Part shown: positions 1 to 64,000 of the stretch, piece by piece
Layout of the letters: the number at the start of each line of letters is the position of its first letter
How positions within the stretch are numbered: position 1 is the stretch's first letter
Assembly (NCBI GenBank): GCA_003279875.1
Contig: QCGN01000001.1
Coordinates: 124,001 to 188,000, forward strand
Reading direction: 5' to 3'
Length of the DNA stretch: 64,000 bases
Origin: Prochlorococcus sp. AG-388-D03
GTDB taxonomy: Bacteria; Cyanobacteriota; Cyanobacteriia; PCC-6307; Cyanobiaceae
Translations under genes and position numbers: made by a program
Notes under the pieces: model-generated
Database searches by the model: none
What the model was told of the DNA's origin: nothing
What the model saw: only the letters and a program-made list of their open reading frames with translations

Positions 1-1184
1 GGTGCATTAATATCTTGAAGGTATTTGGTTATCTCTTCATTACTAAACTCAGGACCCAAATAGGTCCCTTTCATAGAGTCATTAGTGTTCACAATCCTCT
101 CCTTTTCTTGATGTTGATGCCATCCAACCAAGGCTGCACCCAGTGCCGAACCAGCATCCCCACTAGCAGGTTGAATCCAGATATCATCAAAGATCTTCGC
201 TAGAAGTAATTTCCCATTAGCAACACAATTAAGAGCAACTCCTCCAGCAAGACATATTTTTTTGACACCGGTTTCTTTCCTAAGTGATTTTGCTAATTTC
301 AGTACGATCTCTTCCGTCACAACCTGAATTGATGCTGCCAAATCCATATGGAACTGAGTGAGTTCAGTTTCTGCTTTTCGTGGTTGTCTACCGAAAAGTT
401 TATGGAACTTCCGTCCTGTCATACGGAACCCACGATGGAATTTAAAGTAACTGATGTCTAGACGGAATGTCCCGTCCTCTTTGATATCAATCAGATTTTC
501 CTTTATCGTATCAACATATCTGGGTTCTCCATATGGGGCGAGACCCATCAATTTATATTCACCAGAATTGACCTTAAATCCGCAAAAATAGGTGAAGGCA
601 GAATATAGCAATCCAAGGGAATGAGGAAAACTTATTTCCCATAGTGGTTTAATGCTCTTACCTTTACCAATCCAAGCAGACGTTGTTGCCCATTCTCCCA
701 CGCCATCCATACAAAGGACTAAAGACTCTTCAAACGGACTTGGGTAGAAGGCAGCAGCAGCGTGAGAAAGATGATGCTCTGAAAAAAGGAGGTCTGGCAT
801 AACAGACATCTGAGATCCAAAAGATGCTTGTACCTCTTTAAGATTCTTTTTGAGTAGTGTTTTTAAAAATAGTTTTTCCTTCAACCAAACTTGCATTGCT
901 GTAACAAACGATCTGCCTCCTCTTGGTGCACAGCCTAAATAAGTCTCTAAAAGACGTTCAAATGTAAGAAGAGGTTTTTCGTAATATACAACCTCTTTGA
1001 TATCTGAAAGACTGATTCCCTGAGATTTCAGACAGTAGGAGACTGCATTCTTTGGAAAGCCCGAATCATGCTTCTTCCTAGAGAATCTTTCTTCTTGAGC
1101 AGCAGCAATTATCTCTCCATTCTTTATTAGAGCAGCAGCACTGTCATGGTAATAACAAGACAAACCAAGAATATAAGAACTCAT
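1..1184 (-). CDS. carbamoyltransferase, NodU/CmcH family (3' end cut by window)
   Basis: Large carbamoyltransferase of the NodU/CmcH/TobZ type, which transfers a carbamoyl group from carbamoyl phosphate to a sugar or other hydroxyl via an adenylate intermediate. The frame opens at ATG 1184 and runs off the left edge without a stop, giving about 394 visible residues of a family usually 550-620 aa long. Visible are the Kae1-like N-terminal start (GLSCYYHDSAAAL, about 7-19), the EERFSRKKHD segment (31-40), the metal-binding HHLSH motif (137-141), a glycine-rich AGGVALN loop and the GDAGSALGAAL segment late in the fragment. Members often act in cell-surface or secondary-metabolite modification; the substrate here is unknown. 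Confidence 0.9.
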   Translation of the reverse strand, partial: MSSYILGLSCYYHDSAAALIKNGEIIAAAQEERFSRKKHDSGFPKNAVSYCLKSQGISLSDIKEVVYYEKPLLTFERLLETYLGCAPRGGRSFVTAMQVWLKEKLFLKTLLKKNLKEVQASFGSQMSVMPDLLFSEHHLSHAAAAFYPSPFEESLVLCMDGVGEWATTSAWIGKGKSIKPLWEISFPHSLGLLYSAFTYFCGFKVNSGEYKLMGLAPYGEPRYVDTIKENLIDIKEDGTFRLDISYFKFHRGFRMTGRKFHKLFGRQPRKAETELTQFHMDLAASIQVVTEEIVLKLAKSLRKETGVKKICLAGGVALNCVANGKLLLAKIFDDIWIQPASGDAGSALGAALVGWHQHQEKERIVNTNDSMKGTYLGPEFSNEEITKYLQDINA

Positions 1185-1431
1185 TAGATATAATCGAGAA
1201 ATTATATATTTCCCTAATACTCTACTTTTAAACAGGAAAAATAGACAACTACTATTTAACCTACATTAATTTTGAATTTTACTTCACTCACGATTTTAAC
1301 CACTTCTCGGTTGACGTAAATTATGAACCTATACAAATATCTATGTGAACTTAAATTTGCCAAAACTCTATTTTTCTTCAGTATAAGCTGAACATAAGCA
1401 CTTGTAAAAACTTCTACGAACCGCAAGTCTA

Positions 1432-1520
1432 CGGAGAGGGAGGGATTCGAACCCTCGACAAAAGTTACCTCCTGTAACTCCTTAGCAGGGAGCCGCTTTC
1501 AACCACTCAGCCACCTCTCC
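1432..1520 (-). tRNA. tRNA-Ser(GCU)
   Basis: Read on the minus strand the molecule begins GGAGAGG and ends CCTCTCC plus discriminator G, a perfect seven-pair acceptor stem. The anticodon loop CTGCTAA gives anticodon GCU (Ser, AGC/AGU). A long variable arm and the GGTTCGAAT T-loop confirm a class II serine tRNA, 89 nt without encoded CCA. Confidence 0.95.
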
Positions 1521-1581
1521 AGCTCTTATACAATATCAATTTTTTAGCAAACATTCAAAATTATTTATTTAATCGAAATGT

Positions 1582-2781
1582 CTAATCAACTTGGACTCTT
1601 GGTAATCTATTTTTAAAGGAGCAAAGAATTTCCCATGGAATGCTATTAGATTTATCTGCCCAATCAATCGGAGAAATTGTTTGCTCCCCCTCAGATCCTA
1701 GTAATAGCATTGTACTCCCAACTTTAATATCATTAGAATCTGTAATATCTACCATCATTTGATCCATTGTTATGGATCCTACCTGAGAATAAAGTTTTTT
1801 ATTATGAATCAAACTTATTTTGCCAGAGAGATTTCTAAAAATACCATCAGCATAACCAATACTTAAGACAGCTAACTTTGTTTTTCTATCACTAACAAAC
1901 TTATTTCCGTAACTTACTCCAATACCTTTTTCAATAGTTCGAACAAAAGTAACTTTAGCCTTCAAAAATAAAGCAGGTTTAAGAAACAACTTTTCGTTTA
2001 TCTTTACTAATGGGTCATAACCATACATGGCCAACCCAACCCGTACCATATCAAAATGAAAATCTTTACCAATAATCATTCCAGCAGAGTTTGCGAGATG
2101 AATCTTGATATTTTTTGTATTATCAATACATATAAGTTTCAATAATTCTTGAAATTTTTCTCTTTGTAATTGTGCGCTACTTTTGGGATTTAATGCATTC
2201 TTTTCATCTGCGCAGGCAAGATGACTATATATTCCTTTTATAGCAATATTTTCAAGAGATTTAATATTATTAAATTGTTGAACAAATTGATTACATGCAA
2301 ATCCCAATCTTGACATCCCGGTATCAACTTTTAGATGTAACGAAAATTTCAAATTATTACTCTTTCCAATGTTATTGCAAATCAAGCATTCTCTAATAGA
2401 ACTAACAGTTGGCATCAAATTATTTCTAAAACATATTAATAAATCTTTTTTTTCATAGAGATTACCAAGTACAAGAATTGGAACATTTATTCCAAAAGAA
2501 CGAAGTTTAATTCCCTCCTTTAAGGTTGCTACCCCTAATTGAGACGCACCACCTTTAATTGCATTTTCAGACACAACTTTCGCATCATGTCCATATCCAT
2601 CAGCTTTAACGACTGCCATGAATTCACAATTATTTTTTAATTTTGATCTTAATTGCCTAACATTAGACTCTATTGCTTTACCACTCACTTCTATCCATGC
2701 TCTTTGAGTTGGATCAATTTCTCCTTCAAAATTTAAGTTGGTATCGACATTATTTTTTCGATTATTAAAGAGAATCTGCAT
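1582..2781 (-). CDS. alr: alanine racemase
   Basis: PLP-dependent racemase making D-alanine for peptidoglycan. ATG 2781 gives 399 aa; an in-frame TTG at 2796 would add five residues and is less likely. The PLP-binding lysine lies in VVKADGYGH (K59), the second catalytic base is Y291 in GVSYGNKF, and RLGF and IHLANSAG segments are typical. A non-conserved N-terminal tail of about 25 residues precedes the TIM-barrel domain. It is divergent from the HNH gene, with only 70 bp between the two ATGs, so the promoters must be packed together. Confidence 0.95.
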   Translation of the reverse strand: MQILFNNRKNNVDTNLNFEGEIDPTQRAWIEVSGKAIESNVRQLRSKLKNNCEFMAVVKADGYGHDAKVVSENAIKGGASQLGVATLKEGIKLRSFGINVPILVLGNLYEKKDLLICFRNNLMPTVSSIRECLICNNIGKSNNLKFSLHLKVDTGMSRLGFACNQFVQQFNNIKSLENIAIKGIYSHLACADEKNALNPKSSAQLQREKFQELLKLICIDNTKNIKIHLANSAGMIIGKDFHFDMVRVGLAMYGYDPLVKINEKLFLKPALFLKAKVTFVRTIEKGIGVSYGNKFVSDRKTKLAVLSIGYADGIFRNLSGKISLIHNKKLYSQVGSITMDQMMVDITDSNDIKVGSTMLLLGSEGEQTISPIDWADKSNSIPWEILCSFKNRLPRVQVD

Positions 2782-2851
2782 TGAATGTTTGCGCAATTAT
2801 ATGCGCTTATTTAAATATACCGCTAGCATGACATGTAAATTGATTTTTGGC

Positions 2852-3358
2852 ATGAGCCAGACTCTTGTTTTAAATGCTTCCTATGAACCTTTAAATATAA
2901 CTTCTTGGCGTAGAGCTGTCATTTTAATGATTAAAGGTAAAGCAGAAAGTCTAGAAGAAGATCAATCATACCTAATTCATGATGGTCAAAAACTACCTAC
3001 TGTTATTAGACTTCGTTATTACGTTAAAGTCCCCTTCAGAGAAGTAGCCCTGACAAGAAAAAATATACTTTTAAGAGATAATAACTCCTGCCAATATTGC
3101 AACCATAGAGGTAGCGATTTATCGATAGATCATGTTTTACCAAGGAGCAGGGGTGGAACTGATAATTGGGAAAATGTAACAACAGCATGTCTTAGATGTA
3201 ATGTTCAAAAAGGCAGTAGAACTCCTGAAGAAGCAAATATGCCTTTAAAAAGAAAGCCATACCGCCCATTAAGCAATCTAAATTTTGAAGCTACAAGACA
3301 AATAGACTCTGGCAAACACAAAGAATGGAGTAAATATGTTATTGGTTTAGCTGCTTAA
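2852..3358 (+). CDS. HNH endonuclease family protein
   Basis: 168-aa HNH nuclease-fold protein. The zinc knuckle ligands are C80/C83 and C113/C116 and the catalytic core is DH (93-94) followed by LPRSRGGTDNWENV. The start is placed at ATG 2852 because the family begins MSQTLVLNASYEPL; the frame stays open upstream over alr but that part shows no conserved sequence. Single-domain HNH proteins with this N-terminal half are widespread single-copy housekeeping genes in cyanobacteria and are not obviously mobile. The biological target is unknown. The gene converges on prfA with 11 bp between stops. Confidence 0.9.
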   Translation: MSQTLVLNASYEPLNITSWRRAVILMIKGKAESLEEDQSYLIHDGQKLPTVIRLRYYVKVPFREVALTRKNILLRDNNSCQYCNHRGSDLSIDHVLPRSRGGTDNWENVTTACLRCNVQKGSRTPEEANMPLKRKPYRPLSNLNFEATRQIDSGKHKEWSKYVIGLAA

Positions 3359-3369
3359 CTTTAAAAAAT

Positions 3370-4464
3370 TTAATTTTCACTCTCATTAAAATCTTCCATC
3401 ATCCTTTTTTGTTCTTGAGCTATACAAGCATCAATCACTTCGTCTAATTGTCCAGCCAGAATTGGCTCTAAAGCAAAATTAGAACTTAATCTATGATCAG
3501 TAGTTCTATTATCCTTAAAATTATAAGTTCTAATTTTTTCGCTTCTATCTCCAGTTCCAACTTGCATTAACCTTTGTGACCTCTCCTTAGCATTAGCTTC
3601 TTTCAATTGAATTTCATATAACTTAGCTCTTAAAATTTCCATAGCTCTCTCACGATTTTGTAATTGAGATCTTTCTTGAGTACAAAATACTCTTATACCT
3701 GTCGGCTTGTGAATAAGATCTATAGCAGTTTCTACTTTGTTAACATTTTGACCTCCAGCACCACCTGACCTTGCTGTACCAATTTCTAAATCAGTTGGAT
3801 CTATTTTAACTTCAACTGGATCAGCCTCAGGCATAACAGCGACTGTTGCTGTAGAAGTATGAACTCTACCTTGAGATTCAGTCGCTGGAACTCTTTGAAC
3901 TCTATGAACACCCGCCTCAAATTTCAATTGACTATAAACAGAATCTCCTTTTACAGAAATAACTAATTCTTTAAATCCCCCCATATCCGATTCTGAGGCA
4001 CTAATAGGTTTTACTGACCACCCAATTTTTTGTCCATATCTTTCATACATTCTTGCTAAATCACCGGCCCAAATACAAGCTTCATTTCCTCCAGCTCCAG
4101 CTCTAATCTCAAGCATTACACTTCTTTCATCTCGTGGATCTTTGGGTAATAAGGCAATTGTTACTTTCTGAATAAGTGAATTCTTAAGTACTTCTAGACT
4201 GCATAATTCTTCATTGATTAACAATTCCATATCCTTATCGTTTCTATTATCTTTAAGCAATTGTTTGGAATCATCAATTTCTTTATCAGTATCTAGCAAT
4301 TGATTAAAATCAAGGACCAAAGGTTCCAATTTAGCCCTCTCTTTTGCTATTGATTCTAATTTTTTTGGATTATTTGCAATATCAGGATCTGCCAACTGCA
4401 TTTCTAAATTTGCAAAACTTTCTGAAGCAGTTTTCAACCTTGCAATTAATGTTGTATATTCCAA
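3370..4464 (-). CDS. prfA: peptide chain release factor 1
   Basis: Class I release factor recognising UAA and UAG and triggering peptidyl-tRNA hydrolysis. The catalytic GGQ is at 237-239 and the RF1-type codon-recognition PAT tripeptide at 193-195 in [10 protein letters not shown], which separates it from RF2 (SPF). Full length at 364 aa. The start is TTG 4464: the first residues ([10 protein letters not shown]) match the usual family N-terminus and no ATG occurs before residue 22. It is the last gene of the ribosomal-protein block, after rpmE. Confidence 0.95.
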
Positions 4465-4498
4465 TTTAAGTTTTGCTTAAAATTTGATTTGTAAATTT

Positions 4499-4759
4499 CT
4501 ATTTATCTGATTCTTTTGATTGTTTTGTTTCTGGTGAAGTAGCTGAATCAGCAGACCCCATTCCATATTTTTTCATAAATCTATCAACTCTACCTTCAGT
4601 ATCAAGAATTTTTTGAGTTCCTGTAAAGAAAGGATGATTACCACTCCAAACATCAACATGTAATTCAGGTTTAGTCGAACCTGTTGTCATTACAACTTCT
4701 CCATTACAAATAACTTTTGCATCTGGGTACCATTTAGGATGAATTTCTGATTTAGGCAT
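4499..4759 (-). CDS. rpmE: 50S ribosomal protein L31
   Basis: 86-aa L31 starting at ATG 4759 (MPKSEIHPKWYPDAKV). The conserved NHPFFTGTQ segment and the VDRFMKKYG C-terminal helix are present. Where zinc-binding L31 has a CxxC before HPFFTG, this protein has WSGN; only one cysteine (C18) remains, so it is the zinc-free form. A Ser/Glu/Lys-rich tail follows. It lies 10 bp after rpsI. Confidence 0.95.
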   Translation of the reverse strand: MPKSEIHPKWYPDAKVICNGEVVMTTGSTKPELHVDVWSGNHPFFTGTQKILDTEGRVDRFMKKYGMGSADSATSPETKQSKESDK

Positions 4760-4769
4760 AATAAAGATT

Positions 4770-5180
4770 TTAACGTTTAGAGAATTGAGGGGCTTTTCTA
4801 GCTTTTTTAAGACCATATTTTCTTCTTTCTTTTGCTCTGGGGTCTCTACTAAGATGACCTTCTGTTTTTAAAGGCTTTCTATTATCTGGTGATAAGCCAC
4901 AAAGAGCTCTAGCTGCTCCTTGTTTGATTGCGTCTGCCTGTCCTGTTAAACCACCACCAAAAACATTTACAAAAATATCATAAGAGTTTTCAAGACCTAA
5001 AGTTTGCAAAGGTGCTTTAACAGAATTTAAGTGTGACGGGTTAAAGTTTAAGTAATCATCACCAGAACGACCATTGATTTTTATTTGTCCATTCCCTGGA
5101 ATCAAACGAACTCTTGCAACTGAAGTTTTTCTTCTTCCAGTACCCCAATAAACGGCTTTGTTTTTTATTTGACTATTCAT
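4770..5180 (-). CDS. rpsI: 30S ribosomal protein S9
   Basis: 136 aa, the full length for S9. Visible are the N-terminal [16 protein letters not shown] motif, the [16 protein letters not shown] core, and the invariant basic tail [11 protein letters not shown] that reaches the P-site tRNA. ATG start. It follows rplM by 9 bp, the standard bacterial L13-S9 pair. Confidence 0.97.
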
Positions 5181-5189
5181 TGTTAAAAC

Positions 5190-5621
5190 TTAACTATTTA
5201 ATAATACAGGATTTTGTGCAGCATGAGGATGATCTGAACCTTTATAAACTTTTAATTTCTTGAATTGCTGTCTCCCCAATGAATTATGAGGAAGCATTCC
5301 TTTAACCGCTTGCTCAATTATCCTCTCAGGAATTCTTTCTTGAAGCGATTCGAATTTTTCAACTTTCATTCCTCCTGGTCTGCCAGAGTGCCTTCTATAT
5401 AATTTCTGTGATGCTTTTTTACCTGTTACCTCTACTTTTTCGGCGTTTACAACAATCACAAAATCACCAGTGTCCAAATGAGGGGTGAATGTTGGTTTAT
5501 TCTTTCCTCTCAAAACAGCCGCTATCTCTGTAGAAAGTCTGCCAAGTGTCTTATCTTTAGCATCAACTAAAAACCAATTCCTTTCAATATTTTCTATGGA
5601 GGGAGTGATAGTTTTATTCAT
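5190..5621 (-). CDS. rplM: 50S ribosomal protein L13
   Basis: 143 aa. The [33 protein letters not shown] and [13 protein letters not shown] segments are diagnostic for L13. ATG start. It precedes rpsI and follows truA after a 120-bp A+T-rich gap that may carry a promoter; no clear element was resolved in it. Confidence 0.97.
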
Positions 5622-5741
5622 TTATAAATGTTTTTCAGAATAAATTCAACAAGTATTAAATTCTACATTATTGAAGGAAGAATAAACAATTATTTTTGAT
5701 TATCTAAATATATTATTTGAGGATATAGAAAATTTTCCAAG

Positions 5742-6548
5742 CTAGGAGTAACCTCTAATTACAAATTTTGGAAAAAGATCATTTTTATTAATCCCTTTAA
5801 AAATATTTTCTTCATATACTGAGTTTACAAAACATAAACCTTTTGCTGGCGCTGATTCGCGAACATCATGTTTCTTTTTATAAATCCATCTATCTTTAAA
5901 AATATCTGGTGTTATTTTCTTTTCTCCTACTAAAACAAGTTGACCCACTATTGAACGGACCATTCCATAAAGAAATCCTGAAGCTTTTATATCTATCAAA
6001 ATCAAATCCTCAATCCTTTCTAATTTTATGTATTTTATTGTTGTAACAGAATTTGATCTATTACTCCCACTCTTTTGAAAAGCAAAAAAATCATGTTCTC
6101 CAAGCATTCCATCTAAGGCCTTTGACATTGAACACTCATCAAGATATTTTTGATATCTATGCCATGACCAATTATTTAAAAATAAATTAGGAATCTTACT
6201 ATTATTAATTACGTATCGATAATGTCTATAAACTGCAGAATAGCAGGCGTGCCAGGTATTTTTTACCTCTACTGATTCTAAAATTCTGATGGTCTGAGGT
6301 AATCTGCAATTTAATACATCTGCATAACGATCAATTGGAATTATAAAATCAATATCAAAATGCACTACTTGTCCAGATGCATGGACGCCAGCATCTGTTC
6401 TACCTGATGCAAATGTTTTTATATTTTGATTTGATATTCTAAAAAGGCAATTTTCAATTGTCTCTTGAACACTTATTGCATTTTTCTGTCTTTGCCAACC
6501 TGAAAAGTAGGATCCATCGTATTGGATAACTAAAGCTACTCTTTTCAA
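5742..6548 (-). CDS. truA: tRNA pseudouridine(38-40) synthase
   Basis: Isomerises uridines 38-40 in the anticodon stem-loop of tRNAs. The catalytic aspartate is D52 in ASGRTDAGVHASGQV, and the N-terminal IQYDGSYFSGWQRQ motif and the SGFLYGMVRSIVG segment are typical. 268 aa. The start is TTG at 6548; there is no nearby in-frame ATG and the family N-terminus begins exactly here. It lies between rplQ and rplM, as in many cyanobacteria. Confidence 0.95.
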   Translation of the reverse strand: MKRVALVIQYDGSYFSGWQRQKNAISVQETIENCLFRISNQNIKTFASGRTDAGVHASGQVVHFDIDFIIPIDRYADVLNCRLPQTIRILESVEVKNTWHACYSAVYRHYRYVINNSKIPNLFLNNWSWHRYQKYLDECSMSKALDGMLGEHDFFAFQKSGSNRSNSVTTIKYIKLERIEDLILIDIKASGFLYGMVRSIVGQLVLVGEKKITPDIFKDRWIYKKKHDVRESAPAKGLCFVNSVYEENIFKGINKNDLFPKFVIRGYS

Positions 6549-6577
6549 AGGTTATAATTTAAATTATTTTTCTGACT

Positions 6578-6928
6578 TCAAACAAGTTCGATAATAGCCA
6601 TTTGGGCATTGTCACCTTTTCTAGCTACAGTTCTAACAATTCGTGTATAACCACCATTTCTATCTCCATATCTTTCTTGAGCTTTCTCGAATAGTGAATG
6701 AACTAATTTTTTATCATAAATAAAACCAATAGCTCTTCTTCTGGCAGATAAAGTACCCTCCTTTGCTAAGGAGATCATTCTTTCCGCCTCATTTCTTAAA
6801 GCTTTAGCTCTTGCTTTAGTTGTTGTAACTCTACCTTCTCTAATAAGTTGGGTAGTTAAACCTCTAAGAAGAGCTTTTCTTTGATCAGCTGGTTTACTTA
6901 AAAGAGGAATTCTAAGTTGATGTCTCAT
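6578..6928 (-). CDS. rplQ: 50S ribosomal protein L17
   Basis: 116 aa, the short bacterial form. Begins [20 protein letters not shown], with [17 protein letters not shown] and GGYTRIVRT conserved. ATG start. It follows rpoA by 14 bp, the usual end of the alpha operon. Confidence 0.97.
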
Positions 6929-6942
6929 AATCTCAAAATTTG

Positions 6943-7881
6943 TTAAACAGATGTCCTGCTTTGTGGAATTGAAATTCCTATTCGCTCAAGAGCTTCAATA
7001 ACCTCATCCGCAGATTTCGAGCCGAAGTTCTTAATTTCTAAAAGATCTTCATAACTGAACCCCATCAAATCTGATACAGAATTGACTTGTGCTCTTTTCA
7101 AACAATTATAAGCTCTAACGGACAAGTTTAGTTCTTCTAATGGAATTTGAGCTTCAGGAGAAGGTTCTGGTTCTTCAGGTATTTCTTCAACCATTGTAAC
7201 TGTTGCTAGGGGCTGAAAGAGTTCAATTAACTGGTTTGCTGCTTCAGCAATTGCATCATCAGGGCTCGTTGAACCATCCGTTACAACTTCCATTTTTAAT
7301 CTTTCTCTACCAGTTCCTCCTTCTGCCACAGCAGTTTCATCTATTGTAAAATTAACTCTCTTGACAGGCATAAAAACAGCATCAATTTGAAGTAAGTCAA
7401 TAGCTGTAGTTTCTTGGTTTCTGCGATCTACAGGTCTATAACCAACTCCTCTTTCTACATGAATTTCCAGCTCTAGATTATGTCCTGCTTGAATTGTTGC
7501 AATAGGTTTTTCACCATCAACAATCTCAACTTGAGAAGAAAATTGTATGTCATTTGCCTTTACTTCCATTGGGCCACTTACAACTAATCTTCCAATCTCA
7601 AGTTCTGGGTTAGAACTATTAATAGAAAGTTGCTTACAATTTAAAAGAATATCTAAAACATCTTCTCTAACTCCTGGGATAGTGGCATATTCATGATTAA
7701 TTCCTGCTATTCTTACAGCAGTAACAGCACTTCCTTCAAGTCCTCCCATAAGAACTCTTCTTAAAGAGTTACCGAGAGTTGTAGCTTGTCCTCTTTCTAA
7801 AGGGCCAATTAAAAATGTTCCTGTTTGGGAGCGGTCATCTGATGTTTGATGATCGATTCTGTCAATCTGGTATTGCAACAC
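6943..7881 (-). CDS. rpoA: RNA polymerase subunit alpha
   Basis: 312 aa: an N-terminal dimerisation domain (about 1-228, with [19 protein letters not shown]), an acidic Pro/Glu linker ([13 protein letters not shown]), and the C-terminal domain with helix-hairpin-helix [16 protein letters not shown] that contacts UP elements and activators. The start is GTG 7881 (MLQYQIDRI). The 50-nt leader between rpsK and rpoA is unusual: the mRNA strand carries a run of seven C, then a run of seven U, just before the start and no purine-rich ribosome-binding site. Confidence 0.97.
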
Positions 7882-7931
7882 GGAAAAAAAGGGTTGAATG
7901 TTTGGGGGGGTTGGTGGGAAATGGTTAAGTT

Positions 7932-8324
7932 CTAAACGCGTCTACGTTTAGGTCTTCTGCATCCATTATGAGGTAATGGAGTTACATCTCTTATTAGAGT
8001 TATTTCTAAACCAGCAACTTGTAAAGCTCTTATGGCGGTTTCCCTACCTGAGCCAGGGCCTCTAACTAGTACTTCTATTTGCCTCATCCCTTGATCAAGC
8101 GCCCTTTTAGCTGCGGCTTCGGCAGCTGTTTGAGCCGCAAATGGAGTTCCTTTTCTAGCACCTTTAAAACCACTAGCTCCTGCAGAGGACCAAGAAATTA
8201 CATGACCTGAAGAATCAGTAATAGATACGATAGTGTTATTAAAAGTACTTTGAATATGTACTACACCGTTGGGGATATTTTTCTTTGATTTCTTTGAACC
8301 TGTTTTTTTTACTGGAGCTGCCAT
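7932..8324 (-). CDS. rpsK: 30S ribosomal protein S11
   Basis: 130 aa. The [37 protein letters not shown] and [12 protein letters not shown] segments and the basic C-terminus [12 protein letters not shown] are diagnostic for S11. ATG start. It follows rpsM by 40 bp. Confidence 0.97.
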
Positions 8325-8364
8325 AATAGTTTGATTGATTACGATTTTTTATATAAAGAGTTAA

Positions 8365-8730
8365 TTATTTTTTCCTACCCGCAACAGTTTTTCTTGAGCC
8401 TCGTCTAGTTCTAGCATTAGTTCTTGTTCTCTGTCCTCTCACTGGGAGACTCATTCTATGTCTCCTACCTCTAACGCAACCAATATCTTGCAAGCGTTTT
8501 AAAGCCATTCCTTCTTGCCTACGCAAATCACCTTCTACAGTGAAATCTTCTGCGGCACCTCTCAATTTTTGTACATCACTATCCGATAAATCTTTAACAC
8601 GAATATCAGGATTAATTCCTGTATTTGAAAGGATTAATTTTGATCTTGTTAGACCAATTCCATAGATGTATGTAAGTGCAATTTCAACTCGTTTTTCACG
8701 AGGTATGTCAATTCCTGCAATCCTGGCCAC
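8365..8730 (-). CDS. rpsM: 30S ribosomal protein S13
   Basis: 121 aa. [21 protein letters not shown] and YIYGIG are the family N-terminus; the [14 protein letters not shown] tail contacts P-site tRNA. GTG start at 8730, fixed by the invariant ARIAG that follows it. Located 44 bp after rpmJ. Confidence 0.97.
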
Positions 8731-8774
8731 TTGTTTCGAATTAGTAAAAGGTTTTAATTTAATGTCATCAAAGA

Positions 8775-8891
8775 TTAACCTTGACGCTGTTTATGTCTAG
8801 GGCTCGCGGTGCAAATAACCATTACCCTGCCATGTCTACGAATAACACGACATTTGTCACACATCTTTTTTACTGAGGCTCTAACCTTCAT
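8775..8891 (-). CDS. rpmJ: 50S ribosomal protein L36
   Basis: 38-aa protein between adk and rpsM, beginning [11 protein letters not shown] at ATG 8891 and ending at TAA 8775. It keeps the full zinc ribbon C11, C14, C27 and H33, so it is the zinc-binding form, in contrast to the zinc-free L31 in this window. The closest upstream gene is adk; infA, which often precedes rpmJ, is absent here. Confidence 0.95.
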
Positions 8892-8935
8892 AAGGTTTTC
8901 TCATTAAAATGTTAATTTTATATTCTACATCATCA

Positions 8936-9484
8936 TCAAGCCATTTTATGTTTTATATCAGCAGAAATAGTTTTTAGATCATCATTAGCATTTATATATT
9001 TTAATAAAGAGAGACTTTTATAGTATTCAATCAATGGCTCTGTAGTTTCCTTATAAATTTTTAATCTTGTTTTAATAGCTTCTTCATTATCATCTTTTCT
9101 GCCCCTCATAAGTAAACGCTTTATTAAAACTTCTTCTGGGATATCTAAATAAAATACAATCTCTAAAGGTTGATTGATATTCATCAAGACATCATTTAGA
9201 GAATTCACTTGAGACAAATTTCTAGGATAACCATCTAAAATCCAACCTTTATTATCTTTATCCAAATTCTTTTTAACAATTTCTAAAACTAGTTGATCAC
9301 TCACAAGTTCCCCTTTATTCATAATATCTTTTACTTGTTTACCCAAATCAGTATCCAAATCAATTTCTTTTCTTAATAATTCTCCAGTTGATAAGTGTAA
9401 ATAAGAGTTAGTTTCACTTAAGAGGGCTGCTTGAGTTCCTTTCCCTGCTCCAGGTGGGCCTAAAAATAGTAAATGTTTTTTCAT
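8936..9484 (-). CDS. adk: adenylate kinase
   Basis: Catalyses ATP + AMP to 2 ADP. 182 aa, the short-lid form: P-loop [10 protein letters not shown] (about 9-18), STGELLR AMP-binding segment, DGYPRN motif, and a brief lid around [10 protein letters not shown] instead of a zinc lid. The ATG overlaps the secY stop by one base (TAATG), so translation is probably coupled. The secY-adk-rpmJ order is conserved in cyanobacteria. Confidence 0.96.
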
Positions 9485-10803
9485 TAATTATTAACTAGTC
9501 CCTCATACCGCTGCGAAATAACGTAAGTTTGAATTTGTTTAGCGGTATCAATCGCAACTCCTACAAGAATTAATAGAGAAGTGGCTCCTAAACCTTGAAA
9601 AGTTTGAACGTTAGTTGCTCTCTCTACTGCCGCAGGAATTATAGCTACTGAACCTAAAAATAATCCACCTAATAGCGTCAACCTATTTTGTATACCTGAT
9701 AAGTAATTTGCGGTATTCGAACCAGGTCTTACCCCAGGAATAGCGACTCCCCCCTTTTTTAAATTAGATGCTACATCTACTGGATTGATAGTAAGAGAAG
9801 CATAAAAATATGAGAAACCTAAAATTAGAGAAAAAAACGTTAATGCATAAGGCCATGGATTGGAAGAACCCGGATTCAAACTGCCAGCTAATTTAATTAG
9901 AATTGGATTACCAGTAACATTTGCGACTGTTATTGGTAAAAATATCAAGGCTGATGCAAAGATTATTGGCATAACTCCACCAGCATTTAACTTTAATGGC
10001 AGGTAACTTTGTCGTGTTGGAAGTAATGAAGAATTACCTATCTGTCTTTTTGCACTAACAATTGGTATACGTCTTGCTCCTTCTTGAACAAAAATTATTC
10101 CTACGATTGTCAGTAAAAAGACCCCAAGCAAAACAGCTATACCTAGGACATCTCCACGATCTCCAGTTTGTGCTTTTTCAATAGTTGAACTTAAAGCTTT
10201 TGGCAAGGTTGCAACAATATTTAAGAAAATCACTAATGAGGCTCCTTGACCTATTCCTTTCTCCGTAATAATTTCACTAAACCACATTACTATCATTGAG
10301 CCTGTCACAAGGGCAATAGATGTCTGCAAAACAAAGGAAGTTTCACTAATACCCTCGATTGCATACTGTCTAAGAATTAAAGAAAAGATAATACTTTGTA
10401 AAAAACCCCACCCTAAAGAAACATATCTGGTTATCTGAGCAATTTTTCTTCTACCTGCTTCACCCTCATTTTTTTGTAAATCCTCAAGGACAGGTAATGA
10501 AGCAGTCAAAAGTTGAATAATAATTGAAGCATTAATAAATGGTAAAATCCCAAGTGCAAATATTCCTAAGGTTGAAATTCCTCCCCCAGTGAAAATGTCT
10601 AGAAAACCAATTAATTGACCACCCTGGTCAATAAAACTTTTAAAGGCAACTCTATCAATTCCAGGCATCGGGATATAAATACCCAGTCGGACCAAAAGTA
10701 GAAGACCTAAAGTTGTTAAAACTCGATTCCTTAACTCTTTATTTAGAAATAATTGAGTAACTATTTCTGAAGCACTAGGATTTCTACTTTTGTTAATTAA
10801 CAT
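9484..10803 (-). CDS. secY: preprotein translocase subunit SecY
   Basis: Channel-forming subunit of the Sec translocon in cytoplasmic and thylakoid membranes. 439 aa with ten hydrophobic segments; [13 protein letters not shown] near the first helix, the [22 protein letters not shown] plug and helix region, and GVRPG in the cytosolic loop that binds SecA or the ribosome. ATG 10803 is chosen over the TTG two codons upstream. It follows rplO by 30 bp. Confidence 0.97.
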
Positions 10804-10833
10804 CGGCAAGTGAAATTAAATTTATAAGTAAAT

Positions 10834-11292
10834 TTATTTAGTATTAATAATTTCGCAAGTTCCACCTGCTGCTTCGATTTTTTCCTTAGCAACTTTAGTG
10901 AATGCATGAGCTTGAACTGTTAATTTAACTTTAACTTCTCCATTTCCTAAAATTTTAAGAGGAAATTTCGGCTTGAATAGTAACTTCTTTTTCACAAGTG
11001 AATCTATATTAACAATCTCACTATCTTTGAAGTCACATAATTTGCCTAGATTAACTATTGAAAAGTTTTTTTGATTAATAATTTCAAAGTGCTTTAATTT
11101 CGGAACTCTTCTGTAAAGAGGCATTTGACCACCCTCAAAGCCAGGTCTTGTAGGTCTTCCAGATCGAGATTTCTGTCCTCTCATACCAAAACCACAAGAA
11201 GCTCCCTGCCCAGCGGCAATACCCCTGCCTTTTCTTAATTTTTTCTTTCTTGAACCAGTGTTTGATTTTAAGGTATTTAATTTTGTAGTCAT
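10834..11292 (-). CDS. rplO: 50S ribosomal protein L15
   Basis: 152 aa from ATG 11292 ([20 protein letters not shown]). The basic, Gly-rich [21 protein letters not shown] segment and [15 protein letters not shown] are diagnostic. It follows rpsE directly (4 bp); rpmD (L30), which separates them in E. coli, is missing, as usual in cyanobacteria. Confidence 0.96.
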
Positions 11293-11296
11293 AATT

Positions 11297-11917
11297 TTAA
11301 GAGTAAAGCTGTTCAAGAGAAATACCTCTCTCTCTGGAGGCAGATTTGTGAGTTCTTAATTGGGAAAGAGCAACCATTGCAGCTCTTGCATTATTTAAGG
11401 GAGTCTTACTACCTAATCTTTTAGCTAAGACATTTTTTATGCCTGCTAATTCTAACACTGTCCTAATTGACCCCCCAGCAATAACACCCGTACCAGGTGC
11501 AGCAGGTCTAATAAGTACATTGGCCGCTCCATCTCTGCCTTTAGATAAGGTGGGTATTGAATTATTTGGAGTTAAAGGGACTCTAACAAGATTTTTTTTA
11601 CCATCTGAAACTCCTTTTCTAACTGCTCCAATAACATCTCCTGCCTTACCGACTCCTACTCCAACTTGCCCTTTCTCATTACCAACAACAACAATTGCTC
11701 TAAAACTCATTTTTTTACCACCTTTTACTGTTTTAGATACCCTTCTAATTTGCACAACTCTTTCTTGCCACTCAGAATCCCTCTCATTTTTAGAATCACC
11801 TCTTCGATTTCTTTTTCTTTCATTATTACGATTACCTCTCCTCTGCTCATTAGGACTAGATGAAGATATATTTTCAGTCTTTGACTGATTTTCTTGTTTT
11901 GTTGGAGTGTCTGTCAT
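11297..11917 (-). CDS. rpsE: 30S ribosomal protein S5
   Basis: 206 aa. After a long charged low-complexity N-terminal extension (about 50 residues rich in Asn, Arg, Glu and Ser) comes the S5 core: [41 protein letters not shown], and [20 protein letters not shown]. Bacterial S5 is usually about 165 aa; the N-terminal extension accounts for the extra length and is common in cyanobacteria. Confidence 0.97.
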
Positions 11918-11932
11918 GATAAAAATAAATAT

Positions 11933-12301
11933 TTAGAAATTCAAGCCTGCATCACGGGCTGCATCAGCAAGAGCTTTAACCCTCCCATGGTAAAGATTAC
12001 CGCCTCGATCAAAAATAACTTGCTTGATACCTTTTTTAATCGCTCTTTTAGCTAATAACTTTCCGACAATTGAAGAGGAACTACAATTAGATGAGAGTTT
12101 ATCTGAATCATCTTTAAGTTCTTTATCTATAGTAGATGCTGAACATATAGTTTGTTGTGAATCATCGTCAATAACTTGCGCATAGATATGATTATTAGAA
12201 CGATAAACAGCTAACCTTGGACGAGTTCTATTTCCGATTAAGTATCGCCTTAATCTTTTATGACGTTTTTGAGTTTGAAGTTTTCTTGAAAGTTTAGCCA
12301 T
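11933..12301 (-). CDS. rplR: 50S ribosomal protein L18
   Basis: 122 aa from ATG 12301 ([20 protein letters not shown]). It binds 5S rRNA. The [20 protein letters not shown] and [20 protein letters not shown] segments are diagnostic. The frame stays open upstream into rplF, but the family start fits the ATG. Confidence 0.96.
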
Positions 12302-12314
12302 GATTTTAAAGAAA

Positions 12315-12854
12315 TTATTTTTTGCCGGATTTTCCAGCTTTTCTGATGATTCTCTCATCTTGGTATTTTATCCCTTTACCTTTATAAGGTTCTGGAGGTC
12401 TGATTGATCTGATTTTTGCTGCTTCGTTTCCAACAATTTCTTTATCAATTCCAGATACAGTTACATTTGTATTACTCTCAACTTTGTATGTTATACCATC
12501 GGGGGGGACCATTTCTACTGGGTGACTATATCCAGCACTTACCACTAGATTTTTCCCTTTAACTTGAGCTCTAGATCCAACTCCCACTATTTCTAATTTC
12601 TTTGAATATCCTTCAGTAACTCCTTGAACCATATTTGAAATCAACGTTCTACAGAGACCATGTCTTTCCCTTGAGTATCGTTTGGTAGTTGCTGGAGTAA
12701 CAACTATATGATTTTCTTTTTGATCAAAATTGACACCTTCTGGCATCAGTCTTTTCAATTCCCCTTTTGGACCCTTTACAGTAATATTTAATCCATTAAT
12801 ATCAACAGATACCTTTTCTGGAATTTGTACTGGAGATTTTCCTATTCTTGACAT
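12315..12854 (-). CDS. rplF: 50S ribosomal protein L6
   Basis: 179 aa with two tandem L6 domains; [15 protein letters not shown] at the start, GPKGELKR in domain 1, and the C-terminal [19 protein letters not shown] motif that contacts 23S rRNA near the sarcin-ricin loop. ATG start. It follows rpsH by 12 bp. Confidence 0.97.
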
Positions 12855-12866
12855 AATTAATACCCC

Positions 12867-13268
12867 TTAATAAACATAACAAAGAACTTCGCCACCGATT
12901 CCTTGTTTCCTTGCGTCACGGTCACTCATTACACCCTTTGAAGTTGATACTATAGCAACTCCAAGACCCCCAAGAACTTTTGGTAAGCCCTTTGTGTTTT
13001 TATAAACTCTCAATCCAGGTTTACTTACTCTTTGCATTGATCTGATAGTAGGAAATTTATTTTTACCACTATATTTAAGTCCTAAAACTATTTGAGACTT
13101 GTAACCTTCACCCTCCTCATTAATATCAGCTATAAAACCTTCTTTTTGAAGTACTTTAGCTATACTAAGAGACATTTTAGATGCTGGGATCGAGGTGGAT
13201 GTATGCTTTTTTTGACTCGCATTTCTTATACGAGTAAGCATATCTGAAATAGGATCGTGATTTGACAT
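12867..13268 (-). CDS. rpsH: 30S ribosomal protein S8
   Basis: 133 aa. [17 protein letters not shown] start, ISKPGLRVY-like segment ([14 protein letters not shown]) and the C-terminal [20 protein letters not shown] motif are diagnostic. In many bacteria S8 regulates the spc operon by binding its mRNA. It follows rplE directly; rpsN (S14) is not between them. Confidence 0.97.
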
Positions 13269-13278
13269 GTTTATAAGG

Positions 13279-13815
13279 TTAATTACTAAAAGGCATTCCT
13301 AGCTCTTTCAGGAGAGCTTTACCCTCATGATCAGTTGAGGCACTGGTGACAATTGTTATGTCCATTCCTCTAATGGAATCAATTTTATCAAATGAAATTT
13401 CTGGAAATATCAATTGTTCTTTAACTCCTAAAGTGTAATTACCTCTTCCATCAAAGCTTTTGGGATTAACACCTCTGAAGTCTCTGATTCTTGGTAAGGC
13501 TAGATTTATAAATCTTTCTAAAAAAGAATACATCCTATCTCCCCTTAGGGTAACGGTACAACCGATTGCCATGCCTTCCCTAATTTTAAATCCTGCGATT
13601 GCTTTCTTAGATCTTGTAACTAAAGCTTTTTGTCCGGTAATAGTTGCCATTTCATTTAAAGAGGCTTCTAAAGCCTTTGAATTAGAAGCAGCTTCTCCAA
13701 GACCTCTGTTTACGTTAACTTTAATAACCTTTGGTACTTGATGAATATTTTTAAGACCAAGATCTTTTAAAAGCTTTGGTCTTATTGCTTCTTTGTAGCG
13801 AGTTTTAAGAGTCAT
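13279..13815 (-). CDS. rplE: 50S ribosomal protein L5
   Basis: 178 aa. It binds 5S rRNA and contacts P-site tRNA. Diagnostic segments are [35 protein letters not shown] and [21 protein letters not shown] start. A 75-bp gap separates it from rplX, the largest gap in this part of the operon. Confidence 0.97.
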
Positions 13816-13890
13816 GATTTTTGTAATAAATTCTGGTCTTTGTCAGAATTGTGTAATAAGAAAATTGAAATCTCGTTTTTGATGAAGAAT

Positions 13891-14247
13891 TTAATCAATT
13901 AATTCACCAGTTTTTTTTAATCTCCTTTTTTTAACGCCCTCTTTATCAATAAAATATTCTATTTTACTAATTAGATTTTTATCCTTTGAAAAAAACATTA
14001 CATTAGAAGCGTGTAATGATGCTTCTTCAGTTAATATTCTCCCGCTTTCTCCTTCTTGAGTAGGTTTGACATGTTTTGTTCTAAGATTTATTCCTTTTAC
14101 CACTACTCTATTCTCTAGAGGAATAGTTTTTAAAACTTCACCAGTCTTTCCCTTTTCTTTACCGTTAATAACTTTAACTAAGTCTCCTGTTTTGATTCTC
14201 ATTTTTATTCGTTTAAAGTTTTTCTTTTGTTTAAGTGAGTCCAACAT
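13891..14247 (-). CDS. rplX: 50S ribosomal protein L24
   Basis: 118 aa from ATG 14247; a second in-frame ATG 15 codons in ([12 protein letters not shown]) matches the start of shorter L24 proteins. The KOW motif is [21 protein letters not shown] strong Shine-Dalgarno-like GGAGGT lies about seven bases before ATG 14247, inside the end of rplN, which favours the longer form. L24 initiates 50S assembly. Confidence 0.94.
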
Positions 14248-14613
14248 TTAAATAACCTCCGGAGCTAAAGAAACAATTTTCGTAAAATTCTTATCACGTA
14301 ATTCTCTTGCTACTGGTCCAAAGACTCTAGTACCTTTCGGGTTTTGATCTTCATTAATCAAAACAGCTGCGTTATCATCAAAACGAATTGAGTTACCTGT
14401 ATTTCTTCTTAAAGTGTGTCTTGTTCTAACGATAACTGCCTTAACAACATCTGATTTTTTAACCCCCATATTTGGCAATGCATCTTTAACTGATGCAACC
14501 ACAACATCTCCGACATGTGCATATCTTCTATTTGAGCCTAAAACTCTAATACATTGAAGTCTTTTAGCACCACTGTTATCAGCAACAGTTAAATAAGTTT
14601 CCTGTTGTATCAT
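14248..14613 (-). CDS. rplN: 50S ribosomal protein L14
   Basis: 121 aa. [41 protein letters not shown] and [10 protein letters not shown] are invariant L14 segments. The ATG overlaps the rpsQ stop (ATGA) and is preceded by a clear AAGGAG element within rpsQ. Confidence 0.97.
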
Positions 14614-14876
14614 TTTTTATTCTCCTTATTCTTTATTGTTTTGTTTAGAATTTCTTCTATTGCCCATCTTTTGTGAGCACTTAGCGGCCTTGTTTCTTTA
14701 ATTTTGACTCGATCTCCTAGAACACATGTGTTTTCTGGATCATGAGCCTTATAGCGAGTAGTTCTACTTACAATCTTTTTATAAGTTGGATGTGGGTATC
14801 TATTGATTACGGCAACAACAACTGTTTTGTCCATTTTGTCGCTTACAACAGTACCAATTCTTTCTTTAAGTGCCAT
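14610..14876 (-). CDS. rpsQ: 30S ribosomal protein S17
   Basis: 88 aa. [21 protein letters not shown] and [18 protein letters not shown] are diagnostic; the Lys/Asn-rich end ([11 protein letters not shown]) is typical for a low-G+C genome. It ends in a 4-base overlap with rplN. Confidence 0.96.
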
Positions 14877-14884
14877 GGTAATAA

Positions 14885-15103
14885 TTAATCAGCGGTTTTT
14901 TGAGAAGTGGATTGACTTTTACTAAGAGTAAGTAATTGTGCAACTTGTTTCTTTATGATTTTAAATTGATGAGTTTCATTAAGCTGTCTTGTTGCTTGTT
15001 TGAATCTCAGATCGAAGAGATCCTTTCTTAATTGATCAATTTTTTCACTAATTTGAGAAGAATTTAACTTTTTAAATTCCTTTATAGATTCTGAGTTTTT
15101 CAT
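14885..15103 (-). CDS. rpmC: 50S ribosomal protein L29
   Basis: 72 aa, two helices: [21 protein letters not shown] is the family signature region. The start codon is decided by a strong GAGGAGG ribosome-binding site at 15111-15117, within the end of rplP. The ATG overlaps the rplP stop by four bases. Confidence 0.94.
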
Positions 15104-15582
15104 TTTTTAACCTCCTCTGTTGATTCTTTCTCTATCTTTGCTTCTAATGATGAATTACTTTTAAGATTTTTATCAATAGAAATAAATTTTGTTTTTACTG
15201 GTAATTTGTATTGGGCTAAGCGCATAGCTTCTTTGGCAATTTCTTCTGTAATCTCTTCACCACCCATTTCAAATAATATTCTTCCAGGTTTTACAACAGC
15301 TACCCAAAACTCAGGATTACCTTTTCCTGATCCCATTCTAGTTTCAGCTGGTCTCATAGTGACTGGTTTGTCTGGAAAAATACGAATCCATATTTTTCCA
15401 CCACGTTTAACATATCGTGTCATTGCTCTTCTACTTGCTTCAATCTGTCGAGCAGTTACCCACCCACAGTCTTGAGCTTGGAGTGCAAATTGACCAAATG
15501 CAATAGTATTGCCCTTAGAGGCAATACCTTTCATTCTCCCTCTATGTTGTTTTCGGAATTTAGTACGTTTTGGACTAAGCAT
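15100..15582 (-). CDS. rplP: 50S ribosomal protein L16
   Basis: 160 aa. [19 protein letters not shown] start, [22 protein letters not shown], and [18 protein letters not shown] are diagnostic. The protein has a Lys/Glu/Ser-rich C-terminal extension of about 20 residues beyond the usual 137-140 aa. An AGGAGGT element precedes the ATG. Confidence 0.96.
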
Positions 15583-15593
15583 TGTTATACCTC

Positions 15594-16325
15594 CTATGAA
15601 TTCTCATTTGAACGATCCTCAAATTGCTGAGGTTTTCGACTACCTTTCCTTCTTGGAATAGCCCCAACCGGTATAGTTTGTTCTTCTTTAGGAAGGACTT
15701 CCCCTTTGAAAACCCAAACTTTAATACCCAAAACACCATAAGTTGTATTTGCTTCGCGCAGTGCATAATCAACCTCAGCTCTTAAAGTATGAAGAGGAAC
15801 CCTTCCTTCTCTAGTCCACTCTGTTCTGGCTATTTCTGCGCCATTAAGTCTTCCACCTACTTGCACTTTCAAGCCTAAAACCCCAGCTCTTTGCGCTCTT
15901 TGTAAAGCCATCCTTATAGTTCTTCTAAAGGCAACTCGTTTTTCTAATTGTTGTGCTATGTATTCAGCTAGTAAATATGCATCCGCATCAACTCTCTCCA
16001 CTTCAACCACATTAATTCGAACTTGCCTTGTTCTATCTCCTATAGTTTTTTGTATGCCTGACCTCAATTCCTCAATACCACTTCCTTGCCTTCCTACAAT
16101 CACTCCAGGTCTAGCTGTTTTCAATTCGAGCTCTAATTGATCAGCTTTTCTAGCAATTAGAACATCACTAATTCCAGCTGCACTATATTTCTTTTGAATA
16201 AAAGTACGAATCTTATTATCTTCTTGTAGAAGAATTGGATAAGTTTTAGAGGTAGCGAACCATTTTGAACGGTGTTCTTGGGTAATACCTAACCTAAGCC
16301 CAGTTGGATTAATTTTATTGCCCAT
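15594..16325 (-). CDS. rpsC: 30S ribosomal protein S3
   Basis: 243 aa. [18 protein letters not shown] start; KH domain with [16 protein letters not shown]-terminal domain with [14 protein letters not shown]3 lines the mRNA entry tunnel and has helicase activity. The ATG overlaps the rplV stop by one base (TAATG), so translation is likely coupled. Confidence 0.97.
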
Positions 16326-16711
16326 TAGTTTTGTGCCTCCGCATTAGTTTGATTAGGAGCAGATTGAACAGAAATACTTATATGGCAAGTCTGTTTTTTG
16401 ATAGAGAAAGCTCTGCCTTGCGCTCTTGGCCTGAACCTTTTCATCACCGGGCCATTGTCAGCAGAAGCTGAAGATATCACTAAGGTGGAGGGTTCCATAC
16501 CTAAATTATGTTCTGCATTAGCTACGGCAGATCTTAAAACCTTGGTAATAGGATCGGTAGATCTATATGGCATAAATTCCAACATAATCAATGCATCTCT
16601 ATAAGATTTACCTCTAATTTGATCTAGAACTCTTCTTACTTTTGATGCAGAGCCACGAATATACTTACCGTGAGCAATAGCTGTTTTTGTCATTTCAGAT
16701 GTTTTTGTCAT
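16325..16711 (-). CDS. rplV: 50S ribosomal protein L22
   Basis: 128 aa from ATG 16711; a second ATG six codons later repeats the same MTKT sequence, so the true start could be 16693. [20 protein letters not shown] and [20 protein letters not shown] are L22 signatures; the extended loop ([17 protein letters not shown]) lines the exit tunnel. Confidence 0.96.
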
Positions 16712-16987
16712 TTATCTTGCCCCCTTCTTATCTCGCAAGTGACCACGATAGGTTCTAGTAGGAGCAAATTCACCTAATTTATGGCCAATCATTTGTTCAG
16801 TTATAAATACTGGTATATGAGCCTTACCATTATGAACAGCGATTGTATGACCAATCATTACAGGAAGAATAGTTGAAGATCTAGACCATGTTTTGATGAC
16901 TGATTTATCATTATCAGTATTTTGTTTTTCTACCTTTTTGAGCAAACTATCTGCTATAAAAGGCCCTTTTTTTAATGAACGTCCCAT
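16712..16987 (-). CDS. rpsS: 30S ribosomal protein S19
   Basis: 91 aa. [41 protein letters not shown] and [16 protein letters not shown] are near-invariant. ATG start. It abuts rplV without a gap. Confidence 0.97.
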
Positions 16988-17025
16988 AATTTATAAAATA
17001 GAAATAGAAATAAAAATAGTAGTAA

Positions 17026-17889
17026 TCAAGAATCTCTTCCCCCTCTACTTCTCTTGGAAATACGACGACGCCTTCGAACAACTAATTTGTTACTTGGCTT
17101 GTTTTTCTTACGCGTCTTTAATCCAAGCGCTGCTTTACCCCAAGGAGTCACAGGGCCTGCCCTACCAATGGGAGCTTTTCCCTCTCCTCCTCCGTGCGGA
17201 TGATCGCATGGGTTCATAACACTACCTCTTACTTGAGGTCTTCTACCTAACCATCTTCTTCTGCCTGCTTTTCCTAAACTTGTATTACGTATTTCTGAAT
17301 TACCTACTTCACCTAAAGTTGCATAACATTCCTTACGCACAAGTCGAACTTCAGTTGATGGAAGCTTTAAGGCAACATAATCTCCTTCTTTGGCCATTAG
17401 TTGCGCACTAGCTCCTGCAGATCTGACCATTTGAGCACCTCTGCCAGCATATAGTTCTACACAATGAACAATTGACCCTAATGGCATAACCGATAAAGGC
17501 ATTGCATTCCCTTCTTCGATTGGAACACCTTCTCCAGAAATTACATTTTGACCAACTTTTATTCCTGCAGGTGCGATTATGTATCTTTTCTCTCCATCTT
17601 CATAAAATAGGAGTGCAAGCCTTGCATTTCTATGAGGATCATAATGAATAGCTGCAACCTTAGCATTAATATTTTTTTTATCTCTTCTGAAATCTATCAA
17701 TCTATATTGCCTTTTGTGTCCACCCCCTCTATGACGACAGGTTATAACTCCTCTATTGTTTCTACCTTTGTTTCTATGCTTAGAAACTATTAATGATCTT
17801 TCTGGTTTTGAACCTGTAATCTCACAAAAGTCAGTAACGACTCTTTGTCTAGTTCCAGGTGTATAGGGTTTGAATTTACGGATAGCCAT
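17026..17889 (-). CDS. rplB: 50S ribosomal protein L2
   Basis: 287 aa, full length. [20 protein letters not shown] in the N-terminal domain and [16 protein letters not shown], containing the histidine near the peptidyl transferase centre, are diagnostic. ATG start, 12 bp after rplW. Confidence 0.97.
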
Positions 17890-17901
17890 GATAAATACTT
17901 C

Positions 17902-18204
17902 TTAAGATTCAGGGAATAGTTGAATTTTGTCTCCTTCAGCAAGACGGACAATTGCCTTTTTGACTTGAGAACGTTTCCCGGAGAATTTACCAACTCTTCT
18001 TGTTCTCCTTGGAGGATTCATAGTGTTTATTCCAATAACTTTAACACTAAACAAGGACTCAATTGCTGCCTTTATCTGGGGCTTTGCGGCTCTATGATCT
18101 ACCTCAAAAGTATATTGGTTAATATCTAGCGCATTTGTCGCTTTTTCTGTAATTACAGGTTTGCGTATTATATCTGCTAGACGAGAATCAAATAATTTAC
18201 TCAT
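17902..18204 (-). CDS. rplW: 50S ribosomal protein L23
   Basis: 100 aa. [21 protein letters not shown] and [20 protein letters not shown] are L23 signatures; it forms the docking site for SRP and trigger factor at the tunnel exit. A strong AGGAGGT lies inside the end of rplD, and the two genes overlap by four bases. Confidence 0.96.
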
Positions 18205-18833
18205 GATGCATAAACCTCCTGAATTTTATTGATTGCTGATTGACCTATAACTAACTTATTAGAGTTGAGAATATCAAAAACATTTAATTGATCAGCAGCA
18301 ATTAGTTTTACCTTTTCAATATTGTTAATAGATTTTTTTATAACGTCAGAGGGATTATCAAGAATAACTAAAACCTTTTCAGTTTTTTCTATTCCTAATC
18401 GAGAAAGACCATTAATTATTTCGATAGTTTTTGGTTGATCTAAGTTAGAGCCAAAATCTTCCACAGCTTTAATATCACTAATTCTCGACATTAAAGCTGT
18501 TCTAAGTGCTAATCTTCTTTCTTTTCGATTCATATCCAAATTATAAGAGCGTGGTTTAGGACCAAAAATTACACCTCCACCTGGTTTTAATGGAGTCCTA
18601 ATTGATCCTTGACGAGCTCTACCTGTACCCTTTTGCTTATATGGTTTCCGACCCCCTCCACGAACTTCAGACCTTGTCAAAGTACTTGCAGTACCTTGTC
18701 TTTTATTAGCTAACTGTCTAAGAACAGCTCTATGGATTAAATCAGCAGAAGAAGTTTCTTTGGCAACTTTTAAATCAATTGAAACTTTGCCAGCTTTTTT
18801 ACCATCCCATTTTAAAGTTTCTAGAGTTGTCAT
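18201..18833 (-). CDS. rplD: 50S ribosomal protein L4
   Basis: 210 aa. [22 protein letters not shown] is the tunnel-lining loop. L4 is the classic autoregulator of the S10 operon in some bacteria; whether it does so here cannot be read from the sequence. A GGAGGAG element precedes the ATG, which overlaps the rplC stop by four bases. Confidence 0.97.
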
Positions 18834-19483
18834 GATTTTGCTCCTCCTTTGTTGCCCACAAGATTATTAGGCTTGATATTGACTATCGAGCCAGGTTTTC
18901 CTGGAACCGAACCTTTCACTACAAGCAAATTTTTCTGATCATCAATTTTGACTACCAATAATCCTTTTGTAGTAATTTTTTTCCCTCCATATCTTCCTGC
19001 CATTCTTTTACCTGGGTAAATCCTACCTGGAGTTGTTCCAGCACCTGTAGATCCTGGGGCTCTATGATTTTTTGAACCATGACTCATAGGTCCTCTGCTA
19101 AAACCATGTCTTTTTTGATATCCAGAAAAACCTCTACCCATAGATTTCCCACTAATATCAACTTTTTGGCCAACCTCAAAATTTGTAACAGTTATTTCTT
19201 TCCCAATTTCATAAGAAGAAGTCTCTTCGACTCTGTATTCCTTTAAGTGTTTTAAAAGTACTTCACCTGACTTTAATAAATGTCCTTTCTCAGGCTTGCT
19301 CAAATACTTATCGTTTGATACACCGTAACCTATCTGAATAGCTGTATAACCATCCAAAGATTTAGATTTTAATTGAGTGACTCGACAAGGACCTGCCTCT
19401 ATGAGAGTAACCGGCACTGCATTTCCATCCTTATCAAATAATTGGGACATGCCCAATTTTTTTCCTAAAATTCCTATAGACAT
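18830..19483 (-). CDS. rplC: 50S ribosomal protein L3
   Basis: 217 aa from ATG 19483 ([20 protein letters not shown]). The [20 protein letters not shown] loop reaching the peptidyl transferase centre, and [16 protein letters not shown], are diagnostic. It is the first gene of the ribosomal block: rpsJ (S10), which precedes it in enterobacteria, is not present, as is usual in cyanobacteria where rpsJ sits with tufA. Confidence 0.97.
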
Positions 19484-19774
19484 AAGACTTGAGTATGCTA
19501 GCAAGTAAATAATTTTTGGTTAATTTTCAATTCTTTTTCAAGCTTTGAAAATGTTGTCAATCAAAAATTTAATTATTTGTAGGAGTGAGACTTTTCCAAA
19601 ATTAGAAAGTTTCTCTTCGGGTTAAACCCATCCCAAATTTCTTTAACGAAACGCTAAAAAATGTGAAGTTACAGAGGCTCTGCTAGCTTGCGAGCTTAAA
19701 AAAATTCACCGAATATAAATTGTACATCATCAAGTACCATAAAATGAAATAATATATAGATAAAGAGAATCTTT
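19484..19774. other. divergent intergenic region, rplC / ndhN
   Basis: A 291-bp gap, the only sizeable space near the ribosomal block, which must hold the promoter of the whole minus-strand operon and that of ndhN. Visible features are a short GGGTTTAACCC palindrome near 19619-19629, a CAGAGGCTCTG palindrome near 19672-19682 and A/T-rich flanks. No coding sequence or confident promoter element was resolved. Confidence 0.6.
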
Positions 19775-20245
19775 ATGCCATTACTTCTGACAGGAAAAAA
19801 GTTTCATAATGATTTAAATAAAAATAAATGTTTAGCTATATTTGCTCCTCTTGAGGGCGGATATGAAACTCGTCTTCTAAGAAGAATGCGAGCTAAAGGT
19901 TTTAAAACTTACATAACTTCTGCCAGAGGATTAGGAGATCCTGAAGTTTTTTTATTAAAATTACACGGTATAAGGCCACCTCATCTCGGGCACCAAAGTA
20001 TTGGCAGAAATGGTGCTCTTGGAGAAGTTCAGCAAGTAATCCCTCAGGCTTCTGAATTATTTAATGAAAATGATCAGGATAAATTATTATGGCTATTGGA
20101 AGGTCAAGTCTTATCTCAATCTGAGCTAGAAAGCTTAATTAAACTCCCTACTACAGATAACAAATTAAAAATTGTTGTTGAAATGGGTGGTTCTAGAAAA
20201 CTTGAATGGAAATCTTTAAATGATTACATATTAAATGAATTCTAA
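19775..20245 (+). CDS. ndhN: NAD(P)H-quinone oxidoreductase subunit N
   Basis: 156-aa cyanobacterial/chloroplast-specific subunit of the NDH-1 complex, which carries out cyclic electron flow around photosystem I and respiration in thylakoids. The family is recognised from [56 protein letters not shown] and [17 protein letters not shown] start. Its end overlaps ldpA by 11 bases; an ndhN-ldpA pair is common in marine picocyanobacteria. Confidence 0.93.
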
Positions 20246-21245
20246 AATTGAGTTGTTTGAAGAAAATAAAAAGGGATCAGATAAATGGGTTAAATTGATT
20301 TGCGGGGCTAGCAATGAAGATATTGTTGCTATAGAAGATTTATGTGCAATTTATTCAGCTGCTGGAGTTGACTACATTGATGTTGCTGCTGACCAATCGA
20401 TAGTTGAAGCCGCGAGAAATGGTATCAAATGGGCGAAGGACGTATGTGGGGCCTCTCCTGGATTGATGATAAGCATTAGTGATGGAAAGGATATACATTT
20501 TCGTAAAGCTAAATTTGATCCATTGAAATGTCCCTCAAATTGTTCTAGGCCATGTGAAAGGATTTGTCCTACCTCTGCAATTGATTATTCTGGGGTAATA
20601 GAAAATAAATGCTATGGATGTGGAAGATGTATAAATAGCTGTCCCCTCAATTTAATTTCTGAATATGAATATAGGTTGTCAAATAATGATTTACCGGACA
20701 CTTTACAAACAATTAAGCCAGATGCAGTAGAAATTCATACAGAAATTAATCGACTAGATTCTTTTATAAAAGTGGCAAATATTCTCAAAACTTCAGGGAT
20801 AAAATTAAAAAAAATATCTGTAAGTTGTGGATTAAATCAATCACAAAAAAGAGCAAAAGATCTTTTAAAAGCACTCTGGGATAGATATGAAATTCTTGTT
20901 GAACATAATGTGCCGCTAATTTGGCAGCTAGATGGTAGGCCAATGTCTGGGGATCTAGCACCAGTAACAGGAAAGGATACAGTTCAATTATGGAACGATA
21001 TAGGATCTCATCTTCCCCCAGGTTTAATTCAACTAGCAGGAGGAACTAATGAAAAAACTCATGAATTTTTAAAAATGAATAACTTCCCTGATGGAATTGC
21101 TTTTGGGAGTTCTGCCAGAAAAATAATGCAACCTCTTATTGAGGATGCCAACAAAAATAATAAAAAATTACATGAATATCCTGAAAAAATGGCTTTAGCA
21201 ATAAAAAAAGCACAAAAATTGCTTAACCCATGGAAAATAAGCTAA
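20235..21245 (+). CDS. ldpA: light-dependent period protein LdpA (4Fe-4S)
   Basis: 336-aa iron-sulfur protein resembling LdpA, which in Synechococcus elongatus senses redox state and tunes circadian period. Two ferredoxin-like 4Fe-4S motifs are visible: C99/C103/C107/C111 and C126/C129/C132/C136. The C-terminal half has a [17 protein letters not shown] stretch and an FGSSARKIM segment. ATG start inside the end of ndhN. The redox role fits its pairing with an NDH-1 gene; whether it acts on the reduced Prochlorococcus clock, which lacks KaiA, is an inference. Confidence 0.88.
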
Positions 21246-21348
21246 TCAAACTTTTTGAGTACACAAAAAAAATTACAGAAAATCCAGAATAAAAATTTAT
21301 ATTTTTTGATAGAAAAAAAACTAGAAATGTATTAAAATGAAAATTCAT

Positions 21349-21420
21349 TGGGCCGTCGCCAAGTGGTAAGGCATCGGGTTTTGGTCTCGACATTCCTAGG
21401 TTCGAATCCTAGCGGCCCAG
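21349..21420 (+). tRNA. tRNA-Gln(UUG)
   Basis: 72 nt. Acceptor stem TGGGCCG pairs with CGGCCCA, discriminator G. The anticodon loop TTTTGGT gives UUG. D-arm GCCAAGTGGTAAGGC and T-arm CCTAGGTTCGAATCCTAG are regular. CCA is not encoded. The HAD gene starts only 17 bp downstream, so the two may share a transcript. Confidence 0.95.
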
Positions 21421-21437
21421 TTTTAAAACTTAGTTGA

Positions 21438-22214
21438 GTGAGCTCACAGAAATTATTTCTATTTGATTTTGATGGCGTTATTGTTGATGGAATGAACGAA
21501 TACTGGCATAGTTCATTATTAACTTTTGAAAAATTTTTAAATTGTCCAAATATCTTAATTGATCAAGATCTTTACAAAAAAGTTTCAAATACTTTCATAG
21601 AAATGAGACCTTGGGTTAAATACGGATGGGAAATGTTAATCATTGTCCACCAAATTATCAAAAGAAAAGATCCACTAAACAATCAAAATAAAATCAATTT
21701 TTTAAATAAATATAATCAAAATTGTCAGAAAGTTTTAGTGGAAAATTACTGGGTTGCTGACGATTTACAAAAAAGTCTTGATAACGCACGAAAATATCAA
21801 ATAGATAATAATTTTGACAATTGGATAAAATTGCATCGACCATTTTATGAAGTTATAGATTTTATAGAAAAAATAAAGAAAAACAATATCCAGACAGGGA
21901 TCATAACAACAAAAGGAAAAATATTTGCAGGCAAATTTCTTGAAAAATTAAATATTTTTCCAGAGTTAATTTTTGGTTATGAATCCGGAACAAAAGTAGA
22001 GATTACATCAAAACTCTCAAGAGAATATGAAATTTTGGGTTTTATAGAAGATAGAAGAAATACACTAATTGATATAAAGCAAAACTCATTGACAAATAAT
22101 ATCCCTTGCTACTTAGCTGATTGGGGCTATTTAAAGAGTATAGATAGACTTAATTTACCGTATGAAATTAAATTATTGAAATTGAAAAGTTTAGAAAATT
22201 TACTTGCAATTTAA
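21438..22214 (+). CDS. HAD-superfamily hydrolase (phosphatase-like)
   Basis: 258 aa. HAD motif I is FLFDFDGVIVDG with nucleophile D10 and D12; motif II is GIITTKG (T157/T158); motif III lysine probably K186; motif IV is GFIEDRRNTL (E204, D205). The helical cap between motifs I and II is about 120 residues long, matching the phosphoglycolate phosphatase-like subclass, but the substrate cannot be read. The start is GTG at 21438. It lies between tRNA-Gln and recA, and its stop is 14 bp before the recA LexA box. Confidence 0.8.
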   Translation: MSSQKLFLFDFDGVIVDGMNEYWHSSLLTFEKFLNCPNILIDQDLYKKVSNTFIEMRPWVKYGWEMLIIVHQIIKRKDPLNNQNKINFLNKYNQNCQKVLVENYWVADDLQKSLDNARKYQIDNNFDNWIKLHRPFYEVIDFIEKIKKNNIQTGIITTKGKIFAGKFLEKLNIFPELIFGYESGTKVEITSKLSREYEILGFIEDRRNTLIDIKQNSLTNNIPCYLADWGYLKSIDRLNLPYEIKLLKLKSLENLLAI

Positions 22215-22228
22215 ATATCTTCGGCTAG

Positions 22229-22242
22229 AGTACGCATGTACT
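22229..22242. promoter_or_regulatory. LexA (SOS) box upstream of recA
   Basis: AGTAC-GCAT-GTACT fits the cyanobacterial LexA consensus RGTACNNNDGTWCB at every position, with five-base arms that are perfect inverted repeats. It sits 67 bp before the recA ATG. RecA stimulates LexA cleavage, so this would be the standard SOS feedback site. Confidence 0.8.
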
Positions 22243-22309
22243 ATGATTTGTAATTATTAATTTTAAATTTATTTTAAAAATAATTATGAGGCTTTATCAA
22301 TAAATTAAC

Positions 22310-23422
22310 ATGAGTTTTGAAGAAAGAAGAAAAAAAGATTCGAAAGAATCGTCATCTACAGAGAAAAACAAAGCATTAAATCTAGTCTTAGGACAGATAG
22401 AAAGAAACTTTGGAAGAGGATCAATAATGAGGCTTGGGGATGCCTCAAGAATGAAAGTGGAAACAATATCTACAGGAGCTCTCACGTTAGATTTAGCATT
22501 AGGAGGAGGATATCCAAAGGGAAGAGTCGTTGAAGTTTACGGGCCTGAAAGTTCAGGAAAAACAACTCTAACACTCCATGCAATAGCAGAAGTTCAAAAG
22601 AATGGAGGCATAGCAGCATTTGTAGATGCTGAACATGCTTTAGATCCAGTCTATGCTGCCTCTCTAGGAGTAGATGTTGAAAATTTACTAGTCTCGCAAC
22701 CAGATACGGGTGAAATGGCTTTAGAAATAGTTGATCAACTCATAAGGTCTACAGCAGTAGATCTTGTAGTTGTTGACTCAGTAGCAGCATTAACTCCTAG
22801 AGCAGAAATAGAAGGTGAAATGGGAGATCACGTAATAGGAAGCCAAGCAAGACTAATGAGTCAAGCGATGAGGAAAATAACTGGAAATATTGGGAAATCA
22901 GGATGTACAGTGATATTCCTCAATCAGTTACGTTTAAAAATCGGCGTTACATATGGGAATCCAGAGACAACTACAGGAGGTAATGCATTAAAGTTTTATG
23001 CTTCAGTAAGACTCGACATTAGGAGAATTCAGACTCTTAAGAGAGGTACAGAAGAATATGGAATAAGAGCAAAAGTGAAAGTTGCAAAGAATAAAGTAGC
23101 TCCTCCTTTCAGAATTGCAGAATTTGATATTCTGTTCGGCAAGGGAATTAGTACAACAGGATGTTTATTAGATTTAGCAGAAGAGACTAATATCATAATT
23201 AGGCGAGGTGCTTGGTATAGTTACGAAGGAGAAAATATTGGACAAGGAAGAGATAACACAATTATTTGGTTGGATCAGAACTTGGAAATAAAGAATAAAG
23301 TAGAATCTATTGTAAAAACTAAACTAACAGAAGGTACTGAAGTCAGTTCTAATTCGATGAAAGTACTAAATAGCAATCAAGAAAATGCCGTAATTGCTAA
23401 TAACATTAAGACAGTAGCTTAG
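22310..23422 (+). CDS. recA: DNA recombinase RecA
   Basis: 370 aa. Catalyses strand exchange and activates LexA self-cleavage. Walker A is GPESSGKTT (about 78-86); Walker B is [15 protein letters not shown]-binding loops include [18 protein letters not shown] and [17 protein letters not shown]. The C-terminal tail after about residue 335 is variable and Asn-rich rather than strongly acidic. ATG start; a perfect LexA box lies upstream. Confidence 0.97.
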
Positions 23423-23425
23423 ATT

Positions 23426-23445
23426 GATATCCCCGAAAGGGTATC
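23426..23445 (+). terminator. possible recA terminator hairpin
   Basis: Three bases after the recA stop, GATATCCC and GGGTATC form a stem around a CGAAA loop with one bulged T. There is no immediate U-run, so termination strength is doubtful. Confidence 0.35.
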
Positions 23446-23471
23446 ACTTCTAAGTGCTACAACTAACTTTT

Positions 23472-23558
23472 TTAATTAAAGGTATAAGTTACATACATGT
23501 TATTAGTAGAAGGAGTAGCAGAAGTGTTAGAGATTACATCTTTTAAATCAATAGTCAT
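23472..23558 (-). CDS. putative 28-aa peptide, unknown
   Basis: ATG 23558 to TAA 23472, beginning MTIDLKDVISNTSATPST. Codons end mostly in T or A as in the neighbouring real genes, and it lies on the same strand as three other tiny ORFs, 69 bp after the previous one. No family is recognised. The opposite strand also has a short open frame here, so the call is tentative. Confidence 0.3.
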   Translation of the reverse strand: MTIDLKDVISNTSATPSTNNMYVTYTFN

Positions 23559-23627
23559 TAAAAATAATTAAAAGCTTCTAAATTATATTTAAACATTCTT
23601 AAAAAATTTAAATATGACCGGAAGGTT

Positions 23628-23735
23628 TTAACGCTGTATATTTATTTTTTGATTTATAAGATCTCTCCATAAACATGCCATCACGTAAATTAAAAATGAG
23701 GTTGAAAATATTTGAAAAAATGATGTAGTAGTCAT
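23628..23735 (-). CDS. putative 35-aa membrane peptide, unknown
   Basis: ATG 23735 to TAA 23628, beginning MTTTSFFQIFSTSFLIYVMA and ending in a charged CLWRDLINQKINIQR tail. One hydrophobic segment (about 5-21) followed by a basic/polar tail suggests a single-pass membrane peptide with the tail inside. It starts 11 bp after the stop of the preceding tiny ORF. No family is recognised; an overlapping second frame (MFMERSYKSKNKYTALKPSG) is the main alternative. Confidence 0.4.
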   Translation of the reverse strand: MTTTSFFQIFSTSFLIYVMACLWRDLINQKINIQR

Positions 23736-23746
23736 ATTATTATTGA

Positions 23747-23851
23747 TTAAATCAATCCCAGTGATCCTGCTATATAACCGATAGTTAAACAGAAGATGAA
23801 TTCAAATAACTCTCGTGGAGCAGAATTAAAGAATAAATTAAGTTGAGTCAA
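23747..23851 (-). CDS. putative 34-aa membrane peptide, unknown
   Basis: TTG 23851 to TAA 23747, beginning LTQLNLFFNSAPRELFEFIF. The second half (FEFIFCLTIGYIAGSLGLI) is a clean hydrophobic segment with small residues GxxxG-like (GYIAG). It starts three bases after the stop of the 64-aa exported protein, an operon-like spacing. There is no ATG; an in-frame TAA two codons upstream makes TTG the only start. Unknown family. Confidence 0.4.
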   Translation of the reverse strand: MTQLNLFFNSAPRELFEFIFCLTIGYIAGSLGLI

Positions 23852-23854
23852 TTT

Positions 23855-24049
23855 TTATGACCTAACAGTTTTGTTTAATTCAAACTCTTCAGCTATTTCA
23901 TTTTGACACTCAGTATCATCTTCAACGCATTTGATTTCTGCTTTTTTGTTCAAGTGGCTACTACAACCGCCTGCCATCAATGGTGAAGCATTTGTTACTG
24001 TGAAACCTGTCAAACATGCAAAGGCGATATAAGGAATAATTCTTTTCAT
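23855..24049 (-). CDS. small exported Cys protein, unknown
   Basis: 64 aa from ATG 24049. Residues 1-28 form a signal-peptide-like N-terminus (Lys-Arg, then a hydrophobic stretch with C12, and a small-residue end SPLMAGG). The mature part is acidic with C29, C41 and C48, spaced CVEDDTEC, and ends FELNKTVRS. It may be periplasmic, possibly disulfide-bonded or metal-binding. No family name is recognised. It heads the minus-strand run of tiny ORFs. Confidence 0.7.
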   Translation of the reverse strand: MKRIIPYIAFACLTGFTVTNASPLMAGGCSSHLNKKAEIKCVEDDTECQNEIAEEFELNKTVRS

Positions 24050-24135
24050 CTAATTGTTACTATATGTAAACATATTATGTTAAATAAAAAGCTCATCTGT
24101 GAGTAGCTGATTATTTTGATAATTTTGGGAGAAAT

Positions 24136-24551
24136 TTGTCAGGTCTTATATATGATGAAGCACGGTATTTTTTACCCCATACAAGCCCTAGAAAACTACA
24201 AATAGATAACTATACAATTAACGATTATCACTTAAACAAACAAAAGAGGCTCATCCTTGGCTCAGCTATGACGAAATAGTAAAGGTTATTCTCTCTCAGC
24301 ATCAAGGTTGAATGTGGAGATACAGAATCTTAAAAAGAGAAAAGCTTGAGAGGTCGATGGAAGCGCTTACAAAGCTTCCTTAATTAAGGAGCAGAAAAGG
24401 CCTTAACCCTGCAGAGTAATATCTAGACGCCTACAAGAGCGGCGTAGATAAGCATGGCGCCAGGCAGAGCAAAGCAAAGAGTCTTTTGAGAATAGATGGC
24501 ATAAAGCAAGAGGAATTTTACTAAAGAGCAAATAAGTTTGTTGCCCCCTAA
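24136..24551 (+). pseudogene. decayed gene A: one frameshift, several in-frame stops
   Basis: Coding-like sequence in two frames. From 24136 (possibly as early as 24103) one frame reads LSGLIYDEARYFLPHTSPRK and continues to about 24240; near the AAACAAACAAAAG tract the coding-like frame shifts. The next frame then reads TKEAHPWLSYDEIVKVILSQ, MWRYRILKREKLERSMEALT and YLDAYKSGVDKHGARQSKAK to TAA 24549. This second frame is interrupted by TGA 24309, TAA 24381, TAA 24417 and TAA 24522, but stays in register throughout. Each TAA could come from CAA (Gln) and the TGA from CGA (Arg) by one C-to-T change. The ancestral product is unrecognised, perhaps about 140 aa. Confidence 0.6.
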
Positions 24552-24574
24552 GCTTTACAAATAATATAAATATT

Positions 24575-24588
24575 AGTACGCGTATACT
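24575..24588. promoter_or_regulatory. LexA-like palindrome before pseudogene B
   Basis: AGTAC-GCGT-ATACT matches the cyanobacterial LexA consensus with one mismatch (A for G in the second half). A wider inverted repeat ATTAGTA / TACTAAT (24572-24578 and 24585-24591) surrounds it. It ends eight bases before the ATG at 24597, a position where a repressor would block transcription or initiation. Confidence 0.4.
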
Positions 24589-24596
24589 AATTAATC

Positions 24597-24863
24597 ATGG
24601 GGAACTGGCAAGAGTAGGAATACTTCGACTATCACAGAGATTCGAGAAGCAAACGTACAAAGATTTGCATTACTTGTACTCACTTTCGCTACAGCACGAC
24701 AGATCAAAGTATAACTATTCTGACTTGCCCTTTTCACCAGAAACTTATTCCTCATGGAGATTACTTAATTAAGAGGTGTAGATATTGGAGGGAAGATAGT
24801 CGAATATTTGCTCCAGAAGCAGCTTTAAAACCACAGACAAAAAGACAAAGCTTATATCATTAA
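24597..24863 (+). pseudogene. decayed gene B: Cys-rich small protein with TAG at codon 7
   Basis: From ATG 24597 to TAA 24861 the frame is 88 codons and uninterrupted except for TAG 24615-24617, one C-to-T change from CAG (Gln). After the TAG it reads EYFDYHRDSRSKRTKICITC, then a cysteine-rich centre (ICITC, TCPFH, KRCRYW) suggesting a zinc-binding fold, and ends LKPQTKRQSLYH. No ATG, GTG or TTG follows the TAG early enough to rescue it. It could be a recent pseudogene, a read-through gene, or a sequencing error. Family unknown. Confidence 0.6.
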
Positions 24864-24882
24864 ACTAAATACAAAATTCCTA

Positions 24883-25065
24883 ATGAAATCTTTTCTTGCA
24901 AGTAACAGATCAAAAGCAATATTAGGAATTGGAGTATTATCTTTAGGTATTGGGGCAATATCAAAAAAGGTTATCAGCTATCCATCAGGAGAATGCATGA
25001 AAGGGGGTCAAGAAATAACCTTGAATTGGGACAAATCTATTCTCAATAAGTATTGGTTAAGATAA
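24883..25065 (+). CDS. hypothetical 60-aa protein
   Basis: ATG 24883 to TAA 25063, 20 bp after pseudogene B on the same strand. An N-terminal basic stretch (RSK) is followed by a hydrophobic Gly-rich segment (AILGIGVLSLGIGAI, about 12-26), then a polar tail with one cysteine (SGECMKGGQEITLNWDKS). It is probably a single-pass membrane or exported peptide. No homologue is recognised; it could be a remnant like its neighbours. Confidence 0.45.
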   Translation: MKSFLASNRSKAILGIGVLSLGIGAISKKVISYPSGECMKGGQEITLNWDKSILNKYWLR

Positions 25066-25084
25066 ATTCTTGAAAATAGGATAT

Positions 25085-25156
25085 CCATGCCTTACCACTA
25101 CTTAACTTTAATATTCCATATAACTAAGATTACACAGATAACAATTAAAGGCATGG
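25085..25156. repeat. 9-bp inverted repeat
   Basis: CCATGCCTT (25085-25093) and AAGGCATGG (25148-25156) are perfect inverted copies separated by 54 bp of A+T-rich sequence. It may form the closing stem of an RNA or mark an insertion remnant; nothing else supports either. Confidence 0.4.
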
Positions 25157-25317
25157 TCTAGCTATTTCTTTTTTAATAAGCTGCAAGGGCAAATCTATAG
25201 GGTTCAGATAGTTATTGTAAATTATTGCTGAAAATATACTTTCAAAGAATTAAGTTCATTAGGATATAAAAGCTCTCTTTTTTATTCCTACTTAATCGAT
25301 ATGTTGCTATTTTAATT

Positions 25318-25470
25318 TTAAGATTTTCTTGTTCCGCCATAATAATATTCCTCTTGCTTAGAAATAACTTTCCAACACTCTTTGCAAGAAAATATCCAAG
25401 TTTTATAGTCAATAGATTTACATCTATAGTGGACTTTGCCTAACTTATCGCAGACATCACATCGTTTCAT
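25318..25470 (-). CDS. small zinc-ribbon-like protein, unknown
   Basis: 50 aa from ATG 25470 (MKRCDVCDKLGKVHYRCKSI). CDVC (4-7), C17 and CKEC (29-32) look like zinc ligands; aromatic residues (YKTWIFSC, EEYYYGGTRKS) fill the rest. The frame stays open upstream without conserved sequence, so the ATG directly before the first CxxC is preferred. Tiny two-CxxC proteins are common in Prochlorococcus; function unknown. Confidence 0.7.
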   Translation of the reverse strand: MKRCDVCDKLGKVHYRCKSIDYKTWIFSCKECWKVISKQEEYYYGGTRKS

Positions 25471-25601
25471 TTCAGAATATAAACTTGGCAAGGTAGGTTG
25501 GAGAGGCAAATTGGTAAGGCACCCTTTTGGTTAAATAGGAAATTACCTTCATAAATCAATGCTGTAAGGGGCTTTAAAATTTTATAAAAAAGAAGCTTGC
25601 T

Positions 25602-25847
25602 TCATAATGAATCAGCAGGAGTCCACCATCCTGCAGCTGGTCCAATAAATCTGACAACCACCCACAAGATCACTAACCCTCCAATTCCATACCAACTAGC
25701 TTTTATACTTAATTTTATTAAGCTGTCTCTCTGATTCAGAGTAAGGGGTAGCCAATCAAATAATCTAGGTGATTCATCTGATTTAGACTTGGTATTTTTT
25801 TGTTTAGGAGGAATACCTAATAATTTCCTCCTTTTTGCTTCTCCCAT
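25602..25847 (-). CDS. DUF2839 family protein
   Basis: 81-aa cyanobacterial protein. It begins MGEAKRRKLLGIPPKQKN, the signature of the DUF2839 family, and has one C-terminal transmembrane segment (YGIGGLVILWVVVRFIGPA). Function unknown; probably inner or thylakoid membrane. It follows the helicase-like gene by 27 bp on the same strand. Confidence 0.8.
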   Translation of the reverse strand: MGEAKRRKLLGIPPKQKNTKSKSDESPRLFDWLPLTLNQRDSLIKLSIKASWYGIGGLVILWVVVRFIGPAAGWWTPADSL

Positions 25848-25874
25848 ATTTAGATATATTTCCTGAATAATAAC

Positions 25875-27323
25875 CTAATCGTAAGGAAGCATATAATTTA
25901 TTTGTTTTGAAGGTTGAATACTTTGTACAATAAATCTCCCCCATTTTCTTTTATTTGCTCTTCCGTCTAAAATTATTAATTTACCAGCGTTTTTTCTTAA
26001 AGGTGAAATTGATCTTTCTAATTTTTGTATTGCCTCAGGAAGTAAAAATTCTCTAAACCAATCTTTAGAATGATTTTTATTATTAGAAACAGTAATTTCA
26101 TTAATAGGTTCTGACATATTAGGAATAGGTAGCAATGGAATAATGATTTGTTCAGGACTTTTTATTAAATAAGAATTATTAATCCACCAAATATAACTAG
26201 CACATAAAATTTCATTATTAAGCGAAGGAATAGTCTCTAGTAATACTTTCTTTCCATAAGTAGCAGCAAGTTCTGTAGCAAGTTTAAGCTTTAAATTAAC
26301 GTCATCAGATAAAACTAAAGTCAGCCCTTTTCTGAATATTATTAATTTTTTACATCTCTCTAAAATTATTTGAGTAAACATTGGATTATTTGGGATTATT
26401 TGCCTGGGAGGAACATATACTAAAATTTTTTTTTCATTAAAATTACTCTTAAAATTCATGACTAAATCAATATCTATACTTTGCTTTTTAAGATACTTTT
26501 GAAAAAAATTATCTTTTCTCGTAGCTGATAAAAATACAAATTTATTATTTTTTAGTAATTGTTTAATCTGAGAAAGTACATCTATAGGTTCTAAATAAAA
26601 ATTCCACTCAAAATTTATTTCATCCAAAGTCACCCAGCATGCCCATCCTTCAGACAAAGCATGTCTTACTTTTAAAAAATGATCAGAAAATGAAGCATGT
26701 TCATCAAAAAATTGTGAAAGAAAATTAATTTCTTCTTTATCTAAAAAAATATATTCATTATCTAAAGCTTTCCTTAAGAAAAACTTCTTTTTAAGAAAGT
26801 TATATGTACTAATTATCTTTTGATTAATAGATGATGATTGATCAAAATTATGGACCCAATTTTTTTTCAGCAATGAAATTCTAAAATGATTTTTTAAATC
26901 TTGCTTTATATTTTCAATTCCAGAAAAAACAATTCGATTGTTACAAGAACTAAGGAGATCTAAATCATTTAATAATTTTTCAAGGGTGATAAAACAAACT
27001 CGATGATTGGGAAAAATTATTTGATCATTTTCTAAAATAAAATTAAACCCAAGACTTTTTAATTCTCTGAAATGTTTGTTTTTTAAAAATTCTATTTTTT
27101 CCTTCGATAAAACAAAAATTGAATTTTCTTCAAATAAAAATAAAGAAATCAACAACGCGGATAGCCAATTATTTGTGGAAAAAATTTCTGAGTTAATTAG
27201 ATAAGTTTCATTTTTTTTAAGACACTTTGAAATTATTCGCCCAAAAGAATAAATATGATCCCAATCTGACTTATGAGATCTAATAAATCTTTTTAAGTAT
27301 TGATGACTTAAAATTTCAAGCAT
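25875..27323 (-). CDS. degenerate DinG/Rad3-like helicase
   Basis: 482 aa. The C-terminal part keeps helicase motif VI-like GKLIILDGRANKRKWGRF and a motif III-like VFLSATRKDNF, both characteristic of DinG/Rad3 superfamily 2 helicases. The N-terminal nucleotide-binding region has no Walker A (the expected site reads YLINSEIFSTNNWLS) and no DEAH box is evident, nor are the four Fe-S cysteines. It may be a catalytically dead or repurposed protein retained in these genomes. ATG start. Confidence 0.7.
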   Translation of the reverse strand: MLEILSHQYLKRFIRSHKSDWDHIYSFGRIISKCLKKNETYLINSEIFSTNNWLSALLISLFLFEENSIFVLSKEKIEFLKNKHFRELKSLGFNFILENDQIIFPNHRVCFITLEKLLNDLDLLSSCNNRIVFSGIENIKQDLKNHFRISLLKKNWVHNFDQSSSINQKIISTYNFLKKKFFLRKALDNEYIFLDKEEINFLSQFFDEHASFSDHFLKVRHALSEGWACWVTLDEINFEWNFYLEPIDVLSQIKQLLKNNKFVFLSATRKDNFFQKYLKKQSIDIDLVMNFKSNFNEKKILVYVPPRQIIPNNPMFTQIILERCKKLIIFRKGLTLVLSDDVNLKLKLATELAATYGKKVLLETIPSLNNEILCASYIWWINNSYLIKSPEQIIIPLLPIPNMSEPINEITVSNNKNHSKDWFREFLLPEAIQKLERSISPLRKNAGKLIILDGRANKRKWGRFIVQSIQPSKQINYMLPYD

Positions 27324-27416
27324 TATATAATTCCAGTAATGTCAAATCAAGAAAAAACATGCTCCTAATATACAAAAAACTGGTATCAATATAAAAAGCC
27401 TTTAATTAATAAATCA

Positions 27417-28256
27417 ATGAATATTGGAATTGTAGGACTAGGACTTATAGGTGGTTCAATAGGGTTAAAACTCCAAAGATTAAACCACACTATTTATGGT
27501 GTCACGAATAATAATCTTAATAAAAAAAAGGCAATAAAGAAAAATCTTGCGAATTTTATTAGCTGCGATTTGGGCATCCTCAAAGAATGCGCTCTAATAA
27601 TATTGGCATTACCCATTAAAGATCTAATCCATCCTTCCGAAGATCTAATAAGTGCAATTCCAAAAGATGCGATAGTAACAGATGTTGGTTCTATAAAAGA
27701 GCCAGTTATTAGTACATGGGAAAAAATACATCCATTATTTATTGGATCACATCCCATGGCAGGCACAGAAGAAAGAGGAGTTGATTCAGGTTTCGAAAGT
27801 TTATTAGAAAATAAAAAATGGATTATTACTCCTACTTTGAAAAGTAATTCACATGCACTTAAGACATTAACTAATTTAATAACCTCCATGGATTGTGAAA
27901 TCTGCCACACATCACCAAAAGAACATGATGAAGCTGTTTCTTTAATATCTCATTTACCAATATTCGTTGCCTCTACATTAATAAAAACTGCTAAAGCAGA
28001 GAACAATCAATCACTATTAGATCTTACTCAAAAACTTGCCGCTTCAGGATATGCAGATACAACAAGAGTAGGCGGGGGTAATCCAAATTTAGGTTTAGAT
28101 TTAGCAATAAATAATCAGACTAATATCTTAAAGGCAATAAAAGAATTTAAAAATAACATAAATGAGATTGAAACTTTAATAAAAGATAAAAATTGGGAAT
28201 TACTTTCTAAAAAACTTACAGAAGCAATAGAAATCAGATCAAATTTTATTAATTAA
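27417..28256 (+). CDS. tyrA: prephenate/arogenate dehydrogenase
   Basis: Tyrosine biosynthesis: oxidative decarboxylation of arogenate (usual in cyanobacteria) or prephenate. 279 aa. The NAD(P)-binding GLGLIGGSIG (6-15), VTDVGSIKEP and GSHPMAGTEERGVD segments are diagnostic; the C-terminal domain is helical. No ACT or chorismate mutase domain is fused. ATG start. Converges on the CrtD-like gene with a 5-bp gap. Confidence 0.92.
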   Translation: MNIGIVGLGLIGGSIGLKLQRLNHTIYGVTNNNLNKKKAIKKNLANFISCDLGILKECALIILALPIKDLIHPSEDLISAIPKDAIVTDVGSIKEPVISTWEKIHPLFIGSHPMAGTEERGVDSGFESLLENKKWIITPTLKSNSHALKTLTNLITSMDCEICHTSPKEHDEAVSLISHLPIFVASTLIKTAKAENNQSLLDLTQKLAASGYADTTRVGGGNPNLGLDLAINNQTNILKAIKEFKNNINEIETLIKDKNWELLSKKLTEAIEIRSNFIN

Positions 28257-28261
28257 AATTC

Positions 28262-29767
28262 TCATAAATTAAAATTATTGATTCCTTTGGAGGCTAAAAC
28301 TTGCCTTGAAACCATTAGTGCGGACTGACTGACACCAGCTGTGCCTTCTCCAGGATAAATAGAATCACCACATAACCATAAACCCTTGAAAGGAGTTCTA
28401 CTTGGTAGCCCAAACAATCCAAAAACATCAGGGCTTTGACCTAGACCACCTACTATTCCATTTGGCCTATTAGTCCACCTTTCAAAACCTAATGGAGTAG
28501 CCAATTCTTTATGAAGCCAATTCTCAGAAGCAATATCAAATTGATTTTCTAGTTCCATTGAAATGATTTGGAGATACTCCTTTTTTTTCTTAATATATTG
28601 AGGTCTATCTAAATTAAACCATTCATTCGTTTTAGTAAAAATACTAGCTATTAATGTAATCTCCCCCTTTGGAGCTCTTCCATCTCCTTCATCACTTATG
28701 GAAACAAAAAGTGATCCCAATTCATTAGAAACAACTTGATAATGATTTGATGAAATTAATTTCAGATGTTCTTTTTTTAAAGCTGAATAAAATACCAAAG
28801 CACCACTTGGATCAGGAAGGTTTTGTATTCTCTCTCTATAATTATGATTTCTATCTAGAGAATTTTCTAGACTTTTCACGAGAGATTGTGGTGGTGGTGT
28901 ATAGATAACATCATCTGCATAGTACTCTAAATTCTCTTGCTTAGATATTGCACAAACCTTCCAACTCTTTTTTACATCATCATATTTCATAGAATTTACT
29001 TTTTGTCCAAAAAGAATATTAACTCCTGTATCTTTTAATGAATTTTCTAAAGCTTCACTTAAACCCTGCATTGATTTTTTTAAATGCCAAAGGCCATGTG
29101 GTTTTTGACACATTTGCAGAACTGTAGATCCATATAACGCTGCTGTTTTATAAACATCTTCTTGAGAATAAAGCTTTAATTGTAAATTAAGAAACTTTAT
29201 TAATCTCTCATCATTTGATAATCCACAAATTCGCAAAAGATCAAAAATAGTAGATTTCAGTAATATTCCAGTTAATAGGTTCGTTGGAGCTAGTGCTTTA
29301 AACAGTTGTGAAAAATCCCACAAATTTCTTATGGGTAATACAGGATTATTACTAGCAAAAGTCCAATTACTTTGATGAATTAAATTACATATTTGCCAAA
29401 ATTTGCGACTACCTGGGAACTGCATCTCCCTCTCTTTAATCCATTCATTTTTGTCGTACCAAATAGGTATTGGCTTACTTCCATCATTTAAATCAACAAT
29501 ACAAGCTGGATTTAAAATAGATGCTTCAGGAACAGGAATATCTAGGAATTTAAAAATTTTATAATGTATTCCCCCTTCTTCCAATCCTGCTACTTGTGTC
29601 GCGCCAACATCAAAAATATATTTTTTTCTCTTAAATGTTCCAGCACAACCTCCAGATTGAGTATGTGATTCAATCAAAGTAACTGAAAGCCCTAGTTTTG
29701 ATAAAATAGCTGCAGAAGTCAACCCTGCGATACCAGCACCAACCACAACAATATCTGACTTAGACAT
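28262..29767 (-). CDS. crtD: carotenoid desaturase/isomerase family, CrtD-like
   Basis: 501-aa FAD amine-oxidase-type oxidoreductase. The N-terminal dinucleotide motif is VVVGAGIAGLTSAA (7-20) with GGCAGTFKRKKYIFDVGA; the C-terminal FAD motif is GLWLCGDSIYPGEGTAGVSQSA-like. It resembles the cyanobacterial CrtD branch (C-3',4' desaturase of myxol synthesis) near CrtH. Because high-light Prochlorococcus is not known for myxol glycosides, the real reaction is open. ATG start. Confidence 0.75.
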   Translation of the reverse strand: MSKSDIVVVGAGIAGLTSAAILSKLGLSVTLIESHTQSGGCAGTFKRKKYIFDVGATQVAGLEEGGIHYKIFKFLDIPVPEASILNPACIVDLNDGSKPIPIWYDKNEWIKEREMQFPGSRKFWQICNLIHQSNWTFASNNPVLPIRNLWDFSQLFKALAPTNLLTGILLKSTIFDLLRICGLSNDERLIKFLNLQLKLYSQEDVYKTAALYGSTVLQMCQKPHGLWHLKKSMQGLSEALENSLKDTGVNILFGQKVNSMKYDDVKKSWKVCAISKQENLEYYADDVIYTPPPQSLVKSLENSLDRNHNYRERIQNLPDPSGALVFYSALKKEHLKLISSNHYQVVSNELGSLFVSISDEGDGRAPKGEITLIASIFTKTNEWFNLDRPQYIKKKKEYLQIISMELENQFDIASENWLHKELATPLGFERWTNRPNGIVGGLGQSPDVFGLFGLPSRTPFKGLWLCGDSIYPGEGTAGVSQSALMVSRQVLASKGINNFNL

Positions 29768-29771
29768 TAAA

Positions 29772-30650
29772 ATGCAAAAAATATCTCAATTCGAAGTTAG
29801 CGAAATTTGTAATCAATTAGGAGAAAAAACACCAAAAAGTATAAAACAAGTTTTTGGTGGAGATATTCATAATTCATGGCAAATAGAATTTCAAACTGCA
29901 AAATTCTTTCTTAAGAGAAATGAAAGAAAAGTCAAATTTCTTAAATTTGAAGAATTTTGTCTGAAGAATCTTCAAAAATATATTAATTATGAAAACTTAA
30001 TTATTCCAAAAATTATTTTGTACTTAGAACTCAACAATGTAGAACTACTATTAATGGAGTGGATAGATATGAAAAATAGTGATCAGAAAAAATTAGGGCA
30101 AGGTTTAGGAGAAATGCATTGTGAATCAAATAAATTTAATCCACAAAGCTTTGGCTTTCCTATAGATGGTTATATAGGAACCACAAATCAAATAAAAGGT
30201 TGGGAGAGAAATTGGATTAAATGTTTTATTAATTTAAGAATTGAACCTCAATTAGCAATGTTAGAAAAAGACTTTTTAGAAATTAATATTAAAAATATTA
30301 TAAAGACAAAAATTGAATCGGAACTACATGACCATGAGCCATTTAATTCACTTGTTCATGGTGACTTATGGTCGGGCAATATAGGTGTAAATAGAATTAA
30401 TAAAGGTGTAATATTTGACCCTGCATGTTGGTGGGCCGATTGTGAAGTAGATATTGCTATGACTAGATTATTTGGTAATTTTGGAAGCGAATTTTATGAA
30501 AATTATCATAAAGTTATTCCAATTAAAAAAGGGTTTGAAAAAAGAACTATGATTTATAATTTTTACCATATATTAAATCATGCCAATATGTTTGGGGGTT
30601 CATATTATCATCAAGTTAAAGAATATATCAGGAATATATTGAGTTTATAA
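29772..30650 (+). CDS. fructosamine kinase family protein
   Basis: 292 aa. The protein-kinase-like fold is shown by KFFLKRN (lysine), LLMEWI hinge, the catalytic loop VHGDLWSGNIG (195-205), and the metal site DPACWWADCEVDIAM (D217). The family phosphorylates ketosamines on glycated proteins so that they decompose; a free-sugar substrate is possible. ATG four bases after the divergent CrtD-like start, so both promoters overlap the genes. Confidence 0.85.
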   Translation: MQKISQFEVSEICNQLGEKTPKSIKQVFGGDIHNSWQIEFQTAKFFLKRNERKVKFLKFEEFCLKNLQKYINYENLIIPKIILYLELNNVELLLMEWIDMKNSDQKKLGQGLGEMHCESNKFNPQSFGFPIDGYIGTTNQIKGWERNWIKCFINLRIEPQLAMLEKDFLEINIKNIIKTKIESELHDHEPFNSLVHGDLWSGNIGVNRINKGVIFDPACWWADCEVDIAMTRLFGNFGSEFYENYHKVIPIKKGFEKRTMIYNFYHILNHANMFGGSYYHQVKEYIRNILSL

Positions 30651-30657
30651 ACTGAAT

Positions 30658-31023
30658 TTATCCTAAATATGTTTTTTTAAGATTTTGAACCCTCTCTAAA
30701 ACTGCTTCACGATTCTCACTAGTGCGAAGATTTTGCCAGCTCCATTGACCCGCAACTACTACACCTAGAAGTTCTAGTAGTCCAGGAAGAATCGGGAAAA
30801 AATTAATCGTGTCAATAACAACTTTAATTATTATTTGGGCGATAACCACAACTGCAATTACGCCTGCTGCTTTACCATATTTTCCCATTTGGGTCCAATC
30901 AATAGTTCCAAGTGTTTCATTGATTTTTCCCATTACATCAGAATACTTCTCTGAAAAGCTTTTATTTTCTGAGTTTGTATCGGAGCCGGAGTCTTGATTT
31001 GACTCAGGAGTGTTATCACTCAT
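30658..31023 (-). CDS. CAAD-domain thylakoid membrane protein
   Basis: 121 aa from ATG 31023. A Ser/Asn/Asp/Glu-rich N-terminal half (1-45) is followed by two hydrophobic helices (about 52-72 and 77-95) and an amphipathic C-terminal helix. This matches the CAAD domain first seen appended to cyanobacterial aminoacyl-tRNA synthetases and related to CURT1 proteins that bend thylakoid membranes. The free-standing form probably shapes thylakoids. Converges with the kinase-like gene by 7 bp. Confidence 0.8.
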   Translation of the reverse strand: MSDNTPESNQDSGSDTNSENKSFSEKYSDVMGKINETLGTIDWTQMGKYGKAAGVIAVVVIAQIIIKVVIDTINFFPILPGLLELLGVVVAGQWSWQNLRTSENREAVLERVQNLKKTYLG

Positions 31024-31309
31024 GAATTCAGTCAACTTAATATATGAACCAGACAGTATCGGAAAATTTGTCTGTTGACTACCTTTTTGTCATGCATAAT
31101 TCCGAACCGAAACATTTTGTATTTGACAAGATATATTGATACCATTACAGTCTTAGGATTTTTAACCTCAAATTTGATTTATAAAAACTTCACAATATCG
31201 TCTTGTTCTAACAAAAAACATTAAAAAACTTAATTAATAGAAAAAAATAAAAAGGCTAAATTAATTATTTTAATTATTATATTTTCATAGATCATTTCTA
31301 CAACCAAGA

Positions 31310-32476
31310 ATGACAATATCAATTGATCGCAAATCTAATTTCTTAACTTTAGATGAAGAAGAAAGATACAAAAGACATCTAACACTAAAAGAAATAGGAT
31401 TTCAAGGTCAACTTAAACTTAAACAGAGTTCAGTAGTTTGCATCGGAGCCGGAGGTTTAGGCTCTTCAGTTTTACTTTATCTTGCCGCTGCGGGAATCGG
31501 AAGAATTGGAATAGTTGATAATGATCAAGTTGATAAGTCGAATCTACAAAGACAAATAATTCATGAAACAAACACTGTTGGAAATTTAAAAATTGATTCT
31601 GCGCAAGAAAGAATTAAAAAATTGAATCCTAATATTACAGTAAAAACTTTTGCTGAAAGAATTAACTCAAATAATATTCTGGATATCATTAATGAATTTG
31701 ATATTATTTGTGATTGTTCAGATAACTTTGGTACTCGATATTTAATAAACGATGCTTGCTTATTACTTGATAAACCTTTAGTTTTTGGTAGTGTTCAAGG
31801 GTTTGAGGGCCAAATAAGTGTTTTTAATCTAAATAAAAATAGTCCTAATTTGAGAGACCTACTCCCAGAATCACCCTCAAAAAATAATATTCCTAGTTGC
31901 GAAGAATTTGGTGTTATTGGAGTTTCAACTGGTCTTATAGGAGTTTTACAAGTAAATGAGATAATAAAAATTATTATAAAGAAAGGGGAAATTCTTGATG
32001 GGAAAATAATGATTTTTAACCTACTAACTATGAACATAAAAACATTAAATTTACAAGCTGATAAATTAAAAAAAACAATTAACAACCTTTCTCAATTTGA
32101 AGAATTTTATACAGACATTGATTGCCAAGATAATTTTAAAATAAACAAAATAAGTGCAAAAGAATTTGAAACTTTGTACAAGGCCAACTTTAACAAAGTC
32201 CTTTTAATAGATGTTCGGGAAAATAAAGAATTTAATGAATCCTCTATTCAAGGTTCGATATCTATCCCCCTTAATAATCTAGACCAAAAATCACACCTAG
32301 AATTTATTAGACAAGAAAGTTTGGAGAAGGAAGTTTTTACGTTATGCCAAGTAGGAAAACGATCCGAAAAAGCTTCACAGATTTTAATGAAATTTAAAAT
32401 TACATCAAAATCAATTGAAGGCGGAATTAAAAAATTCAAAAAAAAATATTTAGTTAAAAATCTGAAGAAGATTTAG
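31310..32476 (+). CDS. moeB: MoeB/ThiF-type adenylyltransferase with rhodanese domain
   Basis: 388 aa. Domain 1 (about 18-250) is an E1-like fold: nucleotide loop GAGGLGSS (46-53), DNDQVDKSNLQRQ (70-82), catalytic C197 in IPSCEEFGVIGV. Domain 2 (about 280-380) is a rhodanese with active C346 in CQVGKRSEKAS. It would activate a ThiS/MoaD-like carrier and deliver sulfur for molybdopterin or thiamine. The two CxxC zinc pairs of E. coli MoeB are absent. The final bases overlap the convergent CobO-like gene, TTAG serving as both stops. Confidence 0.85.
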   Translation: MTISIDRKSNFLTLDEEERYKRHLTLKEIGFQGQLKLKQSSVVCIGAGGLGSSVLLYLAAAGIGRIGIVDNDQVDKSNLQRQIIHETNTVGNLKIDSAQERIKKLNPNITVKTFAERINSNNILDIINEFDIICDCSDNFGTRYLINDACLLLDKPLVFGSVQGFEGQISVFNLNKNSPNLRDLLPESPSKNNIPSCEEFGVIGVSTGLIGVLQVNEIIKIIIKKGEILDGKIMIFNLLTMNIKTLNLQADKLKKTINNLSQFEEFYTDIDCQDNFKINKISAKEFETLYKANFNKVLLIDVRENKEFNESSIQGSISIPLNNLDQKSHLEFIRQESLEKEVFTLCQVGKRSEKASQILMKFKITSKSIEGGIKKFKKKYLVKNLKKI

Positions 32477-33633
32477 TAATCTACCCCTCTTTTTAAATCA
32501 ACTCCTACATTTGCATAATGCTTATGACAAACCATTTCAGAATATACATCTGCCAGTTCGAAATAAGAAGGTTCATTTTTACATCTGCCAGTAATTACAA
32601 CTTCTGTATCTGCGGGTTTTTTAAGAAGAGTTTGATATATTGATTCAACTGGTAAAAGTTCTAAATCAACAGTTGGATTTAGTTCATCTAAAATTATTGT
32701 TTTATATAAACCACTTAAAATAGCCGCTTTAGCAATTTCCCAAGCTCGTTCTGCTTCTACATAATCTATTGGTTGTTGCTGGCCCCTCCAAACTATGGCA
32801 TCTCTTCCAGAACGTAGATGATCAACTAAATGAGGATAGCTCTCTCTTAAAGCTTCAATGGCAGCATCTTCTGTATAACCATTGCCACCTTTTAGCCATT
32901 GCAAGATTAAAACTCTATGACTCTTATCTTGAGATATTCCCTTACCAATAGCTTGAAGAGCCTTACCAAGTGCACTAGTAGATTTACCTTTTCCCTCGCC
33001 AGTATAAACTTCAATTCCACCAGAACTATTAATTTTTCTATGATATGTATTTGAATCGCTTTTTAAACGAGGTCTCATTTCTGAATGGAGTTGAGAGATT
33101 CGTACCAATGAAGAAGGTGCTGCCCTACCTGTGATAATTATTTCCAACCCATCAGGTCTATTTTGAAGAGAATTAACTACTTCCTTTATATCGAGCATCC
33201 CTAAATCTAAAACTGGATTTAATTCATCAAGGACAACTACTGAATAAAGGGAACTGGCAATCGCTCCTTTAGCAATATTCCAACCTCTCTCGGCCTCTTT
33301 AATATCAGATTTTGTAACTTGATCAGCGTTAAAAAATTCAGATCTCCCTGTCCTTACATGATCGATTAAGTGAGGGAAACCTCTTTGTAATGCTTCTATA
33401 GCGGAATCTTCATCATATGACCTCTCAGGGCCTTTCAAGAATCGTAGTAACAGTACTCTGGACTGTCTTTTTTCGCATATCCCTAAACCTATTGTCCTCA
33501 ATACCACTCCTAAGGCAGCCTGACTTTTACCCTTTCCTTCTCCATCATAAATATGTAATTGACCTTTAGATCTTTCTTGACTGTCATTTGCAGTGACAAT
33601 TCCAATACCTCTATTCCTACTTGTATTTGTCAA
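32473..33633 (-). CDS. cobO: cob(I)yrinic acid adenosyltransferase, tandem double domain
   Basis: 386 aa made of two CobA/CobO domains in tandem. Each has its own P-loop (GEGKGKS at 31-37 and 212-218), acidic LDELNP motif (135-140 and 315-320) and an ITGR strand (167-170 and near the C-terminus). Single-domain CobO is about 200 aa. It attaches the 5'-deoxyadenosyl group to cobalt for B12, which Prochlorococcus makes as pseudocobalamin. Start is TTG 33633; a shorter start cannot be excluded. Confidence 0.88.
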   Translation of the reverse strand: MTNTSRNRGIGIVTANDSQERSKGQLHIYDGEGKGKSQAALGVVLRTIGLGICEKRQSRVLLLRFLKGPERSYDEDSAIEALQRGFPHLIDHVRTGRSEFFNADQVTKSDIKEAERGWNIAKGAIASSLYSVVVLDELNPVLDLGMLDIKEVVNSLQNRPDGLEIIITGRAAPSSLVRISQLHSEMRPRLKSDSNTYHRKINSSGGIEVYTGEGKGKSTSALGKALQAIGKGISQDKSHRVLILQWLKGGNGYTEDAAIEALRESYPHLVDHLRSGRDAIVWRGQQQPIDYVEAERAWEIAKAAILSGLYKTIILDELNPTVDLELLPVESIYQTLLKKPADTEVVITGRCKNEPSYFELADVYSEMVCHKHYANVGVDLKRGVDY

Positions 33634-33742
33634 TTGAAAAAGGTTAGTGAATTTAATTTAAGATATAGTTAATAATATTATTAAAAATTTAATAATATAT
33701 AAACCTATTCATACTTTACTGAAATTTTTCAAAAACTTTAGT

Positions 33743-34567
33743 ATGTTTTATCAACTTGAAATTCTCTCTGATGAACAAAGTGAAAAACTGCAAACAATTA
33801 GAAACTTTATCAAAAATCTCAATAGTGTTTGTGTGGCCTATTCAGGAGGAGTAGATAGTACATTAGTAGCCTCTTTAGCATTTGAGCAATTAGGGACTAA
33901 CGCAATAGCTGTTACTGGTGTTTCACCTGCACTAGCCAAAACGTTACTTGATGAAGCAAAAAGTCAAGCAAAATGGATTGGGATTCAACATTTAGAAATA
34001 GAGACATCAGAACTAGATCAATCAAGTTATAGTAAAAATTCAAAAAACAGATGTTTTGCATGCAAAAAAGAGCTTCACAAACACACCACATTTTTATCTA
34101 AAAAACTTAATTACAAAATTGTCTGTGATGGAGTAAATCTTGATGATCTAGACGACTACAGGCCTGGGATTCAAGCAGCAAAAGAGGCAGGAGTTGTCTC
34201 TCCTTTGGCAAAATTTAACTTCACAAAAAAAGACATAAGAGATATATCAAGAGCATTAGGGTTCCCCTGGTGGGATAAACCTGCTCAACCTTGTTTGTCA
34301 TCAAGATTTCCTTATGGCAATGAAATAACAAATGAAAGACTAAACATGGTAGAAAAAGCTGAAGAATATATTAAGAAAGGAGGCATATCAGAAGTCAGAG
34401 TAAGATGTCATGGTTCTACAGCGAGAATAGAAATTCCCAAAGATAAATTAAAAATATTTTTTAAAGAATATGATTTTAATGAATTAATTCACTATTTCTC
34501 TAATCTAGGATTCAACTGCACAAGCCTAGATCTCGAAGGTTTAGTCAGCGGTAAGCTCAATCGATAA
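33743..34567 (+). CDS. larE: LarE-type ATP-dependent sulfur transferase
   Basis: 274-aa PP-loop protein. PP-loop SGGVDS (34-39), CFACKKEL (104-111), and PCLSSRFPYG with C184, the position of the sacrificial cysteine in LarE. In lactobacilli LarE inserts sulfur into the nickel-pincer cofactor of lactate racemase; homologues without larA, larB or larC, as in this window, probably serve another sulfur insertion. ATG start. Converges on speD with a 10-bp gap. Confidence 0.83.
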   Translation: MFYQLEILSDEQSEKLQTIRNFIKNLNSVCVAYSGGVDSTLVASLAFEQLGTNAIAVTGVSPALAKTLLDEAKSQAKWIGIQHLEIETSELDQSSYSKNSKNRCFACKKELHKHTTFLSKKLNYKIVCDGVNLDDLDDYRPGIQAAKEAGVVSPLAKFNFTKKDIRDISRALGFPWWDKPAQPCLSSRFPYGNEITNERLNMVEKAEEYIKKGGISEVRVRCHGSTARIEIPKDKLKIFFKEYDFNELIHYFSNLGFNCTSLDLEGLVSGKLNR

Positions 34568-34577
34568 ATATTATAGT

Positions 34578-35012
34578 TCAATTAATTTTTCTTACTTGAT
34601 TATGAACTTTTAAAGGAGGATTTCTATTAATTACACGCAACAGATGTTCTTCAGCCATTAATGCTTGAATTAAGTATTTACAAGATATATCTGGCTTCAT
34701 ATTTTGGCCACAAGTAAAAATATCAACCGCAGAATATTGCTCTTCAGGCCATGTATGTATTGAAAGATGAGATTCAGCAAGTAAAGCAATTGCTGTAACT
34801 CCCTGCGGTTCAAATTTATTACTTATTAGATTCAAAACTGTTGCATTAGCAAGTTTGGCAGCATTATTTAATGTGCAACGCAAAAAAGATTCATCATTTA
34901 ATTTTTCGTAATTACATCTATAAAGCTCTAACAAAAAATGCTTACTTTTATAAGGTAATTGAGTCTTATCATTTAATGCTTTAATATTTTGATTTTTTTT
35001 GGGAACTTCCAT
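34578..35012 (-). CDS. speD: S-adenosylmethionine decarboxylase proenzyme
   Basis: 144-aa class I AdoMetDC; it self-cleaves to create a pyruvoyl cofactor and supplies aminopropyl groups for spermidine. Cleavage falls between E80 and S81 in LLAESHLSIHTWPE, with H86 and C101 (IFTCGQ) as the other catalytic residues. An extra N-terminal 20 residues precede the usual core. It is 40 bp downstream of recF on the same strand. Confidence 0.92.
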   Translation of the reverse strand: MEVPKKNQNIKALNDKTQLPYKSKHFLLELYRCNYEKLNDESFLRCTLNNAAKLANATVLNLISNKFEPQGVTAIALLAESHLSIHTWPEEQYSAVDIFTCGQNMKPDISCKYLIQALMAEEHLLRVINRNPPLKVHNQVRKIN

Positions 35013-35052
35013 TAATGAATATTAGATTAGCTTAAAATTACAACATCTCTAA

Positions 35053-36153
35053 TTATAAATGAATCATTTGCGAAGAGCTTATAAAAGATTGATTGAATTT
35101 ATCTAAATGAGTAGCACTTATAAAACATTGACTATCTTTCCCAACCGAATTCAATAAAAGATTTTGCCTATTAATATCAAGCTCGGCCAAGACATCATCC
35201 AAAATAAGCAGCGGAGGTAAATTTATCATTTTACGTAATAAATCGAGTTCGGCCATTTTTAGAGCTAAAATAAAAGTCCTTTGTTGACCGGATGAGCCGT
35301 ATTTTCTAATAGAAATATCATTAATCAAAAATTCTATATCATCACGATGAGGTCCAAAGCCACATTTACCAGTTAATGCTTCTATTGATCTCTGCTTTTG
35401 TAATTGTTCCACTATTTTATTACTTATTACTCTTTCTTCTTCTTCTTCCTGATTTATATTTTCAATACCAGAAAGATAATTTATACCGATTTGCTCTGTA
35501 GATTTACTTAAATGATTATGCCAATATTCAACATAGGGTCTTATTTTTGCTAGCGCTCTTCTCCTACGCCTAAAAATCCTTGTGCTAATTAATGACATTT
35601 GAATATCAAAACTATCAATAACTTCTGAAGATTGATTTTTTTGAAAGCTTTCTGAACGCCAAAAATGACTTCTTTGCTTTAAAAGTCTATGGAATCTATG
35701 AATCAATTCTACATAAACCGGTTCAAGCTGAGAAACAACTTTATCAATCCATATCCTTCTATAACTAGGCTCACTTTTAACAATATTGATATCGTTTGAA
35801 CAAAAACATACACTTCTAATATAATTTTTTATTTCACTCTGTTTTTTCAATAAAGAATCATTAACATAAATCTTTTTAGCTCCTTTCCTAAATAAATTTA
35901 CTTTCAAATCATCAGTGAAATCAATTTGACCAGCAATAGCTGCCATCTCACTATCATTTTCTATTAAGTCCTTATCACTTAATGCTCTACTAGACCTTAA
36001 TTGACTAAGAAATTCGACTGATTCAAGCAAATTCGACTTGCCGATACCATTACAACCAAGAACAATAGCTCTTTGTTCATGAAGATCAATCTCAAAACTT
36101 TTATGGTTTCGAAAATTATTTATTTTTAAGTTATTTAAAAAAATTTTTTTAAT
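35053..36153 (-). CDS. recF: DNA repair protein RecF with apparent ATT start
   Basis: SMC-like ATPase that loads RecA at gaps through RecOR. The frame gives Walker A GCNGIGKSN (33-41), signature GSSGQQRTF and Walker B LLILDDVLAELD. The conserved N-terminus (IKKIFLNNLKINNFRNHKSF) is fully in frame, but no ATG, GTG or TTG occurs between the upstream TAA and the Walker motif. The best start is ATT 36153, where homologues have a Met. A TTG at 36030 would delete Walker A. 366 aa with ATT. Either a rare AUU start, a recent start-codon mutation, or a sequencing error. Confidence 0.85.
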   Translation of the reverse strand: MKKIFLNNLKINNFRNHKSFEIDLHEQRAIVLGCNGIGKSNLLESVEFLSQLRSSRALSDKDLIENDSEMAAIAGQIDFTDDLKVNLFRKGAKKIYVNDSLLKKQSEIKNYIRSVCFCSNDINIVKSEPSYRRIWIDKVVSQLEPVYVELIHRFHRLLKQRSHFWRSESFQKNQSSEVIDSFDIQMSLISTRIFRRRRRALAKIRPYVEYWHNHLSKSTEQIGINYLSGIENINQEEEEERVISNKIVEQLQKQRSIEALTGKCGFGPHRDDIEFLINDISIRKYGSSGQQRTFILALKMAELDLLRKMINLPPLLILDDVLAELDINRQNLLLNSVGKDSQCFISATHLDKFNQSFISSSQMIHL

Positions 36154-36220
36154 GCGTGACTTAATTAAATTAGCTAAATTTAGGTTATTTAGAATTTCTT
36201 TAAAGAAATTGAAAAATTAA

Positions 36221-36294
36221 GGGCATGTAGCTCAGTTGGATAGAGCATCAGATTCCGGTTCTGAGTGTCGGGGGTTCGACTCCCTCCATGCTCG
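36221..36294 (+). tRNA. tRNA-Arg(CCG)
   Basis: 74 nt. Acceptor GGGCATG pairs with CATGCTC (one G-T), discriminator G. The anticodon stem-loop TCAGA-TTCCGGT-TCTGA gives CCG, reading CGG. Regular D-arm (GCTCAGTTGGATAGAGC) and T-arm (GGGGGTTCGACTCCCTC). It diverges from recF, with about 67 bp between them. Confidence 0.95.
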
Positions 36295-36305
36295 TAATTA
36301 AAGAT

Positions 36306-36752
36306 TTAAAGTTTATAACCCATTACCCTAATACCATTAGGGTCTAATATAAAGCCACTATCTTCTAAACTTTTAAATGAAGACGGTGGGGCCTGGACTG
36401 AAATACTACATCCTGGCATTTCCCTATTTATTTTTTCAAGAGTCGCTTGAAGTAATACTGCGTAAAAAAGATTTTGATTATTACCTTTCTCGGCGCTTAG
36501 ATTCCATAAGTTAGCATTCAGTCCTCTATCTGATGTGACCCTTACAAAGCCATATAGTTTATTCTTGTATTCACATTGAATAGTAAAAAAGAAATTACTA
36601 TTTTTTATAGCAAGATACAACTTTTGAGTGGGAAATGACTCACAACCGCAATTTACCAAGAGTCTATTTATGTCCTTAGCAATTGGAATTTGAGAAGAAT
36701 TAATAAAATAACCTTGTGGAAGAATTAGTTTTTTAGTTGAAAAATATTGCAA
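36306..36752 (-). CDS. GNAT acetyltransferase-like protein
   Basis: 148 aa with TTG start at 36752, three bases after the ppc stop. The pattern of a central LYGFVRVTSDRGLNANLW strand and a C-terminal SFKSLEDSGFILDPNGIRVM fits a GNAT-like fold, but the acetyl-CoA Q/RxxGxG/A loop is not clear. The substrate is unknown; translation is probably coupled to ppc. Confidence 0.6.
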   Translation of the reverse strand: MQYFSTKKLILPQGYFINSSQIPIAKDINRLLVNCGCESFPTQKLYLAIKNSNFFFTIQCEYKNKLYGFVRVTSDRGLNANLWNLSAEKGNNQNLFYAVLLQATLEKINREMPGCSISVQAPPSSFKSLEDSGFILDPNGIRVMGYKL

Positions 36753-36755
36753 CGA

Positions 36756-39725
36756 TTATCCTGTATTTCTCATACCTGCCGCGATCCCATTAATTGTTAA
36801 AAGCGCTCCTCTTAAAAGTTCACTACGACTATAAGCTCTTTTAGATTCATTCATATCATTTAAAAACTCGCTAATTGGAGGTTGTCTTGTTTGATCTCTC
36901 AGTCTTCTTAAAAGTGAAACTTGCAAAAATCCCAAAGGAATTATCGTTTTATTTCTTAAGTTAACCGATGATCTCAAGTCTCTATCTGATTCTAGAAGCT
37001 TTTTTTTACCAGTTATTGCAAGGACTAGAGATTTAGTAAGATTATATTCTTTAGAGATGACATCAAAAATCTCCTCAAATGACTTTGAATTTTCTTTGCT
37101 TCCAAGTGTATCCACATAATATTTTGCTACTTCTAAATCAACTTTAGATAATGTCATTTCCACTTTAGATATAAGCATTCTAAAAAAAGGCCATCTTTGA
37201 TGAAGAACTCTTAGTAATTCAATTTGTTCAGGATCTGATTTTAATTCAACTGATAACGCCGTTCCCACCCCGAACCAACTTGGCAAAAGAAATCTACTTT
37301 GAGTCCACCCAAAAACCCACGGGATTGCTCTTAAACTTGACAAATCCTTTGCACCTTTTTTTCTTCTTGCAGGTCTACTGGATATTTGCAATTTACTAAT
37401 TTCCTCAATTGGAGTTACCTCTTGAAAAAAAGTGAGTAGATTAGGATTCTCATGTACTAGTTTTCTATATTGTATCCTTGAAGTTTCTGCTAATCTAGTC
37501 ATTAAATCGTTCCATTCTGGCGTTGCATCAAGCCTATTATTAACTAAGCTATTTTGAATAACTGCTGTTGTGACAGTCTCTAGATTATATAAAGCCAACT
37601 CAGGAAGACTATATTTAGAGGCTAGAACTTCTCCTTGTTCTGTAATTTTTATTCTACCTTTAAGTGTACCGCTTGGTTGAGCTAATATCGCTTGATAAGC
37701 AGGTCCTCCCCCTCTACCTACAGAACCTCCCCTACCATGGAAAAGTCTTAAAAGTATATTGTTTTTGCTTGAAAGATTTTGGAGAGCAATTTGAGCCCTA
37801 TGAATTTCCCAGTTACTTGATAAGAACCCTGAATCTTTATTACTATCTGAATAACCAAGCATTAACTCCTGAATCGGTTTAAAACTTTCTCCAACTTTTG
37901 GTAATAAAGATCTATAAAAATCTAATTGAAATAATTGCTCCATTACTTCGGGAGCTCTTTGCAGATCCTCAACAGTTTCAAAAAGAGGGACAACTAACAA
38001 TTTCGATTTTTGGGAACTTTGATCAATCAGTCCCATTTCCTTTGCTAGAAGGAGTACTTCAAGTAAATCAGATGCGCTATGACTCATTGAAATGACATAT
38101 GAATGACAAATACGGCTACCAAATTCTTCCTGCAATCTTTTGACCATTTTAAAAACTGAGAAAGTCTCTTCAGTATTTTTTGTCCAGCTAACTTCAGCTG
38201 GAATTAACGGCCTTTTTGTATTTAATTCATCTTTAAGCCATTTTATTCTTTCTATTTCATGCATTTGATCATATTGTTTAGGCAACTCAAGATAATTTGT
38301 CAATTCTTGTATTGCATCGCTATGCCTAGTACTCTCTTGACGTATATCCAAACTTGCTAATGAAAAGCCGAAAATATGGACCTGAGTTAATAATTTGCTT
38401 ACTGCTTCGCAAGTCAAATCAGTACTATTAAGACTATTTCTAATTAATTCAAGATCATAAGTAAATTCGTCAACAGACCTATAATGTAATTTTTCAACTA
38501 ACTCAATATTTTTATTATCTGATTCCCTTTCTAAAGAAAATTTCCAACCACCTTCTGCGAGCAAATTATTTCTTTTTTGGGTTAATCTTAATTTTTCTAG
38601 AATATAACTTAATTTCAATCTATAAGGTTCTGATCTATATCTTGTTGCCCTAGCTTCATAAATTTTAGGAAACTTTACTCTGTCTGTTTCTAACGATTCA
38701 AGAAGTGATGAGCTAACTTGGCTCCATTGCATTGAAACACTTAATTGATCTCGCAGATTAGAGGTCGCATTTATATATCTTTCCAACATTAATTGCCTTT
38801 GGTAACAAGCAGTCCTCCAAGTTATTTCAGGAGTAACTGATGGATTCCCATCCCTATCAGATCCAACCCATGATCCAAATGTACAAAAAGATTCAGTTGG
38901 CATCTGCACGTCTGGATAATTTTCGGAAAGAGCTGAAGAAATTCTCCCTCTTAACTGAGGCATCGCATTAAAGAGAACTTGTTGAAAATAATGCAAAGCA
39001 TAGTCAACTTCATCTATTACAGATGGTTTAAACTGATGCAGCTCATCTGTTCTCCACCACAATCTAATCTCTTCTTTTAATTGAATTTTGAGTGAATTAA
39101 TATCTTCAACTGTTAAAAATTTTTCAACCTGTATTTTTTGAAGCAAGTTAGCCACTCTAGTTTGCTTATGCCTAATTGTATGTCTAACTATCTCGGTAGG
39201 ATGAGCGGTAAAAACTAATCGAATATCCATTTCTTGCAATAGTTCCTCTAATTTACCAGGAGGAACATTTAATCTTCTAAGCCTATAAAATAATTCTCTA
39301 AATGTCACTGGAGCATTTTGCCTTGCTAAAGCAGGTGCAAATGGATCTAAATTATCATGTGATTTTTGAGTGTTTTGATTAGTAAAGCTTTGAATATATC
39401 TATCTTCCTCTACTCTTTGTTCCAAAATATTAACTAGCTGAAAATATAATGAAAAAGCTCTTGCCGCTGAAATCGATTCAGCTAAATCCATAGAGTTCAC
39501 AATATCAACTATGTCATTTTTAAAAGTTTTGGAACTATCTTCTTCAACTTGATTGGAGTAACTTAATTCTTTGAGCTGAATTAAACGATTTGCTTGATCA
39601 TTTGGGCACTCTTCTCTTAAAACAGACTCCCACAAATCTTCTATCAATAAACGATTTTTATCTAACGGATCATTGTTACTTATAAGATCCACATTATGAT
39701 TTTTAAATTGTTTCATAGATTCCAT
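36756..39725 (-). CDS. ppc: phosphoenolpyruvate carboxylase
   Basis: 989 aa, full length. Makes oxaloacetate from PEP and bicarbonate, the main anaplerotic route in cyanobacteria. The active-site histidine lies in [16 protein letters not shown]; other signatures are [45 protein letters not shown], and the C-terminal MRNTG. It belongs to the minus-strand run after gshA (53-bp gap). ATG start. Confidence 0.97.
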
Positions 39726-39778
39726 ATTTTTATTATGTCACAAGTAAATATATTGGGATCAAATATTTCTATAAATGA

Positions 39779-40897
39779 TTAAATACTTCCTTCTTCAGTT
39801 TTTATCATCTCTTCAATAGTATATTTCATAATCTCCTCAATTGATAATCCTTCATTATATTGCCTTATCCAATTCATAGATTGATTTCCCTCCTCAAGAA
39901 CTTTATAGATAGGTTTCAAAAGATTAACCATATTAAACTTTTCTGCAGTTAAAGATAAATCCACTAATAAATTTTTAATCCATTCTCTACAAATCACTTT
40001 TTTCCCATCTCTCCAATGAATTAATTCAGCATCTAAACTAGATTGTGCAGCTTTAATTTCATTTTGATCGCATACTGTTATCAATTGATCCATAGAAAAC
40101 TTACTATTTACTGCTGGATCCAAAGTCTTCATATTTTCAAAAAGATGAATGACTCTAAGTTCAAGCAAAGCTGTGATTGCCAACAATAAATCAATATCTG
40201 AAACATAATCACAAATTCTTAATTCCAGACGGTCTAAATCATGAGGCCTTCTGGGACCATTTGGGCGAATAGAAGACCAAAAATGTCTAATATTTTGCAT
40301 ATTTCCCTTCTTAAGATTTTCATCAATCCATTTTATATAGTTTTCATGATTATTAAAAAATGGCACTTTATAAGGTGTTTTTGGAAATTGGATCCATCTC
40401 TGTGAGTGATTATTAGTTATTTTATTATTCAGGAAAGGAGAGCTTGCGCTTAGTGATAGATACAAAGAAGCCTCACACCTGACGAGTCGAATAGCAGCAA
40501 AAAGTTTATCTAAATTATCAATACCTAAATTTATATGAACACTTGAAGTCGCGATTGATATGCCATATTTATCTTCAATAAATTGATGATAAATATTATT
40601 TTTATCAGAACGTTGAAACACATTATTATGTTTAAAACATAATGTAGATGAAGGGATTATAGTCAAATTTCTATTACTTAACCATTGCCTTAAATGTTTT
40701 CTAGGTTCTAATAAATTTTTATAACTGACTTTATAATCTTTTTCTGGATTTGTAATATATTCAACATTTCTATTATCAGGCTCTTTGACAAAATTTGAAA
40801 ATGTTTTTTCTATATCATCCGATACTCCAACATGATTATTTTGAGAACCAGTAAAGAGTTCGACTTCAAAGCCTTTATACAAATTATCATTATGCAT
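39779..40897 (-). CDS. gshA: glutamate-cysteine ligase, cyanobacterial type
   Basis: 372 aa. First step of glutathione synthesis. The protein fits the cyanobacterial GshA group: it begins KGFEVELFTG, has a SVHINLGI strand and GPRRPHDLDRLELRICDYVSD. The ATG directly abuts the trpE stop, suggesting coupled translation. Confidence 0.88.
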   Translation of the reverse strand: MHNDNLYKGFEVELFTGSQNNHVGVSDDIEKTFSNFVKEPDNRNVEYITNPEKDYKVSYKNLLEPRKHLRQWLSNRNLTIIPSSTLCFKHNNVFQRSDKNNIYHQFIEDKYGISIATSSVHINLGIDNLDKLFAAIRLVRCEASLYLSLSASSPFLNNKITNNHSQRWIQFPKTPYKVPFFNNHENYIKWIDENLKKGNMQNIRHFWSSIRPNGPRRPHDLDRLELRICDYVSDIDLLLAITALLELRVIHLFENMKTLDPAVNSKFSMDQLITVCDQNEIKAAQSSLDAELIHWRDGKKVICREWIKNLLVDLSLTAEKFNMVNLLKPIYKVLEEGNQSMNWIRQYNEGLSIEEIMKYTIEEMIKTEEGSI

Positions 40898-42418
40898 TTA
40901 TCTATCCAAACAAGCTAAAGACATTAATATTCCTTTAGCTTTATTAATAGTCTCTTGATATTCATTCACAGGAGATGAATCTGCTACTATCCCTGCACCA
41001 GCTTGAACAGAAACTGTATATTCTCCGTTATTCGAGGGTTGAACAATCATTGTTCTTATAGTTATTGCAGTATTTAATGCACCATTGATATCTATAGATC
41101 CATAAACCCCAGCATATGGGCCTCTAGCTTCTTTTTCAAAGTTCTTAATTAGCTGCATAGCTCTTATTTTTGGTGCGCCAGTCACTGTCCCAGCAGGAAA
41201 ACATGCTTTAAACAAATCCCAAACTCCATTTTTACTTTTTAAAATCCCCTCAACTTCGCTTACTATGTGCATTACATGTGAATACTTTTCAATTATCATC
41301 AAATCTTTAACCTCTACTGTACCTGTTTCGCATACTCTTCCTAAATCATTTCTCCCAAGGTCAATAAGCATTACATGTTCTGATATTTCCTTAGGATCTT
41401 TTAACAAATCTTTCTCAAATTTTAAATCTTGTTCTGCATCTTTACCTCTTGGCCTAGTTCCAGCTATTGGTCTTAAGCTGGCAACAATTTGATTATTTTT
41501 ATTCTTCTCTGCTTTGACCATCACTTCAGGACTAGAACCTATCAGATACCATGTTCCAAAATCAAAGAATGCCATATAAGGCGAGGGATTAACCATTCTT
41601 AAACTTCTATATAAATTAAAGGGATCACTTTTAACTTTCGCTTGAAATTTTTGACTAATAACAATCTGAAAAATATCACCTTTTTTTATATATTCTTTAG
41701 CAGAAACGACTGCATCTTCAAATTCTTGTTTATTCCAATTGCTTGAAATTTCTAAATTCAAGTCTTTGCTATCGTTCCAATTAAGAACCTCTGTTTCTTT
41801 AATTGGGTATCTCATTAAATCTCTAATACTATTAATTTTTGAAATAGAATTTTGATAAATTACTTCAATATGAGAGTCTGACGCACTAGAGGTATCAGCA
41901 TATACTACTGCTGTGATACATCTTTTCATTTGATCAAATATTACTAATTGATCAAAAAACATCCAAGATCCATAAGGTATTTCTTTTCCCTCCAATTTAT
42001 TAATAGGAACATTAGGTTCTACATAATTAATTAATTCATAACCCCAAGAACCATATAATTGACCAACATAAGGTAAATTTTCCAAACTATAAGATTTATA
42101 TTCTTCTGCCCAAGTTCTTAACAAATTAAAAGGATCTCCTTTATGTATTTCCCTTTTCCCACTATTCCAAGTTTTAATAGTTTCTTCTCCATGACAAACA
42201 GCTTCCCATAAAGGGTTAACAGCAACAATACTCCATCTACCTAAATTTTCTCCACCTTCAACAGATTCAAGAAAAACACCATGAGAATCTTCATTTGATA
42301 ATTTCAACCAAGTTGATAATGGGGTCTCTAAATCTGCAGGCCAAGTTTTGAGAATAGGTATAAAATTTTTACCTTCTTTATAAGCCTTTAAAAAACTATC
42401 TTTTTGAGAACTGATCAT
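40898..42418 (-). CDS. trpE: anthranilate synthase component I
   Basis: 506 aa chorismate-binding enzyme. Signatures are DIFQIVISQKFQ, SPSPYMAFFDFG-like, LRPIAGTRPRGKD, LIDLGRNDLGRV, FPAGTVTGAPKIRAM and the C-terminal VQAGAGIVADS. The partner glutaminase trpG is not in the window. A stand-alone TrpE and PabB are hard to separate by eye; size and motifs favour TrpE. ATG start, 59 bp after psaD. Confidence 0.92.
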   Translation of the reverse strand: MISSQKDSFLKAYKEGKNFIPILKTWPADLETPLSTWLKLSNEDSHGVFLESVEGGENLGRWSIVAVNPLWEAVCHGEETIKTWNSGKREIHKGDPFNLLRTWAEEYKSYSLENLPYVGQLYGSWGYELINYVEPNVPINKLEGKEIPYGSWMFFDQLVIFDQMKRCITAVVYADTSSASDSHIEVIYQNSISKINSIRDLMRYPIKETEVLNWNDSKDLNLEISSNWNKQEFEDAVVSAKEYIKKGDIFQIVISQKFQAKVKSDPFNLYRSLRMVNPSPYMAFFDFGTWYLIGSSPEVMVKAEKNKNNQIVASLRPIAGTRPRGKDAEQDLKFEKDLLKDPKEISEHVMLIDLGRNDLGRVCETGTVEVKDLMIIEKYSHVMHIVSEVEGILKSKNGVWDLFKACFPAGTVTGAPKIRAMQLIKNFEKEARGPYAGVYGSIDINGALNTAITIRTMIVQPSNNGEYTVSVQAGAGIVADSSPVNEYQETINKAKGILMSLACLDR

Positions 42419-42477
42419 ACTAATAATTTCAGCCCAAATTATAATTATATTTATATTTCATATCAACTTTCGAAAAT

Positions 42478-42900
42478 TTATTCAAAAGTTTCTTTAGTTG
42501 TAAATTTTAAGCCTGCAGGATTTGGATTTTCTCCTATTCTTCTTGGATTATGACCAACTTTCTCTCTTCCTTCATTAACTTTTTCAGGAAATACACCATC
42601 TTTTGGATGTAAGAATTCTACATCTCCACCAGGAAAAATTCTATAAATTTTAAATGCTTCAATTCTAGGTTTAAAACCCCTTAATTGAGTACCAAGAGCT
42701 AGACATTGTTCCTTTCTTGCAAAGTACATCAAATTATCTCCCTCATGCATAATCGCAGCTCCACCAGTTGGCAATTCAAATGCTTGTTCCTTGGAGCTAT
42801 TCCATGAAATCGCATATTTTTCTTCAGTTTCGGCAGAGTTTAATAACCCTCCAGTACTACCAATATGCTTTGGAAATTGACCAACTAAAGTTTCAGTCAT
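42478..42900 (-). CDS. psaD: photosystem I reaction center subunit II (PsaD)
   Basis: 140 aa stromal/cytoplasmic-side PSI subunit that docks ferredoxin. Diagnostic segments are [42 protein letters not shown] and [12 protein letters not shown]; basic residues near [12 protein letters not shown] contact ferredoxin. It has an N-terminus without extension, as in other cyanobacteria. ATG start. It lies between a sensor kinase and trpE. Confidence 0.97.
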
Positions 42901-43011
42901 CCTAGTTTTGAAGTTATTTATAATAAGAAACTAGCATTCATGTTTTACAAATTTCTGAATTATTAAAAAAGTTTCTACATTATTTAATAAATTAATACAA
43001 GATATTATCAC

Positions 43012-44385
43012 CTAAAAATCATTTGAATCTGAAATAGGAAAAAATACTGTCAACCCCGTATCCCTTCTCTGAGTAACGTGGCCACCTAAACTTGCTAATA
43101 ATTTTTGTGTGGCAATCTGACTTAATTGTAAACTTCCAGTTTGAGGATTCCAATTTAATACTGGACCAATATCTGAACCATTTTCTTTATTATTAATTTC
43201 GTTTATATCTAAATCAAGTTTTTTTACTTTTAATTGAAGTTTTAATTTTTGTCCTGCAGGTCTTAATTCTAAGATTAAGCTGCTACCTTCTCTTAATCCT
43301 CGAGTATTTTTGTCGATTAGTCCTCTCAGCATTAATTCTAATTTTTCAGAATCACTCAAAATTTCGGGAAGTTGCTTTGGTATATCAATTTCCAGTGAAA
43401 TACCACGTCGTTTTAATTGCTTACTCCAAACAGGTGACAATTTATATAAAATTTCTCCTAAATTTATTCTTGCAAGTTGATTGGGGAAAGATACATTATT
43501 ACTAACAAGTTCCGCAGCATTAAAAATAAGACCAAATCTATCAATTTGCTCATTACACTCATTATCAATTTGAATTAAACGGTTTCTCATTGATTCATCC
43601 ATATTATATTTTCTAAGAGTAGAGCTTAATAAAGTCCTTATAGTTGCTAAAGGAGTTCTGACTTCATGAGAAATTGCTTGTAATAACTTTGCCTCTGTTA
43701 ATTGATCATTTTTATCATCATTTTTAGTTGCATTCTGAACACTGATTTTAGGAATTAGGTTTGCTAGCTTACTAGATAGTATGGGCCAAAAATTTTTTTC
43801 AAATTCATTATTAATATTAAGATCTCCTAAATATTTAATTGCTTTACGAAAATTAAGTGCCTCCTCATAATTTTCTTGATTTAATTTAGCATCTATCAAT
43901 TCAATTACAGTTTTCAGACTCTTTTCATCACATCTCATCAATAAAGTTCTTTTGTCTTTTTCTCCTGCAACTGTTAAAAGACATTGAAAATGTTTAGTAA
44001 AAATTATTAAAAAAGGTTCATAACCATCCTTAGCATTTAAATTTAATACTTTGTAATTCCTTGTAAAATTACTACTATCTTCTTTAATTTTTACTGAATG
44101 ATCTACTGGTAAGAAACCAGCATTATCTCTTTGAAAATATGGGAAACCCTCCGGAGACCATAACCAGCCTTTCATTTTAGTTAAACATTTTTTATCTGTA
44201 AGAGCAGGTAAAGGAGAAGCCACCCAAAAACCTCCTTCTTGAGAGTAATGAGAAAGGAATTCTTTTTGAATAACTGATAAAGAAGCCCACCACATACGCC
44301 TAGAAGTTTCATCATCAACATATGTAGTATTCAATCCTTGCAAAAGTAAATCTTGAATTTTTTTTATAGTTATTAGAGATTTCAT
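43012..44385 (-). CDS. sensor histidine kinase-like protein (degenerate ATPase domain)
   Basis: 457 aa without transmembrane segments. An N-terminal sensor part of about 220 residues precedes a clear H-box AISHEVRTPLATIR with H240. The ATP-binding domain is eroded: the N-box position reads LMLRGLIDKNTRGL and no DxGxG G1 box is seen; a terminal SLGGHVTQRRDTGLTVFFPI strand remains. It may be a dimerisation/phosphoacceptor protein needing a partner kinase. The ATG overlaps the rodA stop by four bases; psaD follows after 111 bp. No response regulator is nearby. Confidence 0.75.
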   Translation of the reverse strand: MKSLITIKKIQDLLLQGLNTTYVDDETSRRMWWASLSVIQKEFLSHYSQEGGFWVASPLPALTDKKCLTKMKGWLWSPEGFPYFQRDNAGFLPVDHSVKIKEDSSNFTRNYKVLNLNAKDGYEPFLIIFTKHFQCLLTVAGEKDKRTLLMRCDEKSLKTVIELIDAKLNQENYEEALNFRKAIKYLGDLNINNEFEKNFWPILSSKLANLIPKISVQNATKNDDKNDQLTEAKLLQAISHEVRTPLATIRTLLSSTLRKYNMDESMRNRLIQIDNECNEQIDRFGLIFNAAELVSNNVSFPNQLARINLGEILYKLSPVWSKQLKRRGISLEIDIPKQLPEILSDSEKLELMLRGLIDKNTRGLREGSSLILELRPAGQKLKLQLKVKKLDLDINEINNKENGSDIGPVLNWNPQTGSLQLSQIATQKLLASLGGHVTQRRDTGLTVFFPISDSNDF

Positions 44386-45653
44386 TTATTGCGTAACGAT
44401 AAAGAGCGATTTAATATAGATAATGCCAAGCCAATAAATATAAAGTTAACCAGTAAAGAAGTCCTACCATAACTCATGAATGGCAGTGGAATTCCTGTTA
44501 CTGGACCTAATCCAATAGTCATAAATAAATTAATAACGATCTGAAATAAGAATGTTGACGCTATACCAATAACTATTAATGACTCAAAATTAGTTCTGGC
44601 ATTTTTCGATACCTTTACAAGTTCACTAATCAAAATAAAAAACAAAAAAAGAACCAGAATACATCCTAAAAAACCTAATTCCTCACCTAACGCACTAAAT
44701 ATAAAATCCGTATGTTGTTCAGGTATGAATTGTAAATTTGTTAATTTACCTTTTAATAAACCAGTCCCAAAAAGGCCTCCAGAACCAATCGCTATTTTAC
44801 TTTGTAATAGATGATATCCCCCACCTAAAGGATCCCTACTAGGATCTAAGAACAAGATTAATCTATCTTTTTGATAATCTTTTAAGCCAAATTCCCACAT
44901 AATAGGTGTAAACTTCATAACTAATAAATGAAGGGATAATGTCAAAATTGAGAAGATAATTTTTTTTTGCGATGACCTATATGATAAATAACCCATAAAA
45001 GGAATCCAAAAAATAAGTAAATTTGGAGAAACTAAATAAAATATTGATGTAAAAATACAAAACCCTAAAATGAGAATCCACTCTATAGGCATTTGGGACC
45101 AATAAAGCATTACAAAAGTCAATACTATTAAAACTAACGAAGTTCCTAAATCAGGTTGAAAAAATATCAATAACCAAGGAGCAAAAACTATTAAAAAAGG
45201 AAATAATAAATCTTTTAGCGAAGAAATAGATTTTCTTTCTAGCACTAAAGCAAGAATTAAAATTGTACTCAATTTAGCGACTTCAGAGGGTTGAAAAGAA
45301 AAAATACCTAAGCTCAGCCATCTTTGAGCTCCATAAATTGAGAGCCCAAAAAAATAGATTAAAATTAAAGAAATTAAAGAACAAAAATAAAATGGAATCA
45401 AGTATTTTCTAATTCTTTCTATAGGTATATATGAAATAAAGATAGCTAAAAAATAACCCAATAAGCCCGTGAAAAAATGATTTAAAAAATCTGATTGTAA
45501 AAAGTCTCTTTGTACACTTTTTATTAAAATGCTTGAAATAAACACTAATAGTAAAGGTATTAACAGTAAAGGTGAAAAAACAATTTTTCGATTAATTCTA
45601 TCTTTCTTTTGAAAAAATCTCTTATTCCTTAGTAAAGAAATTCCGTTGATCAT
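44382..45653 (-). CDS. rodA: rod-shape/peptidoglycan polymerase RodA (SEDS family)
   Basis: 423 aa with about ten hydrophobic segments. SEDS signatures are GAQRWLSLGIFSFQPSEVAKL, FQPDLGTSLVLI, IAIGSGGLFGTGL, IPEQHTDFIFSALGEELGF and PLPFMSYGRTSLL. It polymerises glycan strands during elongation with a class B PBP. RodA rather than FtsW is preferred by the IPEQHTDFIF and GISLPF-like contexts, though separation by eye is imperfect. ATG start; abuts mrp. Confidence 0.92.
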   Translation of the reverse strand: MINGISLLRNKRFFQKKDRINRKIVFSPLLLIPLLLVFISSILIKSVQRDFLQSDFLNHFFTGLLGYFLAIFISYIPIERIRKYLIPFYFCSLISLILIYFFGLSIYGAQRWLSLGIFSFQPSEVAKLSTILILALVLERKSISSLKDLLFPFLIVFAPWLLIFFQPDLGTSLVLIVLTFVMLYWSQMPIEWILILGFCIFTSIFYLVSPNLLIFWIPFMGYLSYRSSQKKIIFSILTLSLHLLVMKFTPIMWEFGLKDYQKDRLILFLDPSRDPLGGGYHLLQSKIAIGSGGLFGTGLLKGKLTNLQFIPEQHTDFIFSALGEELGFLGCILVLFLFFILISELVKVSKNARTNFESLIVIGIASTFLFQIVINLFMTIGLGPVTGIPLPFMSYGRTSLLVNFIFIGLALSILNRSLSLRNK

Positions 45654-46727
45654 TTATTGCTTATTAATAAATTGTTGTTTTATTAATTGAGCTAACTCTT
45701 TAAATCTAGTAGAACTTTCTTTATATGGTTCACTGATTGAAATTGGAACGCCTTTATTACTTTCATTAACAAGTGTCATTTCAATAGGAATTTGAGCAAG
45801 CAATGGTAAATTATTTTCTCCTGCTAAAATTTGCCCACCACCTTTACCAAAAATTTCATATTTTTTATTCGGCATATCAGGTGGAATAAATACAGACATA
45901 TTTTCTACAACACCCAATAACGGCACCCCAAGTTGCTTAAACATTGCCAAACCTCTTCTTGCATCTTGCAAAGATACTTGTTGAGGTGTTGTTACAATAA
46001 TCGCACCAGAAATAGGTACAGATTGAGATAAAGATATCTGCGCATCTCCTGTACCTGGTGGCAAATCAATAACCAAGAAGTCAAGGTTATTCCATTCAAC
46101 TTGATAAAGAAATTGCTTTATTATGCTATTTAGCATTGGTCCTCGCCATATCACGGGTTGACCTTCTTCTATCAAAAAACCCATTGAAACTAATGAGATA
46201 CCATACTTATTAATTGGTATTAATCTTTGATCATTCCCACTACCATCTGTCACTTTTGGATTTTCTTCTGTAACTCCAAGCATTGAGGGAGTATTAGGCC
46301 CGTATATATCAGCATCTAATAAACCTGTTTTCAATCCTAATTTAGCCAATGAGCATGCGATATTAACTGCGATTGTACTTTTCCCTACACCTCCTTTGCC
46401 ACTACTTATTGCAATAATATGTTTTATACCTTTTATAGTCTTTAACTCGGGGATATTACTTTTGCTTTTAGAATTTGATTCAGATACTTCATTGTCTATT
46501 TCTATTTGTACGTCGTTAATATCCTCGAATTTAAGAAGTTTATTTCTAACCTCTTCTACTATTCTCTCTCTTTGTGAATTAGCAAAAGAAGGCAATGATA
46601 AAGTAATTATTATTCTAGGTAAAACTACTCTAACGTTTTTAATCCAAGTCAATTCAATGAGATTTTTCTTCGATCCAGAATCTAGAATCTCCGACAAAGC
46701 ATTATTCGCATCTTCGACTGTAGTCAT
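45654..46727 (-). CDS. mrp: Mrp/ApbC-type P-loop ATPase, Fe-S carrier
   Basis: 357 aa. An N-terminal DUF59/MIP18-like domain (1-85) precedes a deviant Walker A SSGKGGVGKST (108-118), DADIYGPNTPSMLG and DLPPGTGDAQIS. It resembles Mrp/Nbp35 Fe-S cluster carriers. The CxxC cluster-binding pair normally after VENMS is missing (VENMSVFIPPDMP), so cluster binding would differ. ATG 46727 is chosen over a TTG one codon upstream. Confidence 0.9.
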   Translation of the reverse strand: MTTVEDANNALSEILDSGSKKNLIELTWIKNVRVVLPRIIITLSLPSFANSQRERIVEEVRNKLLKFEDINDVQIEIDNEVSESNSKSKSNIPELKTIKGIKHIIAISSGKGGVGKSTIAVNIACSLAKLGLKTGLLDADIYGPNTPSMLGVTEENPKVTDGSGNDQRLIPINKYGISLVSMGFLIEEGQPVIWRGPMLNSIIKQFLYQVEWNNLDFLVIDLPPGTGDAQISLSQSVPISGAIIVTTPQQVSLQDARRGLAMFKQLGVPLLGVVENMSVFIPPDMPNKKYEIFGKGGGQILAGENNLPLLAQIPIEMTLVNESNKGVPISISEPYKESSTRFKELAQLIKQQFINKQ

Positions 46728-46886
46728 CAAAATTTTTAAATGATTTTATAGGTTAGTCGACATATAAAAAGATTAAGAACTATGTCGAACTATCAAATAA
46801 TAAGAAATTAACCCCCCTTAAAGGAAATTATAAAGGGAAACTACTAATTAACCAAAAATTTAATTCTTCAATATCAAGTTAAATTA

Positions 46887-47915
46887 ATGTCTAAAAAACC
46901 CCCTAATAATTCAAGAGAAAAAACTAAGAATCTCTTACTAAAATTACAAGATAATATTTGCAAAACTCTCGAAAATACTGATGGGAAAGCAAAATTTATT
47001 GAAGAATCTTGGCTAAGAAAAGAAGGTGGAGGGGGAAGATCAAGAGTTTTAAAAAACGGCTCGATTTTTGAGCAGGCAGGAGTTAATTTCTCGGAAGTAT
47101 ATGGTCAAGAACTACCCCATTCAATAGTCTCACAAAGACCAGAAGCTAAAGGCCATGAATGGTTTGCCACAGGCACATCAATGGTATTGCATCCTAAAAA
47201 TCCATTTATACCAACAGTTCATCTTAATTATCGTTATTTCGAAGCAGGTCCAGTTTGGTGGTTTGGTGGAGGTGCTGATCTAACACCTTATTACCCATAT
47301 TTAACTGATGTGAGACATTTTCATAAAGAACATAGTAACGCCTGTGAAAAAGTTAATACAAATCTTCACAAGGTACTAAAGCCATGGTGTGATGAATATT
47401 TCTTTTTAAACCACAGAAATGAATCTAGAGGTGTTGGAGGTATCTTTTATGACTATCAAGATGGTTCTGGAAGAATTTATAAAGGCAACAAAAAAGATGG
47501 TAATGCCTATAAAGAATCTAATAATATTGGAGAGTTAAGCTTAAGTTGGAATAATTTATTTTCATTAGCAGAAAATTGTGGTGAAGCATTTCTAAGTTCA
47601 TATCAACCAATAATTGAAAAAAGAGTAAAGCAAAACTACACAAAAGAAGAGAGAGAATTTCAACTTTATAGAAGAGGGCGATACGTTGAATTTAATTTAG
47701 TTTGGGACAGAGGAACAATTTTCGGATTACAAACAAATGGAAGAACTGAATCTATATTAATGTCATTACCACCATTAGCCAGATGGGAATATGGGTATAA
47801 AGCCAAAAAAGGATCTAGAGAAGAATTCCTCACTAAAATTTTTACAAAGCCACAAGATTGGCAAAATGATAAGAATTTAGAAAAATTTTGCTTTGAAAAT
47901 AATATTTTTGATTAA
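46887..47915 (+). CDS. hemF: oxygen-dependent coproporphyrinogen III oxidase
   Basis: 342 aa. Converts coproporphyrinogen III to protoporphyrinogen IX in heme and chlorophyll synthesis. Family signatures are [62 protein letters not shown] and [23 protein letters not shown] start; divergent from mrp over 159 bp. Confidence 0.96.
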
Positions 47916-47945
47916 AGATTTCGAAAATTATTAAGAAATTTTTTA

Positions 47946-48506
47946 CTAAATAGGAGTCTTGAACAAAGAACCATCACTTTTCAAGTTAAGCCTATCACTT
48001 AATTCATTTTCTAAAGATATTAATTCATCTCTATGAGCTCTTAATCTCATAGAAGTCATTTTTTCATTATCATCATTACTTATCAATCTCAATTCAAATT
48101 TTTCTTCCCTAGCTGACTTCTTAAAATAAATTATTCCTGATAAAGGACCTCCAATTAAACCTAAAAGAATAGGCCACCATCCTAAATTCGGATAAATTTG
48201 AATTATCACTAACCCTAAAGCACAAGATCCAAATCCACCTAGCAAACTTAAAAAAATTGCCAATAATTTACTAGATACAACCTGTCCCTTAAATATTAAA
48301 ATTCTTTGATCAAAATCTCCACCTGACTGTTTCCAGCCTCTTAAATTAAGCCAATCGCAAATTACATTTAGCACTTCTAATGGTTTTTGAGATGAAGTTA
48401 TTTCAACTACTGTTGTTCTATCTTTACTTGAAGCTCTGAGAAAAAAAAATAAACCTATAGCAAGAAGAATTGTCAGTAAAAATGTCGAATTAAGAGAAGA
48501 AGTCAT
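47946..48506 (-). CDS. cofactor assembly of complex C subunit B (CCB-type) protein
   Basis: 186 aa. An N-terminal membrane segment (about 8-24), a soluble part with WLNLRGWKQSGGDFDQRILIFKG, two more hydrophobic segments (about 80-130) and a C-terminal helix LRAHRDELISLENELS. This matches the cyanobacterial CCB proteins needed to attach the heme ci of cytochrome b6. Function follows the plant homologues; it is not proven here. Converges on hemF. Confidence 0.78.
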   Translation of the reverse strand: MTSSLNSTFLLTILLAIGLFFFLRASSKDRTTVVEITSSQKPLEVLNVICDWLNLRGWKQSGGDFDQRILIFKGQVVSSKLLAIFLSLLGGFGSCALGLVIIQIYPNLGWWPILLGLIGGPLSGIIYFKKSAREEKFELRLISNDDNEKMTSMRLRAHRDELISLENELSDRLNLKSDGSLFKTPI

Positions 48507-48674
48507 TTATAAATTTCAAATAATTATGTACGAATTTATATATTTGGAAACTTATCATAATATAAATTACGATTTGTCACTATTAAAAATAACTTTAGGT
48601 GCTAAGAAATACTCAAATCAAAATTTATAAAAATAATGTAAAGTAACAATTAATATAAATTATCGCTAATACTA

Positions 48675-49316
48675 ATGAATAATATTGAAAAACATAAAAA
48701 AATAACTTTTTTCCATAATGATATATCTGCTGATTTTTATAACCTCTATAAGGATTCATCTTTTTTAGCTGTAGATACTGAGGCAATGGGATTAATACAC
48801 GGAAGAGATCGGCTATGTTTAATTCAAATATGTAATGAATTAAATTTAACTTCGTGCATAAAAATAGAACTTAATAACTCAGATTCTCCCAATATAAAAA
48901 AATTATTTGAAGATAGTAAAATTACCAAAATATTTCATTATGCAAGATTTGATGTAGCAGCTCTAAAGTGCAATCTTAAAATTAATACAAATAATATTTT
49001 TTGTACAAAAATAGCTAGCAAATTGGCTCGGACATATACAAATAAACATGGATTAAAAGATTTAATCAATGAATTAATAGGAATAGAATTAGATAAAAGC
49101 TCGCAAAGTAGTGATTGGGGTAGTAAGGAGGATTTATCCAAAAAGCAAATTGATTATGCTGCTAATGACGTTAAATATCTAATTAAGGCAATGCACAAAT
49201 TAAGAACAATTCTTGAGAGAGAGGGAAGATATGAGTTGGCCCAAAAATGCTTCAAAACTATTCCAGTTCATTCAGAATTGGATATATTAAAATTTTCTAA
49301 TATATTTGAGCATTAA
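48675..49316 (+). CDS. rnd: RNase D-like 3'-5' exonuclease
   Basis: 213 aa. DEDD exonuclease fold: FLAVDTEAMGL (D34, E36), KIFHYARFDVAAL, and IDYAANDVKYL with the last acidic residue. It lacks the C-terminal HRDC domains of E. coli RNase D, as is common in cyanobacteria. Probable role in tRNA or small RNA 3' maturation. ATG start. Confidence 0.85.
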   Translation: MNNIEKHKKITFFHNDISADFYNLYKDSSFLAVDTEAMGLIHGRDRLCLIQICNELNLTSCIKIELNNSDSPNIKKLFEDSKITKIFHYARFDVAALKCNLKINTNNIFCTKIASKLARTYTNKHGLKDLINELIGIELDKSSQSSDWGSKEDLSKKQIDYAANDVKYLIKAMHKLRTILEREGRYELAQKCFKTIPVHSELDILKFSNIFEH

Positions 49317-49320
49317 TCAA

Positions 49321-49587
49321 TTAATCTTCAGTCAAAAAATTATCTTCATTTTCTAAAGTAGACATAAGTTTGTCTAATATTTTTGAAGAACTTAGTTTAT
49401 TCACGTTGTCCTTTTCACTTAATTTCAACAGATCTTTTGCAACCTGTCTTTTTTCTTCAATAGTTTTTGAACCTTTTTTTGCAATTTGAATTTCTACTTT
49501 TTTCTTTGCTGATGACAAACTTACACTAAGTAAATTAGCTATCTTAGAGCATATTTCTAAATATTGACGATCATTAGTAGGGTACAT
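49321..49587 (-). CDS. conserved hypothetical 88-aa protein
   Basis: ATG 49587. Lys/Ser-rich and predicted helical: SKIANLLSVSLSSAKKKVEIQIA followed by EEKRQVAKDLLKLSEKD. No cysteines, signal peptide or membrane segment. No family is recognised. It converges on the RNase D-like gene with a 4-bp gap. Confidence 0.7.
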   Translation of the reverse strand: MYPTNDRQYLEICSKIANLLSVSLSSAKKKVEIQIAKKGSKTIEEKRQVAKDLLKLSEKDNVNKLSSSKILDKLMSTLENEDNFLTED

Positions 49588-49622
49588 TAAAAACTTACAA
49601 AATCTTTTTTGATATTACCTTA

Positions 49623-50885
49623 TTAAGTTAACAAACTTGAGTTTATATAGTCTACAATTTTTTTACTAGCTCCACTTTTACCCATTCTCTTCATCCCAAT
49701 TTTTACTTGTTTTAATCTACAATGTTTTTTATTTAGTAGGGTCTCTAAATTATCTAAAAGAGTCTTTTTATTCTCACAGACTAATACGCTACCACCTAAT
49801 AATCTAGACTGTCTTTTTGCAAATGATTTTGTGAATTGAGGACCCGCCCCAGGAAAAGAGATAGAAGGTACACCAAGACCTATAATTTGTTCAGTAGCAG
49901 TTCCTGCATTTGATAATCCAACAGAAGCCATATTAGCCCACTTATTAAAAGTATTTTTACCTAACAAAACATATTTTTCTTTATTTTTCCAAACTGAATG
50001 TTCACCAATCAAAAATTGAATGTTTTTTTGTTTCAAATAACCATTATTTATTAAATGACTTTTAATAGTAAAAATATCAGCATTAAGACTTAAAGGTAAA
50101 AGAATAATCAAATCACTGGATAATTTAAGATCTTCTAAACAATCCAAAAAAATATCTAGATTATTTAGTGCCTCAGGGAATCTACTTCCTATTATTAAAA
50201 TAATTCTTTTATGTTTAATAATATTGTTAATTTTTTCATTTTTTTCATCTACAAAATCCATCATTGGATTACCAAAGTATCTCGCACTAATCTTTTTTTT
50301 ATTTAAATTATTTGCTGTCATTGCATCTCTCATTATTAAACTTTTACATCTATTAGATCTCATGATAAATATTTCCCAAGGATCCCATTCAGATCCTTTG
50401 AATTTATGATAAAAATCACTCAATGCCCATCCTGGGCCATTGCTCCACGTATGATCACTTTTAGGTGTTCCGACAAAACTAAATTCGCAATTTGAACTCC
50501 ACGCAAAAAATAAAGGTAATAAATCACCTACTGCAATAATTTTGTAATTATCTTTTGACTTTCCTCTTATAATTAAGAAATTTTTAAAAGTATCTAATAA
50601 AAACCCTGCAAACAAATCAAGAAAAAATCCTTTAATGCTTTGATTACTAAAACCTCCGCTTGGTAATTCTTTGAGATGACCAATTTTGCTAAAATTCTTT
50701 GATTTAATAGAATCAAATACTTTACCGTTCCCTACCAAGGGCATAACTTCAATTGTTTTAATTTTTATTTTTTTTAAAAATCTTTTTATTATTTCTAATG
50801 CTATAACATCTTCCCCATGCCCATTACATATAATTAATAGAGAATGAGACGCATTACTGGTAGGATCATTAAGAGATTCAATCAA
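49623..50885 (-). CDS. lipid-A-disaccharide synthase-related protein
   Basis: 420 aa with TTG start at 50885. It resembles LpxB-like GT-B glycosyltransferases: SLLIICNGHGEDVIALEIIKR near the N-terminus, VGNGKVFDS, and the donor-site strand ASVGLSNAGTATEQIIGLGV with PSISFPGAGPQFT. Cyanobacteria keep this divergent branch beside or instead of true LpxB. The frame runs further upstream, but that part is only the reverse translation of tRNA-Cys, so it is excluded. Confidence 0.8.
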   Translation of the reverse strand: MIESLNDPTSNASHSLLIICNGHGEDVIALEIIKRFLKKIKIKTIEVMPLVGNGKVFDSIKSKNFSKIGHLKELPSGGFSNQSIKGFFLDLFAGFLLDTFKNFLIIRGKSKDNYKIIAVGDLLPLFFAWSSNCEFSFVGTPKSDHTWSNGPGWALSDFYHKFKGSEWDPWEIFIMRSNRCKSLIMRDAMTANNLNKKKISARYFGNPMMDFVDEKNEKINNIIKHKRIILIIGSRFPEALNNLDIFLDCLEDLKLSSDLIILLPLSLNADIFTIKSHLINNGYLKQKNIQFLIGEHSVWKNKEKYVLLGKNTFNKWANMASVGLSNAGTATEQIIGLGVPSISFPGAGPQFTKSFAKRQSRLLGGSVLVCENKKTLLDNLETLLNKKHCRLKQVKIGMKRMGKSGASKKIVDYINSSLLT

Positions 50886-50894
50886 ATCTCTATC

Positions 50895-50965
50895 GGCGGC
50901 ATGGCCAAGTGGTAAGGCAGAGGATTGCAAATCCTTTATCCCCAGTTCGAATCTGGGTGCCGCCT
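50895..50965 (+). tRNA. tRNA-Cys(GCA)
   Basis: 71 nt. GGCGGCA pairs with TGCCGCC; discriminator T. The loop ATTGCAA within AGGATTGCAAATCCT gives anticodon GCA. The T-arm CCCAGTTCGAATCTGGG is regular. It stands head to head with the LpxB-like gene; only nine bases separate its 5' end from that gene's TTG. Confidence 0.95.
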
Positions 50966-51163
50966 TCTTAAACGATGTAATAAATTCAGCTATTGTTCTT
51001 TCCAGCACAGAAAGTTTGTAAAATCGATTATTCATCAAACATCCAAATTGAGCTTACAGAAGCTAAGTAGAAATTTTTTTAAAATTTAAGATACACAATA
51101 TTATTATCCTATTTCTTTATCACAAAGCACAATCTACTTTTCACTATTTTTAAAGTTAATTTT

Positions 51164-51325
51164 TTAATATTCATTATCAGCAACACATATACCTAAACAA
51201 CGTATACCATTTGAGGCAGTCCTTTTGCAGTGATTACACAAAATCTTTTCTTTATCTAAATAGACCGGAGATTGCTTTTTAGTTTTATCACTTATCGAAT
51301 TAAGGTTGAGCTGATAAACTTCCAT
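51164..51325 (-). CDS. small Cys-rich protein, unknown
   Basis: 53 aa from ATG 51325 (MEVYQLNLNSISDKTKKQSP). The C-terminal CNHCKRTASNGIRCLGIC has two CxxC-like pairs, suggesting zinc binding, and ends VADNEY. Its first 26 bases overlap the 3' end of the preceding gene in another frame, which implies translational coupling. Unknown function. Confidence 0.65.
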   Translation of the reverse strand: MEVYQLNLNSISDKTKKQSPVYLDKEKILCNHCKRTASNGIRCLGICVADNEY

Positions 51326-51956
51326 TATTGTTATTTTTGCTTGAATCGATACTAACAACGAAAGAGGGATTGGTGTTGGAAGAGGGTATATCCATTATTT
51401 TTACAGTTTCTTTTGGTTCATTAATAACTTCACTTTTTTTAGGACTCTCATCTACTGAACATGCCTCTAAGGCTTCTCTAAGAAGAGAATCAAAAGTTGC
51501 CCCAGGTAATCTATGTCTTGCAACTTCAAGAAAAGTTCTTGGTAATGATTCAGAAGCAGCATCCCTTAATGCAGGATTATTCTTTCTATGATCTTGTTCT
51601 TCTTCTATTGATTTTATAAATCTAAGCGTTACATCTCTTTTAGTGGAAGCTTTTATCAAAGTATCATTTTCGGGATTTGTAGAATTTGGTTCATTCTCAA
51701 GATCGCTTAACCTTTTCTCCAAACTATTTAAAACCTCATTAGCTTCTTTACTTATATGAGCTAATTGTCCATCAGATAAGTTTGGCAAATCAGCGACAAA
51801 AACCTTTCCATGATCTCTTAAAGTTAAAAAAGTTGGCCTTGGTCCTTGATTTTGGCGCCCATTAAAATCTGAATTATTACCTAATGGTCTTTTAGGAGGT
51901 GTAGGTCCTGCTGAACTACGTCTACGTGTAATTCTTTGATTATTTTCAAAGGGCAT
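51300..51956 (-). CDS. conserved hypothetical protein, picocyanobacterial
   Basis: 218 aa. A Pro/Arg/Asn-rich, probably disordered N-terminus (RITRRRSSAGPTPPKRP) precedes a core FLTLRDHGKVFVADLPNLSD and a helical LAHISKEANEVLNSLEKRLSDLE. The middle has TFLEVARHRLPGATFDSLLREA; the end is Ser/Asn-rich. No enzyme motif is visible. It lies upstream of a small Cys-rich gene and downstream of purM on the same strand. Confidence 0.75.
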   Translation of the reverse strand: MPFENNQRITRRRSSAGPTPPKRPLGNNSDFNGRQNQGPRPTFLTLRDHGKVFVADLPNLSDGQLAHISKEANEVLNSLEKRLSDLENEPNSTNPENDTLIKASTKRDVTLRFIKSIEEEQDHRKNNPALRDAASESLPRTFLEVARHRLPGATFDSLLREALEACSVDESPKKSEVINEPKETVKIMDIPSSNTNPSFVVSIDSSKNNNNGSLSAQP

Positions 51957-52090
51957 TGAATTAAAGTTAAATCTACTTACTTAAATCTCCGATATAACTC
52001 GGCGGTATTCTTATTATATTACACCCAACTTTTTCATTTGTGTAGATAAATTTAATTTGTAATTTCTCAATAAAGGTAAATACAAAGGAT

Positions 52091-53134
52091 CTAAATTAAT
52101 ATTTCAGGCAAAAATTTATTCTCTTTTGAGTTATCTTTCCTAAGAACCTTCCCTAAGACCCAACTTGACACATCATTAGCGTCACATATATTTAAAATCT
52201 CATCCTTAAATTTCTTATCAATTATTAAACAAAATCCAACCCCGAGATTAAAAGTATTCCAGAAATCTTTTTCAGGAATTTGACCAACATCCTTTAAAAA
52301 TTTAAATAAAATAGGAATATCCCAAGATTTCATATCTATGTAAGGAATAAAATCAGAAGACATACACCTTGGTAAATTTTCAGGAATTCCGCCTCCAGTG
52401 ATATGAGACATTCCCTTAACTTCTATATTCTGAGATAAAATTTGATTTACAATTTTAAAATAAATTTTTGTAGGTTTTAATAATTGATCATAAAAATCTA
52501 GTTGGTACATTTTTTCAAATTGCTTATGAATTTGATTATTATTTTCAATTATTTTTCTGACTAAACTAAATCCATTACTATGAACCCCATTACTTTGTAA
52601 TGCAATAATTAAATCATTTTCACGTATTTTTTTACCATTAATTAATTTTTCCTCATCAACTATTCCTACACAAAATCCTGCCAAATCATATTTGTTTTTT
52701 GAGTAAAAACCTGGCATTTCTGCGGTTTCTCCTCCCAGTAAAGAGCAGTTATTTTCTCTACAACTATGTGAAATACCCTTAACAACCTTCAATAATTGAT
52801 CTTTATCAAGCTTCCCCGTAGCGATATAATCAAGAAAAAATAGTGGTTTTGCTCCACTTGTAATGATATCGTTCATACACATTGCCACCAAATCAATACC
52901 TACTTCAAAATGAAAGTTTTTACTTTGAGCTAATTCCAATTTCGTACCAACACCATCAGTGCCTGAAACTAAAATAGGTTTTTCAAGACCCTTAAGAGGT
53001 ATTTTAAATAGACCACCAAATCCTCCAATCCCTTCTAAAACATTAGATGAGTGAGTCGACTCAACAGCTTGTTTAATTTCTGATACAAACTCTCTTCCTG
53101 CTTCTATATCAACTCCTGATTTTTTGTAATCCAT
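52091..53134 (-). CDS. purM: phosphoribosylformylglycinamidine cyclo-ligase
   Basis: 347 aa. Makes AIR in purine synthesis. Signatures are SGTDGVGTKLELA, DLVAMCMNDIITSGAKPLFFLDY, GGETAEMPGFY, ALQSNGVHSNGFSLVRK and ITGGGIPENLPR. ATG start. Divergent from panC/cmk over 97 bp. Confidence 0.96.
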   Translation of the reverse strand: MDYKKSGVDIEAGREFVSEIKQAVESTHSSNVLEGIGGFGGLFKIPLKGLEKPILVSGTDGVGTKLELAQSKNFHFEVGIDLVAMCMNDIITSGAKPLFFLDYIATGKLDKDQLLKVVKGISHSCRENNCSLLGGETAEMPGFYSKNKYDLAGFCVGIVDEEKLINGKKIRENDLIIALQSNGVHSNGFSLVRKIIENNNQIHKQFEKMYQLDFYDQLLKPTKIYFKIVNQILSQNIEVKGMSHITGGGIPENLPRCMSSDFIPYIDMKSWDIPILFKFLKDVGQIPEKDFWNTFNLGVGFCLIIDKKFKDEILNICDANDVSSWVLGKVLRKDNSKENKFLPEILI

Positions 53135-53231
53135 AAAATAAAAATGATAGACTTCTCTTATATAGATATTCCTCCTTAGATTGCTTTTGTCCAGTAAATA
53201 CTTATTAAATAGATTTATTTTTTAAAACAAA

Positions 53232-54764
53232 GTGAAAAAGATAATATTTAGAAAAACAGAAGAGCTTAAACAATGGCGGCAAAACCTCAAAATTGATATT
53301 AATTTTATCCCAACTATGGGTAATCTTCATAATGGTCATCAAAAATTAATATCAACAGCAAAAAGTGACAATTCCAATTTTAATTTAGTTAGTATTTTTA
53401 TTAATCCACTTCAATTTGATAACAAGGCGGATTTAGAAAATTATCCTAAAACAATTGACAATGATATTAAACTCTCCTTCTCAAATGGCGCAGATGCCAT
53501 CTTCATCCCAAGTACTGAAGATATATATCCACCAAATAATAAAAATATTGAGTTCCTGAAAGCTTCTGTAGAATTATCTTCGGCATTATGCGGATTAAAT
53601 CGAATTGGACATTTTGATGGCGTTTGTACTGTTGTTTATAGATTACTTAATATCATCAAGCCAAAAAATCTTTATTTAGGGGAAAAAGATTGGCAACAAC
53701 TATTAATATTAAAAAATCTTATCCTAAGAAAGCAATTAAATATAGTTATTAAATCTATTCCTACCCAGAGAGATTTTGATGGAATTCCTTTAAGTTCTCG
53801 TAATGTACATTTATCAAAAAACGAAAGAGAATTAATTAGGTTTTTTTCAAGTGAGTTATTAGAAGCAAAAAAAATTTTTCAACAAGAAAAAAAGATCAAT
53901 TTAAAAGAAATTATTAAAAAGCTATCAGCAAAAAAAATTTCAATTGAGTATCTAGAACATTTACACCCACATACACTCCAAAAAGCAAAACATGAGGATA
54001 ATATTTCGTTACTGGCTGGTGCGATAAGATGTGGTGAGACAAGATTAATTGATCACGTTTTCCTAATGAAAAGAAGACCGATTATTGCAATTGATGGTCC
54101 TGCAGGGTCAGGTAAAAGCACTGTAACAAAGTTAATAGCGAAGAAACTTAAACTTTTATACTTAGATACTGGAGCAATGTATAGGGCATTAAGTTGGCTT
54201 ATGACAAAAGAAAATATTGATTATAAAAAAGAAAAAAAATTACATGATTTTCTTAAAGATATATCTATTGTTTTCAAGTCGAATACAAATTCACATCAAG
54301 ATGTTTATGTTAATAACTACTGTGTTACTGAAGAAATTAGGTCTCAAAAGATAAGTTCCATAGTTTCTAAAATTTCCTCAATAAAAGAAGTAAGAAAATT
54401 CTTAGTAGAAGAACAAAGAAAAATTGGAGAATCAGGCGGACTTGTAGCTGAGGGAAGAGATATAGGAAATACTGTTTTTCCTCATGCAGAACTTAAAATA
54501 TTTTTAACTGCTAGCATCGATGAAAGAGCAAAAAGAAGAAAATCTGATAAAAATAGTAGAGACTCACAAGAAATAGATCTTCATTCATTAAAAGAACTTA
54601 TAAAGAAAAGAGATTTTGAAGATTCCAATAGGGAAATTTCACCTCTAAAACAAGCGAATGACGCAATAGAAATTATTACGGATGGATATTCAATTAATGA
54701 GGTAGTGGATAAAATTATTGATCTTTATAATGACAAGATTCCTAAAGAGACTGAGATCAAATAA
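53232..54764 (+). CDS. panC/cmk: bifunctional pantoate-beta-alanine ligase / cytidylate kinase
   Basis: 510-aa fusion typical of cyanobacteria. PanC (about 1-278): FIPTMGNLHNGH (H33, H36), INPLQFDNKADLENYP, GHFDGVCTVV and FDGIPLSSRN. Cmk (about 283-510): P-loop DGPAGSGKST (288-297), LDTGAMYRAL and VAEGRDIGNTVFPHA. It joins coenzyme A synthesis with CMP phosphorylation in one polypeptide. GTG start at 53232 with no upstream alternative. Confidence 0.95.
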   Translation: MKKIIFRKTEELKQWRQNLKIDINFIPTMGNLHNGHQKLISTAKSDNSNFNLVSIFINPLQFDNKADLENYPKTIDNDIKLSFSNGADAIFIPSTEDIYPPNNKNIEFLKASVELSSALCGLNRIGHFDGVCTVVYRLLNIIKPKNLYLGEKDWQQLLILKNLILRKQLNIVIKSIPTQRDFDGIPLSSRNVHLSKNERELIRFFSSELLEAKKIFQQEKKINLKEIIKKLSAKKISIEYLEHLHPHTLQKAKHEDNISLLAGAIRCGETRLIDHVFLMKRRPIIAIDGPAGSGKSTVTKLIAKKLKLLYLDTGAMYRALSWLMTKENIDYKKEKKLHDFLKDISIVFKSNTNSHQDVYVNNYCVTEEIRSQKISSIVSKISSIKEVRKFLVEEQRKIGESGGLVAEGRDIGNTVFPHAELKIFLTASIDERAKRRKSDKNSRDSQEIDLHSLKELIKKRDFEDSNREISPLKQANDAIEIITDGYSINEVVDKIIDLYNDKIPKETEIK

Positions 54765-54766
54765 AT

Positions 54767-55240
54767 TCAAGAAATACTTTCCAAAAAACCGTTTACAGAG
54801 TCTTCTAAAATATCAAGGACATAATCGAATCCCTCATCACCTCCAAAATATGGGTCAGGAACTTGTTGCTCATTAAAAACTGATCTAAAATCTTGTATTT
54901 TTTTAATTGATGCAACATCAGTTGAAGCTGTTCTATTTTTAAGATCTTGAATATTACTAAAATTTGAATCGTCCATAGCCAGAATATAGTTAAATTCATC
55001 AAAATCTTTGCTAGTAATTTGACGAGCCCTGCTTAAGATATTTATATCCCTTCTATCTGCCGCAATTCTCATCCTAGAGTCAGCTTTTTTCCCAATATGC
55101 CAACTTCCAGTTCCAGCAGAATCTACAATAAAGCTATCGGTTAATCCCTTCCTTTCAAGAAGACTTATAAAGATAGCTTCTGCTGCAGGAGACCTACAAA
55201 TATTTCCCAAACATACAAAAAGAACAGAAATTTTTTTCAT
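54767..55240 (-). CDS. low-molecular-weight protein tyrosine phosphatase
   Basis: 157 aa. The active-site loop VCLGNICRSPAAEAIF has C10 and R16; the general acid aspartate lies in VPDPYFGGDEGFDYV. Bacterial members act on tyrosine kinases of polysaccharide export or on arsenate. No arsenic or polysaccharide genes are adjacent. ATG start; converges on panC/cmk with a 2-bp gap. Confidence 0.92.
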   Translation of the reverse strand: MKKISVLFVCLGNICRSPAAEAIFISLLERKGLTDSFIVDSAGTGSWHIGKKADSRMRIAADRRDINILSRARQITSKDFDEFNYILAMDDSNFSNIQDLKNRTASTDVASIKKIQDFRSVFNEQQVPDPYFGGDEGFDYVLDILEDSVNGFLESIS

Positions 55241-55272
55241 ATGATTTCAAATTTCAATAAATTATAAGACTT

Positions 55273-56034
55273 TTAAGTAGTAAATAAAACTTCTTTAATT
55301 AAAGATTCAGTAAATTCTTTACCAAACAAACTCGACAACATTGGCCTTGCTGGATCGTTATCTCTTCTATATTTTAAATAATTGCTTTGACCATTTATTA
55401 ATTCTTTTTGCATTTCCTTATTGGCTTCTTTGCTTTCAAAAAGAATTTCCAAATACAAATCAAGATATTCCTTAAATGAGGTATAAAGCTGATTAGCAAT
55501 TAAAAAATCACTACTTTCTTCTTTTGGCAATTTTGACCAGATTAATCCTGGAGAAAAAAATCTGGCTACATCTGCAGACATTTTGTCAGCTAATGGGAGT
55601 GATGAATGACCACTAGTTTTAAGTTTTATAAGTTGTTCTAATAATTTATGACTATATTGATTCTCTATTTTTAATGAGGGCTGGAAATCTAATACTAATA
55701 AATGACTATTAGGTAGAGAAACAAAATCTACTCCAAAAAAAGGTACGTTATAGAAAGTATTTGGAATAATTAAAAAATTTAAAACAGAATAATTTGGACT
55801 ATTAATACAAACTGCTCTTGCGAATTTAATTCTTTTTTTATGCGTTACACCCCAGGTATAAAGATTGACATTCTTTTTTGATTTTTTTGAACCATAAGTT
55901 GAATCTTTGTAAGAGTATTCAGTGGGTATTATTTTTTCTGGGCAGTTATATTTACTTAAATTATTAATTAAATATTTTAGAAAATTATGCCATTTCCAGT
56001 CTGGTCTATAAAAAATAGTATTTTGTATTAACAT
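55273..56034 (-). CDS. pebB: phycoerythrobilin:ferredoxin oxidoreductase
   Basis: 253-aa ferredoxin-dependent bilin reductase. The FDBR fold segments [21 protein letters not shown] and [21 protein letters not shown] are visible. It takes the 15,16-dihydrobiliverdin released by PebA to phycoerythrobilin. Abuts pebA without a gap, so the two are translated together and probably channel substrate. ATG start. Confidence 0.92.
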
Positions 56035-56745
56035 TTAATTAATAATCTCTTTATTTAATGTAAAAAGAAAATTATTAATAAAGTTTGTTGTCCATTTTTC
56101 TCCAAAAAAAGATTTAAACAATTTATCTGCAGGATCTTTTTCAAAACTGTACTTATCATATTTAATTTGATTAATCCTTATTTGTTCTAGGTTTAAAAAT
56201 TGATTAACAGGATTCAAATTATAAATATTCAAATAATTACTAACAAATGAATGGAATATTTTGTTTAAATCTCTATCAAGATTTAATTTATTTCCCCTAC
56301 ATATGATTACCCATGGGGAGAAATACTTTTTTGAATCATAGATATTCTTCATTTTATTATTATCAAATGCAGAATATTTTTTCTTTATAATACCCAAACT
56401 TGAACAATACTTTTCAAGATACTCACTTTCTTGAATTAAGGGTTGATAATCGAGGATTGCTAATAACTTTTGAGAAGTTCCAAACCATAAAATATCAGCT
56501 CCTAGGATTGGCAATTCACTATCAAAATTTGGATAAGCCACTGTATTAAACACTTGTAGTTTTTTGCCACCATCTAATCTAGTTATTCGCCACTTTCTAT
56601 ATTCAGGAGATGAAAAAAGCCAATTTTTAATAATATATTTTGAATCTTTGTTGTGATGTTCTTTAAATTCGCTAGATATTTGAACTTCTTCACCATTTAA
56701 TTCATCAATATTGGTTTTAAGACAATCAACTAATGAATCAAACAT
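56035..56745 (-). CDS. pebA: 15,16-dihydrobiliverdin:ferredoxin oxidoreductase
   Basis: 236-aa bilin reductase, first step from biliverdin IXalpha. FDBR signatures: [25 protein letters not shown] and [22 protein letters not shown]. Order ho1-pebA-pebB and the first-in-line position distinguish it from pebB. ATG start, five bases after the ho1 stop. Confidence 0.92.
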
Positions 56746-56750
56746 AAATA

Positions 56751-57461
56751 CTAAGTTTCAGTGCTTCCCTTCCTAACTTTTTTTGTAATGTAATTAAATA
56801 CAATTTTACCTAAAACAGCAATCAGGTTGCCCTCAAGTTCCTTAAACATGTTCATGTTATAAGTAAATGCTTGATTAGCTTCATCAATAATTTGATCAGC
56901 AGTCGTTTGATCTATTGGAAGTTTATTCAAAGTAAGGGAATATTCTTCCTTAAATTTCTTTTCGTCAGCAATTAATTCAAATTCGTAAAAATTTAAACCA
57001 TTATTTCCCTGTAAATTCAATGCTTTTTTAGCGATCCTTTTCAAGATTTGACCTCCAGATAAATCTCCTATATAGCGTGTGTAGTGGTGACCAACCAATA
57101 ACTCTGGTGAACTTTTTGCTACCTCACGGATTCTTTCAACGTATTCTTTTGCTGATTGAGAGATATTAATTTCATTCTTCCAGTTATCACCAAAATAAAA
57201 TTTAAGATCATTTTCAAGGGTTTCTTTCCTGAATAATGATTTAAATCCAATAGGTTTTATTACAGGATGTTCCTCATAGACCAATCTTTCAATTTCTTCT
57301 TCCATAGCTTCATAAACAAAATATAAATCACTAATTAATTTTCTATATGATTTTTTTTCGACAACTCCTTTTAAAAAGCAGGCCACAAAACCAGTATTTT
57401 CTGCCATTGTGTGGGATTTTTTTGTCCCTTCTCTTAGTTGTCCTGCAAGAGCGACTGCCAT
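56751..57461 (-). CDS. ho1: heme oxygenase
   Basis: 236 aa. Ferredoxin-dependent cleavage of heme to biliverdin, CO and iron. The proximal heme ligand is H17 in [17 protein letters not shown]; the distal helix is [21 protein letters not shown]. It supplies biliverdin to PebA and PebB. ATG start. In high-light Prochlorococcus, which lack phycobilisomes, the set is thought to serve a residual phycoerythrin or bilin sensing. Confidence 0.95.
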
Positions 57462-57518
57462 TTATTTAAAATTTAATTTATATGTGTATTTAATCTACAA
57501 GGAAAATACATAAAACAG

Positions 57519-57956
57519 CTAATTTTTGTTACCAGCGGATGTTGTAGAGAATAACTTATAAAGTTCTTTACAAACCAAAAAAAGATTATCTTTCTGTTTC
57601 TTTTGAGGTAAATGAGAACCAGTCATTTCCCACTTGCCGACAGTAGCCACTCTCCATCTTTCAGAAGGAACAATCATCCCTCGCATTATTATTCCTAACA
57701 ATTTTGGGACTCTGTTATTGTTATCATTCTCATTTTCAATTCTCAATTGTAAGAGTATTGCCCTACATTCGATAAGTGGACTCCAACCTGGAAAATGAAA
57801 GGCGAAATCAATAGTATCCTGCATCGATTCATTGTTAGAATTTTCCCAGGGACTAAAGTTTACGCTAGCATCTGGAAAATATTTCCTAAACAAAGCTGCA
57901 GTAGAGGCAATTTTATTTGCTATTGCAACATTACGTACATTTGAACTCGCATTCAT
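57519..57956 (-). CDS. conserved hypothetical protein upstream of ho1
   Basis: 145 aa from ATG 57956 (MNASSNVRNVAIANKIASTA); an upstream TTG would add eleven residues. Segments FPDASVNFSPWENSNNESMQD and FAFHFPGWSPLIECRAILLQLR are distinctive but unrecognised. No signal peptide or membrane helix. Located 57 bp upstream of ho1 on the same strand, so a role linked to bilins or heme is possible but unproven. Confidence 0.7.
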   Translation of the reverse strand: MNASSNVRNVAIANKIASTAALFRKYFPDASVNFSPWENSNNESMQDTIDFAFHFPGWSPLIECRAILLQLRIENENDNNNRVPKLLGIIMRGMIVPSERWRVATVGKWEMTGSHLPQKKQKDNLFLVCKELYKLFSTTSAGNKN

Positions 57957-57980
57957 AGACAGCTGAGTGTTTTTTAGAAA

Positions 57981-58076
57981 ATGACACAAATTCCTTTAAC
58001 ATGCTTATTAACTACCTTTTCTTTTAATAAAGATGTTGAAATGCTGATCAATAAAGTATTCTCTATTCACATTTGA
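57981..58076 (+). CDS. possible 31-aa ORF, unknown
   Basis: ATG 57981 to TGA 58074 reads MTQIPLTCLLTTFSFNKDVE and continues for 31 codons with host-like codons. It is divergent from the hypothetical gene and lies in the 213-bp gap before icd. Only composition and position support it. Confidence 0.22.
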   Translation: MTQIPLTCLLTTFSFNKDVEMLINKVFSIHI

Positions 58077-58169
58077 ATAATAAGTTTCTAGCTTTTAAAG
58101 AAAATAACTCATCGCAAATTACAATACGAAGAACTTCAATGAGTTATCTTTAATAACTAATTCAATGCT

Positions 58170-59594
58170 ATGCCAAAATTTGAAAAATTAACTTTACCTA
58201 ATGAAGGGGAGATAATAACTTTTAATCAAGGCAAGCCAAATGTTCCTAATAATCCAATTGTCCCATTTATTAGAGGTGATGGAACTGGAGTTGATATTTG
58301 GCCAGCAACTAAAATTGTTCTTGATGCAGCAATTAAAAAAAGCTATGGAAATGCGAGAAAAATTAATTGGTTTAAAGTCTATGCGGGAGATGAAGCTTGT
58401 GAACTTTATGGAACATATAACTATCTCCCTCAAGATACTATTGATGCAATTAAACACTTCGGAGTAGCCATCAAAGGGCCTTTGACAACTCCCATCGGCG
58501 GAGGTATCAGATCTCTTAATGTTGCACTAAGACAAATCTTTGATTTATATAGCTGTGTTAGACCATGTAGATATTATTCAGGAACTCCAAGTCCACATAA
58601 AAATCCTCAAAATTTGGATGTTATTGTTTATAGAGAAAATACAGAGGATATATACATGGGAATTGAATGGGAAGCAGAGGATAATAATTGTCTTGAATTA
58701 ATTAATCACTTAAATAACGTTGTAATACCCAATAGTAAAAATTTAAAAAATAGATCCATACCAAAGGGATCAGGTATTGGAATAAAACCAGTAAGTAAAT
58801 CAGGCAGCCAAAGGCATATTAGAAAGGCTATTGAGCATGCAAAAAGATTATCAGGAGATAAAAGGCATGTGACTCTTGTACATAAAGGTAATATCATGAA
58901 ATATACTGAAGGTGCTTTTAGAGATTGGGGATATGAATTAGCAGTGAATGAATTTAGAGAAGATTGCATTACAGAGAGAGAAAGCTGGATTTTGGATAAT
59001 ATTCATAAAAATCCAGAAATTACAATTGAAAATAATGCTCGAAAAATCGAACCAGGTTTTGATAAGCTTACAAATAATAAAAAAGCATTTATTTGCGAAG
59101 AAATTAAAGAAGTTCTTTCATCAATATCACATTCCCATGGAGATGATAAATGGAAAGAACTAATTCTTGTTGATGATCGAATAGCTGACAGTATATTTCA
59201 ACAAATTCAAACTCGACCTCAAGAATATTCAATTCTTGCAACATTAAACCTTAATGGAGACTATGTCTCTGATGCTGCTGCGGCAATAGTGGGTGGCCTA
59301 GGTATGGCCCCAGGTGCAAATATTGGTGATAATGCGGCAATTTTCGAAGCAACGCATGGTACCGCCCCAAAACATGCAGGCTTAAATAAAATCAATCCTG
59401 GCTCAGTAATTCTTAGTGGTGTAATGATGCTTGAATATTTTGGTTGGAATGAAGCAGCTAACTTAATTACCAATGGTTTAAGTAAGGCAATAGTGCAAAA
59501 AAAAGTCACTTATGATCTAGCACGATTAATGGAACCAAAAGTAGAACCACTATCCTGCAGCAGTTTTGCTGAAGAAATTATTTCAAATTTCTAA
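58170..59594 (+). CDS. icd: NADP-dependent isocitrate dehydrogenase
   Basis: 474 aa. Makes 2-oxoglutarate, the carbon skeleton for nitrogen assimilation in cyanobacteria, which is why icd is often NtcA-controlled. Signatures are IKGPLTTPIGGGIRSLNVALRQ, VYRENTEDIYMGIEW, VHKGNIMKYTEGAFRDWGY and NLNGDYVSDAAAA. The catalytic serine region is GGIRSLN. ATG start. No canonical NtcA box (GTAN8TAC) was resolved upstream by eye. Confidence 0.96.
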   Translation: MPKFEKLTLPNEGEIITFNQGKPNVPNNPIVPFIRGDGTGVDIWPATKIVLDAAIKKSYGNARKINWFKVYAGDEACELYGTYNYLPQDTIDAIKHFGVAIKGPLTTPIGGGIRSLNVALRQIFDLYSCVRPCRYYSGTPSPHKNPQNLDVIVYRENTEDIYMGIEWEAEDNNCLELINHLNNVVIPNSKNLKNRSIPKGSGIGIKPVSKSGSQRHIRKAIEHAKRLSGDKRHVTLVHKGNIMKYTEGAFRDWGYELAVNEFREDCITERESWILDNIHKNPEITIENNARKIEPGFDKLTNNKKAFICEEIKEVLSSISHSHGDDKWKELILVDDRIADSIFQQIQTRPQEYSILATLNLNGDYVSDAAAAIVGGLGMAPGANIGDNAAIFEATHGTAPKHAGLNKINPGSVILSGVMMLEYFGWNEAANLITNGLSKAIVQKKVTYDLARLMEPKVEPLSCSSFAEEIISNF

Positions 59595-59596
59595 TT

Positions 59597-60946
59597 TTAA
59601 AAATTATTTTTATTTTCCAAAACTTTCCAAATATTAGCTAGTGAATCTTTAGTGCCAATATTTCCAGGATGTGTAACTATAGGAAGCCTTTCATCATTTT
59701 TTAGTTTGTATGTCACTACAGAAATGCCTGTTAAAATTTGTCCCTCAAGATAAACATAATCTGCATTAAGTCCATTACTAAGAATCACATTTGTTGTTAT
59801 ACCGCCTTTTGAAATCAAATATCCAATTTCATATTTCAAATCTTCGACTAATTCAGCAATAAAAAGAGCTAGAGAATTATAAAAATTAAATTGTTCAGAA
59901 TAATCTAGAGACATAAATTTTCTTGATGTAAATAATACAGGAGTTTTTCCTTTCTCAAAGGAAAATCTAATTTCTCTCAAAAATTTATTTTTAAACAAAT
60001 TACTTTCCTTTTGATTATTCTCTAATGAAATAATTCTAAAGAATTCAAAAACATCTAATTCAATTGGATTACAATTACTTATCTCTAATAAATTATTCAA
60101 TTGTATTGTTGAAAGTTCTACATAAGATCCAACAATTATCAGTCCTGGAAGAAAACTCTTTTCCTTATTTCTTATTCTTAAATTAGAGAAAAATATTTCA
60201 CTCTGAGAGACACTTTGTTTATCTGAAATTGAACTTATAAAACTTGCAGCAGTTCGAAAAAGAAATTTTTTTTGCTTAGTTAATTTTTTTATTATTAAAG
60301 AAAATTTTTTAAGTTGAGAATAATTTTCTACATCTACAATGACATGTTTATTATTCTTTAAATTCTTAAGAGTTTTAAAGACAATGTTATTTTCTTCATC
60401 ATTAAGACTTTCGAGATCTGACAAAAAAAGATTTTGAATATCATCTAAATTTAGGAGAGTTTTACTCTTCTGAAATAAAAGATTCTTGACACTACTTGTC
60501 TCATATCCAAAAATTTTATCTCTTGCAAAAATTGTTTTATTAATGGGAATTTTATCAACAAAGTGTAATCCATTAATTGTTAATCTTTTACCCTCTATAA
60601 AAGCTGGGATATGAAAAGTAGCATCGAAAGGACCTAAGCAACTATTTAAGGCACTAGGCTCTAAAAAGTTATGTCCACGGAGAGTAGAATCTCCTCTGCT
60701 TATAAAAATAATTTCTTCTGCATTATCTTCATAAGCCATAACAGCCTTAAGATTTTTACAAATTTCTTCTATTGTTAATTTCGCATCCTTTTCAGATAGT
60801 GATCTTGTATTAGCCAAAATAAAAAATAGATTAGATTCAGATTCAAAACCTTTAATTAAAGTTGAATAATCCCACTTAAGAAGTAATAAGCAATCATGTA
60901 CAGTTTGTGAGCCTGTTGGATCGTCATCTATAACAACAAATTTCAT
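59597..60946 (-). CDS. four-carbon acid sugar kinase family protein (DUF1537)
   Basis: 449 aa. The N-terminal VIDDDPTGSQTVHD and SRGDSTLRGHN match the N-terminal domain of four-carbon acid sugar kinases; ISKGGITTNVILSNGL and VVTHPGNIGTKDSLANIW match the nucleotide-binding C-terminal domain. Typical members phosphorylate threonate or erythronate; the substrate here is unassigned. ATG start; 16 bp downstream of the mutarotase gene and convergent with icd. Confidence 0.83.
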   Translation of the reverse strand: MKFVVIDDDPTGSQTVHDCLLLLKWDYSTLIKGFESESNLFFILANTRSLSEKDAKLTIEEICKNLKAVMAYEDNAEEIIFISRGDSTLRGHNFLEPSALNSCLGPFDATFHIPAFIEGKRLTINGLHFVDKIPINKTIFARDKIFGYETSSVKNLLFQKSKTLLNLDDIQNLFLSDLESLNDEENNIVFKTLKNLKNNKHVIVDVENYSQLKKFSLIIKKLTKQKKFLFRTAASFISSISDKQSVSQSEIFFSNLRIRNKEKSFLPGLIIVGSYVELSTIQLNNLLEISNCNPIELDVFEFFRIISLENNQKESNLFKNKFLREIRFSFEKGKTPVLFTSRKFMSLDYSEQFNFYNSLALFIAELVEDLKYEIGYLISKGGITTNVILSNGLNADYVYLEGQILTGISVVTYKLKNDERLPIVTHPGNIGTKDSLANIWKVLENKNNF

Positions 60947-60962
60947 AAGTATTTCATATTCT

Positions 60963-61814
60963 CTAAATAGATTTTATTTGTATTGAAGCATGAAATTTTT
61001 GACTATTATTTGAAGGAACCATAATTTTTCTGAATCCATCAACAAAAGAATTTCTGGGACTAGTCCAAGGTTCAAGACATATCATTCTTCTTGGAGGGTC
61101 ACTCCAAATAACCCCGAGATCAAAAGGATATGGATGATTTAAAGTTACCTGTCTTTTTAGGAGTTTATCTCGAAAGGCACTTTTACCTGATGTATACATA
61201 AGAAGATCAACTCCTGAATTAATATTTTTTAATTCATCCAGAGTATTACTTAGAATATTCTTTTCTTGATTCTGACAATTAGTTGGATTATCAATAAAAT
61301 CTAAATTTTTGAAATCTGAAATTTTAAAATAAGGATGGAATCCAAAATTTATAGGCATAACAAAGTCTGTTTTGTTATGGATTGTAATTTCAAATTCTAA
61401 ACAGTTAATCTTTAAGGCAACTTCTATTCTGAGTTCGAAATCGAAAGGATAATATTTTTTTGTTTTTTTAGATGAATTTAAGAATAAGCATAAAAATTTT
61501 TCATTTTCATTGAAGGAGTATTGCCATTGCAAATCCCTGGCGAATCCATGTTGTGGTAATTGCAAATAACCATTTCCAAATACTGAACTTGGGGTATTGA
61601 GATTTCCACATATTGGAAACAAGATTGGAATGCCTCCCCTAATACTTTTTGCCTTATCCATAAATCTTTTTTCATCGAAATATAGTATTTCATTACCATC
61701 CGAAACCCAATTTGTAATAACGCCTCCTCTTTCAGGACAAAATTTAATGTAGTTATTTTTATCTAATTGAAAGACAAAAATTCCTTGCTCTTTATTAGAT
61801 AATTCAAGTTTCAC
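60963..61814 (-). CDS. hexose-6-phosphate mutarotase / aldose 1-epimerase-like
   Basis: 283 aa with GTG start at 61814. The galactose-mutarotase-like beta-sandwich is indicated by RGGIPILFPICGN, LPQHGFARDLQW (catalytic His region), NFGFHPYFKIS (second His) and the terminal VDGFRKIMVP. It resembles cyanobacterial D-hexose-6-phosphate mutarotases. ATG-free start is fixed by the conserved distance to GGVITNW. It sits between an alpha/beta hydrolase and the DUF1537 kinase on one strand. Confidence 0.82.
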   Translation of the reverse strand: MKLELSNKEQGIFVFQLDKNNYIKFCPERGGVITNWVSDGNEILYFDEKRFMDKAKSIRGGIPILFPICGNLNTPSSVFGNGYLQLPQHGFARDLQWQYSFNENEKFLCLFLNSSKKTKKYYPFDFELRIEVALKINCLEFEITIHNKTDFVMPINFGFHPYFKISDFKNLDFIDNPTNCQNQEKNILSNTLDELKNINSGVDLLMYTSGKSAFRDKLLKRQVTLNHPYPFDLGVIWSDPPRRMICLEPWTSPRNSFVDGFRKIMVPSNNSQKFHASIQIKSI

Positions 61815-61823
61815 AATTATTAC

Positions 61824-62723
61824 TTAAAGAGAATCCACCCAATCCAAAATATGCTGATTAACTAATTCAGGTATCTCATCATGAGGACAATGTCCTGCAT
61901 CAAGAATAATTTCTTTTGTATTCTTTGGAGTAAATTTTTTATATAGATTTCTTTTTTTTGGAGTGTTCATCCATGGATCTTTCCCGCCCCAAAGAAGTAA
62001 TAATGGTGCATTTAGTTTTGCGAATAACTTATCCAACGGCAATCCCTGAGGACCTGATGGGTTAAATACACTTCTAAAAACATTAAAAGCTCCAAAATCT
62101 AGCGAAGGCTTCCTTATTGACTCAACTAAAAAATCATCAACATTTTTTTTATCAACATAAACTTGATTCAAAGTTTTTTTAATATTTTTTGGATTTCTCA
62201 TATTCTCAAAAATCAAACGTTGAAGAATAATATTTTTCAAAAATATGCCGGCAACTGTTTCAATTGAAGTTTGCAACATATTCTTTTTGATAGTTTTTTC
62301 TTCACTAAAATATCCAGCAGCATTAAGTAATATCACCCCTGCGCTTAGCTCATTTAATTCTGCACCAGCTGCTAATGCTGCATAACCACCTAATGAATTT
62401 CCAACAACAATTGTAGGTTTTTTTATTTTCTCTTTTACATAAGCGACAACCTGATCTTTCCATAAAGATCCTGAGTATTCGACGTCTTGAGGCTTAGGAC
62501 TTTTTCCAAAACCGAGTAAATCCATAGCATGAACTTCGTATGTTGTACTCAAAACAGGAATATTAAATCTCCAATGATCCGTAGAAGCACCGAAACCATG
62601 AATTAATAAAATCGCGTATTCTTTTGATGATTTCTCAGGCTTAGCTGAAACAATATGTATTGGGTAATTTAAAAAATTCCAGTCATAATTTACATCACTA
62701 TCTATCAGAGCTGATTTTTCCAT
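61824..62723 (-). CDS. alpha/beta hydrolase
   Basis: 299 aa. Oxyanion HGFGAS (42-47), nucleophile elbow VVGNSLGGYAAL with S110, acid in LLLLWGGKDPWM and final histidine in DAGHCPHDEIPE. No signal peptide. The substrate is unknown; the architecture is like chloroplast/cyanobacterial lipid- or pigment-associated esterases. ATG start. Confidence 0.85.
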   Translation of the reverse strand: MEKSALIDSDVNYDWNFLNYPIHIVSAKPEKSSKEYAILLIHGFGASTDHWRFNIPVLSTTYEVHAMDLLGFGKSPKPQDVEYSGSLWKDQVVAYVKEKIKKPTIVVGNSLGGYAALAAGAELNELSAGVILLNAAGYFSEEKTIKKNMLQTSIETVAGIFLKNIILQRLIFENMRNPKNIKKTLNQVYVDKKNVDDFLVESIRKPSLDFGAFNVFRSVFNPSGPQGLPLDKLFAKLNAPLLLLWGGKDPWMNTPKKRNLYKKFTPKNTKEIILDAGHCPHDEIPELVNQHILDWVDSL

Positions 62724-62766
62724 TTAATGAAAATACTATATTAATTAATACTAATAAAATTATTTC

Positions 62767-64000
62767 CTAAAGAAGACCTACAGGATCAGCTGCAACATCA
62801 TCTGAAATTTTATTGCCATCATTTGGTGGCTTATCTTTTAGAACAATCCTCAAGAGAACAGGTGCAAGAAAAGTAGTTCCTATAACCATTAATAAAATTG
62901 CTGCTTCAAGAGAAGGAGTTAACAACTTAGCGCTTGTTCCTAGCCCAAGGAAAATTAAACCAACCTCTCCTCTAGGCATCATGCCCAAACCTACAACTAA
63001 TCTATTTGTAGGTTTATCACTCGAAAATACCCATCCGGCAGCAATTTTTCCAATAATTGCTACAACTAATAAAAATCCTGCAACTACAAGAGCTGACCTA
63101 CTTGTTGGATCAAGTGGATTGATAACTGATAAATCCATTCCAGCTCCTACTAATACGAAGAAAATAGTTGCAAATAAGGATACTAAAGGTAAAACGGATT
63201 GTTGAATTGCGTGATTATTTTTAGAACTACTAAGAATTAGTCCAGCTGCAAAAGCACCTAAAGCTGCTTCCAATCCAATGGCTGTTGCGACAAAACAACA
63301 CAGCACAAGTATCACAAAGGAAGCTACCACTACGGCTCCAGGAGCCTTTAATCTATCTAATAACCAATCAAACCCTGGGGCTGCTGTTCTACTTAATGCG
63401 ATAGCAGCAATAACAAATACTACAGCTGCAGCAACTAATTTAACAATAGGAGCTATTTCTAAAGAACCTCCAGCAGCAAGAGCTACAACTACCGCGAGAA
63501 TAACAATACCTAAAATATCATCTAAAACAGCTGCTCCAATAACAATTTGACCTTCCCTAGTTTTCAAATATCCTAATTCACCAAAAACGCTTGCTGTAAT
63601 ACCTATGCTAGTAGCAGTCATTGATGCTCCTGCAAAAACTGCTGGTATCAGATCTACCTGAAAAATAAACATTAATCCAAAAGTACCGAAAGCAAAAGGC
63701 AAAATTACTCCAGCCATAGCAACAGTAAAAGCTTGAGCGCCAACTGCAACTAATTCCTCTAATTCACTTTCTAATCCAGTCAAGAAAAGAAGTGCATACA
63801 AACCAAGCGTTGCAACCGCTTGAAGGGAAGGAAAACTCTCAAAATAAACGTCAGGAACTACTTCAGGAGGTATTGATGCCAAAGAACTTATTACATTTAC
63901 TAATCCTTGATTTAGTTCAGTATGAGCTGAAGGTGGTATTAATAAATGAAAACCAGAAGCTCCTATGACGACCCCTGCCAATAACTCTCCAACAATAGTT
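62767..64000 (-). CDS. cation:proton antiporter, CPA2 type (5' end cut by window)
   Basis: At least 411 residues visible; the start lies beyond the right edge. Multiple transmembrane segments alternate with small residues; LLFLTGLESELEELVAVG and the TATSIGITASVFGELGYLKT motif with VLDDILGIVIL carry the buried acidic residues typical of NapA/KefB-like antiporters. The end is hydrophilic (NDGNKISDDVAADPVGLL) and lacks a fused RCK/TrkA-N domain. It resembles cyanobacterial NhaS3-type Na+/H+ exchangers, essential for sodium homeostasis in seawater. Cation choice is not readable. Confidence 0.9.
   Translation of the reverse strand, partial: TIVGELLAGVVIGASGFHLLIPPSAHTELNQGLVNVISSLASIPPEVVPDVYFESFPSLQAVATLGLYALLFLTGLESELEELVAVGAQAFTVAMAGVILPFAFGTFGLMFIFQVDLIPAVFAGASMTATSIGITASVFGELGYLKTREGQIVIGAAVLDDILGIVILAVVVALAAGGSLEIAPIVKLVAAAVVFVIAAIALSRTAAPGFDWLLDRLKAPGAVVVASFVILVLCCFVATAIGLEAALGAFAAGLILSSSKNNHAIQQSVLPLVSLFATIFFVLVGAGMDLSVINPLDPTSRSALVVAGFLLVVAIIGKIAAGWVFSSDKPTNRLVVGLGMMPRGEVGLIFLGLGTSAKLLTPSLEAAILLMVIGTTFLAPVLLRIVLKDKPPNDGNKISDDVAADPVGLL

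Follow-up and report, generated by a model that had tools for sequence, protein, structure and literature searches.

Where is translation of recF initiated in Prochlorococcus sp. AG-388-D03? The window, the whole stretch of 64,000 nucleotides that was analysed, carries on its minus strand a recF frame in which no standard start codon can give the conserved RecF N-terminus. Comparison with related genes favours, at a probability of roughly 0.8, the reading that translation of recF, in the window as in most members of its family, begins at AUU, in some at AUC, where other families have AUG or GUG; the codon has probably been kept for a low level of RecF.

The reading frame of recF

The frame runs open between a TAA at 36219-36217 and its stop at 35053. 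It is devoid of ATG, GTG and TTG until a TTG at 36030-36028, three codons past the Walker A lysine. A sequence-only reading of this DNA had described a recF with ATT in place of a standard start and a TTG just behind that lysine, the use of which would give a dead protein. The lack of a standard start and the place of the TTG were confirmed. The features of the frame are as follows.

35053..36144, minus strand: recF coding sequence from the putative AUU start, 363 codons plus stop (TIGR00611 profile match, 5z67_A alignment)
36142..36144, minus strand: ATT, putative initiation codon (AUU) of recF, from the comparison of rows across the family and other families
36034..36057, minus strand: Walker A, GCNGIGKS, which starts 29 codons past the AUU
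36028..36030, minus strand: TTG, first in-frame standard start codon, which would remove Walker A
36137..36150, minus strand: A7-T7 tract, with the A/T junction inside the start codon; among relatives the leader differs in length by one base
36151..36153, minus strand: ATT taken as the start by the sequence-only reading; leader, not conserved
36217..36219, minus strand: in-frame stop TAA upstream of recF, from the sequence

The gene is recF. Read from 36144, the protein matches TIGR00611 with an E-value of 2.5e-83 and 280.1 bits, above the curated cut-off of 172, and its residues 3-345 cover positions 1-339 of the 339 profile positions. Read from the TTG, the match starts only at profile position 38 and Walker A is lost. 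In the closest solved RecF chain, 5z67_A, residue 4 is aligned to residue 2 of the protein read from 36144, which places the natural N-terminus at 36144.

Conservation of the start codon

The codon at 36144-36142 was compared in recF genes (rows) that were aligned locally and with the FRN motif as anchor. The closest set of 117 rows consists of 37 from the genus of the window, the window itself appearing twice (L001 and L112), and of the best 80 of 204 contig matches, 79 named Prochlorococcus and one Synechococcaceae. For the rest of the family, 85 rows were hand-picked from 201 genomes, with one or a few representatives of each genus sampled. The search covered 59 genera, four of them without a match and one (g44) with a weak match only. 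Two rows were dropped before counting, L165 with a contig end inside recF and L183 as a duplicate of the stretch in L144; L002 and L142 proved to be genes other than recF. Outgroup rows were obtained for 19 of 23 other cyanobacterial families. The rows are related, and the counts given below are not independent trials.

ATT occupies the codon in 117/117 closest rows, representing 103 distinct genes. The 85 other family rows have ATT in 52, ATC in 22, ATG in four (L173, L203, L205, L209) and other codons in seven; the ATG rows are as expected of a revertible start. At the same distance from the FRN motif, the 19 rows from 19 other families show ATG (12) or GTG (7). The recF of the window matches the whole TIGR00611 profile and differs from all 19 outgroup families in its initiation codon. 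AUU or AUC is found in 48 of the 54 sampled genera and is retained down to about 40% protein identity. The remaining six genera have ATG, either at the codon (g31, g71, g74, g81) or one to six codons upstream and in frame (g32, g72); the seven rows with neither ATT/ATC nor ATG at the codon are those of g32 and g72. The offset of Walker A from the AUU/AUC is the same in all 191 AUU/AUC rows. Judged from these alignments, AUU at 36144-36142 is almost certainly the start codon of recF in the window.

The sequence-only reading was thus right in proposing an AUU start, the best explanation of the locus, and misplaced it by nine bases. It had taken the ATT at 36153-36151 for the beginning of the conserved N-terminus. 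A start there would be in frame, three codons before the conserved ATT, and is very improbable: the 117 closest rows have ACA (67), ATA (20), ATT (18), ACT (3), CAC (3), TTA (2), ATC (2), TCA (1) and ACC (1) at this place, and in 23 family rows an in-frame stop is located there or between there and the AUU/AUC. ATG does not occur at 36153-36151 in any of the 117 closest rows, the window included. Homologues with Met before KKIFL, as stated in that reading, were not encountered either. The nearest case is L018, L049 and L087, in which a run shorter by one base brings ATG CAC AAA AAA ATT into frame.

The fragmentary state of the genome (52 contigs, 80% complete) could suggest a sequencing or assembly error hiding an ATG, or a recent point mutation silencing recF in this cell, both of which had been offered as alternatives. 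The ATT is present in all closest rows, single-contig genomes among them (G015, G022, G154, G176). Internal stops are absent from the listed recF matches of the genus. Independent genomes with open recF frames cannot share an error or a silencing event, and a silencing mutation misfits a trait present in 48/54 genera. The chance of either is negligible.

The third base of the codon is T or C in all AUN rows other than ATG. ATA is absent from the site in the 85 family rows (0/85), while it makes up 19.8% of the Ile codons in the 74 AUU/AUC genes among them; the count refers to the 85 rows, as 0/74 would be empty for rows chosen as ATT/ATC. Among the 103 distinct closest genes ATA is likewise absent from the site (0/103), while 46.5% of their Ile codons are ATA.

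These observations bear on a further reading, in which AUU is the start and a neutral relic, tolerated by the family without selection for a low RecF dosage. The four sampled genera with ATG at the codon still carry recF, in line with such tolerance. Yet a single substitution regains AUG, and 48/54 genera have kept AUU/AUC over the range to about 40% protein identity, with the third base alternating between T and C and A absent in 85 rows. A neutral relic is regarded as a possible but lesser explanation. Selection for low RecF dosage, argued from analogy with known systems, is moderately favoured.

In a RecF tree the g32/g72 clade, with its ATG, is flanked on either side by AUU/AUC rows, and it is in this part that the outgroups are attached. 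Hence, AUU/AUC apparently goes back to the base of the family or close to it. The start classes require 19 changes on this tree, compared with a mean of 48.5 after shuffling. The tree was calculated from 120 rows with the start residue left out, using a quick IQ-TREE run and a midpoint root; 53 of 117 inner branches have support under 80.

The frame upstream of the AUU

In the closest rows, the leader bases vary in length and sequence, while the codons from 36144 onward stay in register. The distance between a nearby GC and the ATT is 9 nt in 111 rows, 8 nt in three and 10 nt in three, so the upstream frame is broken. Standard starts upstream and in frame exist in 26/117 closest rows, 20 of them 27-35 codons up.

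Among the 74 AUU/AUC rows outside the genus, 63 have no in-frame standard start anywhere upstream, and 70 have none within 9 codons. In 23 of the 74 the ATT/ATC follows an in-frame stop after just one or two codons, none of which is a standard start (e.g. TAG AGA AAC ATT, TGA CCC ATT, TGA ACG ATT). Eleven rows do carry a standard start in the open frame above the AUU/AUC; in four it is no more than 9 codons away: ATG directly before ATT in L178, ATG AAA ATT in L197, GTG GCG ATT in L202, and an ATG six codons up in L167. These four genes may use the upstream standard start instead of AUU. Downstream, the first standard codon lies 2 to 42 codons in, and at least 14 in 65/74.

A small out-of-frame ORF begins at an ATG 13 nt before the AUU in 105/117 closest rows, the window not among them. 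It extends over 8 codons across the AUU in 86 rows. In L018, L049 and L087, with one base less, the ATG is in frame.

Translation could be envisaged to begin at this ATG and to switch into the frame of RecF where the A run (ATG CAC AAAAAAAA TTTTTTT) allows transcriptional slippage or a +1 frameshift. Transcriptional slippage, Buchnera included, is treated in a review (PMC5009743). One A less joins the ORF to RecF, as the shorter leaders of L018, L049 and L087 illustrate, and for the genus alone the idea is attractive. The 16 nt upstream are free of ATG in nine closest rows, the window accounting for two of these, and in 16 closest rows the ORF stops after two codons, before the run (ATG CAT TAA). 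Outside the genus, 62/74 AUU/AUC rows are without ATG in any frame within 28 nt upstream and keep the same AUU/AUC. Slippage was rejected as improbable, and a conserved upstream ATG reached through a corrected frameshift, which the sequence-only reading had allowed for, misfits a trait found in 48/54 genera.

Start codons of other genes

General laxity of start codons in the family was considered and rejected. As a control, 130 ORFs were taken from the window and from 40-kb stretches of three relatives, each 150 aa or longer and with a relative. Seven of the 130 lacked a standard start within 10 codons of the point where conservation starts. Three of the seven are recF (window, G115, G137). 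One encodes ribosomal protein L3 and is a leader artefact, the L3 ATG being in register with that of its relative. The remaining three have an ATG 13-14 codons in and look like conserved leaders. In the fourth genome, G148, recF escapes the flag with a standard codon 7 codons in. Among the 31 ORFs of the window recF is the only one flagged. In a cruder control, five further ORFs of the window, likewise 150 aa or longer, lacked a standard start within 3 codons but showed one by codon 10. The translation factor gene infC has ATG in 29/31 family rows, the others showing ATG at the next codon and TTG, respectively (31 rows from 54 genomes with a match).

Leader and neighbourhood

Two features lie upstream of the frame.

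36221..36294, plus strand: tRNA-Arg(CCG), divergent neighbour of recF, conserved beside it
36170..36176, minus strand: TAGCTAA, possible -10 element of a recF promoter, proposed from the sequence

The divergent tRNA-Arg(CCG) stands beside recF in 117/117 closest rows, 83/85 rows of the rest of the family and 2/19 of the other families. The gap between the tRNA and the recF start measures 74-78 nt in the closest rows. It is only 25 nt, to the aligned start, in g32 (L159-L163) and 36 nt in g72 (L153). In g32 and L153, where an in-frame ATG also stands just upstream of the aligned start, a recF promoter would need to be located within the tRNA gene or beyond it.

An element TANHTWA starts 22-31 nt upstream of the start in 66/74 AUU/AUC rows outside the genus, and would fit a -10 box followed by a leader of roughly 15-20 nt. 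The TAGCTAA of the window sits slightly further up than this range. A simple promoter scan found no sigma-70 promoter in 36100-36330. A Shine-Dalgarno-like word is absent in 58 of the 74 rows. For Prochlorococcus, PMC5607370 considers a possible dependence on S1 or on leaderless initiation.

Codon 2 of recF encodes Arg in 53 of the 74 AUU/AUC rows outside the genus, and 37 of the 53 use CGG; given the relatedness of the rows, the counts are not independent. CGG accounts for 19% of the Arg codons in the rest of the 74 genes and is expected to be read by the divergent tRNA-Arg(CCG). In the window, codon 2 is TTT. A search for recF relatives in viral contigs confirmed none.

Proposed mechanism

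The ordinary fMet initiator tRNA would read the AUU, giving a protein that begins with Met-Phe-Leu-Asn. As with other starts of this type, initiation is predicted to be poor and to be repressed by IF3; the codon would be kept since RecF thereby stays low. A start codon that tunes RecF expression, as raised in the sequence-only reading, is plausible. Weak, IF3-sensitive translation and selection for low RecF are proposed by analogy with infC, sigR and pcnB. On this basis, weak translation of recF is very probable. Excess RecF is harmful in E. coli. A real regulation of recF through the IF3 level is a doubtful extension of the analogy. Still more speculative is the proposal that picocyanobacteria gate recombinational repair by start-codon fidelity, in which an old AUU/AUC start would be under selection and RecF output would follow the IF3 level or the ribosome state, with infC itself mostly starting at AUG.

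The RecF(O)R genes of marine Synechococcus WH7803 are described in PMC7393227 as mostly upregulated in a UV shift, so recF is expressed. The recF passages of PMC5101192 and PMC7393227 contain nothing on the start of the gene. An earlier report of an AUU start for recF was not found in the part of the open-licence literature examined.

Comparison with known systems

Few genes starting with AUU or AUC have been characterised, infC and pcnB among them; sigR has GTC. The gene infC starts with AUU in E. coli and with ATC in Streptomyces and is subject to autoregulation by IF3, a repressor of non-standard starts, those of infC and sigR included (PMC5472188). The recF gene shares with infC a conserved AUU/AUC initiation codon and, by analogy, an expected weak and IF3-sensitive expression. 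Unlike IF3, RecF is not a translation factor, and a direct feedback loop is not expected. An autoregulation of IF3 of the E. coli type is not evident in the family of recF, because its infC has ATG in nearly all rows.

For E. coli pcnB, an AUU start that limits expression is cited by reference title in PMC1780047, the main text of which prints pncB. Both genes would represent nucleic-acid enzymes kept scarce by an AUU start, in the case of recF by analogy. In contrast to pcnB, the recF trait spans most of a bacterial family, AUU alternates with AUC, and the recF start is deduced from comparison.

The start of Streptomyces sigR is GTC in 32 of 34 genomes and GTT in two (PMC5472188). As in recF, the non-standard start is lineage-wide and the third base switches between pyrimidines. 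Codon and gene differ, and sigR has been established by experiment whereas recF rests on comparison. The sigR gene has a strong conserved ribosome-binding site, unlike most of the recF rows outside the genus. A further published AUU case, for which two species are named, was also deduced from sequence; the recF trait differs in being family-wide.

Implications for the family

In 99/117 closest rows, the first downstream standard codon lies 38 or 66 codons in, past Walker A. Gene callers limited to ATG, GTG and TTG may therefore truncate RecF in the Prochlorococcus family. The dosage of recF bears on repair. Selection for weak initiation would have an unusually clear natural example in an AUU/AUC start of this gene kept in 48/54 genera.
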